Assembly: GCA_022402445.1 (NCBI GenBank)
Contig: JAKRSF010000013.1
Coordinates: forward strand, 186,001-250,000
Source: Cyanobacteriota bacterium
GTDB taxonomy: Bacteria > Cyanobacteriota > Cyanobacteriia > CACIAM-69d
Direction: 5' to 3'
Length of the DNA: 64,000 bases
Under the pieces are notes generated by a model that was given only the letters and a program-made list of their open reading frames with translations, was not told where the DNA came from and made no database searches. Shown piece after piece: positions 1-64,000 of the stretch. How positions within the stretch are numbered: position 1 is the first letter of the stretch; each line of letters begins with the position of its first letter. A program made the position numbers and the translations under genes.

Positions 1-2
1 TG

Positions 3-746
3 GCCACCCAGACCCTTAAGCACATGTTCACGGCGGTGGACCGTTTGGCGGTGGATATCCGCTGCCAGCCGCCCAGTAAGTTGCTCCAGGGGGCCTTGGA
101 TGGCTTCCGGATGGAGGGGGCGGGTCTGACGATCCGCCGGGAGTTCCGCACGGAGTCGATGACGTTCGAGACCGATGCGGTGGCGGTGGATTTTGGTTCG
201 GCGCTCCAGGGGCGCTTGGCCCTCAAGCAGCCGACCCAGGCGATCGCCCAGGTGGTGTTGACGGAGGCGGATATTAACCGGGCGTTCCAGGCGGCTTTGG
301 TGACGCAGCATCTAGAAAATGTGACGGATCCGGCCCTGACGGCGGCGGCGGGGGATGGCCCGATTTCGTTCCGGGAGGTGACGATGACGCTGCTGCCCCA
401 AACGCGGGTGGCGATCCGGGCGATCGCGGTGCTGGCGGATGGGTCTGCGGTGCCGGTGGCCCTGACGGCGCGGGTGGATGTGGAACGACGGCGGCGGCTG
501 CGGTTTGCGGACTGTGTCTTCGATGGGGACGCGATCGCGGCGACGGAAAGTGCAGAAAAACTAGCGGCCCTGGGCGATCGTCCGGCCAAACTATCGGCGG
601 CCCTGGGGGAAATTTTGGATCGGATGGTGGATCTGGACCGCTTCGATCTCGATGGGGTGACCATGCGGATCAATCGCTTGGAAACCCAGGGCAAAACCCT
701 CGTATTTGCGGGCTATGCCCAGATCGAGCGGCTGCCCCAGGTCTAG
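3..746 (+). CDS. DUF2993 (LmeA-like) protein, 5' end outside window
   Basis: The frame is open from the first bases of the window, so the ATG at 24 is probably internal and the true start lies upstream. About 247 residues are visible. The protein has the mixed beta-strand pattern of cyanobacterial DUF2993 proteins, including a segment like 'FGSALQGRLALKQPTQAIAQ' and the later 'VLTEADINRAFQ'. Family members are thought to bind lipids at the envelope; that role here is inference. It is transcribed towards ubiA, with two palindromic repeats in the gap. The family call is moderately sure; the exact function is unknown. Confidence 0.75.
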   Translation, partial: ATQTLKHMFTAVDRLAVDIRCQPPSKLLQGALDGFRMEGAGLTIRREFRTESMTFETDAVAVDFGSALQGRLALKQPTQAIAQVVLTEADINRAFQAALVTQHLENVTDPALTAAAGDGPISFREVTMTLLPQTRVAIRAIAVLADGSAVPVALTARVDVERRRRLRFADCVFDGDAIAATESAEKLAALGDRPAKLSAALGEILDRMVDLDRFDLDGVTMRINRLETQGKTLVFAGYAQIERLPQV

Positions 747-774
747 AAAAAATCTGGCCCCTAACCCATCAGCC

Positions 775-805
775 CCGTAGGGGCGGGGTTTTCCCGCCCA
801 GCCCC
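775..805. repeat. Palindromic repeat, copy A
   Basis: The stem GGGCGGG pairs with CCCGCCC around a T-rich loop, next to the signature CCGTAGGGG (reverse complement CCCCTACGG). It lies just after the DUF2993 stop. An almost identical copy is at 54172-54202 and related copies are at 905-945, 43994-44025 and 49237-49277. All lie between convergent genes. Confidence 0.85.
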
Positions 806-904
806 ACCGGCTCCCATTCGCCTCTCCCTCACCGATTCCCATCCGCCCCTGTCCCATCGGTTCCTGAGGTTCCCAGGGTTGAACGGGGTTGAACGGGGTT
901 GAGG

Positions 905-945
905 GTGATCGGTGGGGCGAGGGTTGGGAGACCCAACCCCTACGG
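905..945. repeat. Palindromic repeat, copy B, overlapping ubiA stop
   Basis: A perfect 8-bp stem, GGGTTGGG with CCCAACCC (921-928 and 932-939), flanks an AGA loop and is followed by CTACGG. The 16 bases before the stem (GTGATCGGTGGGGCGA) match those of copy D at 49237. The ubiA stop codon (940-942, minus strand) lies inside the repeat. The imperfect tandem GTTGAACGGG (about 877-902) is just upstream. Confidence 0.85.
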
Positions 946-1848
946 CCAAGACCAGCCCCCGGCCACCATGCCCGCCAGCAGGACAAAGCCGATGGTGACA
1001 TTTTCGGCGAACAGTTTGCCGTAGGCTTTGCGGGACAGGGTGCGGCGCAGGAGTTTCCAGCTTTGCTGACCCCAGAGGCCCACGGCGATCGCCAGGGTCA
1101 GCCAATAGATCAAGCCCAACTGGAGCGCCAGACCGGCATTGAACAGCATCACCGCCGTCAGGGCAAAGCACACCGCGATCGCGTGGGGAGCCTTCGAGCC
1201 AAAAAATAGGGCACTGGAATTGACGCCAATGCGGCGATCATCCTCGCGATCGGCCATGGCGTAGATCGTATCGAACCCCAGGGTCCAGAAAATCGTTGCC
1301 CCCCACAGGAGCCACGCGGGCAGGGCCAATCCCGGCGGATCCGCCGCCGCGCTCCAGGGAATCAGCACCGAAAAGCCCCACGCGATCGCCAGCACCAACT
1401 GCGGCACCGGAAACACCCGCTTCGCCAGGGGATACAGGCCAATCACCGGCACCGCCAGCACGCACAGGCCAAAGCTCAAGGGATTCAGAAACAGCGCCAG
1501 CCCCGCCGCACACACCAGCGCCACCACCGTCACCGCGATCGCCACCTTCACCGACAGCTCCCGCGACGCCAAAGGCCGCTGCCGGGTGCGCTCCACCTGG
1601 GGATCAATATCGCGGTCCCACAGATCATTAATGGCGCAGCCCGCCCCGCTCGTGGCAAACGTCCCCACAATCACAATCAGCAGCAACGGCAGCGGCGGCC
1701 GGCCCCCCGTCGCCAGCACCAGCGCCCACAGGGCCGGCACCATCAAAATCAACCGCCCCGCCGGTTTATCCCAGCGCAGGAGCCGCACGATCGCCCCCCA
1801 CGGCGTTGGCGGTGGCGACGGATTGGGGCGGGGTGCGTCGGTGGTCAT
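940..1848 (-). CDS. ubiA: 4-hydroxybenzoate polyprenyltransferase (plastoquinone synthesis)
   Basis: This integral membrane prenyltransferase joins a polyprenyl diphosphate to 4-hydroxybenzoate, an early step in cyanobacterial plastoquinone synthesis. Both Asp-rich, Mg-diphosphate-binding motifs are present: NDLWDRDID at about residues 74-82 and DTIYAMADRED at about 193-203. Several hydrophobic helices lie between and after them. At 302 residues it has the usual UbiA length. The start is the ATG at 1848, with purS immediately upstream on the same strand. The stop falls in a dispersed palindromic repeat, so the last residues may derive from the repeat. The family call is firm; the solanesyl substrate is inferred from cyanobacterial context. 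Confidence 0.93.
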   Translation of the reverse strand: MTTDAPRPNPSPPPTPWGAIVRLLRWDKPAGRLILMVPALWALVLATGGRPPLPLLLIVIVGTFATSGAGCAINDLWDRDIDPQVERTRQRPLASRELSVKVAIAVTVVALVCAAGLALFLNPLSFGLCVLAVPVIGLYPLAKRVFPVPQLVLAIAWGFSVLIPWSAAADPPGLALPAWLLWGATIFWTLGFDTIYAMADREDDRRIGVNSSALFFGSKAPHAIAVCFALTAVMLFNAGLALQLGLIYWLTLAIAVGLWGQQSWKLLRRTLSRKAYGKLFAENVTIGFVLLAGMVAGGWSWP

Positions 1849-1863
1849 GGTTGAGCAAATCCC

Positions 1864-2115
1864 CTAGGCGATGTCGATGTGGTAATTTTCAATCGTCGGA
1901 TTCGCCAGCAGGCGATCGCACATGCTGTCCACCTGGGCGCGGGCCGTTTCCAGATCCTCCGCCGTCAGGGTCAGTTCAATATATTTACCGATGCGGACCC
2001 CTTCAACGCCGCCATAGCCGAGCTTTTCGAGCCCTGAGCGGACGGCCACCCCCGCCGGATCAAGCACCGAGGGGCGCAGGGTGACGTGGATTTTTGCTTG
2101 GTACTGTTGAGCCAC
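1864..2115 (-). CDS. purS: Phosphoribosylformylglycinamidine synthase subunit PurS
   Basis: PurS is the small bridging subunit of the PurL-PurQ-PurS complex, which makes FGAM in purine synthesis. The 83-residue length is typical, and the pattern 'KIHVTLRPSVLDPAG' near the N terminus with 'VRIGKYIELTL' in the middle is characteristic. It ends 15 bases before the ubiA start on the same strand and is probably co-transcribed with it. purL and purQ are not in the window. It is divergent from the zur-like gene. Confidence 0.93.
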   Translation of the reverse strand: MAQQYQAKIHVTLRPSVLDPAGVAVRSGLEKLGYGGVEGVRIGKYIELTLTAEDLETARAQVDSMCDRLLANPTIENYHIDIA

Positions 2116-2362
2116 GGGATTTTGGGATGAGGTGGGCGAGCGACCGGACAGACACCGGGGACCAGGGACATGAACCCCGAATTTTGGCCCCGATGGCCCC
2201 TATCGGCTCTTTATTGTAGGGCTGGCGCGATCGCCTCTGGCAATCGTTCCGGCAATCGTTGAGGATATTCTGGAGGGCAGGGCGATCGCGCGCGCCCCTA
2301 GTGCCTTCCCCCGCGCCCCTCCCCCTGGCCCGCCGCCTCGGCCCCATGCCCCCCCAGCACCC

Positions 2363-2779
2363 ATGAAATCCCGTCGGACCCGCAGCCAAGAGCGTCTGCT
2401 CCAGTTGCTCAAACAGTTGAATGGTGAAATGTCGGCCCAGGATCTCTACGTGCGTCTGCGGGAGTTGGGGCAGGGGATGGGGCTGGCGACGGTGTACCGT
2501 GCCCTGGAGGCCCTGCGGCTCGAAGGGGTCATCCAGGCGCGCACCCTGGGGACGGGGGAGTCGCTCTACAGTTCGACCCAGAAGGATCGCCACCACCTCA
2601 ATTGCATCCAGTGCGGGCGATCGCTGGCGATTGATGATTGTCCGGTCCACGCCCTGGAGGCCCAGTTGAGCCGCTCGGAGGGGTTTCAGATTTTCTATCA
2701 CACCCTGGAATTCTATGGCCTGTGCGATCGCTGCCAGGATGGATCGCCCGCGCCACCCCAGAACCATGTCCACGATTAG
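2363..2779 (+). CDS. zur: Fur-family zinc uptake regulator (Zur/FurB type)
   Basis: This 138-residue repressor has a winged helix (residues 1-75, recognition-helix segment LATVYRALEALR at 41-52) and a metal-binding dimerisation domain. Cys pairs at 81/84 and 121/124 form a structural zinc site. The HHLNCIQCG stretch and H96 and H113 could supply regulatory ligands. The N terminus is short and the phrase YHTLEFYGLC is like cyanobacterial Zur (FurB) rather than FurA or PerR. The intergenic region with purS is GC-rich and shows no clear AT-rich Zur box, so autoregulation cannot be claimed. The subtype assignment rests on recalled similarity. Confidence 0.82.
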   Translation: MKSRRTRSQERLLQLLKQLNGEMSAQDLYVRLRELGQGMGLATVYRALEALRLEGVIQARTLGTGESLYSSTQKDRHHLNCIQCGRSLAIDDCPVHALEAQLSRSEGFQIFYHTLEFYGLCDRCQDGSPAPPQNHVHD

Positions 2780-2837
2780 CGGCTGGATCCGGGGGGAGAT
2801 GCCTTCGGGGCGATCGCCGCGATCGCGGGGGGGCCAG

Positions 2838-3578
2838 CTAGCTACGGAACAGGCGGGCGTACTGGGCCTCATGGGCCATGCTCGCGAGGGACAGGCCCCA
2901 GGTACAGCAGTCCGGTGCCCTGTCCTCCGGCTGGGCGATCGCATTCTCCACCGCCGCCGCGATCGCCCCCGCCAAGGTCAGCAGAATCCGTTGGCCGTCC
3001 GTCTGGCCTAGGGGAATGGCCTTGACCGCCGCCGTCACCAGGTTACCGGCCCACCCCTGGCCATAGGCGAGCCCCATGGCTTCAATCCCCACCCCCCCGA
3101 TCGCCGCCGCCGCCGCAAAGGCCGTGGTCCAGGTGCAGCGATCGCCCAAGGCCCGATGGAGTAATGGCCAGGAGGTTGAGGCATCCTGCCCTTGGGGGGA
3201 CCGTGGCGCTGGGTCAGGCTGGAACAATTGATCGAGCAATTGACTGAGCGATCGCCCCATCTGGGTACTTTGGGTGCGCAATTCCTCCGTTTCGCGGGTG
3301 GCCGCCAGCCAGCGATCGCGGGCCACCACTGCCCCCCAATCCCCCAGGGCAATGGATCGATACTGCCGCACCAACATGGCCAGATCTAGGGCGATCGCCC
3401 CCCCCGCCAGCTCCCCCCGCAGCCAGGTCCCCAGATCCGCCGCCGTCGCCAGGTCGCCCGCCGCCACCAGAGCCTCTAGCCCCTCGGAGTAGGCATAGCC
3501 CCCCACCGGTAGGGCCGGACTGGCAAGCTGCAACAGCCACAGGAGCGCGCGATCGCCCTCGGCGTCAGGAATCATCAT
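2838..3578 (-). CDS. ureF: Urease accessory protein UreF
   Basis: UreF works with UreG and UreD/UreH to deliver nickel to apo-urease in the cytoplasm. The N-terminal 'LLQLASPALPVGGYAYSEGL' is the family signature, and the all-helical 246 residues match the usual length. The start is ATG 3578 (or the adjacent ATG at 3575), right after the ureE stop at 3581, so the two genes are translationally close. Urease structural genes and ureG/ureD are not in this window. Confidence 0.93.
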   Translation of the reverse strand: MMIPDAEGDRALLWLLQLASPALPVGGYAYSEGLEALVAAGDLATAADLGTWLRGELAGGAIALDLAMLVRQYRSIALGDWGAVVARDRWLAATRETEELRTQSTQMGRSLSQLLDQLFQPDPAPRSPQGQDASTSWPLLHRALGDRCTWTTAFAAAAAIGGVGIEAMGLAYGQGWAGNLVTAAVKAIPLGQTDGQRILLTLAGAIAAAVENAIAQPEDRAPDCCTWGLSLASMAHEAQYARLFRS

Positions 3579-3580
3579 GG

Positions 3581-4141
3581 CTAGGGGTGAGGATGGGAAT
3601 GGGAGTGGGAATGGCCGTGATCATGGGAATGGCTGTGGCCGTGGGAGTGGCTATGGCCGTGGGAATGGGTGTGGTCGTGGGATGGCGCATCCCCCTGGGG
3701 AACGGCGCGATCGCCATAGGCCCCCCCCACCGGCTGAAACGGAGCCACCTCCTCGCGCACCGTCAGCCCCAGCCCCCGCACCATCGCCGACAGGACCGGA
3801 TCCGGGGCCAGCCGCAGGCCATCGGGCTGAATTTCTAGGGGCACATGGCGATTGCCCAGATGGTAGGCCGCCGTCACCAGGGCGATCGCCGAGGATGCCG
3901 TCACCCACAGGGTCGGTTCCGCCTGGGCCACCACCCGCACCCGTTCCCCCGTCGGAGCCTCCAGCAGATCCCCATGGGCCAAGATCGTCCCCCTGGGCAG
4001 CCGCAACAGCACCGCCAGATCCGCCCCCAGGTCATAGCGATAGCGCGATCGCGTGCGCTGGTCCGCCGTCAGGGGCAACTCCCCCAGCACCGGGGCCGCT
4101 GGATCCGCCGCCCTCCGCACCGTCAAGGTTAATATCTGCAT
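3581..4141 (-). CDS. ureE: Urease accessory nickel chaperone UreE with His-rich tail
   Basis: UreE is the cytoplasmic nickel-binding chaperone of urease maturation. The start is ATG 4141, preceded by AGGAGT; the frame stays open upstream to 4294, but that part is low-complexity and lacks family similarity. The body ends in a typical UreE C-terminal domain (ITAAYHLGNRH-like segment 'VTAAYHLGNRHVPLEIQ'). The last ~33 residues alternate His with Ser, Gly or Asp, giving about 16 His for nickel storage. The gene overlaps nothing and precedes ureF by 2 bases. Confidence 0.92.
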   Translation of the reverse strand: MQILTLTVRRAADPAAPVLGELPLTADQRTRSRYRYDLGADLAVLLRLPRGTILAHGDLLEAPTGERVRVVAQAEPTLWVTASSAIALVTAAYHLGNRHVPLEIQPDGLRLAPDPVLSAMVRGLGLTVREEVAPFQPVGGAYGDRAVPQGDAPSHDHTHSHGHSHSHGHSHSHDHGHSHSHSHPHP

Positions 4142-4208
4142 CGGACTCCTGTGGCTACCCACCGGCCTGGGGGGTGACGAGGTTGGACGAGATGGCCCCC
4201 TAGCGCCC

Positions 4209-4775
4209 CTACTGAGGCCCTTGCAGCCGCAGCAGTTCCGTCTGGATGCGCTGGCGCAGGGTTTCATCGACCCCGTGGGCATCGGTGATGGCATTGAATG
4301 CTTCCACCGTCAGGCCCACACTTTCCACGAGCCCCTTGCTTTGGTTGCAATATTCCGCCGCTAGCCGCCGTGCTTCCCGGGGCAGCGCCCGCACGGAATC
4401 CGGCTGGGAACACAGGACCGTGGGTAGGGGACGATCGCCCATGGCCTGACGGGCTCCCGCTTCGGCGGCCTGCCGTGAGGGTTCCAGGAGCAGGACCGCT
4501 TCGGCATATTGGGCGATCGCGGCGTCATTGATTGCCCCCGGAGCAGCCCCCGGCACCGGTTCCGCCCCCGCCTCGGGAGCCGCCGACTGGGCCAGGGCCA
4601 CCGATGACCCTAGGGGATTTAGGGAACTGATGGGGTTCAGCCGCGCGATCGCGCCGACGCCCCCCACCGCGATCGCCCCCAGCACCACCAGTCGCCAACC
4701 CAAGCCCCCGCGATCGCGCCGCCTACCATCGCCTACCCCTTCTAAACGCCGTTCCCGTTCCCGTTTCATCCTCAT
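4209..4775 (-). CDS. DUF4168 protein with N-terminal membrane anchor
   Basis: The protein has 188 residues: a basic N terminus, a hydrophobic segment 'LVVLGAIAVGGVGAIA' at about 29-44, an Ala/Pro-rich linker and a DUF4168-like helical domain (about 85-185) containing 'YCNQSKGLVESVGLTVEAFN'. It is probably exported or membrane-anchored, with a periplasmic helical domain. Its ATG overlaps the stop of the pentapeptide gene by four bases (ATGA), so translation is probably coupled. Function is unknown; the domain call is from pattern. Confidence 0.75.
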   Translation of the reverse strand: MRMKRERERRLEGVGDGRRRDRGGLGWRLVVLGAIAVGGVGAIARLNPISSLNPLGSSVALAQSAAPEAGAEPVPGAAPGAINDAAIAQYAEAVLLLEPSRQAAEAGARQAMGDRPLPTVLCSQPDSVRALPREARRLAAEYCNQSKGLVESVGLTVEAFNAITDAHGVDETLRQRIQTELLRLQGPQ

Positions 4776-5455
4776 CCTCCATCACCCGGTCCCGCCTTCC
4801 AGTCTGCCGTGCCCCACCCCGGTTCAGCTAGCCCTTCGTCGCCCTCCCCCAACGGCTTCGGCACCGGCACCTGGGGCAAGGTCAAATCCCGGTAGCCATT
4901 GGGCAAAATGGTGGTGCGATCATACAGCGCCCCGGAGGCGTCCAACTGTAGCCCCTGGGCCCGAAAACAGGTGCTCCGCAGCAGACAGGCCCCCACCAGA
5001 CTCGCCTCATCAAAATTGCAGGCCGTCAGGTCCGCCCCGGTCAGATCTGCGCCACTGAGATCCGCCCCGCTCAGATCCGCCCCATAAAAATTTGCCCCCC
5101 GCAGGTCCGCCCGCTGGAGGTTGGCATGGCGCAAATTCACCCGCAAAAACTGGCCGCCATAGAGCACCGCCTCTGAAAAGTTAGCCTGCCGCAGTCGGGC
5201 ATTCCCCAGCTCGATCTTCGGCGCGATCGCCCCCATCAGACTGGCCCCGCTCAGGTCCGCATAGGGCAGATAGGCCCCCGCCAGCCAGCAGCCCCCCAGA
5301 TCAATCCCCACCAACGTCATTTCAAATAAATTGATGCCCCGCAGATCCAACTGACGAAACTGGCGCTCCCCCGCCTGATATCGCTTCAGAAGCTGGGATG
5401 CACTGAGGGAGAGCCGGGCGCAATCACCAAGATCAGGCTTGAATTCATCAACCAT
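4772..5455 (-). CDS. Pentapeptide-repeat protein
   Basis: From about residue 45 the sequence is a run of A(D/N)LXX pentapeptides (for example ADLSGADLSGADLTGADL), which fold as a right-handed quadrilateral beta-helix. About 20 turns are visible, followed by a non-repeat C-terminal tail rich in Gly, Glu and Pro. The chosen start is ATG 5455 (MVDEFKPDLGD); a GTG at 5491 would add 12 residues, and neither has a clear ribosome site. Molecular role is unknown. It is probably co-translated with the DUF4168 gene. Confidence 0.85.
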   Translation of the reverse strand: MVDEFKPDLGDCARLSLSASQLLKRYQAGERQFRQLDLRGINLFEMTLVGIDLGGCWLAGAYLPYADLSGASLMGAIAPKIELGNARLRQANFSEAVLYGGQFLRVNLRHANLQRADLRGANFYGADLSGADLSGADLTGADLTACNFDEASLVGACLLRSTCFRAQGLQLDASGALYDRTTILPNGYRDLTLPQVPVPKPLGEGDEGLAEPGWGTADWKAGPGDGG

Positions 5456-5843
5456 CGATGGGTGAACAAGTCGAGAACTGAATAACGGCACTCGGGGGAT
5501 TGATCCGGGCCTGGGGCCGCAGGGGATGCCCCGGCCATAGGCTGACGAGCCTCGCCCTAGCCGCCCAGGTCACGATCGCGATCGCGATCGCCGCCATGGT
5601 GGCCGCAGCGGTTGCAGGGGCGCGATGGGACACCCTTGGCCCCAGACAACTCCAACCTAGGCAACTCAGCCCCAAGCAACACAGCAAAGTGATGAGTATT
5701 TTTACGTGCATAACCGGCCATTCGGACAAACCTTGCACGTTTTTTTAAGATTCGTTACGGCGATCGCCCCCGCCGTCGGATCCCAATCTGGGGGTATTTC
5801 GGGGTGGTTTGGGTTGGCGGTGATCGGCCGCGATCGCCCCCCC
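5456..5843. other. Intergenic region without a convincing gene
   Basis: A minus-strand frame (about 5448-5711) could encode a small hydrophobic peptide beginning MHVKILITLLCCLGL, but it overlaps the pentapeptide gene, contains an AIAIAI run made by tandem HIP1 sites (5574-5591), and lacks a ribosome site. It is left unannotated. The rest shows only GC-rich spacer. Confidence 0.4.
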
Positions 5844-7802
5844 CTACTCCGCCGCCCGCCCCGTCGGCATCAAAATCGGCTCCTCATAGAGCGGCACCGT
5901 AAACGTCACCGTCGAACCGAGCCCATCCCCCAGGCTATAGAAATTCACCTCACCCCCCATCGCCTCCACCAGCTTGCGGGAGATCGCCAGCCCCAGCCCC
6001 GTGCCCCCATAGCGCCGCGTGCGGGCCCCGTCCACCTGGCTGAACACCTGGAATAGGCGATCCTGCTTATCGAGGGACACCCCAATGCCCGTATCCGCCA
6101 CCCGGATCCGCACCAGACCGGGCAACTCCTGCTTCTGCACCACCAGGGGCTGGCGAATGATCTCCGCGCTCAGGGTTACGCCCCCATCGTGGGTGAATTT
6201 GAGGGCATTGCCCGTCAGGTTGAGCATCACCTGGAGCAGCCGCTGATAGTCCCCATAGACCACCAAATTCTCGTAGCTTTCCGGGTCTGGAATTTCAAAA
6301 TAAAGCCCCTTGGCCTGCACCTGGGCCTGGGTGAATTTCTCCGTATTTTCGAGCAAATCCTTCAGGCGCACGGGCTGGAGGTTCATTTCCAGCTTATTGG
6401 CCTCAATGCGCGCGATATCAAGGATATCGTTCAGGATTTCCAGGAGATGGACGGCGGACTTGTGGGCCTCGCGGATGAACTCCTCCTGCTCCTCCGGCTC
6501 GTCCACCATGCCATCGAGGATCAGTTGCAAAAAGCCGATGACGCCATTGAGGGGGGTGCGGATTTCGTGGGAGGTGTTGGCCAGAAATTCGCTCTTGAGC
6601 TGGGAGACTTCCTCCGCTTGGCGGCGCGCTTCCTCGAGTTCCTGCTGCTTTTTCATCTGGCTGATGTTTTTGCGCTGGAGCTCGTTGGCGAGTTTTTGGC
6701 TTTCGCTGAAGAGGGTGGCGTGGGCGATCGCGGTGCCCACCTGTTCGGCCAGTTCGCGCATCAGATCAATTTCCGCCCCGGACCAGAGCCGCTCGCGATC
6801 GCACTGGTACAGGCAAATCACCGCATTGGGCTGATTTTGATAGTGGGTCGAAACGGCCACCCCGGACTGGTTACCAAATTCGTTCGGCGACAGCACCGCG
6901 ATCGACACCGGCTCACCCCCATCGAGGGCATCGCGCAACTCGACCCAATCTTCGGGCCGGAACCGCTGGCCCTTCATGGGCGAGTAGCCCTCCTGGACAT
7001 ATTCCGCCACCGCCATCAACCCATCCCCATTGCCGGGATAGGCAAAAATGACGCAGCGGCTCACGCTCAGGGCCTGACCGAGCCCCCAGACCGTTTGCCG
7101 CCAAATGGTTTCTAGATCCAGCGTCGTGCGGATATTGCGGGCAATCTTCGTCAGCAGAATTTGATACAGCGCCGAACTCAGCGGCAGGGTGCGGCGGATA
7201 CTGCGGGCAATCTTCGTCAGGAGTTTTTGGTGCGCCTCAATGCCCGACGGTAACGACAGGGGGGCCGCCGGAGCCCCATAGCTGCCCCGACCGGTGATCG
7301 CCTCCCCCGCCACCGCCTGTCCGATCACCAGGGCGCGATCGGGCCGCCCCTGCCCCGTCAAAATCGGCGTCATCGACAGCTCAAACAGCCGCTCCTGATC
7401 CCCAAACACAAAGGGGCACGTCCACCGTTCCGGCACCCCCTGCAACAGCACCCGCTGGAGCTGCTCATAATAACTATCCCCATTGGCGGGGCGAAAAATC
7501 GGAGCAGCCCCATCCCCGTTCAGCAGCGCCGTCAGATCCAGCCCCCCCTCAGCGGCTTCGCGCCAGTGGAAGGCATGGTAGCGGCCGGTGGCATCTTGGA
7601 TATAGGCCAATTCCGCCCCCAGGCCCGCCAAATGGATGGGAGCAGCCGCTGGCCCCACCGCCGCCGCCTCCCTTGCCTCAGACGGAAGATCCAACGGAGG
7701 CTCCATCGGCAGGGAATTCGGCGATCGCCCCGGAGCGCGAGCCATCGAAGGTTCCGTCGTCGCAGGGGAGGGGAAATGGGAGGAGTTCATAGCCGAGGAC
7801 AT
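5844..7802 (-). CDS. Sensor histidine kinase with PAS-like and GAF domains
   Basis: This 652-residue kinase has no clear membrane segment and is probably cytoplasmic. Order: a low-complexity N terminus (1-55), a PAS-like region (about 55-165), a GAF domain (about 215-365), a coiled coil (365-400), HisKA with phosphoacceptor His about 412 in NTSHEIRTPLNG, and HATPase_c with the N box (NLTGNALKF), G1 (DTGIGV), F box and G2 (GGTGLGLAIS). There is no receiver domain and no adjacent response regulator, so the partner is unknown. A 22-residue segment starting LLTKIAR is nearly duplicated just before the GAF domain (194-235). Confidence 0.92.
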   Translation of the reverse strand: MSSAMNSSHFPSPATTEPSMARAPGRSPNSLPMEPPLDLPSEAREAAAVGPAAAPIHLAGLGAELAYIQDATGRYHAFHWREAAEGGLDLTALLNGDGAAPIFRPANGDSYYEQLQRVLLQGVPERWTCPFVFGDQERLFELSMTPILTGQGRPDRALVIGQAVAGEAITGRGSYGAPAAPLSLPSGIEAHQKLLTKIARSIRRTLPLSSALYQILLTKIARNIRTTLDLETIWRQTVWGLGQALSVSRCVIFAYPGNGDGLMAVAEYVQEGYSPMKGQRFRPEDWVELRDALDGGEPVSIAVLSPNEFGNQSGVAVSTHYQNQPNAVICLYQCDRERLWSGAEIDLMRELAEQVGTAIAHATLFSESQKLANELQRKNISQMKKQQELEEARRQAEEVSQLKSEFLANTSHEIRTPLNGVIGFLQLILDGMVDEPEEQEEFIREAHKSAVHLLEILNDILDIARIEANKLEMNLQPVRLKDLLENTEKFTQAQVQAKGLYFEIPDPESYENLVVYGDYQRLLQVMLNLTGNALKFTHDGGVTLSAEIIRQPLVVQKQELPGLVRIRVADTGIGVSLDKQDRLFQVFSQVDGARTRRYGGTGLGLAISRKLVEAMGGEVNFYSLGDGLGSTVTFTVPLYEEPILMPTGRAAE

Positions 7803-7980
7803 CTAGCGAGAACAGGAATCATTCACTGGCGCGCCCCCAACGGTCCATTCAATTCAATGATGTGACTTGCGGTCTGATTTGCCGTCGCTACCACCAGGGC
7901 CTCACGGGATGCGGCGACGCCTCGGCTGCGGGCCGCCGCCGGTGGGAATCTTAGGCACCACGGCGGGCGGCGGGCTTGAC

Positions 7981-8217
7981 CTAATCGTTCCACTCACCCC
8001 TGGGGGGCACCGCTGGGTTGCGGGGCAGGAGGCGCGTCAGGTCATCATCCCGATCCGAGTCTCCCCGGAGCCATTGGCGGATGGCCGCTTCGATCACCTT
8101 ACTGGGGTCATCCGTGAGATGGTTCACGCGATCAAGAAGTTCGGCATCAATTTGGATAGAAACTTCAACTTTTTCCCGCGTGGGGCGAGCACCCGTAGCT
8201 TTGGCATTCATGGTCAT
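7981..8217 (-). CDS. Ribbon-helix-helix (CopG/CcdA-like) protein
   Basis: This small 78-residue protein has a beta strand followed by two helices (KVEVSIQIDAELLDRVNHL, then SKVIEAAIRQWLRG), the ribbon-helix-helix DNA-binding pattern of CopG/CcdA-type antitoxins and repressors. The C-terminal tail is charged. No toxin gene is adjacent: the flanks are a kinase stop and a gene-free stretch. It could be an orphan antitoxin or an independent repressor. Confidence 0.6.
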   Translation of the reverse strand: MTMNAKATGARPTREKVEVSIQIDAELLDRVNHLTDDPSKVIEAAIRQWLRGDSDRDDDLTRLLPRNPAVPPRGEWND

Positions 8218-8826
8218 TCACTCAGTTCCGTAGATCGCAGCGAGATGGGGTGGAGTTAGGGGAGGGCGAAAAGGTTAGGCAATCAAGGGAATCTCCCGGT
8301 GGTTGGCCCCTGGGGGGCGACTGCCGGAGCGCCGACGCGGAAATGGGCCGGGGTGCGAATCCCCATGGGGACCATAGCTGGGCGGCATACGGAACGATCA
8401 CTCATCAGTCTAGGCGACCCCCCGGCCCTTTGCCCCCTCCTGCGCCGTTGAAACCCCTGAAATCCGAAGGATGTCCCCGCCCTTCAGCCCTGCCATTCGT
8501 TAAAATATGCTAAGTTTCGGCGGCGGTTGCCCACCCAAGGGGCCTATGGGCCTATGCCTGGGTCCATTGCTGGGTCCATCACTGGCGTCCGTTTTTCCTT
8601 ACCCTGCTTCCATTGTCCCTGAAGGGTTGCCCCTTTTCTGCAAAGATCGTTGCGGAATCTTGGTTGGCCGGGTTTTGAGCCCGTCGGAGGGGATGGCGCG
8701 ATCGCCCCTTGACTCCCTCCCCTAAGTCCCATGAACCACGCGCGGGCGTTGGGCGATCGCCCCTGGTCCCCCCAGGGATGCCGCGCGGTTTTCTAAACCT
8801 CCTCCCCCTCCCCCCATCCGACCCCT
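8218..8826. other. Gene-free stretch upstream of lepA
   Basis: No frame here has protein-like composition. An AT-rich patch near 8498-8517 (GTTAAAATATGCTAAG) is the only promoter-like sequence and lies about 310 bases before lepA. The rest is GC-rich spacer with HIP1 sites. Confidence 0.4.
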
Positions 8827-10647
8827 ATGACCGAAGTCCCCGTCTCCCGCATTCGCAATTTTTCGATCGTGGCCCACATCGACCACGGTAAATCCACCCT
8901 GGCCGATCGCCTGCTGCAATACACCGGCACGGTGGCCGATCGCGACATGAAGGAGCAGTTCCTCGACAACATGGAACTGGAGCGGGAGCGGGGCATCACG
9001 ATTAAGCTTCAGGCGGCGCGGATGGACTACCGGGCCAGGGATGGTCGGGAGTATGTCATCAATCTGATCGATACCCCCGGCCACGTGGACTTTTCCTATG
9101 AGGTGTCCCGCAGTTTGGTGGCCTGTGAGGGGGCGCTGCTGGTGGTGGATGCGTCCCAGGGGGTCGAGGCGCAAACCCTGGCGAACGTGTATCTGGCCCT
9201 GGAAAATAACCTGGAAATTTTGCCGGTTCTCAATAAGATCGATCTGCCTGGGGCGGAGCCGGAGCGGGTGGCGGCGGAAATTGAGGAGATTATTGGCCTA
9301 GATTGCTCTGAGGCGATTCTGGCGTCGGCGAAGGAGGGCATTGGCATCGAGGATATTCTGGAGGCGATCGTCCAGAAGGTGCCGCCGCCGGCGGATACGG
9401 TGGATAAACCCCTGCGGGCGCTGATTTTTGATAGCTATTACGACAGCTATCGCGGGGTGATTGTCTATTTCCGGGTGATGGATGGCCGCATTGCCAAGGG
9501 CGATCGCGTGAAGCTGATGGCCTCGGGCAAGGAATACGAAATTGATGAGCTGGGGGTGTTGGCCCCCACCCAGGTGCAGGTGAATGAGCTGCACGCGGGG
9601 GAAGTGGGCTATTTCGCGGCGTCGATTAAGGCGGTGGGGGATGCGCGGGTGGGGGATACGATCACCCTGGCGAAGCAACCGGCCTCGGAGCCCTGGCCCG
9701 GTTATGCGGAAGCGAAGCCGATGGTGTTTTGTGGCCTGTTCCCGACGGATGCGGCCCAGTTCCCGGACCTGCGGGAGGCGCTCGATCGCCTGCGCCTGAA
9801 TGATGCGGCCCTGAGCTATGAGCCGGAAACGTCGAGCGCGATGGGGTTTGGGTTCCGCTGCGGCTTTTTGGGCCTGCTGCACATGGAGATTGTCCAGGAG
9901 CGGCTGGAGCGGGAATTTGATCTGGATTTGATTACGACGGCTCCGTCGGTGGTCTATCGGGTGACGAAGATTGATGGGGAGGTGTTGTATATCGACAATC
10001 CCAGCGCTCTGCCGGATCCCCAGTACCGGGAGATGATCGAGGAGCCTTACGTGAAGGTGGAGATGATCGCGCCGGAGAATTTTGTGGGGACGCTGATGGA
10101 GTTGGGTCAGTCCCGCCGGGGTGAGTTTAAGGATATGCGCTACCTGGCCCAGGGCCGCACGACGCTGGTGTATGAGCTGCCGCTGGCGGAGGTGGTGACG
10201 GACTTTTTTGACCAGATGAAGTCGCGATCGCGCGGCTACGCCAGTATGGAGTATCAACTGGTGGGCTACCGCAAGAATGAGTTGGTGCGGCTGGATGTGT
10301 TGATCAATGGCGATCGCGTGGATTCGTTGGCGGCGATCGTCCATCGGGATAAGGCGTACTACGTGGGCCGCGCCCTGGTGGAGAAGCTGAAGGAGTTGAT
10401 CCCGCGCCACCAGTTCAAGATTCCGATCCAGGCGGCGATCGGCTCGCGGGTGGTGGCCAGTGAACAGATCCCGGCCCTGCGGAAGGACGTGTTGGCGAAG
10501 TGCTACGGCGGCGACATTTCCCGGAAGAAGAAGCTGCTCAAGAAGCAGGCGGCGGGTAAGAAGCGCATGAAGTCGATCGGAACGGTGGATGTGCCCCAGT
10601 CGGCGTTTATGGCGGTGCTGAAGCTGGGCAGTGAAGGGGGCAGCTAG
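8827..10647 (+). CDS. lepA: Elongation factor 4 (LepA), back-translocating GTPase
   Basis: LepA is a ribosome-associated GTPase that helps elongation or assembly under stress. The GTP-binding motifs are intact: AHIDHGKST (about residues 16-24), the switch I region [14 protein letters not shown] and NKIDLPGA. Domains II-V follow, and the unique C-terminal domain contains '[16 protein letters not shown]', typical of LepA. At 606 residues it is full length. It is monocistronic by layout; the next gene is convergent. Confidence 0.97.
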
Positions 10648-10693
10648 GTCGCCATGCCCCCAGGGTTGGGCCGATCAGGGGTTTGTTAAACCA

Positions 10694-11464
10694 TTACGGT
10701 TCGGGATCGATGCCCTGTTGCCGCAGGAGTTCGGCGAGGTGTTCGGCCCGCGCGATCGCGTCCTCAGCCCGTTGCCGTTCAGTTTCAGCCCGTTGCCGTT
10801 CGGCTTTAGCCTGTTCCGTGCCCCAGAGCAGCAGTTCTCCGGCCTCGGTCCACCATCGCAGCCAGGGGCCGGTGCGGTTCTGGCGCTGGCCGGTCCAGAC
10901 CCCGAGCCACAGGTTCAATTCCTCAATCCACACGCGATCGCCCGCGCCCTCCTCCGGCGTTTGGGGGGCCAAAGGTTGATAGCGCCCATCGTCCCCCAGG
11001 CGATAGACCTCTAGGGTACCCGCCGCCACGTCAAAGAGGCCATAGACCGGCACCCGCAGCACCTGTTCGTAGAAATACCATTTGCCCAGGGGATGGCGGG
11101 GGCGGGCGGAATATTCATCCCCTTCGGTGGAGGACAAAAATTCCAGCACGATCAGGGGCGGTTCCCCCTGGAGATTTGGGGTGTAGCTGCGTTCGATGTC
11201 CGCCAGGGGCGCGGTCACGGCGGGAATGTAGACCCAATCCGGCGCTTTGATGGCGAGGCGACCGTTGACGGTGGCGCACAGGCCGTAGTTGGTCAGGGTG
11301 AGGGCTCCGGTGGGTAGGCAGCCCCCCTGCTCTAGGGCGTCGGAGAGGGCCTGGGCGATCGCGGACTGGGCAATGTTATCCACGGGGTCATCGGGCAGAA
11401 CAAAATCGTCGGGCAATTTTTCCCAGGTGATCTGGGGGGCGCTGCCGGTGGCGGCCATGACCAT
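10694..11464 (-). CDS. Uma2-family putative PD-(D/E)XK nuclease
   Basis: Uma2 (DUF820) proteins are abundant in cyanobacteria and have a restriction-endonuclease-like fold; cellular roles are mostly unknown. Here the candidate catalytic strand pair is visible as 'IKAPDWVYIPA' and 'PLIVLEFLS'. The C terminus is a coiled coil of AERQRAE-type repeats, common in the family. The chosen start is ATG 11464 (MVMAATG); the frame extends to 11500. It is convergent with lepA. Confidence 0.8.
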   Translation of the reverse strand: MVMAATGSAPQITWEKLPDDFVLPDDPVDNIAQSAIAQALSDALEQGGCLPTGALTLTNYGLCATVNGRLAIKAPDWVYIPAVTAPLADIERSYTPNLQGEPPLIVLEFLSSTEGDEYSARPRHPLGKWYFYEQVLRVPVYGLFDVAAGTLEVYRLGDDGRYQPLAPQTPEEGAGDRVWIEELNLWLGVWTGQRQNRTGPWLRWWTEAGELLLWGTEQAKAERQRAETERQRAEDAIARAEHLAELLRQQGIDPEP

Positions 11465-11573
11465 GGGGGTGTCCTCGCGATCGCGCGCATCATTCCCCAA
11501 TTTAAGCCCTTTCCCCCGACCCAGCCCGCGCCGCCGAACCGCCCCAGGGTGCCAGGGGGACAGGGTTTGCCGG

Positions 11574-11579
11574 TATGAT
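11574..11579 (+). promoter_or_regulatory. Possible -10 element before cobM
   Basis: TATGAT followed by GG lies 90 bases before the cobM start. The same TATGATGG core precedes other genes in this window (48117, 52807, 45136). No good -35 is visible. Confidence 0.35.
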
Positions 11580-11668
11580 GGCCCCTACCCGGTTAATCGT
11601 CGAAGGAGTCTGGCCCCTCGTCGGTTGCCGGGCTTTTCAGGGGCAGTTTTGACCGGGTACGGGGCACC

Positions 11669-12505
11669 ATGACGCAGGCGACCAGTTTTTCAGACAACCA
11701 GGCCCCCAATGCCCCGGCTCCGGTGCAAATCGTGGGGGCGGGGCCGGGGGCTCCGGATTTGATCACCGTGCGCGGGCGCGATGCGTTGGCGGCGGCGGAT
11801 GTGGTGTTTTATACCGGTTCCCTGGTGCCGGAGACCCTGCTGGTCCACTGCTCATCCACGGCGGAGTGCATTGATACGCGATCGCTCACCCTAGAGGAAT
11901 GGCGGCCCCAACTGCGCGATCGCGCGATCGCCGGACAGCGGGTGGTGCGGCTCCAGGACGGCGACCCCAGCCTCTACGGCGCAGTCCATGAACTGGTGAC
12001 GGATCTGATCGCCCATGACCTGCCCTTTGAAATCATCCCCGGCGTGAGCGCCTTCCAGGCCGCCGCCGCCCGCATCGGCGCTGAATTAACCGTTCCCGAC
12101 CTGGTGCAAACCATCATCTTGACCCGCACCAGCGGAGCCGCCACCGCCGTCCCCAATGCGGAAACCCTGTCTAGTTTGGCCGCCCACCGGGCCAGCCTGT
12201 GCCTATACCTGAGCGCCCACCACTGCGATCGCGCCCAGGCTGACCTGATGGAGCACTACGGCCCCGACACCCCCGTCGCCATCTGCTACCGGGTCGGCTG
12301 GGAGGATGAATGGATCGCGATCGTCCCCCTGAGCGCCATGGCCGCCACCACCCGCGAGCAGGGCTTCACCCGCACGGTGCTCTATCTGGTCAGCCCCGCC
12401 CTCAGCGCCCTCCAGCAAACCCCCAACGCGCGATCGGGCCTCTACAGCGCCAGCCACGGCCACCTATTCCGGCCCCGCAGCGCCCCCAAATCCCCGCGCC
12501 CCTAG
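11669..12505 (+). CDS. cobM: Precorrin-4 C(11)-methyltransferase
   Basis: CobM methylates C-11 of precorrin-4 with S-adenosylmethionine in corrin ring synthesis. The tetrapyrrole-methylase signature is clear: GAGPGAPDLITVRG at about 24-37, then VRLQDGDPSLYG and PGVSAFQAAAA. The extra N-terminal ~20 residues are polar. No other cobalamin genes and no cobalamin riboswitch are seen upstream. Its 3' end overlaps the convergent Nif11 gene by four bases. Confidence 0.92.
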   Translation: MTQATSFSDNQAPNAPAPVQIVGAGPGAPDLITVRGRDALAAADVVFYTGSLVPETLLVHCSSTAECIDTRSLTLEEWRPQLRDRAIAGQRVVRLQDGDPSLYGAVHELVTDLIAHDLPFEIIPGVSAFQAAAARIGAELTVPDLVQTIILTRTSGAATAVPNAETLSSLAAHRASLCLYLSAHHCDRAQADLMEHYGPDTPVAICYRVGWEDEWIAIVPLSAMAATTREQGFTRTVLYLVSPALSALQQTPNARSGLYSASHGHLFRPRSAPKSPRP

Positions 12506-12756
12506 GAGTCTGCGGAATCCCGCTCGATCCAATGCACCGTCCGCAGCCATTCCCAGATGCCCGTATGGCGGCGCTGGCTGACCCCCTGGCTGTAGCTGGC
12601 CACCACGGCCTTCAGTTCCTCCGGCGTGAACTCAAACCCCAGGGCCGCCGCCCGCTGGGCAAAGTCATCGGGATTTTCTGCCCCCTCCATGGACTGGCGC
12701 AGGTCCGCCTTGACGGTCAGGGTTTTGAGGAAATGTTCGGCGTTTTCTTTCGACAT
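12502..12756 (-). CDS. Nif11-domain protein (orphan)
   Basis: The 84 residues begin with a Nif11-type helical domain ('SKENAEHFLKTLTVKADLR' then 'DDFAQRAAALGFEFTPEEL'), the same fold used as leader in nitrile-hydratase/Nif11-type RiPP precursors. No Gly-Gly cleavage site or Cys/Ser-rich core follows; the tail is charged and Trp-rich. No RiPP modification enzyme or peptidase transporter is nearby. It is better seen as a stand-alone Nif11 protein of unknown role than a peptide precursor. Confidence 0.75.
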   Translation of the reverse strand: MSKENAEHFLKTLTVKADLRQSMEGAENPDDFAQRAAALGFEFTPEELKAVVASYSQGVSQRRHTGIWEWLRTVHWIERDSADS

Positions 12757-13188
12757 GGTGGAGAAGCGCGATCGCGTCGCGCAGGCAGCATCGTTCGCAA
12801 CTGTACAGGCCCAGGCCCAAACCCCGGCTCAAGCCCTAGCCCTGGCTACGGCCGGTCTGGGCCATCATCAGCCCCCCTTTTCCCCCAACGCCCCCACCCC
12901 GTGACTGGGGGCCGCCATGGGTGCCCTTGCGGACCCCTTCCCCAAAGCATTCCCCAAACTTTCCATCATGCCCCCATGGGGCTCCCAACCGCATCCCCCA
13001 TCGGCCATCGTCAGGAATACGCCACCGGGCACCGCCATCCCTGGAAAAATAACTGTATAGTTTTGGGGATTTGAAGAATTGTATCTGAAGCCGTCCATCG
13101 GTCCCCCAGTCGCCATGGACCGGCGTGCGCTCCACGTTTTCTGCTCCTTTTCTTCAAGTCCCAAACGCCCCCTCATGCCCCAAAGCCT
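12757..13188. other. Gene-free region upstream of the Rieske oxygenase
   Basis: An AT-rich patch at about 13045-13090 (AAATAACTGTATAGTTTT) contains the -10-like TATAGT and could drive the oxygenase gene. Long frames here are Gly/Pro-rich shadows. Confidence 0.4.
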
Positions 13189-14283
13189 ATGGTGCTTGCC
13201 TCAAATAACAACCGCCCCCTGACGGCCCAACTGCGGGTCCAAGATGTGCAGATTGCCGTTCGGGAGGTGGGGATTAATCCAAATCATTGGTATGCCGTTG
13301 CCTGGTCTGACAGTTTGCCCCCCGGCACCGTCAAGGGGGTTGAGATCTGGCGGGAGAAGATTGCCCTCTATCGCGGCACTGATGGTACCCTCGGGGCGAT
13401 CGCGGATGCCTGCCCCCACAAAAACGTAGAACTGAGCCGTGGGAAGGTGATGGGTTCCCACCTGGCCTGTCGCTACCACGGCTGGGAATTTGACGCCACC
13501 GGCCAATGCCAGCGCATCCCGTACCTGCCGCCGGAGCAAAAACTCCCCTGCGCCCAGGCCCGGTCCTATCCCATTCAGGAACGCTACGGCCTGCTGTGGA
13601 TCTTCCCCGGCGATCCGGCCCTGGCGGAGCAGATGCCCCTGCCGGAGATGCCCGAGTATGACGATCCGGGCTGGTTTGCGGTCCCGGTCAATGGCCATTT
13701 CCAGGCCCACTTTTCCATCTGCAATGAGAACGCCATGGATGTGTTCCACGGGTTTCTCCATGAGGATATGCAGGGCTGGTTTGATCCACAACTGACGGAT
13801 CTGCGGGATGAGGGGGGCGCGATCGCGGCGGACTACCGAGTTTCCTACGGCGGACCCATCGCCAAACTGCTCGGCTTCACCGATCGCGCCAGCGGCGTCA
13901 CCACCAAAACCATCACCGTCCAATACCGCTATCCCCACTACCACAGCAGCCTAGAGGGGGTGTCGTCCCTCTACCTCATGCGGCTGCCGGTGGGGCCAAC
14001 CGAAAGCCGCTCCTTCGCCATCTTCTTCCTCAAACTCGCCCTGCCCCCCTGGGTGACCGTGCCCCTGCGGCGGTGGCTGTTGCCCCTGCTGCAACGGCAA
14101 TTTTTTGAGCGGTTCCTCGTCCAGGATCAGGAAATGATGGAGAGCGAGCAGCGGGCCTATCTGGCCAATGCCCAGCGGCGCTATGTGGAGATCAATCCCG
14201 CCATCATCGCCGTCCAACGGCTGATGGTGCGCCAATATCAGCAGTACCAGGCCACCCTGGGGGAGAAGGCCAGCCCCCACTAG
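13189..14283 (+). CDS. Rieske non-heme iron oxygenase, alpha subunit
   Basis: The 364-residue oxygenase has an N-terminal Rieske domain (C75-P-H77 and C94-R-Y-H97 bind the 2Fe-2S cluster) and a catalytic domain in which the NENAMDVFHGFLH segment (about 179-191) offers His187, His191 and nearby Asp184 for the mononuclear iron pathway. The C-terminal third includes hydrophobic, possibly membrane-associated stretches. It resembles cyanobacterial and chloroplast Rieske oxygenases acting on large hydrophobic substrates; the substrate is unknown. An alpha-oxoamine synthase gene follows after 205 bases on the same strand. Confidence 0.88.
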   Translation: MVLASNNNRPLTAQLRVQDVQIAVREVGINPNHWYAVAWSDSLPPGTVKGVEIWREKIALYRGTDGTLGAIADACPHKNVELSRGKVMGSHLACRYHGWEFDATGQCQRIPYLPPEQKLPCAQARSYPIQERYGLLWIFPGDPALAEQMPLPEMPEYDDPGWFAVPVNGHFQAHFSICNENAMDVFHGFLHEDMQGWFDPQLTDLRDEGGAIAADYRVSYGGPIAKLLGFTDRASGVTTKTITVQYRYPHYHSSLEGVSSLYLMRLPVGPTESRSFAIFFLKLALPPWVTVPLRRWLLPLLQRQFFERFLVQDQEMMESEQRAYLANAQRRYVEINPAIIAVQRLMVRQYQQYQATLGEKASPH

Positions 14284-14488
14284 TCCCGTTCCCGTTTCCC
14301 GCCCAGTTCCGGCGATCGCCCGGTCGGGATCGTTTAGGTCATCGAATCCTGATCGGATGGACAAACTGGGCTACATTGATAACGATTCAGACCGGGCGCA
14401 ATAGATCGACATAAAACGATACAGGCAGCCAGCCACGCGCAACAACCGTTCGGAAAGCTACGAGCACTGAGGTGAGGGGAGTCAACCC

Positions 14489-15769
14489 GTGGAAGTCGTT
14501 CAAGAGTACGTCCAGCGTTGGTATGAGAGCGGTCTTGATCCCGATGAATATATTTGCTTAAGCAAAGATGGGAATCGGGTCGAAATCGAAGATGCCGCCA
14601 CGGGCGATCGGCATCAGGTTCTGACGTTCTGCTCTAATGACGTGCTGGGGTTGGTGAACCACCCGGCGGTTAAGCAGGCGGCCATTAAGGCGATCGAGGA
14701 TTTTGGAACTTCCAATAGTTCCTGTTCGGTGCTGAGCGGGCGCATTGATTTGCACCGCCAGTTGGAGGATGAAATTTCGGCGTTTAAGCATTTGGGCCAC
14801 ACCCAGCTTTTCTTGAATGCTTGGATGGCGATGCAGGCGCTGATGGATGCCTTTTGCCATTTGGCGATTCAGGTGCCGGGGTTTGAGCACACCCGCGAGA
14901 CGTTGATCCTGTCGGATGTGCTCAACCATGGCTGCATTATCTCGTCCCTGACCCATGCGAGGACGCGATCGGGCAAAAGTTTTGGCTATAGTCCCAATGT
15001 GCGGGTGAAGTCCTACCGCCACTGCGATACGGAGGATTTGGCCCGTCGCCTCAAGCGCTATTACCGCCCGGGCGATCGCCTGATGGTGGTGACGGATGCG
15101 GTGTTTTCAATGGATGGGGACATTGCGCCGCTGGTGGACATGATCGAGGTGCTGAGCGTGTATCCCGGCGCGGTGCTGGTGATGGACGAGGCCCACGCCA
15201 GCGGGTCCATTGGGCCGACGGGGCGGGGGATTTATGAGCATTTTGGCATTACGCCCCAATATGCCCTCGATCGCGGTGTGGTGCCGTTGATTATGACGAC
15301 GTTCTCGAAGTTTGCGGCGTCGGCGGGGGCGGCCATCAGTTCTCCGGTGGCGGAGTTGAAGCCGCTGCTGAATGTGTCGCCCACGTCGATTGGGACGATT
15401 TCCCTGCCGCCGCCGATTACCGCTGCGGCCCTGGAAAGTATCCGCCAGGTGCGCGAGCATCCGGAGTGGGTGCGCCAGCTCCAGGAGAAGACTCGCTATT
15501 TGCGATCGCGCCTGACGGAAGAGGGATTCCAGGCGATCGGCGAGACGAATGTGGTGCCGGTGGTGCTGCCGTCGGAGATCAATCCCAAGGTGTTTGCGCG
15601 CCAGATGATGGTGGAGCATGGCCTTTGGATTTCGCCGATTTGGTTTATTGCTAAGCCGCGCCTGCGGATGACGGTCAATGGGCTGCATTCCTACGAGGAT
15701 CTAGACCGGCTGGTGGATGCCCTGGTGAAGACCCGCGAGGCGTGCTATGCGTCTACGCTGACGGCCTAG
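14489..15769 (+). CDS. PLP-dependent alpha-oxoamine synthase-like enzyme
   Basis: The fold-type I enzyme resembles 8-amino-7-oxononanoate synthase, 2-amino-3-ketobutyrate ligase and serine palmitoyltransferase, which condense an amino acid with an acyl-CoA or acyl-ACP. Visible marks are '[12 protein letters not shown]', the [10 protein letters not shown] loop (Asp and His contacting PLP) and the Schiff-base Lys in [11 protein letters not shown]. The substrate loop differs from AONS: the usual F-SGY-AN is FLNAWMAM, and GTGAGGSR is replaced by GTSNSSCSV. The start is GTG 14489 behind a strong GAGGGGAG ribosome site. No bio genes are adjacent, so biotin synthesis is unlikely to be its sole role. 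Confidence 0.85.
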
Positions 15770-15930
15770 GGCCGCCGATGGGGAATGCCCCTGGGGGGGA
15801 GGCTGAATCGCGCGGATTTGGCCCCCTCTGGCGGTGGCTACGGCTGGCTATGGATCGAAAGGGTGGGGTCTAGGGGTCCAAATGGTTGGGATCGCTGGAC
15901 CCCGTTTTGATGGGAGCTGGGGAGGGGGAT

Positions 15931-16860
15931 TCAGGGGGCAATGCGGCCCAACCGTCCCCGTGTTCCGGCGGAGAGGGCGCGATCGCGGCCCTGGTCAGCC
16001 AAGTTACGGCGCAGGGGAACCTTGGGGGCGCTGCCCATGGTTGCGAGGCTCGCCTCAACGCCCGCCGCCCCGACCGTTCCCCCCGCGATCGCGAAATGGG
16101 GCACCGCCAGCGCCGCCTGGGTAATCGGCCCCGCAATGCCATCCACCGTCAGGTGGCGATCGCCCTGAAACCGCCGCAGGGCCGCATCCGTTTCCGGCCC
16201 AAAGCACCCATCCGGACACACCGCCAGCCCCGCCTGATTCAAACAGGTCTGGATCTGCAACGTGGCCATGGCCGCCGCCGCCGTCGTCGGTACACAGCCC
16301 AAACTCAGGGCTGGATAGGGCTGCCAGCCCTGCCAGGGTCGCCAATCTTGCCCCAGAAAGAGCGCCCGTTCCGCCAACCGCCGGGGCAAACCCGACTGCC
16401 GACCCTGGCGCACACCGCCGTACCACCGGAAAAATTCCGCCGCCGCCCGCACCGAATCCCCCTCCAGCAGCGCCCCCAGGAGACGCGATCGCAGCAGGGT
16501 ATCGACCCCCACATTGAAACTAAACGCCATCAGGGCCGCCCGCTGGTGGGGCAACAGCTGATCCGGCAGGCGGGACGTCAGGGCCAGAGCCAGGCGGGCG
16601 AGGTCACCGTCGAGCAAGCGCTCAGCCGTTTCACTCGAAATAATCGTGCCAGGGCGGGCCGTGAGGGTATGTCCGTAGCCAATGGTCCAAGGGCCACCGG
16701 CCTCCTGATGGGCATGTAGATACAGGGGTTCAAAGGCGCGGATCAGGGCCTTGGTTTGGTGGTGGCCCCCGGCGCTGGGCGGTGCCGCCGTCCCATCCCT
16801 GGGACCTGGCCAAGGGGGGGCCGCCTCAAGGGCGCGATCCAAAAAATGACCGACTGTCAT
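15931..16860 (-). CDS. GH24 phage-type lysozyme with peptidoglycan-binding domain
   Basis: The region around residues 40-170 matches GH24 muramidases: catalytic Glu in AFEPLYLHAH, then GGPWTIGYGHT and 'AALMAFSFNVG'. A PG_binding_1 repeat follows (about 200-250: 'DGCFGPETDAALRRFQ', 'DGIAGPITQAAL'). The Asp usually found between the Glu and the GYGHT motif is not obvious (HQEAGG). No signal peptide and no holin or phage genes are nearby, so it is a chromosomal cell-wall enzyme rather than a prophage remnant. The last ~55 residues are basic and of low complexity. Confidence 0.85.
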   Translation of the reverse strand: MTVGHFLDRALEAAPPWPGPRDGTAAPPSAGGHHQTKALIRAFEPLYLHAHQEAGGPWTIGYGHTLTARPGTIISSETAERLLDGDLARLALALTSRLPDQLLPHQRAALMAFSFNVGVDTLLRSRLLGALLEGDSVRAAAEFFRWYGGVRQGRQSGLPRRLAERALFLGQDWRPWQGWQPYPALSLGCVPTTAAAAMATLQIQTCLNQAGLAVCPDGCFGPETDAALRRFQGDRHLTVDGIAGPITQAALAVPHFAIAGGTVGAAGVEASLATMGSAPKVPLRRNLADQGRDRALSAGTRGRLGRIAP

Positions 16861-17337
16861 GGGGCGTCCTCATCGGTATTCCTAAATAGCATTCTCTCCC
16901 CCTGTTCTACCCCATTTCTTGCCCGAAGCCCCGGCGATCGGTTGGCGGCGGCAGTGCGATGGGTCGGGGCGATCGCCCCCTAGGGGCTCGGTTGCTCCCG
17001 CCGGGGGAAGTGGGGTCTATGGTTCGGAGCCTAGGGCATCAAGGCGGCGGATTAGGACCATTAAACGGGGTTTGGGTGCGATCAAAATCTAACGAAATCT
17101 AACGGATCAACGAAATCAAGCAACCGCAACACCTAGGGCTTAGGGCAGGTCATCAAGGAAACTTCAGGAACTGAATCAAGCCCTTTGTTCAGCCGAGATT
17201 GATGGCTTGCTCAGGTTCTGAAGAACCGGATTCGGGCATTTTCTATAGGCTGAATCTTCCATCAGTCCCATCTCCCATTGGCCTGAGTTGAACTGCCGCA
17301 GGACAAGTTTTAGATCAGGCGCTATTTAGAGATTGAT
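16861..17337. other. Gene-free region between lysozyme and iron island
   Basis: The base composition drops in GC from about 17060 onwards, marking the edge of the more AT-rich iron island. A short direct repeat of AACGAAATC-like units occurs at about 17090-17120. No coding frame, tRNA or clear terminator is seen. Confidence 0.4.
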
Positions 17338-18462
17338 TCAGGATCTATTGGCCATGGGGCGAGGCGACGGAGAGGTTTTTTTGCGATATTTCCACATCAC
17401 GGCTCCGGTCCAAAAGAGGACAATCGGCGATAGCCCCACGAACACATAAAGCCAACGGCTCCAGAGGCCAGCGAATGTGCCGAAATGCAGCGGCGCAAAA
17501 CTGTTCAAAATGCGATCACCTAAGGCCGCCTGCCGACTGTCATTCACTTGCAAAACCTGGCCACTATAGGCATCTAAAACAACGCTGCTCATGCCATAGT
17601 AGGAGTGTTCCTGGGGCTGGCGCTTGCCAATCCTAACCACACCGTCGGGCGTACTGGGTAGGGACACATAAATGTTCGTTGCTCCCGGCAGTGCCTGTTC
17701 CGATGCCGCCAAAAGTTGTGCGAGCGGTAATGGTGTTTGGTTCGGCAGCACCCGCGATCGCGGCGTCGTTGGCGATGGCGTCAGGGTAACAGCTCGAATC
17801 ACCGCACTGGTCTGATCATAGAAATTCCAGCAGAATCCCGTGAACCCCGTCAAAATCAGAAAAATCGCCGCAATAATTCCCGCAACCTTATGAAGATCAA
17901 AATTGCGGCGCTTCGGATGGGCGTCCCACTTTATTTTGAATCCCGCAACTAAGCGCCGCCAACCGGGCCATAGAACCGTGCCGGTGATGCCCAGAATGAC
18001 CATTAAAAAGCCCGTCACCCCAACCAAGATCAGTCCGAAGGATCCCGCCATTAATTGGTAATGCAGACGGAGCGTTATATTGAGCCAATTTTCCCCTTCA
18101 GTAAATTTTCCTAAAACCTTGGCGCTGTAAGGATGAATGAAGAGTTGCACCAGTTCATTTTCATTCCACAGTCGAGCTTCATAGGGTTGATCTGGACGCT
18201 GCGGAAATCGAATATTGTCAAGGCTATAACCGGGCAGATTCTGTAACTCTGCCTTGGCCGATTCGATGGCGTCGTCAATGCTGATGAGGGTCTCCTGGGG
18301 GGCGATCATCCCAAAGCGTCGCACAACCAACTGATCCGCCAGTTCATGGGAAAAAACCAGCAAGCTGCCCGTAACGCTGACAACGATCAACACCAGCCCC
18401 ACGGCCAAACCTATGTACCGATGGAGGGGCAAAAGAATAGATCGCATTTGATGAATACCCAT
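17338..18462 (-). CDS. PepSY-associated membrane protein (PiuB-like, iron uptake)
   Basis: The 374 residues hold four transmembrane helices in the PepSY_TM arrangement: 'LHRYIGLAVGLVLIVVSVTG' near the N terminus, two central helices after 'LHYQLMAGSFG', a third near HKVAGIIAAIFLILTG, and a C-terminal helix. Conserved His residues (LHRY, LHYQ, DLHK, PLHFG) suggest heme or iron handling; the family is thought to reduce ferric siderophores at the inner membrane. It lies downstream of a TonB receptor and an AraC regulator on the same strand and is likely part of the same iron response. Start ATG 18462 lacks a strong ribosome site. Confidence 0.85.
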   Translation of the reverse strand: MGIHQMRSILLPLHRYIGLAVGLVLIVVSVTGSLLVFSHELADQLVVRRFGMIAPQETLISIDDAIESAKAELQNLPGYSLDNIRFPQRPDQPYEARLWNENELVQLFIHPYSAKVLGKFTEGENWLNITLRLHYQLMAGSFGLILVGVTGFLMVILGITGTVLWPGWRRLVAGFKIKWDAHPKRRNFDLHKVAGIIAAIFLILTGFTGFCWNFYDQTSAVIRAVTLTPSPTTPRSRVLPNQTPLPLAQLLAASEQALPGATNIYVSLPSTPDGVVRIGKRQPQEHSYYGMSSVVLDAYSGQVLQVNDSRQAALGDRILNSFAPLHFGTFAGLWSRWLYVFVGLSPIVLFWTGAVMWKYRKKTSPSPRPMANRS

Positions 18463-18843
18463 GGAGATTTAAACCAATATCCGTTTCTTCTAAGGATCTA
18501 GAACCTATGCCCTAGGGGTGAAATCGCATCCCATTTCAGTTGATTGGTGGCCATTGACGAATTGAATTTATAAAAATCCCCCAAACCTCCCGTGACCCTG
18601 ACCGGTTGTCGGTCAATCCAAAACCCTAAGAATTATTGATTTTAAGAGGGCCGCGATCGCCAGGACAGAAACAAAGGCTGGAAGGGGCGATCGCAACTCC
18701 TGCTGAAGGTAAAACCTGATCCAATCGTCGTGCGGTGAATTGAGGCACTCAAGGGCTAGAGCTGAAGCCGTGGATGATGATGAAAACGCACCCAATCAAA
18801 ACCGAGCGCTCCATATCATTGTTAGATCTAGGAATCATTCAAC
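18463..18843. other. Spacer between TonB receptor and PepSY gene
   Basis: A 60-residue minus-strand frame (18613-18795) ends in a hydrophobic helix (AFVSVLAIAALLKSIILRVLD) and could be a small membrane protein, but it lacks a ribosome site and recognised relatives. It is noted, not called. Confidence 0.3.
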
Positions 18844-21363
18844 CTAGAATGAGAAAGAAAGTGACGCCTTAATCGTCAACGGAGCGCCATAGTAGACACG
18901 CAAATCACTTTCTGCGGCCTCAAAATAATCAATATCGAAAAGATTTTCAATATTGATCGCCCCTCGGAAATTATCTCGACGATAGAACAGGGAAAGATCT
19001 GTACGGGTATAACTGGGAACCTCAAACGAGTTGTCCAGATCACCCGCCCGTTCACCCACATAGAACAGCCCTAAGCCTAAACCCAACCCCTGAAGCGGTC
19101 CTTTTTGAATCTCATAGGTCGTCCACAGGCTGGCCGAATGCCGAGGGACATTATTGATGCGATTGCCCACCTCAAAAACATTATCCTCCGTGATTTCAGC
19201 ATCGGAGTAGGCATAGCCACCCGCTATTTTCCAACCCGGTGCAAGTTCACCGGCCACATTGAATTCAATCCCTTGACTACGCTGTTCCCCCGTTTGTACA
19301 GAAAAATTGGGATCCTCAGGATCGGTGGTTAAAACATTGGAGCGTGTGATGTGATACCAAGCCAATGTGGTGGACAGTCTGCGGTCCAACCAGTCCGCCT
19401 TCACCCCCACTTCATACTGGGTACCGCGCTCCGGTTCAAATAACCTGCGATCTAAGGTTGATCCTACGGACTGTAGAAAGGATCGGCTATAGCTGGCATA
19501 GAGTGAAACGGTATCGCTAGGCTGATAAACCAGGCCAATACGGGGACTAAATGCCTCGTCCTGCTGAAAAGAGTCGTCACCCTCAGCGCTATCAATTTCC
19601 TGGCTAACGATGTCAAATCGTCCACCCAATAGCATCTGCAAATTGGGGGTCAACTCGATCCGATCCTGCAGATAAATTCCCAAGGAATCGGTGGTGATCG
19701 GTTCGCGGGGAAATTCTGCAATCAGCTCCCCACGGGGCTGGCCATAGACCGGATCAAAGAGATCAATAGGGCTGAGGTCATACTGTTTTGAAGAGGCTCC
19801 ATAGACATCTCGATTGAGCTCTACGCCGATGAGTAGTTCATGGCCAATGGAGCCGGTCTGAAATCGACCGACGATGTTGGTGTCGAGGAGATAGTTATCC
19901 TGGGATTGATCATCGGTTGAAAATAGGCCGCGCTCCAGGGTGCGCCCATCTTCCCTGAGGGCTGATGGAAATAGGGAGTTTTGAGGCGTCCGAAGGCGGG
20001 TGGTTTGGAAGGAATTGCGCAACTGCCAATTGGGATTGAGCTGGTGCTCTAGGGTATAGCCAAGGCGCAGGGCGTAGCGATCATTGCTATCTAGATCGTC
20101 GTCGGGCTCACCAATGAAAAAGCTGGGCGATATGTCCCCATTTGGGTTGTCTAGGATGGTTCCCCTGGCCGGTAGACCCCGGGCATTGGGCTGTTCTCCG
20201 GCGGTGTATTCTCCCTCGATGGTCAGCTTAGTATTGTCGCTGATTTGCCAACTGAGTACGGGGGCGATCGCGTAGGTCCGGCGCTCAAAAAAGTCAATGA
20301 ACGTGTCGGTCGTTGAAGCGCCAGCGGTCAGGCGATAGAGCAGGGTATTGTCGCCATTGAGGGGACCGGTGAAATCGATTGAACCTTCGTAGGTATCAAA
20401 GCTGCCGATCGCGCCGGTGATGGTATAGCGCGGTTCCGAGAGGGGCTTCTTGGTGACGATATTGACCGTACCGCCGGGGCTGCCCTGGCTAAAGAGCGCA
20501 CCGGCTGGCCCCCTGAGCACTTCGATGCGTTCAATATTGGGCAGGGCAATGCGTGAGGTGATGTTGGTATCGTCCCGCAGGCCATTGCGAATGATGTTGC
20601 GGCCGCTGAAACCCCGAATGGTAAATCCTTCAAAGGCAGAGTAGGAAGGGTTATCGGGGGTGACGCCCGCGACGGTGCGTAGGGCTTCGTTGACGCTTTG
20701 CACCTGGCGATCGCGCAGGAGATCCTGGGGCACCACCTGGACCGAAAAGGGCAAATCCAGCAGATCAATATCCGTACGACCGCCAACGGAGGCACTGGGC
20801 ACCCGGTAGCTGGGGGCGCGATCGCCCGTCACCACCACCACCAAGCCATCCCCCGCGTCCCCCATCCCCCCAGGATTGAGGGCATAGGCCAAGCCATCCG
20901 CCACCAGGGCCACCTCACTGGTGGGGAGTCCCGCCGCACCGGTCACCAGGACCTGCACCAAATCCGGCCCCCGCTGCACCAAACGCACCTCCGCGATATC
21001 CGCCGTAGGGTTAGCCGTCTGGAACGATGCTCCCCCCGGCAGGGCAAGCACCACATTCGGCAACTCTGCCAGCAGTTGATCGCCCTCGGCCCGAAACCGC
21101 GTGGCATCAATGGTCAGGGTTTGCCCCGCTGCCGTCCGCAAAATAATATTCAGCCCCGTCTCGGTGCGCTCCACCTCCACCGCCGTCAGACGCACCGGCT
21201 CCGTGGCGGCCTGGGCCAAGCCATCACCCATGGAAAAACTTCCCTGCGGCCCCTGACCCAAAGTCTGTCTGGCCCCCAGGGGCCGGGGCTCCATCGCCAG
21301 GGCCATGGTCGGCGCGAGCCCCACCACCACACTCGACACCCCCACGATCAGTTTTAGGTTCAT
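18844..21363 (-). CDS. TonB-dependent siderophore receptor with AMIN domain
   Basis: This outer-membrane gated barrel imports ferric siderophores using TonB energy. An N-terminal signal peptide (about residues 1-22, ending MALA) is followed by an AMIN domain (about 55-165), typical of cyanobacterial receptors, a plug domain starting near 'DLPFSVQVVPQDLLRD', and a 22-strand barrel ending in the terminal Phe (SLSFSF). At 839 residues it is full length. A Fur-box-like site lies 52 bases upstream, and the AraC regulator gene precedes it. The siderophore (hydroxamate type?) cannot be told from sequence. Confidence 0.95.
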   Translation of the reverse strand: MNLKLIVGVSSVVVGLAPTMALAMEPRPLGARQTLGQGPQGSFSMGDGLAQAATEPVRLTAVEVERTETGLNIILRTAAGQTLTIDATRFRAEGDQLLAELPNVVLALPGGASFQTANPTADIAEVRLVQRGPDLVQVLVTGAAGLPTSEVALVADGLAYALNPGGMGDAGDGLVVVVTGDRAPSYRVPSASVGGRTDIDLLDLPFSVQVVPQDLLRDRQVQSVNEALRTVAGVTPDNPSYSAFEGFTIRGFSGRNIIRNGLRDDTNITSRIALPNIERIEVLRGPAGALFSQGSPGGTVNIVTKKPLSEPRYTITGAIGSFDTYEGSIDFTGPLNGDNTLLYRLTAGASTTDTFIDFFERRTYAIAPVLSWQISDNTKLTIEGEYTAGEQPNARGLPARGTILDNPNGDISPSFFIGEPDDDLDSNDRYALRLGYTLEHQLNPNWQLRNSFQTTRLRTPQNSLFPSALREDGRTLERGLFSTDDQSQDNYLLDTNIVGRFQTGSIGHELLIGVELNRDVYGASSKQYDLSPIDLFDPVYGQPRGELIAEFPREPITTDSLGIYLQDRIELTPNLQMLLGGRFDIVSQEIDSAEGDDSFQQDEAFSPRIGLVYQPSDTVSLYASYSRSFLQSVGSTLDRRLFEPERGTQYEVGVKADWLDRRLSTTLAWYHITRSNVLTTDPEDPNFSVQTGEQRSQGIEFNVAGELAPGWKIAGGYAYSDAEITEDNVFEVGNRINNVPRHSASLWTTYEIQKGPLQGLGLGLGLFYVGERAGDLDNSFEVPSYTRTDLSLFYRRDNFRGAINIENLFDIDYFEAAESDLRVYYGAPLTIKASLSFSF

Positions 21364-21414
21364 AAATGGTGTTCCCCCGTCCCTGCGGTCATTGCGGCCC
21401 AGATGGCTTTTAGT

Positions 21415-21429
21415 TGAGAATAGATATCA
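21415..21429. promoter_or_regulatory. Fur-box-like site before the TonB receptor
   Basis: TGAGAATAGATATCA matches the 7-1-7 Fur consensus (TGATAATNATTATCA) at 11 of 14 defined positions. It lies 52 bases upstream of the receptor start, in an AT-rich patch of a GC-rich genome. Confidence 0.45.
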
Positions 21430-21537
21430 ATTAAATGGCACGAAGATTTTACGGTGCTGCGATCGCGGCGGGGGGCACAAAAGTTTGTCCAGGCGGAATT
21501 TTTCTTTGGGGAAACGCAATTTTCTGGGGGGGTGGCC

Positions 21538-22563
21538 CTAGGGCCCGCTGGAGATGCGGCCCTGGCGCTGGAGCGATCGCGGACTGACCCCGAATTTTTT
21601 ACGGAATGCCGTACTGAACGCACAGAGATTGGTGTAGCCCACCCGTCGGGCCACCTCCGTCACCGACCAGGGCTGCTCAAGCAACCAACGGCGGGCCTGC
21701 TCCATGCGGTAGTCGTACAGATACCCAAAAACCGTCGTGCCGAAAACCTGCTTAAAGCGCCGCTTGAGGGTGCAATCATTAATCCCAACCCGATAGGCCA
21801 ACTCCTTGAGGGACGGGGGATTTTGGAAGTTTTGCAGCAAAATATCCCGCGCCCGGTGGATGCGATCATCCTCAAAGTCCCTGGGGGATAGGGCAGTGGC
21901 TTGGCCCTGGGGGTGCGGGGGGGAGCCCACCGCCTGGGCACGGGCCTGGTCCAGCCCTAGGGTCAGTAATTCTATGGACTTGCCCTCAAAATACATGTGC
22001 CGCATGGCCCCCTCAAACGGGCAGTGGAGCATCTGATGCAGCACCAACCGCATGGCGGCGGTGAGGCCGTGGCCCGCCGCGTGGGTTGCCCCCCGGCCGT
22101 CCGTCAGCTTGAGCCACAGGTTCGGGGGCAGAAGATCAGGCCCTTGCAGGCGATCGGGGGCCACATATAGGTTGATTTGTACGAATTGGGGATCCGCTGG
22201 GGGGGCGGGGACGCGATCATCGGCCCTGAAATCTAACCCTAGGGAGCGCTGTTCCCCCATCTCCCCAGCATGGCCAGACGGATCGGCAATATCGCCCGCT
22301 GACAGGGTTAGGGTCCATGCCTCAAACGCGATCGCCTCCGATCGCCCCTGCACCGAAGCCCCCTGGCCAAGGGGCCGACAACGGCAGCGGAAACTCAGGG
22401 TTAACCCATGGCGCTGCACCCGGTCCCACGGGTCTTCGGCGTCCTCAGCCATGGGGGCGATCGCCCGTGGATCGCCGTCGGGGGGAAGACTGGACAGGCC
22501 GCCCGGTTGACGGCGGGGCGTTGTTTGGGGGGGACCAATGTCACCCGAATCACCAAAATTCAC
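21538..22563 (-). CDS. AraC-family regulator (PchR-like)
   Basis: The C-terminal ~100 residues hold two helix-turn-helix motifs of the AraC type (LKELAYRVGINDCTLKRRF, then 'VTEVARRVGYTNLCAFSTAF'). The N-terminal ~230 residues are a ligand-sensing domain as in PchR-type regulators that respond to ferric siderophores. The longest frame starts at GTG 22563; ATG 22452 is an alternative. It lies directly upstream of the TonB receptor on the same strand, which is its probable target, and has its own Fur-box-like site. Confidence 0.9.
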   Translation of the reverse strand: MNFGDSGDIGPPQTTPRRQPGGLSSLPPDGDPRAIAPMAEDAEDPWDRVQRHGLTLSFRCRCRPLGQGASVQGRSEAIAFEAWTLTLSAGDIADPSGHAGEMGEQRSLGLDFRADDRVPAPPADPQFVQINLYVAPDRLQGPDLLPPNLWLKLTDGRGATHAAGHGLTAAMRLVLHQMLHCPFEGAMRHMYFEGKSIELLTLGLDQARAQAVGSPPHPQGQATALSPRDFEDDRIHRARDILLQNFQNPPSLKELAYRVGINDCTLKRRFKQVFGTTVFGYLYDYRMEQARRWLLEQPWSVTEVARRVGYTNLCAFSTAFRKKFGVSPRSLQRQGRISSGP

Positions 22564-22634
22564 TTCTTGTAGATATCCAAAGGGAGAAACCGTGAAACGT
22601 TAAGGCACGATGCGGCTGGCCCTGAGATTATAAA

Positions 22635-22649
22635 TGATAATAACTGTCA
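22635..22649. promoter_or_regulatory. Fur-box-like site before the AraC regulator
   Basis: TGATAATAACTGTCA fits the 7-1-7 Fur consensus (left half perfect, right half 5 of 7), 72 bases upstream of the GTG start. It suggests iron-dependent repression of the regulator. Confidence 0.55.
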
Positions 22650-22862
22650 AAAATGTGTATCCGGTATCTGCCTAGGGGGATGACTAGGGGGCAGCGGGGC
22701 CACGGGGGGGCGGAGGCCGCCGTGTCGATCCATCCAGAAGGGCCGACGGCGTTAGGCTAGGTTGGCTCAGGGAATGCGCTCCCACCGCGAGATCGGCCAC
22801 GGTTCCAGGGCGGGGCGGTGGGGTGGTTCCTTCACCTTTTTCCATTTCCTCATTACTCTTCT

Positions 22863-23990
22863 ATGGCGATTCCATTTGTTGATTTGGCGCTGCTCCATGC
22901 TCCGATTCAGGGGGAGATTGATCGCGCGATCGCGGCGGTGCTGGCGGACGGTCAGTATGTGTTGGGGGGAGCGCTGACGGCCTTTGAGCGGGCGTTTGCC
23001 GATGCCTGCGGGGTGGCCCATGGGGTGGGGATGGGCTGCGGGACCGATGCGATCGCCCTGGGGTTGCAGGCGTTGGGGGTGGGGCCGGGGCAGGAGGTGA
23101 TTTTGCCCGCCAATACCTTTGTGGCGACGCTGATTGGCGTGGTGCGATCGGGGGCGACGCCAATTTTGGTGGACTGCGATCCGGCCACGGGCCTGATGGA
23201 TCTAGACCAAACGGCGGCGGCGATGGGCGATCGCACCGGGGCGTTATTACCGGTGCATCTATACGGTCAGATGGTGTCGCCGACGGCCCTGCTGGATCTG
23301 GTGCGCGATCGCGACGTGGTGCTGTTTGAAGATGCGGCCCAGGCCCACCTGGCCGAGCGGGAGGGCCACCGGGCCGGTAGCCTCGGGGATGGGGCAGCCT
23401 TCAGTTTCTTTCCCAGCAAAAACCTGGGCAGTTTTGGCGACGGGGGCCTGTTCCTGACGCCCCACGACTCGGCCGCCGCCACCGCGCGATCGCTCCGCAA
23501 CTACGGCGCACCGCGCAAGTATTACCACGCCGATCGCGGCACCAACTCCCGACTCGACTCGATCCAGGCGGCGGTCCTGTCGGTGAAATTGCCCCACTTG
23601 CAGCACTGGAACCAGCAGCGCAACGCCGCCGCCGCCACCTACGATCGCCTCCTGGCCCCCCTGGCGGACGCGGGCATCACCCCCTTGATCAACCGCAGCG
23701 GCAGCGGCCATGTCTATCACCTCTACCCCATCCGGGTGCGGCCCTGTGACCGGTTCGATCGCGATCGCCTCCAGAGCACCCTCGAGGCCCAGGGCATCGC
23801 CACGGGCATCCACTACCCCATCCCCTGCCACCTCCAACCGGCCTACGCGGACCTGGGCTACGGACCGGGCCACTTCCCCCACGCCGAAGCCCTAGCCGAG
23901 CAGTTGCTCTCGTTGCCCATGTATCCCGGCATCCCCGACGCGGCCCTCGAACAGGTGGCCCAGGCGATCGCGGCGGCGGCCCTCGGGTAA
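22863..23990 (+). CDS. DegT/DnrJ/EryC1 sugar aminotransferase
   Basis: PLP enzymes of this family transfer an amino group to a nucleotide-linked keto sugar, usually for surface polysaccharide. The fold-type I marks are 'GCGTDAIALGLQALG', 'PANTFVATLIGV', the FEDAAQAH Asp/His and the Schiff-base Lys about 186 in FFPSKNLGSFGDGG. The start is ATG 22863 (MAIPFVDL); the frame extends to 22818 without family similarity. No other nucleotide-sugar gene is adjacent; the next gene is CapA-like. The exact sugar is unknown. Confidence 0.9.
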   Translation: MAIPFVDLALLHAPIQGEIDRAIAAVLADGQYVLGGALTAFERAFADACGVAHGVGMGCGTDAIALGLQALGVGPGQEVILPANTFVATLIGVVRSGATPILVDCDPATGLMDLDQTAAAMGDRTGALLPVHLYGQMVSPTALLDLVRDRDVVLFEDAAQAHLAEREGHRAGSLGDGAAFSFFPSKNLGSFGDGGLFLTPHDSAAATARSLRNYGAPRKYYHADRGTNSRLDSIQAAVLSVKLPHLQHWNQQRNAAAATYDRLLAPLADAGITPLINRSGSGHVYHLYPIRVRPCDRFDRDRLQSTLEAQGIATGIHYPIPCHLQPAYADLGYGPGHFPHAEALAEQLLSLPMYPGIPDAALEQVAQAIAAAALG

Positions 23991-24051
23991 CCATGGGGGC
24001 ACGCCCCTAGGCCACAAATCCCCCCGGATCGACCCCCCGGTTTTCCGTGAG

Positions 24052-24057
24052 TATGAT
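24052..24057 (+). promoter_or_regulatory. Possible -10 element before the CapA-like gene
   Basis: TATGAT sits about 185 bases before ATG 24242 in the gap after the aminotransferase gene. It resembles other TATGAT sites in the window. No clear -35 is seen. Confidence 0.3.
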
Positions 24058-24241
24058 AGGGCGAGAACCGGGTCAAACCCGCCCCTAGACTGTTTTTCGT
24101 GCGTTTTTCAATCCTCCGAAATGGAAGATTTTGAAGGCTCACGCTCAGCCGTTGGGGGCGATCGGGCGGAGGGCAGTGGCTGGGGTCGGTGGTCCGGTGA
24201 TCCGGTTGGTGTGTTGAGGCGTGAACGGAGTTTTAGGCGCA

Positions 24242-26827
24242 ATGGCAACAATGGCAGCTTCGATGGCGGCGTCCATGGCGATGGGGACCGGGGCTGGGGG
24301 GGCCGTGACGGGCCGCGCGATCGCCCAGTGGATTGATCGCTACCTGGTGCCCCACGGCATTCGCACCCAGGCCATTGCGGTGGCCGATGGCTGTCTGGAG
24401 GTGACGGTGGACTGTCGGCGGGAGCCGGAGCGCGATCGCCTGATGGGGTTTATTTGTCACCGGTTGCGATCGCTCAATCTGGTGGCCGTCCAGGGGGTGC
24501 GGGTGGTGGCCCGTCAGGCGGGGGAAGCGGCGGTCCTGTGGCAGGCGGTGGAACCCCTGGCGGATTTGGGGGGGCTAGCGGCGGCTCCGGCGGATCTGGA
24601 GGCGGCGGCTTTTTATTACCAGTGGCAGGCTCCGCGACCGGTGGCCCGTCAGGTGGCGTTGCAGGTGGCTAAGGTGGCGGCGACGGCCAGTGAGGGCCTG
24701 TCGAGCTGGGTGGGGTCCGTGCCCCAGGCGATCCACCTCAAGGGGGCGACGGTGCGGGAGGTGTTCCAGGGGCGATCGCGCGATCGCGTCAAGGCCACGT
24801 CCCTGGAGGAGGTGGCCCGGTGGCTGGATCCGACCCTGTGTGAGCGGGGCTGGCGCGGCCAGTTGGGGGCCTTGACGGAGACCTGTCTAGATTTGGAGCT
24901 GGCTTTTCCCCAGGTGGAGGCGGATCGGGTGCTGCTGCCGGCGTTCCGCCAGGTGGTGTTGCGCACCGTGGCCCATCGCCTGTGGCAGTTGGGGCGGCCT
25001 TCGGTCCAGGGGGTGCGGGTGCGGGCGGTGACGGCGGATGGGAGCGATCGCCTCCTGTGGCAGCAGACGGTGCGCATTGCCACGCCTTCGGGGCGACGGA
25101 CCCTGGGGCGGTTCTGGGCGGCGGCGCTCCAGGCGGGGGCGGGGGCTTTGGCGGATCCCGTCTGGCCCAAGATCCTGCGATCGCTCCTGTTGGGGGGGAC
25201 GGCGATCGCGCCGTTTTTCCTGGCCCTGTGGCTGACCCAGCAGGCTCCGCAACTGTCGGGTGATCGCGAGGGGGAATCGACCAATACCGCGCGGCGGCCC
25301 CTGTTCCCCGGTGCCCAGGTGGAGCGGGTGATCGACCTCAAACCCCAGACCGCCGCGATCGCCAGCGCCGTCAGTGCCCAGGGGGAGGAAATGCGGCCTC
25401 GGCTGGTGCCCGGTGCCCTGGAACTGCTGCGGGTGGAGCGCCATACGGCGGTGGCCAATCCGGCGGATCCGACGGTCACCCTGATGTTTGGTGGCGATGT
25501 GACCCTCTCGAACTACTTCGAGGCGACGATGGGCGATCGCCACGACCTGGCCTTTGCCCAGATGGAGGAATTGCGGCGGGCGGATTTGGCCATGGTCAAT
25601 ATGGAAAATCCCCTCACCCGCGCCACGACCCGGCGATCGGGCAAGACGTTTAATTTCAAGTCCGATCCCGAGTCGGTGAACGTCCTCAAGGCGGGGGGCG
25701 TGGACCTGGTGACCCTGGCAAACAATCACACGATGGATTACAACGGGCCGGGGCTCAAGGAAACCATGAAAACCCTGGAGGCGGCGGGCATCCACGCGAT
25801 CGGCGCGGGGCGGGAGATCACGGAGGCGCGGCGTCCGAAAATTCTAGAGATTAAGGGCCAGCGCATTGCCTTTTTTGGCTACTACAACGCCCATTGGCAC
25901 GCGGCAACGGCGTCGGGGCCGGGGACGAATCCCCGTGATTTTGACGCGATCGCGGCGGACCTCAAGGCGGTGCGGCCCCATGTGGATTGGGTGGTGGTGA
26001 ATTTCCACTGGGGCGAGGAGGGGGCGCGGTTCCCGGCGGGCTATCAGATGGAGATTGCGCGCCATTCGATCGACAGTGGGGCGGATGTGATTGTGGGGCA
26101 CCATCCCCATGTGCTCCAGGGGACGGAAATCTATAAGGGGCGGCCCATTGCCTATTCCCTGGGGAATTTCATTTTTGGGGGCAATTCGCGCCGGGATTAC
26201 GATACGGCTGTATTAAAGGTGTCTCTGACGGGGCGGCAATTGAAGGCGGAGATGGTGCCGGTGGCGGTGCGGGGCTATCAGGCGAAGGTGGCCCAGGGTG
26301 ATCGCGCGGCGGCGATCGCGGCCCACATCACGAGCCTTTCGCGCCATTTCCGACAGCCGATGGGGGTGATGAAAACCCTGGAGGTGCCTGCGCCCGCCGG
26401 TCGTGATGGGGTTGTGGCGGCGGCTCCGGCGGCTGCTACCCCGGTTTTCGCTCCGGCTGCGGCGGCTCAACCCAAGGCCCTTTCGGCGGCGGAATCGAGC
26501 GCGATCGCGGCCCGTGCCCTGCGGCGCATCCAGGAAAATCGCACCCGTACGGCCCAGACGGCGGCGACGCGATCGGCCAATTCTGCCCCTGGGGCACCGG
26601 AGGACACCCCGACCCCAACGCCCGCCAAAGCCGACGCATCGAAGGCCAACACGTCGGCGGCACCGTTCCGGGATGATGGGTTTGTGCAGGGGGGCGCGGC
26701 GGCTCCGGCCCTGACGGCGGCTCCGGCGGCTTCGGTCGATGGGGTTTCGCGGTCCATCTTGGAGGCCACGCCCCTGGCCCCGGCGGTGGATGAGGCGGCC
26801 CGCCGCACCCGCGCCCTGCTGAATTAA
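24242..26827 (+). CDS. CapA-family metallophosphatase-like membrane protein with duplicated N-terminal domain
   Basis: Three parts are visible. Residues 1-300 contain two related modules of the cyanobacterial type (one around 'RYLVPHGIRTQAIAV', one around 'LCERGWRGQLGALTETCLDL'). A transmembrane helix lies at about 315-333 ('IAPFFLALWLTQQA'). A CapA domain (about 410-675) has 'TLMFGGDVTLS', NMENPL, 'VTLANNHTMDY', NFHWGEE and 'VGHHPHVLQG', the calcineurin-like ligands seen in PgsA/CapA proteins. The C-terminal ~180 residues are Ala/Pro-rich. CapA proteins act in poly-gamma-glutamate or capsule export, but no capB/capC is nearby; the substrate is unknown. ATG 24242 is chosen over GTG 24221. Confidence 0.85.
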   Translation: MATMAASMAASMAMGTGAGGAVTGRAIAQWIDRYLVPHGIRTQAIAVADGCLEVTVDCRREPERDRLMGFICHRLRSLNLVAVQGVRVVARQAGEAAVLWQAVEPLADLGGLAAAPADLEAAAFYYQWQAPRPVARQVALQVAKVAATASEGLSSWVGSVPQAIHLKGATVREVFQGRSRDRVKATSLEEVARWLDPTLCERGWRGQLGALTETCLDLELAFPQVEADRVLLPAFRQVVLRTVAHRLWQLGRPSVQGVRVRAVTADGSDRLLWQQTVRIATPSGRRTLGRFWAAALQAGAGALADPVWPKILRSLLLGGTAIAPFFLALWLTQQAPQLSGDREGESTNTARRPLFPGAQVERVIDLKPQTAAIASAVSAQGEEMRPRLVPGALELLRVERHTAVANPADPTVTLMFGGDVTLSNYFEATMGDRHDLAFAQMEELRRADLAMVNMENPLTRATTRRSGKTFNFKSDPESVNVLKAGGVDLVTLANNHTMDYNGPGLKETMKTLEAAGIHAIGAGREITEARRPKILEIKGQRIAFFGYYNAHWHAATASGPGTNPRDFDAIAADLKAVRPHVDWVVVNFHWGEEGARFPAGYQMEIARHSIDSGADVIVGHHPHVLQGTEIYKGRPIAYSLGNFIFGGNSRRDYDTAVLKVSLTGRQLKAEMVPVAVRGYQAKVAQGDRAAAIAAHITSLSRHFRQPMGVMKTLEVPAPAGRDGVVAAAPAAATPVFAPAAAAQPKALSAAESSAIAARALRRIQENRTRTAQTAATRSANSAPGAPEDTPTPTPAKADASKANTSAAPFRDDGFVQGGAAAPALTAAPAASVDGVSRSILEATPLAPAVDEAARRTRALLN

Positions 26828-26888
26828 TCAGACCCAAGCCCTACCGCCACCCGCGCGATCGCCCACCCCATCCCTGGAGACTCTCCCC

Positions 26889-27767
26889 ATGTATTCCGTA
26901 GAACCGGCCAATTCCCAGGCTGATACCTATGTGCTAACCGATGGGGCGGCGCGATCGCGGGCGGAGGTGGTGCCCAGCCGGGGCGGCATTCTCACCCGTT
27001 GGCAGGTGGGCGATCGCGATGTGCTGTACTTCGACGCCGAACGGTTTGCAGACCCGAGCCTGAGCGTGCGCGGCGGCATCCCGATCCTGTTTCCCATTTG
27101 CGGCAATCTCCCCGGCGATCGCTATACCCTCGCCGATGGCCGCAGTTTTTCGCTGAAGCAACACGGCTTTGCGCGGGATCTCCCCTGGACCGTGGGCGAT
27201 CGCGCCACCGCCGACGCCGCCAGCCTCACCCTGACCCTCGAAAGCTGCGATCGCACCCGCGCCGTCTATCCCTTCGAGTTCACCCTAGAATTCACCTATC
27301 GCCTTTGGGGCAACAGCCTAGAGATCCGCCAGCGCTATCACAACCGCTCCGACGAGCCCATGCCCTTCTCCACCGGCCTACATCCCTACTTCAACGTCGC
27401 CGACAAAACCCAACTGCGCCTCGACTTCCCCGCCACGGAATACCTCGACCAAAAGAGCGGCGATCGCCACCCCTTCAGCGGCAGCCTCGACTTTGAGCGC
27501 CCCGAACTCGATCTAGCATTTTTGAATCCCCAGCGCGCCGCCGCCGCCGTCAGCCACCGGGACCGCCGCGATCGCCTCGAACTCACCTGGGACGAACACC
27601 TCTACGGCACCCTCGTTTTCTGGACCCTCCAGGACAAAGCCTACTATTGCCTCGAACCCTGGAGCGCAGGCCGCAACGCCCTCAACACCGGCGACCAACT
27701 CCAAACCCTTGCCCCCGGTGCAAGCCTCAATACCTGGGTGCGCCTCGTGATCGCGCCCGAGCCCTAG
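26889..27767 (+). CDS. Aldose-1-epimerase / hexose-6-phosphate mutarotase-like enzyme
   Basis: A galactose-mutarotase fold protein that interconverts alpha and beta anomers of a hexose or hexose phosphate. The expected catalytic residues are visible: His in 'KQHGFARDLPW', His in GLHPYFNV and Glu in CLEPWSAGRN. Arg in GGIPILFP context fits the glucose-6-phosphate 1-epimerase branch. At 292 residues it is of normal length. It follows the CapA-like gene by 61 bases on the same strand and may share its transcript. Confidence 0.88.
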   Translation: MYSVEPANSQADTYVLTDGAARSRAEVVPSRGGILTRWQVGDRDVLYFDAERFADPSLSVRGGIPILFPICGNLPGDRYTLADGRSFSLKQHGFARDLPWTVGDRATADAASLTLTLESCDRTRAVYPFEFTLEFTYRLWGNSLEIRQRYHNRSDEPMPFSTGLHPYFNVADKTQLRLDFPATEYLDQKSGDRHPFSGSLDFERPELDLAFLNPQRAAAAVSHRDRRDRLELTWDEHLYGTLVFWTLQDKAYYCLEPWSAGRNALNTGDQLQTLAPGASLNTWVRLVIAPEP

Positions 27768-28009
27768 ATCGCCAGCAGCGGCTCAAAAAAACTGAAATTC
27801 CCCATACGTTTCTCAATCTTTTTCCACACGTTTCTTAATCCTAAGAGAAGTAAATTACCCGCGAGTCATAAAGAATTTCGCTAGCATAGAACAGAAGGCC
27901 CAGGTGATACCAAGGCGGTCAGCCCCTTCCCCTTCAGTCCCCCACAAAGCAGGGGCAGCAGAGCGCGATCGCCCCCGGCCCTTCACCGCAGTTTCTAGAG
28001 GAAATCCCC

Positions 28010-28741
28010 ATGATTCGCCTATTGGTTGGGATTCTCGTTTTCGTCATCAACGGCATTTATAAAGATCGCCCCTATCCGCGTTTTTACGTCCTTGAAACCG
28101 TCGCCCGCGTTCCCTATTTCGCCTACCTTTCGGTCCTGCATTTGTACGAAAGCATTGGCCTGTGGCGCAAGGCGGATTGGCTCAAGGTTCACTTCGCCGA
28201 ATCGTGGAACGAACTGCACCACCTGCTGATCATGGAAGAACTGGGCGGTAGCCAATTCTGGGCCGATCGCCTCCTGGCCCGCTCCGCCGCCCTGCTGTAT
28301 TACTGGATCGTCGTGGGCATTTATTTGGTGTCGCCCCGGTCCGCCTACCGGTTTATGGAATTGGTGGAGGAACATGCCTACGCCACCTACGATAAATTCT
28401 TGACGGAATTTGAAGCGACTCTCAAACAGCAACCGGCCCCCGCGATCGCGAAGAGCTACTACCGCGACGGCGATTTGTATATGTTTGACGAATTCCAAAC
28501 CGCCCGCGTCCCCAGCGATCGCCGCCCGGTGATGGAAACGCTCTACGACACCTTTGTGGCGATCCGCGACGACGAAATGGAGCACGTCAAAACCATGGCC
28601 GCCTGCCAAAAACCGGAAACGGCGATGGAAACCCTCAGCCCCCACGCCGCCGCCGCCCTGGTCCACGGTGCGGAAACGGAAATGGTCATGGTGACGGAAA
28701 ATTCCACCCCGGAAACGGCCCCCCAGGAAACCGCATCCTAA
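28010..28741 (+). CDS. Plastid-type terminal oxidase (alternative oxidase family)
   Basis: This di-iron quinol oxidase takes electrons from plastoquinol to oxygen at the thylakoid and relieves over-reduction. Iron ligands are all present: Glu29 (VLET), Glu68 and His71 (NELHH), Glu120 or 121 (EEHAYATYDKF), and Glu189 with His192 (RDDEMEH). The monotopic membrane-binding helices lie around 88-108. It has 243 residues with a short, Thr-rich C-terminal extension. The ribosome site AGAGGAAA precedes ATG 28010. It is convergent with a repeat protein gene. Confidence 0.95.
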   Translation: MIRLLVGILVFVINGIYKDRPYPRFYVLETVARVPYFAYLSVLHLYESIGLWRKADWLKVHFAESWNELHHLLIMEELGGSQFWADRLLARSAALLYYWIVVGIYLVSPRSAYRFMELVEEHAYATYDKFLTEFEATLKQQPAPAIAKSYYRDGDLYMFDEFQTARVPSDRRPVMETLYDTFVAIRDDEMEHVKTMAACQKPETAMETLSPHAAAALVHGAETEMVMVTENSTPETAPQETAS

Positions 28742-28778
28742 TCGTTTCCTAGCGATTTTCGGAAATTGTTGAGGGATG

Positions 28779-28827
28779 AAAAAATCGAGGGTTAGGACGC
28801 AGAAAAATGGCACCCTGGCCCTCGATT
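28779..28827 (-). terminator. Intrinsic terminator of the repeat-protein gene
   Basis: AATCGAGGG (28783-28791) pairs with CCCTCGATT (28819-28827). On the minus strand the stem is followed by a run of six T. The loop is about 27 bases and may hold inner pairs. It lies between the convergent PTOX and repeat-protein genes. Confidence 0.6.
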
Positions 28828-28865
28828 GATTGTTGAGAGTTTTGGAGGTTTAGGTTTTTGAGCCT

Positions 28866-29192
28866 TTAGGCATTGGACTCCAGATTTTCGCGGGCGCGCT
28901 CCAGCAACGTGTCATGGAGATGCCCATCCTGCTGACGCGACTCCGCCAACAATTCCCGCGCCTGCTCCTCCGTTTCCGGGTGGCTCACCTCCTCCTGCGA
29001 TCGCTCCAGCAGCGTTTCATGGCGGTGGTCTTCCTGATGACGCGACTCCGCCAGCAATTCCCGCGCCTGCTCATCGGTTTCGGGGGCATTGGTCACCCCT
29101 TCCTGGGCGCGCTCTAGCAACGTTTCATGTTGGTGGGCCGCCTGGTGACGCTCTTGGCTGGCGAGTTCCCTGGCCCGATCTTCTACGCTCAT
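28866..29192 (-). CDS. Small three-repeat protein of unknown function
   Basis: The 108 residues are almost entirely three copies of a charged unit of about 36 residues, each with the core ARELLAESRHQ...H-HETLLERAQE (first copy RARELASQERHQ). Coding sequence is repeated too. It is predicted helical, without membrane segments or cysteines, and very rich in Glu, Arg and His. The copies are similar but not identical in DNA, consistent with a selected protein rather than a fresh slippage event. I do not recognise a family. It is convergent with the oxidase gene and ends in a good terminator. Confidence 0.75.
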   Translation of the reverse strand: MSVEDRARELASQERHQAAHQHETLLERAQEGVTNAPETDEQARELLAESRHQEDHRHETLLERSQEEVSHPETEEQARELLAESRQQDGHLHDTLLERARENLESNA

Positions 29193-29398
29193 GGCTATCC
29201 CTAAATCCTATAAATTGGGCGATCGCAACGAAGCGGGGTCCAATGGCGCTTTGCCCGAGGCCGCTGCCCAGGAAGCCACACCCCCCAAAACCGATCCTAG
29301 GACACCGCCGGGGGGTCCGCCTCACCGCCGGGGGGTTGTCGCAAATTTCGTTACGGGAAATGGTCTAAATGTTAGGAGACCCAGATAAATGTGGGGGA

Positions 29399-30070
29399 TT
29401 AGGGTGACTTTGAGCGCCGGAGCCACAGGGCAAAGAGATCCACGGCGCGGGCGGCGAGGTAATCCTCCCGGTAGCTGTCGCCGATGTGCCATGCCTCCTG
29501 GGGGCTGCACCGATGCTTGTGGAGCGCCACCTCAAAAATGTGGGGATTGGGTTTGGCGGCCCCGACCTCGGTGGAAATGGTGACCGTGCGGAAGTGGTGA
29601 TCGAGTTCGAGGGCTTGGAGGACCGGGTGGATGCGGGTGTCGAAGTTGGAAATGATGCCCAGTTCGATGCCAAGTCCCTGCCACTGCTGGAGGGTGGCGC
29701 GCACTTCGGGGTAGACGACCCAGGGGGCGGCGGTGGCGAAGTGGCTATAGAGGCGCGAAAAAAAGTCGTCGAATTTGATGCCGCTGAATTGGTCGAGGTC
29801 GCCGCTGAGGGTGAGGGTTTGGCGCGCGATCGCCTTCCACCAGTTGTATTCTTCGATGACGAGATCTTCGGGGGCGACGCCGGGGAAGGAGCAGGGATCG
29901 GCCTGTTTGAAGGCTTGGAAGAAGGCGCGGTTGAGGGCAGCGTCGTTGACGATCGCGCCGAGCTGGCGGGCAATGTAGGCATATTGGTGGCCGACGCTGT
30001 GGCGCACGCCGAAGAGGGTGCCGACGGCATCTAGGAAGATGACTTTGGGTTGGGGGCGATCGGCGGGCAT
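29399..30070 (-). CDS. HAD-like hydrolase (HDHD3-type)
   Basis: Haloacid-dehalogenase motifs are visible: motif I VIFLDAVGTLFG (nucleophile Asp14), motif II SNFD, motif III Lys in AAKPNPHIF and motif IV HIGDSYREDYLAA. The second Asp of the DxD pair is Val, as in DAVGT-type members of the HDHD3 group. The cap domain lies between motifs I and II (about 25-120). The substrate is unknown. It is 36 bases upstream of nothing on its strand: its neighbour on the left is the repeat protein and on the right the CHAT gene, same strand. Confidence 0.88.
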   Translation of the reverse strand: MPADRPQPKVIFLDAVGTLFGVRHSVGHQYAYIARQLGAIVNDAALNRAFFQAFKQADPCSFPGVAPEDLVIEEYNWWKAIARQTLTLSGDLDQFSGIKFDDFFSRLYSHFATAAPWVVYPEVRATLQQWQGLGIELGIISNFDTRIHPVLQALELDHHFRTVTISTEVGAAKPNPHIFEVALHKHRCSPQEAWHIGDSYREDYLAARAVDLFALWLRRSKSP

Positions 30071-30106
30071 GGGGGGATCAGGGGTGAGGGCAGGATGATG
30101 CCAGGA

Positions 30107-32521
30107 TTATTTTAGGGGCTCTGGATTGGCGGGGATTTCGCGCCAGGCGATCGCGGCGCTTTCGGTCCAGAGCCAGCTTTGGCCGCTGATCTGGGCGGTG
30201 AGGGCGGTTTCCCCCTGGGCGGCGACCCGTTGGCGGTAGGCGATCGCGGCGTTGCGGTATTCGGTGGCGCGGTCGGGGTTGTCCTTGCTGCGCGCCCATT
30301 GGACCAGGGCTAAACCGGCGAGGGCATTGAGTTCCGCGATCGCGGCGCGATCGGCGATCGGGTCGGCTCCGGCCAGGGGGACGGGGTTGGCGGGGGCTTG
30401 GGCTTGCAGGATTTTCAGGGCCTCTTGCCACTGGTTTTCCGCCTCGTCTAGGAAGGTGCGCCGAATGGCCAGGTCCGCCGGGGCAAGCTGGTAGTTGCGA
30501 TATTGGGCGAATCCGAGGGCGTTGCGATAGTCAAAATTATCCGGTTCCGCCGCGATCGCCGCCGTCCAGTCCCGCACCACGTCCGCGATGCCATAGGGAC
30601 TCGTGGCCCCGTCCGCCCGCAGCAGTTGCCACCCCAGCCGCCCCCGCAGCCACTGGACCTGGGGCGTGAGGCCGTCGGTGGGAATGGCGCTGACGACGGT
30701 CTGGGCCTCCCGTAGGGCGTTGCGATCGAGGAGGGTTTGTAGGGCTGCCGCGCCGCCGCCGCTGTCCCGTTGATTGAACCGAAAACTGGCCAGTTCCATG
30801 ACGATCGCGGTGCTGGCATCGTCGAGGTTTTGGGGATCGAGGGTGGCGATGGGGTTAGGGGCGGGCGCGGGCAGGGGGGCGGGACCGGGCGATCGCGGCC
30901 AGTTCAGACCAATCACGCCGATGGCGGTGGCCACCAAACCGCCCGCCACCCAAGGGGCTGAGGATTTGAGCAGGCGATCGCGGATCGAGTCAAATCCTAG
31001 TCTTGGCTGGCTTTGAGATTCTGAAGGGATTGATCTGCCGCGATCGCCCGGATCCGCCGCGATCGCCCCCCCATCCCCCACGGATTGGGCGGGCCGCGTC
31101 GCCGGTGCCGGTGCCGGATTCGCCGCTAGGTTCGGCGTCAGGTTGGATTTGAGATTCGGCGTTAGCTGGGGCATCACATCCTCACTCGGGCGATCGTCCC
31201 AGGCCGGTTGGAAAGCCGCCGCCCCCGCCGCCCCCGCCACGCGCCCGCCCGCCATCGGCGGCTCAAACAGCAGCCCATCAAAGGCCGGATGGAGATACAA
31301 AATCGGCAGCGCCCAATAGAATCCATCGGACCCGTAGGCGGACACCAGCCCCTGCCGCACCCGGTTCAGGCTCAGATCCACCGGATAACCGGGCTGGAGA
31401 TTGCGATAGAACAACTGGGTCAGGGTCAAGGCCACATCGTCGGGGATTTGCTCCGCCATGGCCAACACCCCCGGCAGGCCGCGCTTCACCAGGGCCGCTG
31501 CGAGGTTATCCACCGCCGTGGTGTCTTCGAGCAGGGGGCGATCGCCCGCCGCCGTGTAGCTACCCCGACAGGAGTTGAAAAAAGCCAATAACGTGCCATT
31601 ATTCGCCAAAAGGCCCGATAAATCCTCACCGCTGAGGGTTTCCGTCAGGCCCGTGCGGCGGCTCACCAGATGGAGCGTGCCCCCGTCGGCTCCGGGGCTG
31701 CTGTGGCCCGCGTAGTGAAAAATTTGATATTGCCGCTGCTCCAATGCCGTGGTCAGTTCCGTGCGATCGGGCTGCTCCAGCACATCCAGGACAATATTGC
31801 AGCCGTCGGCCCGGTACCGTTCCTCCAGTTCCGATCGCAGCCGCGCCACCTCCTGATGCAGTTCAAGGCTGGCCTGATCGTCCGGCGAGGCGATCGCCAT
31901 CAGAATCCGCAAACTGTCGGACCGGCGGTGGGCGCGGATTTGTTGCTCCAGATCCAGACCCCGAGACGCTTGGTAGCGCGATCGCGAAAAGACAATGCCC
32001 GTGCCCGTCGTGAGGAGATGGCCGTCGCTGTAGAGGGCTTCCCAGGGGAGGCGGGGGAGGCGATCGCCCTTGAGCACCAGCCGCAACCGCAGGGGAGCCC
32101 CGTGGCTTTGGGACACGCTCTGGGCCGCCAGCCAACTGTCGCGGATCGCCCCCTGAAACAGCGCGTCATAGAGTTCTCGCCCCAGGGCCGTCAGGCGGGC
32201 GGCGCGATCGCCGGGGCTACTCGGCCCCCAGAGCAAACTTTCTAGGGGCGATTCCATCAACTGCCGCGCCTGATCGAGCCACCGCTCCACCGGCCAGACC
32301 ACCTCTCCTTCCGCGATCGGCACACCGGGGGCATAGCGCTCCGTCCGCAGCAGGTAGCGATGATCGTCCCCCTGGGAACTGCCGAGGGGGGTGACGGACA
32401 GGTGAAATTCCTGGGGGAAGGCTTGGGGGAAGGAAAAATCGGTACCCGGCACGGGGGGATCTCCTGCGGGGCGATAGGGGCCAGCGGGGGGCGATCGCGC
32501 GATCGCGGTTTTGCCCATCAT
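30107..32521 (-). CDS. CHAT-domain protease with membrane anchor and TPR-like C terminus
   Basis: CHAT domains are caspase-like peptidases. The catalytic dyad is intact: His273 in FHYAGHS and Cys318 in FFNSCRGS, within a domain at about 110-420. An Ala/Pro-rich linker leads to one transmembrane helix (about 520-540, WVAGGLVATAIGVIG) and a helical repeat region (about 570-800) that looks TPR-like. The topology implies a membrane-tethered protease. It lies downstream of an OB-fold-like gene and a membrane subtilase on the same strand. Its substrate is unknown; family members in other bacteria cut partner proteins during immune-type responses. Confidence 0.9.
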   Translation of the reverse strand: MMGKTAIARSPPAGPYRPAGDPPVPGTDFSFPQAFPQEFHLSVTPLGSSQGDDHRYLLRTERYAPGVPIAEGEVVWPVERWLDQARQLMESPLESLLWGPSSPGDRAARLTALGRELYDALFQGAIRDSWLAAQSVSQSHGAPLRLRLVLKGDRLPRLPWEALYSDGHLLTTGTGIVFSRSRYQASRGLDLEQQIRAHRRSDSLRILMAIASPDDQASLELHQEVARLRSELEERYRADGCNIVLDVLEQPDRTELTTALEQRQYQIFHYAGHSSPGADGGTLHLVSRRTGLTETLSGEDLSGLLANNGTLLAFFNSCRGSYTAAGDRPLLEDTTAVDNLAAALVKRGLPGVLAMAEQIPDDVALTLTQLFYRNLQPGYPVDLSLNRVRQGLVSAYGSDGFYWALPILYLHPAFDGLLFEPPMAGGRVAGAAGAAAFQPAWDDRPSEDVMPQLTPNLKSNLTPNLAANPAPAPATRPAQSVGDGGAIAADPGDRGRSIPSESQSQPRLGFDSIRDRLLKSSAPWVAGGLVATAIGVIGLNWPRSPGPAPLPAPAPNPIATLDPQNLDDASTAIVMELASFRFNQRDSGGGAAALQTLLDRNALREAQTVVSAIPTDGLTPQVQWLRGRLGWQLLRADGATSPYGIADVVRDWTAAIAAEPDNFDYRNALGFAQYRNYQLAPADLAIRRTFLDEAENQWQEALKILQAQAPANPVPLAGADPIADRAAIAELNALAGLALVQWARSKDNPDRATEYRNAAIAYRQRVAAQGETALTAQISGQSWLWTESAAIAWREIPANPEPLK

Positions 32522-32591
32522 CCATCGAGACCGTCCTGATGGGCAGCGGGTGCCCGTGAAGGAAGGAATGGTAGATGCACCCTGACGATTG

Positions 32592-32650
32592 AGCCCCCCG
32601 GACCCTGGTGATGTGATCCAGCGGTTGGGGGCTTTTTATTGGCCGTTTTG
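32592..32650 (+). terminator. Plus-strand intrinsic terminator without an upstream gene
   Basis: AGCCCCC (32592-32598) pairs with GGGGGCT (32637-32643), enclosing an inner CTGG/CCAG hairpin, and is followed by TTTTTATT. The orientation is plus, yet the neighbouring genes are on the minus strand. It could end a small RNA or an antisense transcript running over the CHAT 5' end. Confidence 0.6.
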
Positions 32651-32694
32651 ATGGGGCCGAGTGGGCGGGGCCGTCATGCCGGTTCTGCGGAGCC

Positions 32695-32952
32695 CTAGGG
32701 TGCTTCGAGGGCGGTGGCTTCAAAAACCGGGCCGATCGCGGCTAGGGTCATCATATCCTCGCGAATTCGCCCCCGGACCCGCACCCGTTGCCCCGCACCC
32801 CACCCTGCGTCGGATCCCGGTTGCAAGGCGGGCGGCACCGGTTGCAGTTCGTAGCGATCGCCCGTGGCCGTTGCGATCGCCCAACCCCCCAGGCCCACCG
32901 CGATCGGCTCTAGGATCCCTTCAATTTCCATTTCATCCGATCCAGCGGCCAT
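32695..32952 (-). CDS. Small OB-fold-like protein (DUF5818-like)
   Basis: The 85 residues look like a single beta-barrel: 'EIEGILEPIAVGLGGWAIAT' then GDRYEL, GQRVRVRGRIRED and a last strand. This resembles the short OB-fold proteins found in cyanobacteria that carry a G-W and an RVRVRGR motif. No catalytic residues are seen. It starts 54 bases after the subtilase stop on the same strand and precedes the CHAT gene. Function is unknown and the family name is tentative. Confidence 0.6.
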   Translation of the reverse strand: MAAGSDEMEIEGILEPIAVGLGGWAIATATGDRYELQPVPPALQPGSDAGWGAGQRVRVRGRIREDMMTLAAIGPVFEATALEAP

Positions 32953-33006
32953 AGGATTTTCAGTCTCCAGGTTGTCTGATGTGTTTGGGGATGATGTTGA
33001 TTGCGC

Positions 33007-34806
33007 CTAAACGCGGATCGGGCGCTCGAAGGTTTGGGCCGCCAGCTTCCCGAGGCCCAGACACAGCAGGCCATTGATCAGCAGATAGCCCCTCGCGATC
33101 GCGCCGGACCCCAGCCACAGCAGCGCCGGATCCGCGATCGCGCTCACCCCCAAACAGGCCGCCATACCCAGCGCCGTCCCCACCGCAAACCGCTTCAGCA
33201 CCGGATGGCCCAGCAGCAGCAGCACCAACACCGCCGGAATCGCCACACTCGCAAAGATCGGATTGAGGGCCGGATTCCCCGAAATGGCCGTACCCAACTC
33301 CGCGATCGAACTGCCCAGCACCCGCAGGGGCCATTGGGGCGCATCAAACAGGTACAGCGATCGCAACCCAAACACACCGCTGCTGCCCGCTACTAAACCC
33401 CCCGCCATGGCCCAGGACCAGCGGAACGGGAAATAATTGCGCAGGAACCACGCCAGCAAATAGGACCCAATCACCATCGCCAGCTTCGGCAGCAGGGCCA
33501 CCGCGCCGCCGTCAATCCAAAACTTCGGATTGAGGTACCCGTTATCGCGCACCCAGCGGAAAAAGTCGCGGGGCGTAATCTGTCCCTTCTGGGCCAACTC
33601 CACCGCCGCCGCCGCGTCCAACTGCCCCGCCCCGTAGTGGTTCAGGGGATCTTCACCGGGCGATCGCGCCGATCGCGTCAGCACCTCCGTCACCTGGGCC
33701 GGATCCGTGACCCCCACCGACTTCACCAAAGCCGCCACCGCCGCCACATGGGGGGAGGCCATGCTCGTACCCTGGTAGGACTCAAACACCGGCTGACCGT
33801 TGGCGGGATTAATGGTTTCCTGCAAAATGCCCCCGAGGCGATCGCCGCGATCGCGCCCCATATCCCCACCGGGCGCACTCAAATCCACCCCCGCCCCGTA
33901 GTTGGAATAGGCGGATTTGATCCCCGTCGGCCCCGTCGCCGCCACGCCGATCACCTTCGGATAGCGCGCCGGATAGCCCGCCCCGTTGGCATTGGCATTG
34001 CCCGCCGCCGCCACCAGGATCACCCCTTTCCCGTAGGCATAGTCAATCGCCTCGCGCATCAGGGCACTTTCCCCCGCACCCCCCAGGCTCATATTGATCA
34101 CATCGGCCCCGTTGTCCGCCGCGAAGCGAATCGCCTCGGCAATGTCCGCCACGGTGCCGCCGCCGGACGCCCCCAACACCTTCAGGGGCATCAACGTCAC
34201 CCCATGGGCCACCCCCGCCACGCCGTAGCCATTGTTGGTTGCCTGGGCGATCGTCCCCGCCACGTGGGTGCCGTGGCCCGCATCGTCTCGGGCGTCCTCG
34301 CGATCATTGACGAAATCGTAGCCTTTTGTAAATTTCACCCCCTCCAGATCCGGCACGGGGGAGATGCCCGTATCAATGACCGCCACCACGACGCCGGAGC
34401 CGTCCGTTTCTTCCCAGGCCCGCTCGACGTTGATGCTGCGCAAGTTCCACTGTTTGCCGTAGTCGGGATCGTTGGGGGTGCGCTGGCTGAAGTATTGGTA
34501 GTTGGGCTGGGCCGATTCCACCGCCGCCGCGAGGGGTTTCCATTGCAGCAGCCGATCAAGGACCGGGCGATCGTCGTTGACCACATAAACGCGATCGCCC
34601 TTTGAAAATTCGCTATTGAGCCGGGGCGTCACCCCAAAGGTTGTTTCGATCGCCGCTAGGGTTTGATCGAGCTCCGTCGCCGCGATCGCCTCTTGGAAAT
34701 CAATGGCCACCGAGTCATAGACCCCCGCCGTGGCGGCCCCGCGAAACTGCCCCACCGCAAAGCTCAAGCCAACGAGAAAAAGCAAAAGGGCGATCGCGCG
34801 TTTCAT
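33007..34806 (-). CDS. S8 subtilisin-like serine protease with C-terminal membrane domain
   Basis: The protein has a signal peptide (1-28), a propeptide-like region (about 30-110) and a subtilase domain (about 115-400) with the complete triad: Asp145 (VIDTGI), His178 (GHGTHVAG) and Ser348 (GTSMASP), plus oxyanion Asn270 (AAGN). Residues 425-599 are hydrophobic, with about four to five transmembrane helices. The catalytic domain is therefore likely in the periplasm or thylakoid lumen, anchored at its C terminus. It is the first gene of a minus-strand run leading to the OB-fold-like and CHAT genes. Confidence 0.93.
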   Translation of the reverse strand: MKRAIALLLFLVGLSFAVGQFRGAATAGVYDSVAIDFQEAIAATELDQTLAAIETTFGVTPRLNSEFSKGDRVYVVNDDRPVLDRLLQWKPLAAAVESAQPNYQYFSQRTPNDPDYGKQWNLRSINVERAWEETDGSGVVVAVIDTGISPVPDLEGVKFTKGYDFVNDREDARDDAGHGTHVAGTIAQATNNGYGVAGVAHGVTLMPLKVLGASGGGTVADIAEAIRFAADNGADVINMSLGGAGESALMREAIDYAYGKGVILVAAAGNANANGAGYPARYPKVIGVAATGPTGIKSAYSNYGAGVDLSAPGGDMGRDRGDRLGGILQETINPANGQPVFESYQGTSMASPHVAAVAALVKSVGVTDPAQVTEVLTRSARSPGEDPLNHYGAGQLDAAAAVELAQKGQITPRDFFRWVRDNGYLNPKFWIDGGAVALLPKLAMVIGSYLLAWFLRNYFPFRWSWAMAGGLVAGSSGVFGLRSLYLFDAPQWPLRVLGSSIAELGTAISGNPALNPIFASVAIPAVLVLLLLGHPVLKRFAVGTALGMAACLGVSAIADPALLWLGSGAIARGYLLINGLLCLGLGKLAAQTFERPIRV

Positions 34807-34918
34807 GGCTAGCGTCCAGGGTGAGGGAACTCAATTTGATGAATCAGGATGAATCAGTCAGGCGGGGCAATCAGGCGGGGCAACCGGTTGAAAGGTATGC
34901 TGACACAGGGATTGGGGG

Positions 34919-35461
34919 CTAGGGATGAATTTCAATGCTCAGCACATAAACCCCCAGCCGCAACTGCCCCGACCATAGCTCATACTCCAGCCGGAGCGAT
35001 CGCGGGATCGGCGACCCTTCCACCGTCAAATCCCGCGTAAAATTGCGCAACCGCAGGCGATCGTGACTTCCCGGCCCCGAACTTTGGAGCCAGTAGCGAC
35101 TCAGGCCATACACCCCCCGCTCCCAGAGGTGGCGATAGCTAAAGGTGCCATTGCCCTGCATCGTCATCGTGGCCCGGTTCGGCGACACCTCCAGCCACAG
35201 CAGACGGCCTCCGGGCGGCCCCTCTGGCAGCGAAAACCCCGACCATTCCGAATTATTCGTCAACTTCGACGGCTGCGCCGCAGACCCCAAGCCCTCTAGG
35301 CCCGTCGCCATGGCATCCACCACCGCCGGTTCCGTCATCACCAGATGGTAGCGATTCGCATCCTTTTGATAGACCGTCACCGACGTATCTACCAGCGATC
35401 GCACGGCAAGATCCAACGATAACCAGCACACGCTGGCGGGACGGCGATGGTAGGTCAGCAT
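34919..35461 (-). CDS. Conserved-looking hypothetical protein
   Basis: The 180-residue protein is beta-rich and soluble by composition, with segments such as 'YHLVMTEPAVVDAMATGLEG' and a C-terminal 'LRLEYELWSGQLRLGVYVL'. No motif of known enzymes or binding folds is visible to me. The reading frame is clean, codon use matches its neighbours and it lies 112 bases upstream of the subtilase gene on the same strand. Start is ATG 35461. Confidence 0.65.
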   Translation of the reverse strand: MLTYHRRPASVCWLSLDLAVRSLVDTSVTVYQKDANRYHLVMTEPAVVDAMATGLEGLGSAAQPSKLTNNSEWSGFSLPEGPPGGRLLWLEVSPNRATMTMQGNGTFSYRHLWERGVYGLSRYWLQSSGPGSHDRLRLRNFTRDLTVEGSPIPRSLRLEYELWSGQLRLGVYVLSIEIHP

Positions 35462-35830
35462 GGGGTACCCAGGTCTGGAAAAAGAAGGGAAAACGCGAAA
35501 AATCGAAACTCTAGCAATTCAGCCGCCGACTTTTCCCCATCCAAGGCGGGGCCACGCCAACGGAAACCACCGGAACCTAACGACGATACAAACGGGCGAG
35601 TTGAGGGGATCTGCGGAGCCAGCGATCGCGGCCATCGAAGGGCCAAGGCACTGAAAGCCGTTCAATTAAATCTAATCCAATCAACCCAGAAACCCAGCGG
35701 AGCGGCGATCGCGGCCCCGGAAGGCGATAGGATTTGCCCTAGTCATGGTGGATCGCCCTCGAACTAGGCCCTCGAACTGGGGTGATGTTCGGCGGCGCGA
35801 TCGCCCCCGCAAGCCCTAAGCCCAGAGCCG
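35462..35830. other. Divergent spacer before aroA
   Basis: Frames here are short and of poor composition. The region between 35480 and 35720 is less GC-rich than its flanks and could hold promoters for both directions. No repeat or RNA gene is recognised. Confidence 0.4.
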
Positions 35831-37180
35831 ATGCCCTCCCCCATCATAACGTCCCGAACGAATGGTACCCGCCAGCAGCTCGCGATCGCGCCGCCCGCCG
35901 ATGGCCTTGCCCTGACGGGACGGATCCGCATTCCCGGCGACAAGTCCATCTCCCACCGGGCCTTGATGCTCGGGGCGATCGCCCAGGGGGAAACCACCAT
36001 TTCCGGCCTGCTGCTGGGGGAAGATCCGCGCAGCACCGCCGCCTGTTTCCGCGCCCTCGGGGCCACCATCAGCGAGCTCAATGAAACCCAGGTGACCGTC
36101 CAGGGCATTGGCCTGGGGAATTTGGCCGAACCGACGGACGTGCTCGATGCGGGCAACTCCGGCACCACCATGCGCCTGATGCTGGGGATTTTGGCCTCCC
36201 ACCGCGATCGCCTCTTCACGGTCACGGGGGATAGTTCGCTGCGATCGCGTCCCATGGGCCGTGTCATTAACCCCTTGCGGCAGATGGGGGCACAGATTTG
36301 GGGACGACAAAACGACACCCTCGCCCCCCTGGCGGTGCGGGGCAGCCAACTGACCCCCATGACCTACCGATCGCCCATCGCCTCCGCCCAGGTGAAATCC
36401 TGCATCCTGCTGGCGGGCCTGATGGCGGAGGGGGCCACGACGGTGATCGAGCCGTCCCTGTCGCGGGACCACAGTGAACGGATGCTGGCGGCCTTTGGGG
36501 CGGAAGTCATTGTCGATCCGGAAACCGTCAGCGCCACGGTGGTCGGCCCCGCCAAGCTCACCGGGCGGCCGGTCATTGTGCCGGGGGATATCAGTTCTGC
36601 GGCCTTTTGGCTGGTGGCCGCCGCGATCGTCCCTGGGTCGGATCTGGTGGTGGAGAATGTGGGGATCAACCCTACCCGCACCGGGATCCTGGATGCCCTG
36701 GCCCTGATGGGGGCGGACATTACGCTGGAAAATGAACGGGATGCGGCGGGGGAACCGGTGGCGGACATCCGCGCCCGCTATGGTCCCCTGACGGGCTGCG
36801 AGTTGTCGGGGGATTTGATCCCGCGCGCGATCGATGAAATCCCGATCCTGGCGGTGGCGGCGGCGGCGGCGACGGGCAAGACCACCATTCGTGATGCGGC
36901 GGAACTGCGGGTCAAAGAAAGCGATCGCTTGGCCGTCACAGCCAGTGAATTGGCGCGGTTGGGGGTGGCGATCGCGGAATTGCCCGACGGCCTAGAAATC
37001 ACGGGCGGTCAACCCCTCGTCGGCGCGGCGGTCGATAGCCACACGGACCACCGCATCGCCATGGCCCTCGCGATCGCCGCCCTGACCGCCCAGGGTTGCA
37101 CCACCATTGATCGCGCCGAAGCCGCCGCCATTTCCTACCCCAGCTTCATCGAAACCCTCTCGGACCTCTGTCAGGGTTAG
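35831..37180 (+). CDS. aroA: 3-phosphoshikimate 1-carboxyvinyltransferase (EPSP synthase)
   Basis: EPSP synthase joins shikimate-3-phosphate and phosphoenolpyruvate in the chorismate pathway and is the glyphosate target. The sequence matches the class II-like branch: '[19 protein letters not shown]', the GNSGTTMRL loop, [12 protein letters not shown], and the C-terminal LRVKESDRL and '[13 protein letters not shown]'. In the glyphosate-contact loop the residue aligned with the resistance-linked Ala of CP4 is Gly (NSGTTMR), so sensitivity is expected. At 449 residues it is full length. It stands alone, convergent with the CAAD gene. Confidence 0.97.
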
Positions 37181-37309
37181 GGCGAAGGGACGGCGCGATT
37201 CAGTTGCCACAATCAGGCCCATAGCAGGACCGCCCCCCAACCCAAACCAGGTCAAGGAGCGGTCCACCCTACGCAGTAGCCCAATCAACGGACGTGATGC
37301 GGACCCTAC

Positions 37310-37735
37310 CTAGTCCTTACCGATCACCTGATCCTTGAGGACATTGAACCGCTCGGACAATTCCTCACGGCTCGATACCCGCAGTAGATAGCGATAGACA
37401 AACCAACCGGAATAGAGCAGACCGATCAACTCAAACGTCGGCGCAAGCAAGGGGATCTCGTTGATCGCCCCCAACAGGGCCAGCACCAGCTTCACTGAAA
37501 TCAACGCGGCAACGATCAAGCCGACCGTCACGACGGGCTGGCGGTATTCGCTGTAGAACTTGCCGATGAACTCGGGCAGCCCGGACAGGATCGAGTACGC
37601 CTGCTCTAGAATTTGCTGCCATTCTGCATTGTCCCCTTCGGTCGAGGCCGAGGCGAGGGAACCGGCTTGCTCCGCACTCACGGCGGGTTTATCCGCCGCG
37701 TCGGCAAAATCAGACTTTTGGAGTTCGGGTTCCAT
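37310..37735 (-). CDS. CAAD-domain thylakoid protein (CURT1-like)
   Basis: CAAD/CURT1 proteins curve thylakoid membranes and influence grana or thylakoid margins. The protein has an acidic N terminus (about 1-60), then two hydrophobic helices ('VVTVGLIVAALISVKLVLAL' and 'PTFELIGLLYSGWFVYRYLL') and a charged amphipathic tail. The stretch EYRQPVVTVG and the GWFVYRYLL end are diagnostic. At 141 residues it is in the normal range. It is divergent from the thiE gene. Confidence 0.88.
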   Translation of the reverse strand: MEPELQKSDFADAADKPAVSAEQAGSLASASTEGDNAEWQQILEQAYSILSGLPEFIGKFYSEYRQPVVTVGLIVAALISVKLVLALLGAINEIPLLAPTFELIGLLYSGWFVYRYLLRVSSREELSERFNVLKDQVIGKD

Positions 37736-38105
37736 GCTTAAAAAAACCGCTGTCAGTTAACAAATGTCGAAGCTTTGCAGCCGCTATTTCGTTCTGTTTA
37801 GCTAGGAAAATACCCTAGTCTTCCCAGAACTGCAATCCCGAGGGGTGCGGCGGCGATCGCGGGGGACTTCAATAATAAAGGCCCCAACGGGTCGCTTGGA
37901 CGGGGGTGGGTGCGGTGGGCGATCGCTCGGGCGTTGCGTTTCTGTACTAGACCATTCTTTACAAATTGGCAATGTTAATCATCCCCCTCAGGCCGCTGGC
38001 GGGTGGGGCGCGATCGCGCGATCGGTACATCCCTCAGCGCATCCCTCGGTGCCCGTCCGGCGAGACTGGTACGATAAATGGGTCTTTTGAGGGGGGCAGG
38101 CACCC
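37736..38105. other. Divergent promoter region of CAAD gene and thiE
   Basis: AT-rich sequence next to the CAAD start (37736-37830) is likely its promoter. On the thiE side, TACGAT (38070-38075) is a possible -10, 31 bases before the ATG. No TPP riboswitch pattern was seen. The middle part is GC-rich with HIP1 sites. Confidence 0.4.
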
Positions 38106-39203
38106 ATGGGCGATCTCGCACAGGCCGACGGCGGGCGGGGCAGCGATCTCAACCGGGCGGCGGTTTTCAGAATCCTTGACGCCAATCTCGATCGCGCCCG
38201 TGAGGGGATCCGCATTGTCGAAGAATGGTGTCGATTCGGGCTCAATAGCGCGGATCTGACGGCGGAATGCAAAGCCCTGCGCCAGGAATTGGCCACCTGG
38301 CATCGGCCCGAAATCCGCGCGGCCCGCAACACGCCCGAAGATCCCGGCACGGGGATCACCCATCCCCAGGAGCAGCAGCGGGCGGATGTGCTGGAGGTGT
38401 TGCAGGCGAACCTGTGCCGCGTCCAGGAGGCCCTGCGAGTGCTTGAAGAGTACGGCAAGGTCTACAGCGCGGAAATGGGGGAGGCATGTAAGCAAATGCG
38501 CTACCGCATCTATACCCTCGAAAGCTGTCTCCAGGCGGAACAGCGGCGGCAGGTGCTGCGGCGATCACCCCTGTATTTGGTGACGATGCCGAGCGATCGC
38601 CTGTTCGAGGTGGTGGAGGCGGCGCTGCGGGGGGGGCTGCGGCTGGTGCAGTACCGGGAAAAGGATGCGGAGGATGGGGTGCGTTTCGCGATCGCGCGGC
38701 GGATGCGGGAACTGTGCCACCAATACGGGGCGCTTTTCCTGGTGAACGATCGCGTGGATCTGGCCCTGGCGGTGGGGGCCGATGGGGTCCACCTGGGCCA
38801 GCAGGATATGCCCCTAGAGGTGGCGCGCCAGTTGCTTGGCCCCGCGAAAATTATTGGCTGCTCCACCACCAACCCTGACGAGATGCAGCGGGCGATCGAC
38901 GGCGGCGCGGACTACATCGGCGTGGGGCCGGTCTATGAAACGCCGACGAAACCGGGCAAGGCGGCGGCGGGCTGGGACTATGTGCGCTACGCGGCGGAGC
39001 GATCGCCCGTGCCCTGGTACGCGATCGGCGGGATCGATCATCAAAACCTCGGGACAGCTCTCCAGGCGGGGGCGCGGCGGGTGGCGGTGGTGCGGGCGCT
39101 GATGGCGGCGGACAATCCGACCCTGGTGACCCAATACATGCTGGGGCAGCTCTTCCAGGCGTCGGCGACCTTCCCCGCGATCGCGCCGTCCGTCACCCCC
39201 TAA
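38106..39203 (+). CDS. thiE: Thiamine phosphate synthase (with N-terminal extension)
   Basis: ThiE joins HMP-pyrophosphate and the thiazole phosphate to form thiamine phosphate. The C-terminal TIM barrel (about 150-350) has the family motifs 'LYLVT', 'GGLRLVQYREKD', 'LFLVNDRVDLAL', 'ADGVHLGQQDMP' and 'YIGVGPVYETPTKPG'. The N-terminal ~140 residues (ANLDRAREGIRIVEE, ANLCRVQEALRVLEEYGK) are the helical extension typical of cyanobacterial ThiE. At 365 residues it is the cyanobacterial form. It is followed by the J-protein gene at 27 bases. Confidence 0.95.
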   Translation: MGDLAQADGGRGSDLNRAAVFRILDANLDRAREGIRIVEEWCRFGLNSADLTAECKALRQELATWHRPEIRAARNTPEDPGTGITHPQEQQRADVLEVLQANLCRVQEALRVLEEYGKVYSAEMGEACKQMRYRIYTLESCLQAEQRRQVLRRSPLYLVTMPSDRLFEVVEAALRGGLRLVQYREKDAEDGVRFAIARRMRELCHQYGALFLVNDRVDLALAVGADGVHLGQQDMPLEVARQLLGPAKIIGCSTTNPDEMQRAIDGGADYIGVGPVYETPTKPGKAAAGWDYVRYAAERSPVPWYAIGGIDHQNLGTALQAGARRVAVVRALMAADNPTLVTQYMLGQLFQASATFPAIAPSVTP

Positions 39204-39230
39204 TCCCTTCCATCCCCCGCGTGCTGAGCC

Positions 39231-39689
39231 GTGACCGCCCCGCGTCCCACACCGCCCCCGTCCCCCAACCCCTACGCCCTGTTGGGGGTGAAGCGCACGG
39301 CGTCCGCCGCCGACATCCGCCGCCGCTACCGGGATCTCAGTAAGCGCTATCACCCGGACACCACGGCCCTGCCCCCCGCGATCGCCACGGCCAAATTCCG
39401 GGAACTGAACGAAGCCTACGCGATTCTGAGCAACCCAGAGCGGCGACGCCAGTGCGATCTGGCCCTGGATCCCCCCATCATCGAAATCAAGCTGGACCGG
39501 CCCCCCGCGATCGCCCCGCCCCCACCCCCGCGCGACTCCGCCTACCTAGATCCCACCGATCGCCCCCTGTCTGGCGGTGAACTCTTTGCCCTCTTTTCCC
39601 TGGGCCTGAGCTTGGTGGGCTGTGTGGGGCTGGTGCTGCTGGTGGCGTGGCTGCGCGGTGACCCCCTCGCCTTGCCCCCCATTCCCTAG
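39231..39689 (+). CDS. Membrane-anchored J-domain (DnaJ-like) protein
   Basis: The N-terminal J domain (about residues 12-75) carries the HPD triad at 41-43 needed to stimulate Hsp70 ATPase. A Pro-rich linker follows and a single helix near the C terminus ('FALFSLGLSLVGCVGLVLLVAW', about 124-145; a hydrophobic run) probably anchors it in a membrane. It lacks zinc-finger and substrate domains. The start is GTG 39231; a DUF3143 gene follows, a pairing seen in cyanobacteria, as I recall. Confidence 0.88.
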   Translation: MTAPRPTPPPSPNPYALLGVKRTASAADIRRRYRDLSKRYHPDTTALPPAIATAKFRELNEAYAILSNPERRRQCDLALDPPIIEIKLDRPPAIAPPPPPRDSAYLDPTDRPLSGGELFALFSLGLSLVGCVGLVLLVAWLRGDPLALPPIP

Positions 39690-39777
39690 GGCCATGGCCC
39701 TGGCCTTGGCCGCTTGATCCCGAACCCTCAATCCCTAGTTTTCAATCTTTAGTTCTTAGTTCTCAATCCTCAAACCC

Positions 39778-40068
39778 ATGCCATTCACCGGTTCCAAACC
39801 CCTACCTGCCCCCGAAACGCCCCTGTATAACCATCCGCTGCCCCTGATCGAAGACTGGCTGATGGGCTGGGGCTGTCTCCAGGACGGGGACGAGCTCAAC
39901 CACTGGACCATCGAGCGGCCTGACTGGCAGGCGGATCTGACCCTTGAGGAGGATCGCATCATCGTGCGCTATGTCAGTACCACGGGCGATCGCGCGGAGG
40001 TGAAACGCACCTTTAAATATTCCCTGAGCCGCCAGGATCTCGACGACGCCATTTTTTCTGGCCCCTAG
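39778..40068 (+). CDS. DUF3143 protein
   Basis: The 96-residue protein contains 'LIEDWLMGWGCLQDGDELNHW' in part, then 'WQADLTLEEDRIIVRY', a compact beta/alpha pattern that I recognise as DUF3143, limited to cyanobacteria and plastids. The C terminus ends DLDDAIFSGP. It follows the J-protein gene after 88 bases of pyrimidine-rich spacer. Function unknown. Confidence 0.82.
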   Translation: MPFTGSKPLPAPETPLYNHPLPLIEDWLMGWGCLQDGDELNHWTIERPDWQADLTLEEDRIIVRYVSTTGDRAEVKRTFKYSLSRQDLDDAIFSGP

Positions 40069-40079
40069 GGGGAACTGGA

Positions 40080-40868
40080 TTAGGGGGAGCCGGAGGGGGC
40101 GGCGGGGGTGGGCGGGGCGCTGATTTTGCCGTAGCGGCGATCGCGCTGTTGATAGGCCAGCAGCGCCCGGTGGAACTCCTCGCGGTTGAAATCCGGCCAG
40201 AAGGTTTCCGTCACATAGAGTTCCGCATAGGCCATTTGCCACAGCAGAAAATTACTCACCCGCATTTCGCCACTGGTGCGGATCAGCAGGTCCGGATCCA
40301 CGCGATCGCAGGTATACAAATGCTGCTGAAACACCCCCTCATCCACCTGATCGGGCCGCAACTCCCCCCGCTGCACCCGCTCCGCGATCGCGCGGCAGGC
40401 ATGGACAATCTCCTGACGGCCCCCATAGTTCGTTGCGATCGCGAAATCCACCGCCCCATTGTGGCTCGTGCGCTCCATCGCCCTGGCCGCCTCATCCTGC
40501 AACGACTGGGGCAGGCCCGACAAATCCCCCACAAACCGAATGCGGATCTGCTCCGCCATCATTTCATCGAGTTCCCGGCGCAGCACCCGCTCGATGAGGG
40601 CCATCAAAAAATTGACCTCCATCATGGGCCGCTTCCAGTTCTCCGTCGAAAAGGCATAGGCCGTCACCGCCCCCACCCCCCAGTCCCGGCAGCAGTAGAC
40701 CAAATCCTTCAGCACATCCACCCCGCGCCGGTGGCCCATCACCCTGGGCAGGCCGCGCTTCTGTGCCCAGCGGCCATTGCCATCCATAATCACCGCTACA
40801 TGTTGGGGCAGGCGATCGCGCTCTAGATCAGTCGGTAGCTCCCGCGAGACGGTCAAACGTGCAGCCAT
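40080..40868 (-). CDS. uppS: Isoprenyl (undecaprenyl) diphosphate synthase
   Basis: This cis-prenyltransferase adds isopentenyl units to make the long-chain lipid carrier for peptidoglycan and glycan synthesis. Signatures are '[19 protein letters not shown]' near residue 25, '[12 protein letters not shown]', and the C-terminal [19 protein letters not shown] and 'WPDFNREEF'. At 262 residues it is full length. It ends the lysA-cdaA-uppS minus-strand run, with the cdaA stop 102 bases upstream. Confidence 0.95.
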
Positions 40869-40970
40869 TTCAAGCCTTGGGCAGGTGCCCCGATATTAAC
40901 AGACCCATAAAACTATACCTACGCCGGGATAGGCCGACCCGCCCCCGCCCCCGCTGAACCCCCATTCCCC

Positions 40971-42032
40971 CTAGCGATCGCCGCGCCCCTCGCCGCGCCC
41001 GTCGCTCGAACCGGACTCCTGGGCACCCCCGAGCGATCGCCGCAGGGCCAGCCCCCCCCGCCGCACCAACTCCCCCAGGCCCAGGCCCAGATTGCGCCCA
41101 AACGCCTTCAGGTCACGGGCCACCGTCTCCCGCTCCATGGTGGGGGCCAGCTTCGCCTCCAGCAAATCCCGGAGTTTGCTGCTGGTGAGGGGCCGGTTTA
41201 ACTTACCCCGTTCCGCCAGGGAAATGGACCCGGTTTCCTCCGACACCACAATGCACAGGCAATGCTCGACCCGCTCGGTGATGCCCATGGCCGCCCGGTG
41301 GCGCGTGCCCAACTGCCGCGAAGCCTGCCGCTCGGAAATGGGCAAAATCGCCCCCGCCGCCGTAATCCGCGACGACTGGATCAGCACGGCCCCGTCGTGG
41401 AGCAGGGTGGAGGTCTGGAAAATCGTTTGCAGCAGTTCCTTAGAAATTTCGGCGTTCAGCCGCACCCCCGGTACGGAAAAATCGCGATCGTCCAGGGGGC
41501 CGTTGGTTTCCACCACGATCAGGGCACCGGTGCGGTTTTGCGACAGTTCCTTGATGGCATCCACGATTTCGTCAATGGTGGAGTCGGCCTTGGGCACCGG
41601 CAGGACCGACGGGCGAAACAGTTCAAACAGGTCGCCGCGTCCGATGGTTTCCAGCAGCCGCCGAAATTCTGACTGCAAAATCACGGCCATGGCCACCGCC
41701 GCGCCGATGGTCAGGTGGTGCAAAAAAAAGCTCAGCAAGGCCAGGTTAAGCTGGCGGCTCGCGGCGGTGACGAGCATGAGCACCACGAAGCCGCGCACCA
41801 TCCACAGGGTGCGACGCTCGCCGATGAGGGCCAAGACGGCATAGGTCAGGGCCAAAACGAGGCTGATATCGAGCAGGTGTTGCCCTAGCAAAAATGGAAT
41901 CCAATGTGCGTCGGTCGAGCGGGGCTTGCGGGGGTGGCGGCGGCGCGATCGCGGGGGGAAGTTAGCCCATGGACGTGGACAATCGCCCCAGGATTGGCTG
42001 TGGTCCCCAGGACTACGGAAGTCCAAAGGCAA
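40971..42032 (-). CDS. cdaA: Diadenylate cyclase CdaA (cyclic di-AMP synthase)
   Basis: CdaA makes c-di-AMP from two ATP at the membrane and regulates osmotic balance. Three N-terminal transmembrane helices (about residues 50-125) precede the DAC domain with DGA (LHDGAVLI) and RHR (GTRHRAAMG) motifs. The last ~35 residues are charged and Gly/Arg-rich. The start is uncertain: the frame runs to a TTG at 42032 with 45 low-complexity residues, while homologous sequence begins near 41890 at a TTG. No upstream ATG exists in frame. It lies between lysA and uppS. Confidence 0.93.
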   Translation of the reverse strand: MPLDFRSPGDHSQSWGDCPRPWANFPPRSRRRHPRKPRSTDAHWIPFLLGQHLLDISLVLALTYAVLALIGERRTLWMVRGFVVLMLVTAASRQLNLALLSFFLHHLTIGAAVAMAVILQSEFRRLLETIGRGDLFELFRPSVLPVPKADSTIDEIVDAIKELSQNRTGALIVVETNGPLDDRDFSVPGVRLNAEISKELLQTIFQTSTLLHDGAVLIQSSRITAAGAILPISERQASRQLGTRHRAAMGITERVEHCLCIVVSEETGSISLAERGKLNRPLTSSKLRDLLEAKLAPTMERETVARDLKAFGRNLGLGLGELVRRGGLALRRSLGGAQESGSSDGRGEGRGDR

Positions 42033-42180
42033 GCCCGTTGGGGGTTAGGGCAAGTATAGCCCGCAGGGTTGGGCGGGGGCGGCGCGATCGCGGGGGCCGA
42101 GGGTTGGTCCTCGGATCCCCCCCAAAAAACCTCGCCGCCCCTGATCTGACGGGAATCTAGGCCGTTTTGGCGATGTTTCC

Positions 42181-43572
42181 CTAACCCTTGAGGCGATCGG
42201 GCAGGCAGTCGAACCGCAGCAGATCGCTGTAGGTTTCCCGCCGCTGGATCAGGTTCGCCTCGCCGTCGCTGACTAGGACCGCCGCCGGTCGGGGCACTCG
42301 GTTATAGTTCGAGGCCATGCTGGCGTTGTAGGCTCCGGTGGCGGGGACGGCCAGGATGTCGCCGGTGCTCAGCTCGGGCAGTTGGGCGTCTTTGATCAGC
42401 ACATCGCCGGATTCGCAGTGCTTCCCGGCGACGGTGACGGTGCGATCGCACGGGGCGCTCATGCGGTTGGCGGTGACGACCCGATAGAGGGACTGGTAGG
42501 TGATGGGGCGGGGATTGTCGGACATGCCGCCGTCCACGGCCAGGTAGGTGCGGATGTCGGGGACGGTTTTGGTGCTGCCGACCCGATAGGCGGTGATCGT
42601 CGTGGGGCCAATGAGCGATCGCCCCGGTTCGCACAGGAGTTTTGGCAGGGGAATCACCCCCTGGGCGGCGCAGGCGGCGGTGATGGCATCGGCGATCGTT
42701 TTCGCCCATTCGCGGATCGTCGGCGGATCATCGGACTCGGTGTAGCGAATCCCCAGGCCGCCGCCCACGTTCAGTTCATCCACCGGCAGACCGGCAGATC
42801 GGGCCTTCACGAGCCACTGCACCAGCACCCCCGGCAGGTCCCCATGGGGCTGCAATTCAAAAATCTGGGAGCCGATGTGGGCGTGCAGGCCGGTGCAGGT
42901 GAGGCGATCGCGGTGCTGGGCCAGGAAGGCAAACACGGCATCCACCTCATTGGGATCAAAGCCAAACTTGCTATCGAGGTGTCCCGTTTGGATGTACTCG
43001 TGGGTGTGGCATTCAATCCCCGGCGTCAGGCGCACCATCACGCGGGTGGGCGAGTCCGCCGCGATCGCCACCAACGTTTCCAGATCCAGCCAGTTATCCA
43101 CCACCACCGTCAGGCCGTGGGTCACCGCCAGCTCTAGCTCCTGCCGGGATTTATTGTTGCCATGGAAATAGATCTTGCTCGGGCACACCCCCGCCTGGAG
43201 CGCCGTATGGATTTCGCCCCCGGAGACTACATCAATCCCCAGCCCTTCCCCATGGGCGATCGCGCAAATCGCCAAATTACTCCACGCCTTCGACGCATAG
43301 AGCACCTGGGACTCGCCGCCATAGAACTCGCGGAACGCATCGCGATATTGGCGGCAACCGGCCCGCAATGTGGCCTCATCCACGATGTAGAGCGGTGAAT
43401 CAAATTTTTCGAGCAACTCCACCACATCACAGCCCCCCACCTCCAGGTGATCGCGATCGTTCACCCGCGCCGTCAGGGGCATCAGGGACTGGTTCGGGGA
43501 GCCTGCGGCCCCATCGGGCGGCAGGTACTGAAAAGCCGTATTTTGGCTAGAAATGGGCGGTGTGGCAATCAT
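42181..43572 (-). CDS. lysA: Diaminopimelate decarboxylase
   Basis: LysA is the PLP enzyme that converts meso-diaminopimelate to lysine. Fold-type III marks are visible: Schiff-base Lys in VLYASKAWSN, 'HIGSQI', 'NVGGGLGIRYT', 'CEPGRSLIG' and the C-terminal 'PATGAYNASMASNYNR' including the conserved Tyr. The start is ATG 43572 (MIATPPISSQ); the frame continues to 43791 without similarity. At 463 residues it matches cyanobacterial LysA. It opens a run with cdaA and uppS. Confidence 0.96.
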   Translation of the reverse strand: MIATPPISSQNTAFQYLPPDGAAGSPNQSLMPLTARVNDRDHLEVGGCDVVELLEKFDSPLYIVDEATLRAGCRQYRDAFREFYGGESQVLYASKAWSNLAICAIAHGEGLGIDVVSGGEIHTALQAGVCPSKIYFHGNNKSRQELELAVTHGLTVVVDNWLDLETLVAIAADSPTRVMVRLTPGIECHTHEYIQTGHLDSKFGFDPNEVDAVFAFLAQHRDRLTCTGLHAHIGSQIFELQPHGDLPGVLVQWLVKARSAGLPVDELNVGGGLGIRYTESDDPPTIREWAKTIADAITAACAAQGVIPLPKLLCEPGRSLIGPTTITAYRVGSTKTVPDIRTYLAVDGGMSDNPRPITYQSLYRVVTANRMSAPCDRTVTVAGKHCESGDVLIKDAQLPELSTGDILAVPATGAYNASMASNYNRVPRPAAVLVSDGEANLIQRRETYSDLLRFDCLPDRLKG

Positions 43573-43859
43573 GGGAGGGAACTGAACAAACGGGATAGGG
43601 TGGGCAGAACTTCCCCTGGCGCACCTGGAATGGGGCGGCATCAGAGTTTCACCAGTGTACAAAACGGGTCGAACTTGCTGGGGGACTTGGGGGTGGAAAT
43701 CCTGAAATTTTTGGGCACCGGCCTGGGGGGCAAGGCTGGCCCCCGGCGGCAATTGTTGACGTGGGATAACCCCATTGCAGACCCATTCCAAGCAATCCAG
43801 TATCCTAGGGGATAGAAAAACGACTGTTGCTGGCTGCTGTTGATCGGAAACCCTTCCCT

Positions 43860-43979
43860 ATGATCACCTTTGAGACCTATCCCGGCATTTTCATTTTCCA
43901 GTTGGTCTTCACCCTGGCGTTCACGGGGGTGATTGTTTGGCAGACGATCGAGTCGCTCAAGACGATCGAACGGAAATAG
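43860..43979 (+). CDS. 39-residue single-span membrane protein (unidentified)
   Basis: The ORF begins MITFETYPGIFIFQLVF and ends IESLKTIERK before TAG at 43977-43979. One hydrophobic helix (about residues 8-27, IFIFQLVFTLAFTGVIVW) is followed by a charged tail. The architecture is that of the small subunits of photosynthetic or NDH-1 complexes, but it does not match the PsbM, PsbX, PetG, PetN, PsaM or PsaJ sequences I know. An AT-rich patch with TATCCT (43801) could be its promoter. A palindromic repeat follows 14 bases after the stop. Confidence 0.55.
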   Translation: MITFETYPGIFIFQLVFTLAFTGVIVWQTIESLKTIERK

Positions 43980-43993
43980 GCCCAGTTTGTCCT

Positions 43994-44025
43994 GGGGGCT
44001 GGGCGGGGAAACCCCGCCCCTACGG
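43994..44025. repeat. Palindromic repeat, copy C
   Basis: The perfect 8-bp stem GGGCGGGG/CCCCGCCC (44001-44008, 44012-44019) has loop AAA and is followed by CTACGG. It lies between the plus-strand small gene and the minus-strand tRNA-Pro, again a convergent junction. Confidence 0.85.
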
Positions 44026-44142
44026 ATACTCGACTGAAATGATGGGGATATAAGGGTTTCAGGCCGTTGATATTGGGTGGGTCGGGGGCCGCGATCGCGG
44101 TGACCCACCGCCCATTGGTCCCATGACCATCAAGTTCAAAAA

Positions 44143-44216
44143 TCGGGATGACAGGATTTGAACCTGCGACATCCTGCTCCCAAAGCAGGCGCGCTACCAA
44201 GCTGCGCTACATCCCG
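44143..44216 (-). tRNA. tRNA-Pro (anticodon UGG)
   Basis: The 74-base cloverleaf folds on the minus strand: acceptor CGGGATG/CATCCCG with discriminator A, D arm with GCGCAGCTTGG, anticodon loop CTTTGGGAG and T arm GGTTCAAATCC. CCA is not encoded. Confidence 0.96.
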
Positions 44217-44284
44217 GCGGTCGGTGCGGTGCGCTGCGGGGGCGCGATCACGACGACGTTTTTCAGTATATAGGGAATCGTCCC

Positions 44285-44809
44285 TCAATCGGGATACCAG
44301 AACATTCCCTTAATGCCCTCCGGATCCGGCATAAAGCCCAGACGGCGGTAAAAATCCACCACATGGGGATCCGCAAACAGGGTGATATTGCTGATATCTT
44401 CCCGCCGCAGACATTCGATGGTCTGCTTCATCAGCGCCTTGCCCAGGCCGCAGTTTTGATAGTCCGGATGCACCACCACATCCCACACGGTGGCATTAAA
44501 CGCATGGTCCGACGTGGCCCGCGCAAAGCCGATCAGCCGCCGCTTCGCCCCCCGCTGCTCCCACATCGACAGCACCAAAAAGCTGTGCTGGATCGCCTTG
44601 CGGACCTTCCGCAGGGGACGGCGCGCCCAGCCAACCGCGTCGCACAGTTCTTCGAGATCGTAGAGATCAATCTCGCGATCGGTGCTGAAAAAGACTTGGG
44701 CGTCCTCCGGTTGACCATCCCGCATCGGGACCGGCATCGCCACGGCGGGCATGGGACGGGATCCCGATGCCGGGGGGGATGCATTAAATAAACCTTTCCA
44801 GAAACCCAT
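44285..44809 (-). CDS. GNAT N-acetyltransferase, chloroplast NSI/GNAT2-like
   Basis: The 174-residue protein holds a GNAT fold with acetyl-CoA loop '[17 protein letters not shown]' and, before it, '[20 protein letters not shown]'. The phrases [14 protein letters not shown] and [16 protein letters not shown] match plant NSI/GNAT2, needed for state transitions, and its cyanobacterial relatives. The N-terminal extension [11 protein letters not shown]... includes a short linker. Start is ATG 44809. It is downstream of the tRNA on the same strand, with 68 bases between. Confidence 0.88.
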
Positions 44810-45414
44810 CCGTGCCCAATCTAGAGTGAGGGAACTGTGGCCGCACGGGCCGTGGCATTGTCGGCGCAATCCGAATGCGCGATCGGTAACGAACGATCTG
44901 AATGCACGCTACCGGTGATGGTACACGCGATCGCCCCGGCGGTGGATGGGGCGAGGAACAAAATCGCCGAGAACCCGCCCGCCGCCGTCAAAATGCCCCC
45001 TTATTATATGGCGAGCGGGAAAACCCGGCCCCCCTGCGGCGGGGAGGATGGCAATCTGTCATGCTTGGGGCAGTGCCCGCTTTGCCCCTAGGGCCAGTTC
45101 TGGGGCTGAAGCGGTGCGCTGAAAGACCTTCGGCGTATGATGGACCTAACCCGTGGACCGCCTGAGAATCTACGGAGATTCCCTGGCAATGGCGCGGGGT
45201 CATCCCCCTGATTTCGTGCCCGATTGTCCCCCTTGGCCGCGATCGCGTCCCGAGCATTCCCCCACCCGTCCGTATCCTGTTTTCAACCCCCCTTATCCCC
45301 CTCCGTTGCCGTTGACTGGCCCCCCTGGAGCCTAGTGGCAATCCCCCGTGCCCCCTGCGAGGCGCGATCGTCACCCCCCATCGCTCCGTCCGCCGCCGTT
45401 GCGATTACCCCCCT
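44810..45414. other. Gene-free stretch between divergent genes
   Basis: No convincing ORF is visible. TATGAT at 45136-45141 (followed by GGAC) resembles other -10 elements in the window. A degenerate copy of the palindromic repeat may lie at about 45012-45041 (GCGGGAAAACCCGG then CCCTGCGG). The stretch is Pro/Arg-coding shadow in all frames. Confidence 0.4.
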
Positions 45415-46134
45415 ATGACCACGGGCCTCAAGTCGTCAACCCTCCAGCTCCTCAAACGCTTCAACCGGGCGTTTCCCCAGTTCTACGAGCAATTTGTCAG
45501 CAGCGAAATTCAGCTCCAAAATCTGCGCCTCGCCTACCAACTCTACAAAACCCGGCAGGCGGTGATTGAGATGCGTCCCGAGGGCACCAAAAGCGCCCTG
45601 CATTTTGCCTATCGCAACCAATCCTTCCTGCTGAGCGACATTTTTGGCGTCCTGGCGGCCTATGGCCTGACGATCCATAGCCTGAGTCTGTATGGGCAAA
45701 TCCACCCGCCCATGCTGGTGTTTATAAAACTGGTGGTGTCCAGGGGCAGCAAGGCCCTGACGGAAAAAACCTCCGACAATGTGTGCCGCGCCATCCGCGA
45801 AGCCCTGGCGGGCCACTTCGAGGTGGAGGAAATGCTGGCGGTGGAGTTCAATCTCGATGCGGGCCTAGAGCAGGTGGAGACGGAATTTTATGTGGATCCG
45901 GTGTTTCACCTGCCGGCCCTGCTGATCGAGGCGGATAACCAACCGGGGCTGTTCTATAAGGTGATGTATGCCATTTGGCAGGAGGATCTGCTGGTGGTGA
46001 ATGCGAATTTGCTGGTGTGGCGGGGGCGGACGCGGTTGATTTTGTATCTGCTGGGGCCGAATGAGAGTTTGATTCCGGAGTACTTGGGCCAGCGCATTGC
46101 GGAGGGGGTACGGCTGCGGCTGATGGGCTGCTAG
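45415..46134 (+). CDS. ACT-domain protein (GlnD-like ACT pair)
   Basis: The 239-residue protein has a helical N terminus (1-60) and two ACT-like regions: 'SFLLSDIFGVLAAYGLTIHS' near residue 64 and 'LLIEADNQPGLFYKVMYAIW' near 175. The pattern resembles the C-terminal ACT domains of uridylyltransferase GlnD, with no nucleotidyltransferase part. It may sense an amino acid; a cyanobacterial role is unknown. It is followed after 18 bases by an alpha/beta hydrolase on the same strand. Confidence 0.8.
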   Translation: MTTGLKSSTLQLLKRFNRAFPQFYEQFVSSEIQLQNLRLAYQLYKTRQAVIEMRPEGTKSALHFAYRNQSFLLSDIFGVLAAYGLTIHSLSLYGQIHPPMLVFIKLVVSRGSKALTEKTSDNVCRAIREALAGHFEVEEMLAVEFNLDAGLEQVETEFYVDPVFHLPALLIEADNQPGLFYKVMYAIWQEDLLVVNANLLVWRGRTRLILYLLGPNESLIPEYLGQRIAEGVRLRLMGC

Positions 46135-46152
46135 CGTGGAAAGGGGGGACCA

Positions 46153-47115
46153 ATGGTGGGCAGTGGATCAGGTTTACGACAGGCAGCGCAACGGGCCATG
46201 GATAGGGTTGAAATTCGCAATGTGTCGCATGGGTATGAGCTACGGGGCCGCGATCGCGGGGGGAGCCCGTCGGAGGGGCCGCCCACGACCCTGGTGTTTA
46301 TCCATGGCTGGATGCTCAGCCGCCACTATTGGCAGCCGCTGATCGATCGCTTTGCGCCGGATCATCCGTGCCTGTGCTATGACCTGCGGGGCTTTGGGGA
46401 GTCTTTGCCTCCGTCGTCGGCGGATTTGTTCCATACGCCCAAGCAGCGCTACCAAAACTATGCCCCGGCGGCCTATGCGGAGGATCTAGAAACGCTCTTG
46501 GAGCAGTTGGGCATTGAGCGGGCGTGGCTGATCGGCCATTCCCTCGGGGGGACGATCGCCCTGTGGGCGGCCCACCAGTCACCGAAGCGGGTGGAGGGGG
46601 TGATTTGCCTCAATTCCGGCGGCGGCATTTATCTCAAGGAGGAGTTTGAGCGATTCCGAATGGTGGGGCGGCAGTTGGTGCGGTGGCGATCGCGGTGGCT
46701 CGGGGCGGTACCCGGTTTGGGGTGGCTGATGGCCCGCGACAGTGTGGCGCAGCCGGTGGCGACGCGGTGGGGACGGCAGCGGGTGGTGGATTTTTTGGCG
46801 GCGCACCCGGAGGCGGCCCTGTGGACCCTGTTGGAATCGACCACGGAGGCGGAGGTAAACCGGCTGCCCCGGATTGTGGCCCAGCTCGCGCAACCGGCCT
46901 ATTTCATTGCGGGGGCGCGCGATGGGGTGATGGAGCCGCAGTATGTGCGCCATTTGGCGAGTTTTCACCCGCTGTTTGATCTGTGCGGCAAGAATTTGTT
47001 TGAAATCCCGGACTGCGGCCACATGGGCATGGTGGAGCAGCCGACGGCGGTGGGCGATCGCATTGCGGCGATTTTGCAGGGCCATTGTGCTGATTTGCCC
47101 GCGATCGCGCCCTAA
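46153..47115 (+). CDS. Alpha/beta hydrolase
   Basis: A soluble serine hydrolase fold is clear: oxyanion strand 'TLVFIHGWMLS', nucleophile Ser in GHSLGG, Asp in GARDGVM and His in DCGHMGMVEQP. At 320 residues it is normal length. The start is ATG 46153 behind AAGGGGGGA. It follows the ACT gene by 18 bases, probably co-transcribed. The substrate cannot be named. Confidence 0.9.
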   Translation: MVGSGSGLRQAAQRAMDRVEIRNVSHGYELRGRDRGGSPSEGPPTTLVFIHGWMLSRHYWQPLIDRFAPDHPCLCYDLRGFGESLPPSSADLFHTPKQRYQNYAPAAYAEDLETLLEQLGIERAWLIGHSLGGTIALWAAHQSPKRVEGVICLNSGGGIYLKEEFERFRMVGRQLVRWRSRWLGAVPGLGWLMARDSVAQPVATRWGRQRVVDFLAAHPEAALWTLLESTTEAEVNRLPRIVAQLAQPAYFIAGARDGVMEPQYVRHLASFHPLFDLCGKNLFEIPDCGHMGMVEQPTAVGDRIAAILQGHCADLPAIAP

Positions 47116-47201
47116 ACGTTGCTTAATGAATTCCTAAAAATCTGGTTTCCAGATCACCACTAACCGATGAATGTGTTCTAGATTAATCCTCTGGTAATCC
47201 C

Positions 47202-47672
47202 ATGGCTGCTGATGTGCCTGTGTCCTATGATTCTGATTTTTATGGGTGGATTCAGCACCAAATGCACCTGCTGCAATCGCGGCAGTTAGAGGCGCTTGAC
47301 ATTGAGAATTTGATGGAGGAATTAGACAGTTTGGGACGTTCAGAACGTCGTGCGCTGCTGAGTCAGATCACTCGCCTTTATCTCCATCTTTTGAAATGGC
47401 ATTATCAACGGGAGCGACGATCGCGCTCTTGGCTGGTCAGTATTGTGGATGCGCGGGTTGAAATTCGGCGTTTGCTGGCGGATAACTCTAGTTTCAAAGC
47501 TTGGTTGCCTGAGGCGGTGATCGTGGCCTATGTCGATGCGAGAACTAAGGCTCAAGCGGAAACGGGTTTGCCCCTAGACACATTCCCCGCTGAGCTGCCT
47601 TTCTCTTGGGATGACGCGATCGCCCAGGAACTCAGCCTAGATGAATCGCCCCAGGAACGCTGGATGGACTGA
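47202..47672 (+). CDS. DUF29-family protein
   Basis: The 156 residues match DUF29: 'SDFYGWIQHQMHLLQSRQLEALDIENLMEEL', abbreviated here, then 'LYLHLLKWHYQRERRSRSW'. The family is all-helical and very common in cyanobacteria; function is unknown. The AT-rich sequence upstream (47130-47200) is a possible promoter. Signs of recent transfer are weak, but this family is often in accessory regions. Confidence 0.88.
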   Translation: MAADVPVSYDSDFYGWIQHQMHLLQSRQLEALDIENLMEELDSLGRSERRALLSQITRLYLHLLKWHYQRERRSRSWLVSIVDARVEIRRLLADNSSFKAWLPEAVIVAYVDARTKAQAETGLPLDTFPAELPFSWDDAIAQELSLDESPQERWMD

Positions 47673-47882
47673 TGGGGCAGCGGATCGCCATTCATTTCAT
47701 CCCTGGAACGGTGAAATTGACCCGAGATCGCGCCGCCTAGTCTTGAAGATGTCGGCCCATAGATTTCGGCCACTCCTCAACAGATGCGACGCGTTTGGGG
47801 GAAGTGGGACGACCTTGATCGCCTCGATCTGTACCACTACGACCCTGTCGGTTAATCGATCTTGCTTTGATTCTCTTCAAAA

Positions 47883-47954
47883 AGCGGGTAACGCGATTCG
47901 AACGCGCGACATTCACCTTGGCAAGGTGACGCTCTACCACTGAGCTATACCCGC
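47883..47954 (-). tRNA. tRNA-Gly (anticodon GCC)
   Basis: The 72-base minus-strand cloverleaf has acceptor GCGGGTA/TACCCGC, anticodon loop CTTGCCAAG, T arm with GTTCGAATC and discriminator T. It lies in the 475-base gap between DUF29 and glucokinase genes, the rest of which has no gene. Confidence 0.96.
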
Positions 47955-48116
47955 TTGCGCTTTCGCGTAATTAAGAATGCCAAAGCCGTGGGGGAATGTC
48001 AACCCCTTAACCCCAAAAAATTTCTAAAAATCCTCGGGAAAATGGTCCATGTCAGACGGCGCGGACTTTAGGCGGGCGTGGATCCCCCTGGGGGCGGGCT
48101 TCCCCCTATGATGGGC

Positions 48117-48122
48117 GCAAAC
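48117..48122 (+). promoter_or_regulatory. Possible -10 element of glk
   Basis: TATGATGG lies 26 bases before the glucokinase ATG, followed by AAGGAGGCGGAG containing the ribosome site. The spacing suggests a short leader. Confidence 0.4.
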
Positions 48123-48147
48123 GAAGGAGGCGGAGAGTCAAGCGGCT

Positions 48148-49206
48148 ATGGCGTTGCTACTGGCGGGGGATATTGGGGGCACCAAGACCATCCTGCAATG
48201 GGTGGAGGTGTCGGGGGCCGATCGCGTGGTGCGGTTCGAGCGGGAGTTCCCCAGTGGGGCCTATGGGGATTTGGTGCCCCTGGTGCAGGAGGGGGCGGCG
48301 ATGGCGATCGCGGCGGGGGCGATCGCGGCGACGGAGCAACCGGTGGCGGCCTGTTTCGGCATTGCGGGGCCGGTCAGCGGCGGGGCGTCGCGGTTGACCA
48401 ATCTGGGCTGGTTCCTAGAAGAGGACCGCCTGAGCCTGAGTTTAAAGATTCCTCGGGTGGAATTGATTAATGATTTTGCCGCCGTGGGCTATGGGGTGAC
48501 GGAACTGCCGCGCGATCGCCTGCACCTGCTGCGGGATGTGCCCCGAAATCCCGATGCGCCGGTGGCGGTGATTGGGGCGGGCACGGGCCTGGGGGAAGGT
48601 TTTTTGGTGCCGACGGCGGCGGGAACTTACCGGGTCTTTTCCACGGAGGGGGGCCATGGGGACTTCGCGCCGCGATCGGAGTTGGAATGGCAGTTGGTGG
48701 AATATTTATTGGAACGCCACGGGATCGATCGCGTGTCCGTCGAGCGGGTGGTGTCGGGCCAGGGCATTGCGGCGATCTATCAATTCCTGCGCGATCGCGG
48801 CATCGGCCAGGAATCCCCCGACATCGCCGCCGCCATCCGCACCTGGGAACAGCAAATGGGCAAAAGTGAGAAAACCGTTGACCCCGCCGCCGTGATCTCC
48901 CAGGCCGCGATCGCGGGGACCGATTCCCTGTGCGAGCAGGCCATGAACCTCTTTGTGGCGGCCTACGGAGCTGAGGCGGGTAATTTGGCCCTCAAGCTGC
49001 TGCCCTATGGGGGGTTGTATATTGCCGGGGGCATCGCCGCCAAAAACCTGCCCCTGCTCGATCGCGCCGGATTCATGCACCACTTTGAAACCAAGGGCCG
49101 CGTCAGCCGTCTCCTGGAATCGGTCCCCGTCGCCGTGGTGCTCGATCCCCAGGTGGGGCTGTTGGGGGCCGCCGTCCGTGCCCAGCAGCTTTTGACCGAG
49201 GGCTGA
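48148..49206 (+). CDS. glk: Glucokinase
   Basis: Glucokinase phosphorylates glucose for storage or catabolism. The ROK-independent bacterial type is shown by 'LLAGDIGGTKTILQWVE' (phosphate 1), 'ACFGIAGPV', 'LINDFAAVGYG' (catalytic Asp) and 'VIGAGTGLGEGFLV'. At 352 residues it is the cyanobacterial glk length. The ribosome site GAAGGAGG is strong. It is convergent with the cyclase gene. Confidence 0.95.
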   Translation: MALLLAGDIGGTKTILQWVEVSGADRVVRFEREFPSGAYGDLVPLVQEGAAMAIAAGAIAATEQPVAACFGIAGPVSGGASRLTNLGWFLEEDRLSLSLKIPRVELINDFAAVGYGVTELPRDRLHLLRDVPRNPDAPVAVIGAGTGLGEGFLVPTAAGTYRVFSTEGGHGDFAPRSELEWQLVEYLLERHGIDRVSVERVVSGQGIAAIYQFLRDRGIGQESPDIAAAIRTWEQQMGKSEKTVDPAAVISQAAIAGTDSLCEQAMNLFVAAYGAEAGNLALKLLPYGGLYIAGGIAAKNLPLLDRAGFMHHFETKGRVSRLLESVPVAVVLDPQVGLLGAAVRAQQLLTEG

Positions 49207-49236
49207 TAACTGGGGCGTGTCGTCAAAGGGTTTGGG

Positions 49237-49277
49237 GTGATCGGTTGGGCAAGGGTTGGGAAACCCAACCCCTACGG
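49237..49277. repeat. Palindromic repeat, copy D
   Basis: The perfect stem GGGTTGGG/CCCAACCC (49253-49260, 49264-49271) has loop AAA and is followed by CCTACGG. The 16-base leader GTGATCGGTTGGGCAA matches copy B. It lies between convergent glk and cyclase genes. Confidence 0.85.
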
Positions 49278-49310
49278 TGACGGAATGGGTGGCAGTTCCC
49301 GTTCCTACCG

Positions 49311-51503
49311 CTACTTTTCCGCAAAGGTCCAGGTGCCATCCCACCCCGGCGGCAGGCCCGTCACCAGCAGGCGATCGATCCGCTCCAGGTAAAACCGCGC
49401 CGCCACGTCCCCCGGATTGCGGGTCATGACCGCCTGGAAGTGCCGTCGGGCAAGGCCCAAATCCCCCCGAGCAAAGGCGCGGTAGCCGGTTTCAAATTCC
49501 ACCGCCGTTTGCTGTTTGAGCGATCGCGCGGGCTCCACCTCCGCATCCAGCACCTCATAGATGGCGATCGCCTCCGACCGGCCTTTGACGATCACCCGAT
49601 CCAAAAACCGTAACTGATACCGATCCGGATGCTGGAGCCGCTCCAACAGCGCCCCCGAAATCAGCAGCGACGCCCCATAAAACTTCGTGAGTCCCTCCAG
49701 CCGCGCCGTCAGGTTGATGGTGTCCGATAGGGCATCCCCCTGCATCCGGTTGTATTCCCCCACCATGCCCACCATCACATGGCCCGCGTGGATGCCCATG
49801 CCGACGCGGATCGTGGTCTGGCCAGCGATCGCGCGCTCCTGGTTCAATTCCCGAATCCGCTCGAATTGCGCCAGGGCCGCCGCGATCGCCCCATCCACCG
49901 CCTCGGGGAACACGGCCATAATGCCATCCCCCAGAAATTTAACGATCGTGCCCCGATAATGGCGAATTTCCGGCGCAACCCGCTGCAAATATACATTGAC
50001 AAAATCAAAGCTTTCCTGGGGCGTCATCTGTTCCATCATGGTGGTGAAGGAACGGATATCGGAAAAGAAGACGGCCATGTCTTTGCTCACATGGTCCCCC
50101 AATTCAATATTGAGGATATCTTCGCGCCCTAGAAAGTTGAGATATTCCGGCGGAAAAAAGCGGGCAAAGGAATCTTTTTGGACTTCCAGACTGCTAAAAG
50201 ATTGCTCCAGTTGCGCCGCCATACTGTTAAAGGATTGGGATAATTTATCCACCTCATTAATGACGAGATATCCCATGGGCGGCACCCGCTGGGCGAGGTT
50301 GCCCCCCGCGATCGCTTCAGAGGCTTGGGTGAGGTTACCGATCGCGCGGCTGATCCAGCGGGACGTAAAAATGCCGGAAATAATCGACAGCACCAGGGCG
50401 ATCGCGCAGAGGATGAGGGTTTGGCGCAAACCAGCCTGGATGCGGTCCATAAAATCCGCCTCCGGCACCATCACAATGATCAGCCAATCAATGCCGCGCC
50501 CATCTTGGACAGGCAGCACTTCCATATAGTGGCGATCGCCCTCCACCTGCACATCCATCTGCACCGACTCCCGCACGCGAATCGGCTGGCCAAAGCGATC
50601 GCTCAGGGTCGCCATGGCCGCCCGCAGTTGGGGAGTTTGGCTCTGGATGGCCGCCAACCGGCGCGGCTCCTCATCCCCCTTGCCCGCAATCAGGGGCGGC
50701 TCCGACGTGGATCCAGCCACCATCAAACCATCGCGATCAATGATGAACGCTTGGCCGGTTTTACCCACCTGCAACCCTTGCAAAAATTGGCTGATGCCCG
50801 CTAGGGGTAAATCGCACAGCAGCACCCCCAAAAAGTCGCGATCGCCCCCATAGATCGGCAGCACCGCCGACACATCCAACCGTTGCCCAATGGCCGACGG
50901 CTGAATCTCACTCCAGGCAAAACTCTGCCGCGCCACCGCCAACCGATACCAATCCCGCGATCGCGCATCATAGTTCGGCCGCTCCCGCAGCACCCGCCCC
51001 AACTGATCGCCATCCGTAATGGCAAATCGCCGCAGGGCACTCCCCGTCGCCCGCGTCGAAGCCACCGCATAATTTTCTAACCCATTAGCCCCAATAAACT
51101 CCCCCTCCCGATTCGCAAATGCCAACGTTCCTAGATCATTAAACAGCCGACTTTGGCTCAAAAAATGGCGCTGCAACGCCTCAGAATCTTGAATAAGCGT
51201 TGGATTATTTTTAAAAAATTGAGCATTGAGATTATGGATAAAATAGGGCTCCTCCAGGTACTGCTTCACCTCATCCCGGACCCGGTTCGCCACCTCGCGC
51301 CGCAACTGGCTCGCAATATCATTCACCGAAGCCCGACTATTCCACAGGGACAGGCCCCCCACCAGCCCCACCGCCACCGTCAACTGCACAACAAAAGGCA
51401 AAACCAGCGTCGTTCGCAGCCGCAAATGGTAGCGGGGGCGCTGAACGGAAGCATCGCTGGTGGCATCGGGGGGCGGAACGACTTCTAAAAAAGCTTGGCT
51501 CAC
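49311..51503 (-). CDS. Class III adenylate/guanylate cyclase with dCache sensor
   Basis: The protein has an N-terminal helix (about 30-52), an extracytoplasmic dCache region (about 55-350), a second helix (about 365-390), a HAMP domain and a cyclase domain (about 455-640) with both metal Asp residues (FFSDIRSF and LGDGIMAVF). A TPR-like C-terminal tail ('GYRAFARGDLGLARRHFQAV') closes the 730 residues. The start is GTG 51503. It probably converts an external signal into cAMP. ATP versus GTP specificity was not determined. Confidence 0.93.
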   Translation of the reverse strand: MSQAFLEVVPPPDATSDASVQRPRYHLRLRTTLVLPFVVQLTVAVGLVGGLSLWNSRASVNDIASQLRREVANRVRDEVKQYLEEPYFIHNLNAQFFKNNPTLIQDSEALQRHFLSQSRLFNDLGTLAFANREGEFIGANGLENYAVASTRATGSALRRFAITDGDQLGRVLRERPNYDARSRDWYRLAVARQSFAWSEIQPSAIGQRLDVSAVLPIYGGDRDFLGVLLCDLPLAGISQFLQGLQVGKTGQAFIIDRDGLMVAGSTSEPPLIAGKGDEEPRRLAAIQSQTPQLRAAMATLSDRFGQPIRVRESVQMDVQVEGDRHYMEVLPVQDGRGIDWLIIVMVPEADFMDRIQAGLRQTLILCAIALVLSIISGIFTSRWISRAIGNLTQASEAIAGGNLAQRVPPMGYLVINEVDKLSQSFNSMAAQLEQSFSSLEVQKDSFARFFPPEYLNFLGREDILNIELGDHVSKDMAVFFSDIRSFTTMMEQMTPQESFDFVNVYLQRVAPEIRHYRGTIVKFLGDGIMAVFPEAVDGAIAAALAQFERIRELNQERAIAGQTTIRVGMGIHAGHVMVGMVGEYNRMQGDALSDTINLTARLEGLTKFYGASLLISGALLERLQHPDRYQLRFLDRVIVKGRSEAIAIYEVLDAEVEPARSLKQQTAVEFETGYRAFARGDLGLARRHFQAVMTRNPGDVAARFYLERIDRLLVTGLPPGWDGTWTFAEK

Positions 51504-51891
51504 GATGGCTCCAGAATCGCTATTGAGAAAGCACCATAGCTAGGGATTGCAAAGGCCAAGGCGGCCCCGGTGGCGCGACGGGATAAGAACGATACATGCG
51601 GCCCTAGCCCTGAAATCTAACCGATCTGCGGTGGGGCTGCCTAGATTCTGCAATGTTGTACGCCCATGGCGAAGGGGGGGCCGACAAAATTGCGCAAAAA
51701 AAACGCGCCTGATGCGCGATTCCCCTAGCCCGTTGCCCGAACTATGGGGGCGGTGGGGGCGGTGCGATCGCCGTGGCCCCCGCCCCTCCCTAGATCCCAA
51801 GCCCGACTTGATCGGAGGACTGGGGTCAGGGGAGATGGCCAGGGGACGAAACAAGGGGCACACCGGAGGACAGCGGAAGGCCGCGATCGCC
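51504..51891. other. Gene-free stretch between cyclase and smtA
   Basis: No plausible ORF, repeat or RNA was recognised. A-rich tract GCGCAAAAAAAACGCG at about 51693-51708 is the only striking feature (a short inverted repeat around an A run). Confidence 0.35.
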
Positions 51892-52053
51892 CTAGCCCTG
51901 ACCGCAGCTACAGCCCGAGCACTTGCAGCCGGAGCCGTTGGCGCACCCTTCGCAGCAATAGGCTTTGCCGTCCTTCATCACGGCCGTCTCCAGATTGACC
52001 GTGCAGTTGCAACGCTCGCAGGCACAGGGTTGGGTGGTGGTGGCGGTTTTCAT
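51892..52053 (-). CDS. smtA: Metallothionein SmtA
   Basis: The 53-residue protein begins MKTATTTQPCACERCNC and contains 11 Cys (positions about 10, 12, 15, 17, 33, 34, 37, 43, 45, 48, 50) in CXC and CXXC patterns of bacterial metallothioneins. It binds zinc and cadmium in a cluster. Compared with SmtA of Synechococcus it has fewer His ligands. The ribosome site GAGG precedes the ATG at 52053. It is divergent from smtB with two operator-like palindromes between them. Confidence 0.93.
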   Translation of the reverse strand: MKTATTTQPCACERCNCTVNLETAVMKDGKAYCCEGCANGSGCKCSGCSCGQG

Positions 52054-52073
52054 GGTGGGTTCCTCAAATTATC

Positions 52074-52087
52074 TGAACACCTGCTCA
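52074..52087. promoter_or_regulatory. SmtB/ArsR-type operator, site 1
   Basis: TGAACACCTGCTCA is an imperfect palindrome of the ArsR/SmtB type (TGAACAnnTGnTCA), about 20 bases upstream of the smtA ATG and overlapping its likely promoter. Confidence 0.7.
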
Positions 52088-52105
52088 TACTTTAGCATCA
52101 AAGTC

Positions 52106-52119
52106 TGAATGGTTGCTCA
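52106..52119. promoter_or_regulatory. SmtB/ArsR-type operator, site 2
   Basis: TGAATGGTTGCTCA resembles site 1 and ends two bases before the smtB-side -10 (TATAAT). Confidence 0.65.
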
Positions 52120-52121
52120 GA

Positions 52122-52127
52122 TATAAT
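52122..52127 (+). promoter_or_regulatory. -10 element of smtB
   Basis: TATAAT lies directly after operator site 2. The leader to the smtB ATG would be about 150 bases. Confidence 0.55.
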
Positions 52128-52285
52128 GGCTAAGAGAGTATTAAATTCCTGAAGGTGGTCTGGCGTGCCGGTGGTTGGGCGTCAGGGTGCCCAGGGGGAT
52201 GTTGGCCCCCGCCAATCCCCGCCAATGAAGTGGGTGAGGTGGCCTGTGGTGGGCCGCTGTCCCTGTCCTATTCCCCGTGTGTCCC

Positions 52286-52711
52286 ATGGTTGTTTCCCGT
52301 TCTGCTGCTGTGTCTGCGATTCCGGCTGGTGATCCGGCGAGGGGGGAGGGGGATGTGCCGGTGTGCGATCGCGCCTATCCGCCCTCGCGCGATCGCCTGG
52401 AGACGATGGCCCAGCGGGTGTTGTCGATGGAGAAGGCCCAGCGGATGGCGGAATTTTTCAGCATTTTGAGTGATCCGAACCGGCTGCGGCTGCTGTCGCT
52501 GCTGGCGGAGGAGGAGCTGTGTGTGTGTGATTTGGCGGCGGCGCTGGAGATGAGTGAGTCGGCCGTGTCCCACCAGTTGCGGACCCTGCGGGCGGCGCGG
52601 CTGGTGCGCTATGACAAGCGGGGTCGGCGGGCGTTCTATCGCCTTGATGATCACCACGTCCTCGATCTCTACCGGTCGGTGGAGCACCATTTGGATGAGC
52701 CGTGCGGCTAG
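52286..52711 (+). CDS. smtB: Zinc-responsive repressor SmtB (ArsR family)
   Basis: This winged-helix repressor releases DNA when it binds zinc. 'SESAVSHQLRTLRAARLVRY' is the recognition helix. The alpha-5 zinc site is intact: DDHH...HHLDE carries Asp, His, His and Glu in the SmtB spacing. The alpha-3N ligands Cys and Asp in ELCVCDL and an N-terminal Cys (VCDRAYP) are also present. The N terminus is longer than in Synechococcus SmtB (141 residues from ATG 52286; GTG 52277 is possible). It is divergent from smtA. Confidence 0.93.
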   Translation: MVVSRSAAVSAIPAGDPARGEGDVPVCDRAYPPSRDRLETMAQRVLSMEKAQRMAEFFSILSDPNRLRLLSLLAEEELCVCDLAAALEMSESAVSHQLRTLRAARLVRYDKRGRRAFYRLDDHHVLDLYRSVEHHLDEPCG

Positions 52712-52806
52712 GGGCTCAAAAAGGGTGGCGGATGGGGGCCATGGGGCGAGATTGGCCCTAAACCCCCTAAGGACTGGGACTGGATCCGCGCGATCGCGTG
52801 GCCCCG

Positions 52807-52812
52807 TATGAT
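52807..52812 (+). promoter_or_regulatory. Possible -10 element before the aminotransferase gene
   Basis: TATGATGGG lies 160 bases before ATG 52975 and resembles the sites at 11574 and 48117. Confidence 0.35.
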
Positions 52813-52974
52813 GGGATTGCGGGGCAAATTGTATTGCCCGATGCCATTTGAAATGTGTTTTGTGGCCCCTGGGCGGTGGTGGATAGCCCTGGCGATCGCG
52901 CCGTGCGGGGGGCCAGCCCTAAGAGAAACGACCGTCCTGATTTCCCCTTATTACCGAAAAATACCGAATTCCCT

Positions 52975-54150
52975 ATGCTTGCAGCCCCCACCCACGCCCC
53001 CACCCAACCGCCCATTAGCGATCGCCACCGCCTGCGGCCCGCCCAGTTGGATATGCCGCCGAGGCTGCTGCTGGGTCCTGGCCCCTCGAATGCCCACCCC
53101 CGCGTGCTTCAGGCGTTGGGAATGCGGCAGGTGGGCCATTTGGATCCCTGCTTCATTGCCCTGATGAACGAGGTGCAGGAACTGCTGCGCTACGGCTGGC
53201 AGACGGACAACACCCTCACGATTCCCGTCAGCGGCACCGGCAGCGCGGCCATGGAGGCGACCCTGGCGAATTTGGTGGAACCGGGCGATCGCGTCTTGAT
53301 CGGCATCAATGGCTACTTCGGCCATCGCTTGACGGACATGGCCCAGCGCTACGGGGCCGAGGTGCGCGCCATCCACAAACCCTGGGGCGAAACCTTTTCC
53401 TTGGCGGAACTGCGGACGGCCCTAGAAACCCACCGGCCCGCCATTTTGGCCCTGGTCCATGCGGAAACTTCTACGGGGGCGCGGCAACCGCTGGAGGGGG
53501 TTGGGGATCTGTGCCGGGAATTTGACTGTTTGCTGCTGGCCGATACGGTGACGAGCTTGGGGGGCGTGCCCCTATTCCTGGATGCGTGGGGCGTCGATGC
53601 GGCCTACAGCGGCAGCCAAAAGGCTTTGAGTTGCCCCCCCGGCATTGCGCCCTTTACCCTGGGCGATCGCGCGATCGCCAAACTCAACCGCCGCCAATCC
53701 CCCGTCCCCAACTGGTATCTGGACATGAGCCTGGTGGGGCGCTACTGGGGCAGCGATCGCACCTACCACCACACGGCCCCCATCAACATGAACTACGCCC
53801 TGCGCGAAGCCCTCATGCTCGTCGCCGAGGAGGGTCTTGATGCGCGGTGGCAGCGACACCAAACCGTCGCCGAACTGCTCTGGGACGGCCTCGAAGCATT
53901 GGGATTGCGGTGCCACGTGGCGCGGGAATTCCGCCTGCCGACCCTCACCACCGTCCTGATCCCCGACGGCATCGATGGCAAAGCCGTCGCCCGCACCCTG
54001 CTCAATGACTACAACATCGAAATTGGCGGCGGCCTCGGGGAACTGGCGGGCCGCGTCTGGCGCATTGGCCTGATGGGCTTTAATAGCCGCCCCGAAACCG
54101 TCCTGACGCTGCTAAAAGCCCTCGAAACGGTCCTGCCCCGATTCCGCTAG
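52975..54150 (+). CDS. Alanine-glyoxylate / serine-glyoxylate aminotransferase
   Basis: This fold-type I PLP enzyme uses glyoxylate as amino acceptor and fits cyanobacterial photorespiratory metabolism. Visible marks are 'LLLGPGPSNAHPRVLQALG', 'VSGTGSAAMEATLANL', 'LLADTVTSLGGVPLFLD' and the Schiff-base Lys in SGSQKALSCPPG. The start is ATG 52975; the frame extends 40 residues further without similarity. It is 391 residues. It is convergent with the FHA gene. Donor preference (Ala or Ser) cannot be told. Confidence 0.93.
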   Translation: MLAAPTHAPTQPPISDRHRLRPAQLDMPPRLLLGPGPSNAHPRVLQALGMRQVGHLDPCFIALMNEVQELLRYGWQTDNTLTIPVSGTGSAAMEATLANLVEPGDRVLIGINGYFGHRLTDMAQRYGAEVRAIHKPWGETFSLAELRTALETHRPAILALVHAETSTGARQPLEGVGDLCREFDCLLLADTVTSLGGVPLFLDAWGVDAAYSGSQKALSCPPGIAPFTLGDRAIAKLNRRQSPVPNWYLDMSLVGRYWGSDRTYHHTAPINMNYALREALMLVAEEGLDARWQRHQTVAELLWDGLEALGLRCHVAREFRLPTLTTVLIPDGIDGKAVARTLLNDYNIEIGGGLGELAGRVWRIGLMGFNSRPETVLTLLKALETVLPRFR

Positions 54151-54171
54151 GGAGACCCTTTTATATCCATT

Positions 54172-54202
54172 CCGTAGGGGCGGGGTTTTCCCGCCCAGCC
54201 CC
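54172..54202. repeat. Palindromic repeat, copy E
   Basis: Copy E is nearly identical to copy A: CCGTAGGGGCGGGG then TTTTCCCGCCCAGCCCC. It lies between the convergent aminotransferase and FHA genes. Confidence 0.85.
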
Positions 54203-54280
54203 CACCAGCCCATCTCAACCGCGATATCTTGGCTGTGGCGATCTTGATCTTGACCGTGACATGATTGCGATCGCCCCTGC

Positions 54281-54970
54281 TTAATCGTCCCCGCGCCCTT
54301 CCGGAGCCGCCACCACCGTCGCCTCTTGGCCGTAGCCATTGGCCCGATTGGGCGACAGGGCCAGGGCATCCTTCTGCATACTAAAACTCGACTCCGTATC
54401 ATCCGGCAACGGAAACGAGTCGAGGTGGGTCACCAGCTCCTGGGGCACCGAATTGGCAATTTGCGTACTGTGGCACACGAAAAAATCAAACGTGAACCCC
54501 CCCAGCCGCACGCGATCGCCATCCTGCAACCGCTGCCGCCCGTGGACCGCCATGCCATTGACGAAGGAGCCATTGGTACTGCCCAGGTCCACAATATAAA
54601 ACCCGCGCCGGCTGGCATATTGAATCGCCGCATGGCGACGGGACAGCCGCTGATCCTGGATCGGCAGCGCCGCCTGGGCATCGCGCCCCATCAGCCAAAT
54701 CATCTGGTGCTGGAGGAGCGATCGCGTCTTGCCATCGATCAAATTAGTGATGAGATACGCCTGCTGACCCCGCGCAATCCCCTGCACATAGCGCGTGGAT
54801 CGGCGCAGACGGTTCACCTGGCTGGGGGCATCGAGCTCCGCCAACTCCTCGAACAGGTCCCGATGGTCACGGTAGAGGGACAGAAAAAGCTGATACGACC
54901 GCTCACGGTCCTCGCGATCGGACGCAGAAGGCTGGCTGGAAGAACGCAAATCCGCAGGATGAAAGTCCAT
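54281..54970 (-). CDS. FHA-domain protein
   Basis: The 229-residue protein has a charged helical N terminus (about 1-80), then an FHA domain (about 90-170) with 'LMGRDAQAALPIQDQRLSRRHA' (abbreviated), 'DLGSTNGSFVNG' and 'LQDGDRVRLGGFTFDF'. FHA domains bind phosphothreonine. The C-terminal ~50 residues are disordered. No kinase gene is adjacent. Start is ATG 54970. Confidence 0.9.
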   Translation of the reverse strand: MDFHPADLRSSSQPSASDREDRERSYQLFLSLYRDHRDLFEELAELDAPSQVNRLRRSTRYVQGIARGQQAYLITNLIDGKTRSLLQHQMIWLMGRDAQAALPIQDQRLSRRHAAIQYASRRGFYIVDLGSTNGSFVNGMAVHGRQRLQDGDRVRLGGFTFDFFVCHSTQIANSVPQELVTHLDSFPLPDDTESSFSMQKDALALSPNRANGYGQEATVVAAPEGRGDD

Positions 54971-55056
54971 AGTCTACGCGAGCCTGGGCGACCGATAACG
55001 CAAGGCGAATATTCCGCGATCGTGGTCAAGTAGACGCGCTTCCAATCCGCCCAGCC

Positions 55057-55431
55057 CTACCGCGATCGCAAATCTAGGGCAGCAACGGAGGCGGCCCTTG
55101 CCGCCAAGGCACTATCACTTTCCGTCGTGCCAGAAACCTTGATGAGCTTCGCCAACTCCTGAAGCTGGGCCACCGCTTCGGCCCCTTCGAGCTTCATCAG
55201 TTCGCGATCGTCGCGCATCTCTGTCCAGGTGATGCCGTAGTCAGAGACGAGGAAGCGAATCAAATGGTTATCGCCTAGGCTCACCATAAACGATGCACTG
55301 TTCATTTGATCGCCACAGGTGTAGCAGGATGCCAGATATCCTCGTCGCTCTAACACAATGGCTAAGGCTTGGAGGCTCATGACCAGATCCCGCACGAACT
55401 GACGGTGCTGTTCGGCAAGTCTTAGAAACAC
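55057..55431 (-). CDS. DUF1815 protein
   Basis: The first ~100 of 124 residues match a cyanobacterial family I recognise as DUF1815: 'LAEQHRQFVRDLVMSLQALA', 'YLASCYTCGDQMNSASFMV', 'LIRFLVSDYGITWTEMRDDR'. The two Cys in SCYTCGDQ might bind metal; this is inference. The start is GTG 55431. A Fur-box-like AT-rich site lies about 170 bases upstream. Function unknown. Confidence 0.82.
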   Translation of the reverse strand: MFLRLAEQHRQFVRDLVMSLQALAIVLERRGYLASCYTCGDQMNSASFMVSLGDNHLIRFLVSDYGITWTEMRDDRELMKLEGAEAVAQLQELAKLIKVSGTTESDSALAARAASVAALDLRSR

Positions 55432-55783
55432 GGCCTACTCCCGATTGTCTCTGTTCATTCTAGGGGCTCTCTATGCTTTTTATATTCTCTTAAGGTTTTC
55501 GGCAACTGCCCTTGGGCGGGTTTGGCGGGGGCTTGGGGCGCGGTGAAGGCCCGTCCTTGGGGGGTTTAGGGGGTGTGGGACGGGGGAAAAATTAAAAATG
55601 ATAACAATTGATAATGTTTTGGGGCTCGAATGATGCGATCGCGGGGGACCGGCCCCGGTTTTGCTGGGGGAAATGATCCCTGAAACCGTTGCGGGGCGGT
55701 CGGTTATGCGCAAGGCGATCGCGGCGGAGCCCCACCCAAGGGCGCGTTACAATTCCCCCTTGATGGATTGATGGACTGAAAAG
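55432..55783. other. Gene-free stretch with an AT-rich regulatory patch
   Basis: The only clear features are an AT-rich patch at 55590-55620 and, near 55440-55500, TTTTATATTCTCTTAAGG, which may hold the DUF1815 promoter. The remaining sequence has no gene. Confidence 0.4.
55599..55615. promoter_or_regulatory. Fur-box-like AT-rich site
   Basis: TGATAACAATTGATAAT contains two direct TGATAA hexamers and adjacent NATWAT units, as seen in Fur sites. It may regulate the DUF1815 gene downstream on the minus strand. The 15-base palindrome match is weaker than at 22635. Confidence 0.35.
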
Positions 55784-56002
55784 TTAGTTGGCCAGTTCCC
55801 ACCAGCCCAGGCCCGGTCCAATGAAGCGGATGGTCACCCACAGGGCGATCGCGAGGCCAATGCCGATCCAGGCCCCGCGACTGGTCCAGGCCACAAAGTC
55901 CGCCGACTGCTTTTTGGTGATGGGAATACCGGGCAAAATCCGGTCCACATCTTTGCCGTAGTCGTCACCGAGGATGGTTTTCCGCCGTTTGGATTCTCCC
56001 AT
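55784..56002 (-). CDS. DUF2839 membrane protein
   Basis: The 72-residue protein begins MGESKRRKTILGDDYG, then 'DRILPGIPITKKQSADF', and ends with one transmembrane helix ('GAWIGIGLAIALWVTIRFIG') and WWEL. This is the DUF2839 pattern of cyanobacteria. Function unknown. It stands alone on the minus strand. Confidence 0.85.
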   Translation of the reverse strand: MGESKRRKTILGDDYGKDVDRILPGIPITKKQSADFVAWTSRGAWIGIGLAIALWVTIRFIGPGLGWWELAN

Positions 56003-56182
56003 GGGGTTTGGGCACCGATTGTGCTTGTGTGAAGGGGCTAGCCGAGCAGCCGCCGGGGTGCATCCACAAACTGCATCAAAAACCCGTGGGCTGTGGCGCT
56101 GGAGCGTGAGGGTCTATCCTATCGCGATCGCGGTGACCCCTTAATGGTTGTCATGGTTGCCCCATTGCCCTGCCCTAATCCC

Positions 56183-57838
56183 CTAGGGCCCTGGGGTCGG
56201 AAAGAGCCAGTGGGGATCGAGGTAGCTGGTGCGGGCGATGGGGCTGAGGGCTCCGAGGACTTGCTGGCCGTAGCTGCGCCGCACCACCCGCGTATCGAGC
56301 AGGGCAATGAGGCTGCGGCGATCGCCGGGGGAGTCGCGATCGCCCGCCCGCATGGGGGCCACCGCCCGTTGCAGTTCACTGAGGGCCGTCGGCAGCAGGT
56401 ATAGGCGAAACCAGTCCCGCCGGTGGCGTTTGTAGTTGTCCACCCGGGCCGCCACGCGGGGATCTTCGAGGGAGGGGATCGGCAGGGCGGTGATGATCAA
56501 GAGGGTGGGGACGGGGAGATGTCGCTGGCGATCGCGCCAAAATTCCCAGCCGGTGACGAGGATGCCGTTGTCGTCGGGGCAGGTTTCTTCGACGCGCACC
56601 CGCCGGCCAAATTCCGCCGCGAGGTGGGAGCCCACCTGGGCCTTGAGGGGCACGTCCCCCACGAGGATGACGGTGAAGCCGCCGCCGGTGGGATGGTTGC
56701 CGTAGAGCCCCAGCAGGGCATGGATCTGTTGCAGCAGCGCCCGTTGGAAGTGGGGGGTGTTCGGAAAGGGCAGGTGTTCGGGGAGGTAGAGCTGGAGGGA
56801 GTCGCTGTGGCGATCGGGCAGGAATTTGAGGCAGGTGGCGCGATCGCGGTCTTGGTTGAAGTCCTGATCGCTGCTGAGGTCGCGGTCTTGGTCGTGATCC
56901 TCAAAGCCGATGCGTTCCTTAAAGGTGACAGCTTCCGGGTCGGGATCGAGGACCGGGCCGATCAGGACCACGGGCTGCTGGGGCCACAGGGGGGCGAGGC
57001 GATCGGCGACGGTGACGGGGCTGGCGGTGAGGCGAAAGAGGCCCGTGCGGCGATCGGTTTCCGCCATGGGGATCCAGCCGTCGCGGGTGAGGGTGGGGGC
57101 GAAGGCGCGCCAGGGGCCGGGGAGGGGGCCGGTTTCCTCCAGTTGGGTGAGCAGGTCCAGGAGGATCTGGCGATCGCCGGGGTCGAGGGCGCAGCAGTGG
57201 TAGGGGTTGGCGGGCCGCTGGAAGAGGCTGTGGGTGAGGGCGACGCGGCGATCGCGGATGGGGTTGGCGGCGTCAGGGCGGGCCAGCATCAAGTCGTCCC
57301 AGTCCCTCGGGGTGAGGGTTTTGGTGAGCCAGTCCCGGCACCAGGATTCGAGATCGTCGGCCCCATCGATGACCGTTGCGAGGCCCGCGAGGCGGCGGAC
57401 GGGGCTGAAGGCGTCCTGGAGCCACTGTTGGGGGGAAATGAGCAAAAGGCCGTGGGGGGCGATCGCGCGATCGGTCCCGCTGAAACCGTGGCTGAAGCTG
57501 GGGGAGTCAGGCCAGAGATGAATCGGTTTGGGCTGCCAGTGGGGCAGGGTTTGGAGCCAATCCTGGAGCTTGGGGAGTTCCACCTGGCGCAGGCGCTGCT
57601 GCACGGCTTCGGGGGCAACAATCACCACCGGTTCTGGCCACAGGAGGGCGGGGGCTAGATAGCTCAGGCGGTGGCGATCGCAGCCCATGGCCGTGCCCGT
57701 TTGCAGAATGGCGCTGCGCCGGAGCCGCATGGCCCGAGCCACCAGTCGCGCCATGGTCAGGTGGTGCGCCCAGGATCGTTCTGACTGGGCCGCCCGCAGA
57801 AAGGCGCGGAGTTGTTGATGGACCTCGACTTCGATCAC
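56183..57838 (-). CDS. Rad3/DinG-like helicase with degenerate Walker motifs (pseudo-helicase)
   Basis: Alignment by eye to XPD/DinG helicases is clear at both ends: 'LVARAMRLRRSAILQTGTAMG' parallels motif I, 'VVIVAPEAVQQRL' motif Ia, VIDGADDLESW motif II, and 'ILVTGWEFWRD', 'LLIITALPIPSLEDPRVAAR' and 'LIALLDTRVVRRSYG' the C-terminal motifs. In motif I the GKT is replaced by MGCD, and the DEAH box is replaced by DGAD, so ATP hydrolysis is unlikely. No Fe-S cluster cysteine cluster is seen. The start is taken as GTG 57838 (VIEVEVHQ). It is divergent from the TPR gene. Confidence 0.7.
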   Translation of the reverse strand: MIEVEVHQQLRAFLRAAQSERSWAHHLTMARLVARAMRLRRSAILQTGTAMGCDRHRLSYLAPALLWPEPVVIVAPEAVQQRLRQVELPKLQDWLQTLPHWQPKPIHLWPDSPSFSHGFSGTDRAIAPHGLLLISPQQWLQDAFSPVRRLAGLATVIDGADDLESWCRDWLTKTLTPRDWDDLMLARPDAANPIRDRRVALTHSLFQRPANPYHCCALDPGDRQILLDLLTQLEETGPLPGPWRAFAPTLTRDGWIPMAETDRRTGLFRLTASPVTVADRLAPLWPQQPVVLIGPVLDPDPEAVTFKERIGFEDHDQDRDLSSDQDFNQDRDRATCLKFLPDRHSDSLQLYLPEHLPFPNTPHFQRALLQQIHALLGLYGNHPTGGGFTVILVGDVPLKAQVGSHLAAEFGRRVRVEETCPDDNGILVTGWEFWRDRQRHLPVPTLLIITALPIPSLEDPRVAARVDNYKRHRRDWFRLYLLPTALSELQRAVAPMRAGDRDSPGDRRSLIALLDTRVVRRSYGQQVLGALSPIARTSYLDPHWLFPTPGP

Positions 57839-58135
57839 GGGGCGGCGGCGGGGCGGCGAATGGCGAATGTTCTCTAGCGTGGCACAAAAGCGACGCGGAG
57901 ATGGGGGGATGGACTGGCGGGGCCACAGGGTAGCAGGGCCACGGGGCGGCGGGTCCACGGGGCGGCGGTGCGATCGCGATTGTCCTGACTCGGGGCGATC
58001 GCCCTGGAAGGATTGGGTACCATCGGGGGCTCATGGTTTGGTTGGGCAACGGCCAAGGCTGCCGTTCGCCGGTGGGTTGCTATCTACGCCGATCCTTTCA
58101 CCCCATCTCCGTTGCCAGAGCGCTGAGCGATCGCC

Positions 58136-60235
58136 ATGCAGACCACCCTCCCCCGTGTCCATCTTTCCCCGCGATCGGCGGTGACCCGTACTCCGGGGGC
58201 TTCCTTGGCGGCGGGCTCCCCGTGGAATCAGCAGGTCTATGGCCGCTTGCAGCGGACGCTTCAGGGGGCGGCGGGGCGACGATCGCGCCTGTTGGCGGTG
58301 TGTGATGATCTGCGGGAGCGCGATCGCCTGGTGCAGCGCCTCGATCACGACTGTGGTTCCTTGGGCATGGCGCTTTTGCCGTCACCGTTCGGGGTGGCGC
58401 GATCGCGGGAGGCGGCATCCATGGCCGTGCCCTCCGTGGTGCAACTGGATCCCCATGGCCCAGGGCCAGCCCCCGTCACCGCCACGATTGAGACGGCCGT
58501 CGCCCGCGCGATCGCCCCCCAGGACTCCACAACAGAAACCCTGGCCCTGCTGCAACTGTGCGGCATTGAGCAGTTCACCCGCCTGTCCGCCCGCCATCAA
58601 CAGGCCCTGCTGCGGCAACTGGACGACGGGGCCGACCGGATGGCGATCGCCCCCGTGGCCTGGGTGATTTGGCTGCCCCGGCCGTGGCTCGATGCCATTC
58701 GCCAGTCCGCCCCCCGGCTGTGGGCATTGCAGACGGCGACCGTATTTGAATTTGAGGGGGATCCCACCCCGACGCCCCTTGCGTCCCCTGCGGATCATCG
58801 GCCTGCAGCGCTAATCACGTCCCGGCCCGATGGGTGGCGATCGCCCCTGCGCCTCGATGGAGTCATCTCCCAATCCCCCAGAATTGCGACCGCACCCGAT
58901 CCGTTCCCCAGGGCGCACCGCCCCGCGACCGGTGCAGGGGTCCATTGGCGACCCGGCTGGCGGGCCTGGATGCGATCGCTCCAGAACACCCCGGACCTGG
59001 GGAAGGGGGATGGGGACCTTCAGGAGCTAGAGCGGGCCTGTGGTCTGGGCTGTCAACTGCTGGAGCGGACGGATCTGACCCCGGCGGATCGGGGGGAATT
59101 GCTGGCGGATTTGTCCCGGTGCTTCAGTTTGCAGTTGGCCTATTTGACCCAGGTTGCCCCGGCGGCCCCTGTCGATCGCCAACGGTGGCAGCGGGTTTGT
59201 GAGCAGGCGATCGAGGCGACCCAACGGGCGATCGCCCTGCTGCCCGAGCGGTTTGCTGAGGGGGTGATTTCCCCTGGGGATGGTGGGGATTTGGGGGTGG
59301 AGGATCGCCCCACGGCCGCCGCGATCGCCTTTGATCTGCACCGCCGCCTGGGGTATTTGCTGACGGAGCGGGTGCGGCAGGGGGTCAATGGGGCCGCCGG
59401 TTGGCAGGCGGTGGTGGATGCCTACGGCCGCGCGATCTCGATCGCCACCGCCGAAGGGACGCCTCCGGATCTCGATGCCCTCATTGCCACCTACAACAAC
59501 CTGGGTACGGCCTACTGGAACCTGGCCCCCCACGACCCGACCCCCCAGGCGCTCCAGGGGGCGATCGCCGCCTATCGGGCCGCCCTGGCCTACTATGGCC
59601 CCTCGGACAGCGCCCTCCCCCCCGACGAGCGCTACGGCCTTCTGCAAACCAACCTGGGCACCACCTATCTATATCTCGCTAACCGGGGTGAAAACGGCCC
59701 CTGGCTGGATTTGGCCATTGAGGCGTTCCGCGCGGCCCTGCCCCATCGCCCCGTCGCCACCCACCCCGCCGCCCATGGGGCCACTCAACTGAATCTAGGT
59801 ACGGCCCACTGGCGGCGCTATCGCCAAATGGCCCCCACCGCTGCCCCCCAACCGCCTGCGGATTTGCTCCACGCGATCGCGGCCTACGAAGCGACCTTAC
59901 AAATCCCCGTGCCCGCCGACCAGCCCAGCCCGCCCTACCGCCGCGATGCCGCCCGCCATCTGGGTTTGGCCTACTATCACCTGGCGACGGTGTTTGGGTC
60001 TTGGCTCGATCGCGATCGCCGTCGCACGGCCCTAGAACGCGCCTTCCATGCCTACCGCCAAAGCCTGGATTTGCCCCCCCAAACCCATCCCCACCGGGAT
60101 CTATTAATCAGTGCCCTCCTGCGGACGCTCCAGGCGATCGCGCGGCAGGACGGCCCCGATGCCCAGCGCCACGCCCTCAATCAACTTCCCGGCCCTTGGA
60201 TTGCGCCAATTCTTGAGCAGCTCAAACCCCTTTGA
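58136..60235 (+). CDS. TPR protein with cyanobacterial N-terminal domain
   Basis: The N-terminal ~240 residues (from 'WNQQVYGRLQRTLQGAAG' and 'LLAVCDDLRERDRLVQRL') are alpha/beta and include WVIWLPRPWL, a layout like a P-loop domain without a Walker A. Residues from about 300 to 690 are TPR-like helices, with 'IATYNNLGTAYWNLA', 'LLQTNLGTTYLYLA' and 'HLGLAYYHLATVF' as clear repeats. It is probably a scaffold. The gene starts 297 bases from the pseudo-helicase start, head to head. Confidence 0.75.
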   Translation: MQTTLPRVHLSPRSAVTRTPGASLAAGSPWNQQVYGRLQRTLQGAAGRRSRLLAVCDDLRERDRLVQRLDHDCGSLGMALLPSPFGVARSREAASMAVPSVVQLDPHGPGPAPVTATIETAVARAIAPQDSTTETLALLQLCGIEQFTRLSARHQQALLRQLDDGADRMAIAPVAWVIWLPRPWLDAIRQSAPRLWALQTATVFEFEGDPTPTPLASPADHRPAALITSRPDGWRSPLRLDGVISQSPRIATAPDPFPRAHRPATGAGVHWRPGWRAWMRSLQNTPDLGKGDGDLQELERACGLGCQLLERTDLTPADRGELLADLSRCFSLQLAYLTQVAPAAPVDRQRWQRVCEQAIEATQRAIALLPERFAEGVISPGDGGDLGVEDRPTAAAIAFDLHRRLGYLLTERVRQGVNGAAGWQAVVDAYGRAISIATAEGTPPDLDALIATYNNLGTAYWNLAPHDPTPQALQGAIAAYRAALAYYGPSDSALPPDERYGLLQTNLGTTYLYLANRGENGPWLDLAIEAFRAALPHRPVATHPAAHGATQLNLGTAHWRRYRQMAPTAAPQPPADLLHAIAAYEATLQIPVPADQPSPPYRRDAARHLGLAYYHLATVFGSWLDRDRRRTALERAFHAYRQSLDLPPQTHPHRDLLISALLRTLQAIARQDGPDAQRHALNQLPGPWIAPILEQLKPL

Positions 60236-60648
60236 TGGTTAGCCGCGTTTGATATTTTGGGCTGTTTCAATCGAACGCCACATCCTCTCGATCAGTCCTC
60301 GCCACCTCGACCTTGATTACCGATCCATGGGGCAATTGAACGGGGACAGCCTCACTTTGAGAGTCACCAAAATCCATGGAAGCACCATCTCCCGTACGAG
60401 GTCGCTGCCCCCGAGTCTAGCCTTGGTAGACGGGGACGATTGATTGAGTGATGGCTTGCGATGCACAGACTATGCTGACAGTTGAGAAAACCCCGCTCTA
60501 TTCGTGACTGGACGCGCGTATTTCCCCTAAATATTCTGTAACCGTTTCAGCACCAAAACCAGGGCCTCATTCAGTTGTTGCTTAACATACACTGGAATTA
60601 GGTTGCCCATGGTTCAAAACCCGCCACATACCTGCGTTTCCGTTAATA
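60236..60648. other. Decayed islet, lower GC
   Basis: The sequence is less GC-rich than the surroundings and contains short broken frames. One on the minus strand (60527-60610) encodes 27 residues beginning MGNLIPVYVKQQLNE, with no clear identity. Another is the gene remnant listed at 60267-60377. Confidence 0.4.
60267..60377 (-). pseudogene. Truncated CU044_2847 (trypsin-co-occurring domain 1) remnant
   Basis: A 36-residue ORF reads MDFGDSQSEAVPVQLPHG then SVIKVEVARTDREDVAFD and stops. The phrase 'VPVQLPHGSVIKVEV...REDVAF' is like the N-terminal third of CU044_2847-family proteins, whose remaining ~70 residues are missing. No ribosome site is seen. It appears to be a decayed gene. Confidence 0.45.
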
Positions 60649-60885
60649 ATGCCGACAGTTCTTCAGGTTGGTCCCTATGGCTTCATCTTTTTCAGTTCCG
60701 ATCGCGGCGAACCGGCCCATATTCACGTCAAGCGTGATCGGCAACTGGCTAAATTTTGGTTGAGTCCCGTTGCCCTCGCCAAGAATCGAGGGTTTAGGGA
60801 TCATGAACTCAATGAAATGATGCGGCTTGTTGAGGAACACGAACAGCAATTGCTAGAGGCTTGGCATGATTACTTTGGCGCTTGA
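60649..60885 (+). CDS. DUF4160 protein
   Basis: The 78 residues contain 'MPTVLQVGPYGFIFFSSDRGEP' (partly quoted) and PAHIHVKRDRQLAKFWL, then ELNEMMRLVEEHEQQLLEAW, the DUF4160 pattern. Members are usually paired with DUF2442 and suspected to act as a toxin-antitoxin-like pair. It overlaps the next gene by 20 bases, so the two are translationally coupled. Confidence 0.88.
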   Translation: MPTVLQVGPYGFIFFSSDRGEPAHIHVKRDRQLAKFWLSPVALAKNRGFRDHELNEMMRLVEEHEQQLLEAWHDYFGA

Positions 60886-61162
60886 AATTGAACCCCTAGC
60901 GGCAGAAGTGCGAGTGACCGATGAGCACCTGGTTGTGGATTTGGTAGATGGGCGCAGTTTGTCGGTGCCTCTGGCTTGGTATCCGCGCCTGCTCCATGGC
61001 TCCCCCGCAGAACGACAAAATTGGCAGCTTTTGGGGGAGGGGTTTGCGATTGAATGGCTAGATCTAGATGAGCATATCGGGATTGAAGGACTGCTGGCCG
61101 GTCGGCGCAGCGGCGAAAGTGATCAGTCCTTTGAGCGATGGCTGGCGATGCGAGAATGTTGA
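60866..61162 (+). CDS. DUF2442 protein
   Basis: The 98 residues match DUF2442: 'VTDEHLVVDLVDGRSLSVPL' and 'NWQLLGEGFAIEWLDLDEHI' with the terminal GLLAGRRSGES. The start at 60866 lies inside the DUF4160 gene. The pair is a candidate toxin-antitoxin module; which part is toxic, if any, is unknown. Confidence 0.88.
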   Translation: MITLALEIEPLAAEVRVTDEHLVVDLVDGRSLSVPLAWYPRLLHGSPAERQNWQLLGEGFAIEWLDLDEHIGIEGLLAGRRSGESDQSFERWLAMREC

Positions 61163-61288
61163 TGAACTTTGCGTTGATGGATTGAGGGGATCCTACGTTT
61201 CAATTGAACTGGGGCCGCTGGAACTGATGGCCACCGAAGCCCATGGTCTTCCGCCCCAATTCACCTCGATGGGGCGCGGCCCCCAGGT

Positions 61289-62026
61289 CTAGGATCCTGG
61301 CCCATCGTCATAGGCCACCTGATGCCAAGTCACCCGATCGCGGCCCGGATCATAGCAACAGTAGGTCGCCAAACCGGGTATCCGCCCCACCGTTCCCACC
61401 CCAACCCCCCACAGCCCCTGGAGCACCATTGGGTGCGATCGCGTCCCCTCCAGTGTGCGTAGGCGATCGTCCCCCCGCCCCTCGACAAGATCGTAGCGAA
61501 ACGCCAACCCCGACCGGCCACAGAATAGGCGACGGGCCTGCACCCGCCCGAGGCGATCGAGCCAGAGCCACGGGGGCGTCTGCGGCGTCAGGCAATCCTC
61601 GACCCCCACCGCACTGCCGTGGGCGAGCAAACAATCCAGTTCCACCACCGCCAAATCTAGCGATCGCATCCACTCCACCGCTGATCGCGACACGGACCGC
61701 CACAGGCCCTCCACCGCCGCCGCCCCCCAGCGTTCCACCAAATCCGCCGCCCCCGCCTCCGGCCCCAGGGCATACAGCGACAAACACCGCTCCTCCCACA
61801 GGCCCAGACACACCTCCGGTAGCAGCTCCCCCGGCCTCGGGGTGACCAGCCGCTCAATCAACCGATCATTCATCGCCGGCTGCGATCGCGCCCCCCAGCC
61901 AATCACATCCCCCAGCACAAACAGCCGATCCACCGTCACCACCCCCCGAGACCGCCGGGGCACATCCGCCAACACCGCCTCATAGGCCCGCAAATTACCC
62001 TCAATCCCCGACGCGATCGCCCACAT
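61289..62026 (-). CDS. Degenerate metallophosphoesterase-like protein
   Basis: The 245 residues follow the calcineurin-like fold (LFVLGDVIGWGARSQ is the second block), but three blocks are altered: the DxH block is SGIEGNLRA, the GN(H/Y)D block is GLWEE and the GHTH block is GRSGLAF. Only GD and one HG (LLAHGSA) remain, so it is probably inactive. The paralogue immediately upstream on the same strand keeps more ligands, so this one may be a regulatory partner. Start is ATG 62026. Confidence 0.7.
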   Translation of the reverse strand: MWAIASGIEGNLRAYEAVLADVPRRSRGVVTVDRLFVLGDVIGWGARSQPAMNDRLIERLVTPRPGELLPEVCLGLWEERCLSLYALGPEAGAADLVERWGAAAVEGLWRSVSRSAVEWMRSLDLAVVELDCLLAHGSAVGVEDCLTPQTPPWLWLDRLGRVQARRLFCGRSGLAFRYDLVEGRGDDRLRTLEGTRSHPMVLQGLWGVGVGTVGRIPGLATYCCYDPGRDRVTWHQVAYDDGPGS

Positions 62027-62109
62027 GGCTCCCCTCCTCCCCGCCGCTATGAATCAGCAGCAATTATCACAAAAGCAAGAATCCTAAATCCCCGACCCCG
62101 CAAAACGCC

Positions 62110-62958
62110 CTAGCGGGCACAAACATGGCTCGCATCCTCCGCCCGCTCCGCATAGTCCAGCCCCTTCGCCAAGCGCCACGCAAAAATCATCGGCAGGCCG
62201 CGCTCCAGGATCGCCGCACAGGTTTTATCCACCGCATAGGGCACCTCCCGCAGCTCCACCGCCCCCGACTCGTCATCGAACAGCACATAGGTGGCATGGG
62301 GCCGACCGTGGCGCGGCTCCCCCACGGACCCCGCATTGATCAAGTGGCGCACGGGGACGGTCACCGTATGATCCACCGGAGGGGCGTCCCCAGGAATGCT
62401 CCGTTGATCAGGGGCCTCGGCGATCACCGTCCGCAACTGAATCCCATCGAGCGATCGCGCATAGGGAATGTGCGTATGGCCACAGAACAGCACATCCGCC
62501 CCCGCCCCCAAAACCCGTTCGAGGGCCATGAACGCATCCATCTCCGCCAACAGATATTCATGGGCACTACTGGGGCTGCCATGGACAAACACCAGCCGCC
62601 CCGCCGCCGTCTCCAGCGCCAAACTCTCCGGCAACTGGGCCAAAAACGCGCGATTGTCCGCCGTCAGCACCCCATCAGTCCACCGGTGGGCCAACCGCCC
62701 CCGCCGTTCCGCCAGCAGGGACGGATAGCTACATTCACAGGCATTCAACCCCTCGACAATATCCTCATCCCAACAGCCCTGGACCGTCGGAATCGCCAGC
62801 GATCGCACCCGCTCTACCACCTCATTAGGGTAGGGACCATAGCCCACCAAATCCCCCAAGCAATGGATCGCCTCCGCCCCCTGCCGCTCCAGATCCAGCA
62901 GCACCGCATCAAACGCCTCCAAATTGCCGTGGATACAGGATAAAATTGCGCGCTTCAT
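62110..62958 (-). CDS. Metallophosphoesterase with Cys substitutions
   Basis: The protein has metallophosphoesterase blocks 'ILSCIHGNLEAFDAVL', 'CLGDLVGYGPYPNEVVERV', 'VQGCWDEDIVEG', FVHGSP and 'FCGHTHIP'. Compared with canonical sites, the first Asp (SDIHGN) is Cys and the Asn/His of GNHD is Cys-Trp (GCWDED). GD, HG and GHTH are kept. The start is ATG 62958 (MKRAILS); a longer frame to 63018 is less likely. It lies between a CobW-like gene and a degenerate paralogue, all on the minus strand. Confidence 0.8.
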   Translation of the reverse strand: MKRAILSCIHGNLEAFDAVLLDLERQGAEAIHCLGDLVGYGPYPNEVVERVRSLAIPTVQGCWDEDIVEGLNACECSYPSLLAERRGRLAHRWTDGVLTADNRAFLAQLPESLALETAAGRLVFVHGSPSSAHEYLLAEMDAFMALERVLGAGADVLFCGHTHIPYARSLDGIQLRTVIAEAPDQRSIPGDAPPVDHTVTVPVRHLINAGSVGEPRHGRPHATYVLFDDESGAVELREVPYAVDKTCAAILERGLPMIFAWRLAKGLDYAERAEDASHVCAR

Positions 62959-63024
62959 TCGATCATTCCCCGCCACTCTCGATCCGTTCACCCACCCAGG
63001 CCGCCCTGTCCAACCCATCCCCCA

Positions 63025-63909
63025 TCAGCCCATCTCATCCGCCCCCTGGGCCATCCCTAGATCCGTCTGTAGATAATGCTGATGGGCCATCAAAAGGTCA
63101 TCGTCTAGGGCAGACTGCTCCAAACCCAACCGCAAATCCGGCCGGTTGAGCCCCTGACCCACCACCTCCAGGGCGCTGGGGCGATCGGGGCGACCCACCC
63201 GGCACGGCTCCAGGGGCAGCTCCCGATAGACCGTCTCGCTCCCCCGGCGATAGTCAAAGGCAAACATCTCACCGTCCGCGAAATTTAATACCGCCTTGGC
63301 CCGATGCACGGTCCCATAGGCCCCTCCCAACAGTTCTTGCCAGAGCGTATCCAAACTGAGGGGGTCAAACACCTGCCCCGTCAGGTCCAACTGGAGCAGC
63401 TCCGGCGGCTGGGGCTCTGGCGGCATTTCAACCCCCTGGACCTGCGCCGTGGCCCAAGCTTCCCAGGGACCGGGCGACCCGTCGGGGGGCAGCACCACCA
63501 CCCGCTGTCCCCCCAGCCGTTCCAGTTGGGGCAGGCTGGCCATGGGATCGAGGTGGAAGCCGAATTCTAGAAAAACCACCGTCGGTCCGTCCCCTGGAGT
63601 CCGGGGGGTTGCCTCCGATTTGGCTAGGAGGTGCTCCGCGAGATGGCGATCGTCCCAGATGGTCACCGTGGGCCAGCGGGCCTGCATCAGGGTCCGATCC
63701 ACCGCGATCGCCCCGGCGGTCCAGTAGGCGATCGCGGCCTGATCCCCTTGAAGTCGGAACGGGCCATCGGCATCTTCAGCAAGTTGCTCCAAAATCGCCG
63801 CAATCCAAGTGGTCTTACCGGCACCGCTGGGGCCAGCCACCGCCACCACCGGCCCGAGGCCCTCGAGCCCCGTTCCCAAAACGGATGGATCGTATTGAAC
63901 TTGCCCCAT
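63025..63909 (-). CDS. CobW/G3E-like GTPase
   Basis: Residues 26-33 form a P-loop (GPSGAGKTT); 'VVFLEFGFHLDPMASL' matches the G3E Walker B region (E-x-G-x-x-DP), and the C-terminal part ('GAYGTVHRAKAVLNFADGEM', cited in part, then YRELPLEP) matches the CobW C-terminal domain. The CXCC metal-binding motif and a clear NKXD are missing, so it is an atypical member. At 294 residues it is short for the family. CobW proteins insert metals such as zinc or cobalt; here the metal is unknown. It leads two metallophosphoesterase genes, the first 66 bases downstream. Confidence 0.75.
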   Translation of the reverse strand: MGQVQYDPSVLGTGLEGLGPVVAVAGPSGAGKTTWIAAILEQLAEDADGPFRLQGDQAAIAYWTAGAIAVDRTLMQARWPTVTIWDDRHLAEHLLAKSEATPRTPGDGPTVVFLEFGFHLDPMASLPQLERLGGQRVVVLPPDGSPGPWEAWATAQVQGVEMPPEPQPPELLQLDLTGQVFDPLSLDTLWQELLGGAYGTVHRAKAVLNFADGEMFAFDYRRGSETVYRELPLEPCRVGRPDRPSALEVVGQGLNRPDLRLGLEQSALDDDLLMAHQHYLQTDLGMAQGADEMG

Positions 63910-64000
63910 ATGCTGCCCCTAAACCTTACGGGAGTGTCGCGGAACGTGTGTCGATGTATCCCTGGTGTCCCTAAACGGGTCGCGGCCCATGGATGGACGC

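Follow-up and report, generated by a model that had tools for sequence, protein, structure and literature searches.

The closest described relative of the protein considered here is sDinG (short-type DinG), which was named in a 2025 review from Nostocales, Chroococcidiopsidales and Pleurocapsales (PMC11981726). In the available text of that review the ATPase activity of sDinG is doubted and no studies on its function are reported; DNA was placed only partly in the sDinG model, on the second motor domain, and the Nostoc protein has an extra helix, α3a, between β1 and α3 over the ATP site. According to the accessible part of the work on DinG, the P motif is a DNA-facing strand in the second motor domain, with F615 of this motif stacking on a sugar and F638 on deoxyribose (PMC6300356). 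The roles of YoaA residues K51, D225, C168, R619 and T620 were taken from the available text of PMC8378479, where R619 and T620 are described as needed for HolC binding.

The window, i.e. the whole 64-kb stretch of DNA that was analysed, harbours a gene which the initial annotation had described as a conserved DNA-binding scaffold of the XPD/DinG type that has dropped catalysis (Table 1). On the plus strand the frame of 56183-57838 contains stops, and the minus-strand frame is open at full length. The open frame reaches upstream as far as a GTG at 57958; the GTG at 57838 was taken as the start, since GTG is found at this site ('VIE...') in 76 of the 80 named homologues (TTG in two, ATG in one, not found in one). 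ATG occurs at the same site in other lineages, where starts were chosen by similarity.

Table 1. Positions of the pseudo-helicase gene, its motif regions and its neighbours within the window
Feature	Coordinates	Strand	Remarks
sDinG-type pseudo-helicase gene	56183..57838	-	551 aa + stop; GTG start at 57838
Vestigial motif I (Walker A) region	57650..57712	-	residues 43-63, AILQTGTAMGCDRHRLSYLAP; lysine lost
Vestigial motif II (DEAH) region	57341..57382	-	residues 153-166, TVIDGADDLESW
Vestigial motif III (SAT) region	56945..56974	-	residues 289-298; end = GPVLD
Vestigial motif V region	56504..56557	-	residues 428-445; Phe-Trp kept, Glu-Gly-x-Asp lost
P motif	56456..56494	-	residues 449-461; family pattern LPIPSLExP; second motor domain
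Phe477, DinG F638 equivalent	56408..56410	-	Phe in 157/157
Vestigial motif VI (arginine finger) region	56339..56386	-	residues 485-500; GRLIR -> APMR
DUF2839 small protein	55784..56002	-	72 aa; hydrophobic stretch (by eye); PF10999 E 2.2e-31
DUF1815 protein	55057..55431	-	124 aa; next gene downstream; PF08844 E 6e-55
TPR protein	58136-60235	+	divergent from the pseudo-helicase; starts 298 bases from its GTG

Several other features of the window were recorded as well. The motif GCGATCGC, which we take to be the cyanobacterial HIP1 repeat, is present in 239 copies, eight of them within the pseudo-helicase gene, these being raw counts. At 49311-51503 (minus strand) lies a gene for an adenylate/guanylate cyclase of the sensor type, which combines Cache, HAMP and cyclase domains. 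A calcineurin-like phosphoesterase gene directly adjoins one for a P-loop protein that gave weak matches to AAA/GTPase and CobW C-terminal domains (62110-63018 and 63025-63909, both on the minus strand).

The XPD/DinG-like framework proposed in the initial annotation is borne out by profile matches and by the predicted fold. Among NCBIfam models, YoaA matched residues 262-540 (E 5e-18) and four DinG-type models matched the protein too (DinG, E 8.8e-7), all far under the cut-offs; the sole Pfam match, Helicase_C_2 (E 3e-4), was also under cut-off, and PADLOC returned typeIV_DinG (E 3.7e-32) with its best stretch at residues 259-542. A sequence-only search of the PDB gave just chance matches (galactokinase). 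With the AlphaFold2 model, built from a 51-row alignment (mean pLDDT 86.9, pTM 0.87), the top Foldseek match was E. coli DinG with ssDNA (E 2.4e-18), and VIA-align 2 matched S. aureus DinG (Z 25.1, rmsd 3.6, 490 residues) and E. coli DinG (Z 23.6, rmsd 6.3, 497 residues), the best rows outside DinG/XPD being other SF2 helicases with Z of about 14. In the viral fold library the model matched DinG-like and other helicase entries, many of which are unnamed. Both RecA-like domains of the DinG fold are present in the model, a helical block (residues 177-250) sits in the Arch position, and neither an iron-sulphur nor a pseudo-iron-sulphur domain is found; residues 47-53 form a loop with no helix, and several other rows of the class have a longer loop there. 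The protein is thus predicted to retain an intact and complete DinG fold.

The catalytic motifs of this framework are lost. The Walker A site reads QTGTAMGCDRHR and the DEAH box DGAD, just as the initial annotation had it, and regular expressions run over the protein turned up no Walker A pattern and nothing resembling DEAH. In motif II (VIDGADDLESW) Asp158 is kept, the catalytic Glu is replaced by Gly159 and the His by Asp161; the arginine finger of motif VI is absent, its place being taken by Pro495. A decayed gene had been envisaged in case homologues kept GKT and DEAH. Homologues of the window's class keep neither, the motif loss being shared by the class and not confined to the copy in the window. 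The alignment examined comprised 93 loci. Of these, 79 are class loci of the gene (the genomes behind L024 and L028 occur a second time as L088 and L089, and L023 stops short of motif I), 11 are homologues found in the phylum's other classes and three are intact class paralogues. GKT/GKS or DEAH was found in none of the 79 class loci; GKS is present in all 14 other loci, 13 of which carry DEAH and one DEMH (L087), and all 11 homologues from other classes keep both GKS and DEAH. In two of the intact DinG-type class paralogues, L085 and L087, the first iron-sulphur Cys is Ser (KGRSHYVS and KGRQNYLS) despite an intact Walker A and DEAH/DEMH box.

Column counts were made over 157 class rows, among them near-copies and a number of repeated genomes, set beside 11 rows from other classes and the YoaA and DinG proteins of E. 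coli. The column of the Walker A lysine (K51), in a loop that is hard to align, holds no Lys (132 Tyr, 14 His, 9 Trp, 1 Ser, 1 gap), that of the motif VI Arg no Arg (148 Pro), and every row is gapped at the four Cys of the iron-sulphur insertion. In motif II, Asp158 is Asp in 135 rows, the catalytic Glu is Gly in 135 and Glu in 12 (L054-L056, L058 and L061-L068, where the Asp is replaced), and the His has become Asp or Glu in 155. The Glu of motif V is kept in two rows and its Trp in 156; altogether, the Q motif and motifs I, III, V and VI are all altered. The P motif is kept (Pro453 in 157/157, Pro455 in 150/157, Glu458 in 151/157), with Leu (76), Ile (68), Phe (10) or Val (3) in the DinG F615 column. 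Two arginines that hold DNA at the interface of the first motor and iron-sulphur domains of DinG (R117 and R211) have no Arg counterpart in any of the 157 rows. D158, D161 and E164 do not vary across the 51-row alignment and make up a new DGxDDLE block. As known for SF2 helicases, the loss of the lysine, the catalytic glutamate and the arginine finger should exclude ATP-driven stepping, and judged by its sequence the protein almost certainly lacks ATPase activity.

Intermediate motifs were found in families f14 (G018, G037, G225, G244, G253), f51 (G236) and f52 (G261). Walker A reads SGSGEHR in all five f14 genomes; motif II reads FDGAH in G018, G037, G225 and G244, FDCAH in G253, FDQAH in G236 and VDRAH in G261. 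The Glu of motif V is retained in the rows of G018, G225, G236, G244, G253 and G261, and motif VI is still VGRIR in the G236 row L199, which is not among the 157. Hence, the lysine has been lost in all rows seen and the glutamate in nearly all, the remaining motifs having eroded unevenly. In a 48-row tree a branch (100/100) of about 2.5 changes per column (1.94 + 0.53 around the midpoint root) sets the 30 class rows apart from all others; within the class, five rows of the half-decayed families group together weakly (84/54), opposite the other 25 (100/97). L069 and E. coli DinG are long rows in this tree, and vertical descent of sDinG from the YoaA-like gene of other classes is no more than one candidate origin. 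Other classes show GKS/DEAH, some lineages of the class SGSGEHR/FDGAH and the rest full erosion, a series that records the change from enzyme to pseudo-enzyme in an unusually stepwise manner.

The gene was found in 38 of 39 genomes of a sample of relatives and in 99 of 194 genomes sampled across the phylum, 88 of these belonging to the window's own genome, family or class and 11 to the same phylum. It is present in 88 of the 89 sampled genomes of the class, where the figure of 89 is the sum of 80 matching and nine non-matching class genomes in the DUF1815 search, which covered the same number of genomes, and the assumption that the unlisted misses include no further class genomes follows from the sort order. 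The one class genome listed without the gene, G027, was negative in a profile search too, and by the same kind of search the gene is absent from all five genomes of family f23 (G027, G218, G228, G247, G256). The record titles of the best 80 of 548 confirmed loci are all cyanobacterial. In the other classes, 13 of 58 genomes match the YoaA model at E 1e-80 or better; none of 40 class genomes exceeds 76 bits, and the best matches there are the pseudo-helicase gene itself. Another, intact-type match to the helicase domain (Helicase_C_2 above 90 bits) occurs in only 8 of 96 class genomes, namely the five f14 genomes, G236, G261 and G024.

The pseudo-helicase gene is under purifying selection: the median dN/dS is 0.106 (range 0.038-0.341) over 1297 pairs with dS of 0.1-1.5, pairs that share rows and are hence non-independent. 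The maximum belongs to an f2 pair (L069, L071). Mean pairwise identity among 65 non-redundant rows is 0.558 in the second motor domain, 0.471-0.480 in the first and 0.347 in the Arch; since the 11 active relatives show the identical order of domains (0.657, 0.578-0.602 and 0.502), the better conservation of the second motor domain is in itself no sign of a new role.

Downstream of the gene and on the same strand, a DUF2839 gene lies within 2.5 kb at 68 of 76 named loci and 48 of 77 other loci with room for it, and a DUF1815 gene at 48 of 71 and 20 of 64, respectively; the named loci are the best 80 of 548 matches, and the two sets share a few genomes. A divergent M48 peptidase gene is found upstream at 37 of 77 named and 19 of 72 other loci, and a divergent prephenate dehydrogenase gene at 8 of 77 and 13 of 72 (11 of the 12 loci L060-L071, families f12 and f2), with one example of each neighbour identified by Pfam. 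At loci L054-L059 (f33), L030 and L072 (both f14) the flanks searched contain none of these four neighbours.

DUF2839 is encoded in 85 of 188 genomes of the phylum, every match lying inside the class and G126 being the sole class miss listed; all five f23 genomes have it. In marine metagenomes, DUF2839 fell into a cluster with a photosystem I domain, according to the available text of PMC3597751. The f2 genomes measure 1.6-3.0 Mb, and in five of them (G006, G186, G188, G194, G162) one or two extra, weaker DUF2839 matches were seen. DUF1815 was detected in 80 of the 89 class genomes; it is missing from eight of the 88 that bear sDinG, all of them f2, and because of these eight it is no obligate partner. 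All five f23 genomes are without both sDinG and DUF1815. This joint absence suggests a link between the two, and since it possibly reflects a single event it is suggestive and no proof. A DUF1815 gene is described as cyanobacteria-specific in the accessible part of PMC5580265, its start site being transcribed more in a branchless phenotype. The DUF1815 protein of the window is 73-82% identical to 33 homologues adjoining sDinG genes, with an invariant CYTCG motif. Its predicted model (pLDDT 82.0) consists of a long helix and a five-stranded sheet, and no PDB entry reached E 0.001 in a fold search with this model. A working link of sDinG with DUF1815, as its first candidate partner, is put forward tentatively.

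Taken as a whole, the sequence and model data point to a DinG/YoaA-type helicase that probably turned into a folded non-motor protein before the sampled members of the class diverged. An ancestor of these members would have lost ATP hydrolysis while keeping the folded DinG body, and the iron-sulphur insertion would have been shed. The second motor domain, with its P motif, Phe477 and a conserved DWFR-LLP helix, could then serve as an ATP-independent binding surface by which the protein would hold single-stranded nucleic acid or a protein partner. Because the P-motif prolines and the sugar-stacking Phe477 are kept in this domain, a clamp or adaptor that acts on single-stranded nucleic acid without ATP is favoured, and on balance the protein may well bind nucleic acid. 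The DNA-binding scaffold of the initial annotation survives as an inference only, with the P motif and the F638 equivalent speaking for it and the lost interface arginines, together with the rarity of Phe in the F615 column, against it; the view of a conserved protein that has dropped catalysis is strongly supported by the class-wide motif loss and the purifying selection, and the link with the TPR protein found no support.

A close rival of the nucleic-acid clamp or adaptor is a pure protein-protein scaffold that keeps the DinG shape, binds no nucleic acid and offers its surfaces to DUF1815 or to a replication or repair factor. The lack of counterparts of R117 and R211, the frequent presence of DUF1815 next door and the Arg found in 139 of 157 rows in the YoaA R619 column are in line with it. 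So is a neutral to acidic isoelectric point (median of the 157 rows 6.1, compared with 6.7 for E. coli YoaA and 7.6 for DinG), which is not obviously that of a nucleic-acid binder. It is opposed by the retention of the P motif and Phe477 of the DNA path. As to the partner known from YoaA, Thr is found in just 9 of 157 rows in the T620 column and a HolC match in none of 96 class genomes, the window's included, with the E. coli and C. vibrioides controls matching, so that a HolC-type partner is unlikely. All in all, we consider the scaffold without nucleic acid a possible but minority explanation. Alternatively, ATP or another nucleotide might be bound at the remodelled site and gate a clamp without being hydrolysed. 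Asp158 in 135 of 157 rows, and the invariant DGxDDLE block, which indicates that the old ATP site is not simply drifting, would suit such a protein; however, the Q motif and motifs I, III, V and VI are all altered, several rows (e.g. L061-L068) have lost Asp158 too, and the review, in its available text, was unable to place ATP in the Nostoc model (PMC11981726), which together make this improbable.

The TPR protein is indeed divergent from the pseudo-helicase, and it is true that a regular expression finds no Walker A pattern in it, though such a pattern need not be expected there. A working unit of the two proteins could be read from their head-to-head position, 298 bases apart, and from their being side by side in G001 and G003 too. 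The TPR gene is beside the gene in 3 of 38 gene-bearing relatives (G000, G001 and G003, of the window's own family), however, and no TPR match adjoins it in the other 35. TPR matches occur anywhere in the genome in 28 of 39 relatives, about 20 kb from the pseudo-helicase in G002 and G004, and in 7 of 174 stretches, many of which have flanks of 1.5 kb only; two of the seven come from the window itself and two (L003, L094) apparently from a single contig. Rarity beside the gene across relatives and loci rules the TPR protein out as a conserved partner, and the chance of such a unit is very slight. Slighter still is the chance of a decaying pseudogene in the window's genome: the motif losses by themselves would allow it, but it is ruled out by the full-length frame, the same losses across the class, the median omega of 0.106 and the confident model.

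Returning to the ATP-independent clamp or adaptor, a broader reading would make it a core protein of the class, in which an ancestral DinG/YoaA-type helicase, having shed its iron-sulphur domain, came to be relied on by nearly all descendants for some nucleic-acid process peculiar to the class, alongside DUF1815 and possibly DUF2839. The iron-sulphur clusters of such helicases are of an oxygen-sensitive type, and the class makes oxygen. Against the binding-protein account as such stand the survival of family f23 without sDinG, the many loci without the neighbourhood, the catalytic Glu still present in 12 of 157 rows and the VGRIR of L199; the broader reading seems rather doubtful. In any case, the informative family matches of this near-universal cyanobacterial gene are to ATP-dependent helicases, yet it almost certainly encodes none. 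With sDinG and DUF1815, a function that very different cyanobacteria have kept can be tested on a small set of genes.

Utp25 and D. radiodurans PriA represent other helicase families, organisms and roles. Both are pseudohelicases by the titles of the respective papers (PMC9539457, PMC4504706). With E. coli YoaA and DinG the protein of the window shares the fold, the domain order, the P motif and a C-terminal DxR...YG block; unlike these active enzymes, it has eroded ATPase motifs and no 4Fe-4S insertion, and HolC was found in none of the 96 class genomes. The PADLOC match recalls CasDinG of type IV-A CRISPR, which has a merely vestigial iron-sulphur domain; as described in the accessible part of PMC10450177, CasDinG is an ATP-dependent translocase, whereas sDinG is a class-wide gene with DUF2839 and DUF1815 as neighbours. 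No functional study of sDinG was found in the open-access literature, subscription papers and supplementary tables being outside the scope of the search. In having two motor domains, a small Arch, no iron-sulphur domain, no ATP-binding residues and a cyanobacterial host, the protein fits the sDinG group as the available text of PMC11981726 describes it for Nostoc sp. PCC 7120. Helix α3a of the Nostoc protein is not seen in the window's model, and the family, present in 88 of 89 sampled class genomes, extends beyond the three orders named in that text. Relative to the same source, the class-wide range, the half-decayed rows, the DUF2839/DUF1815 neighbourhood and the joint absence of sDinG and DUF1815 from f23 are new.
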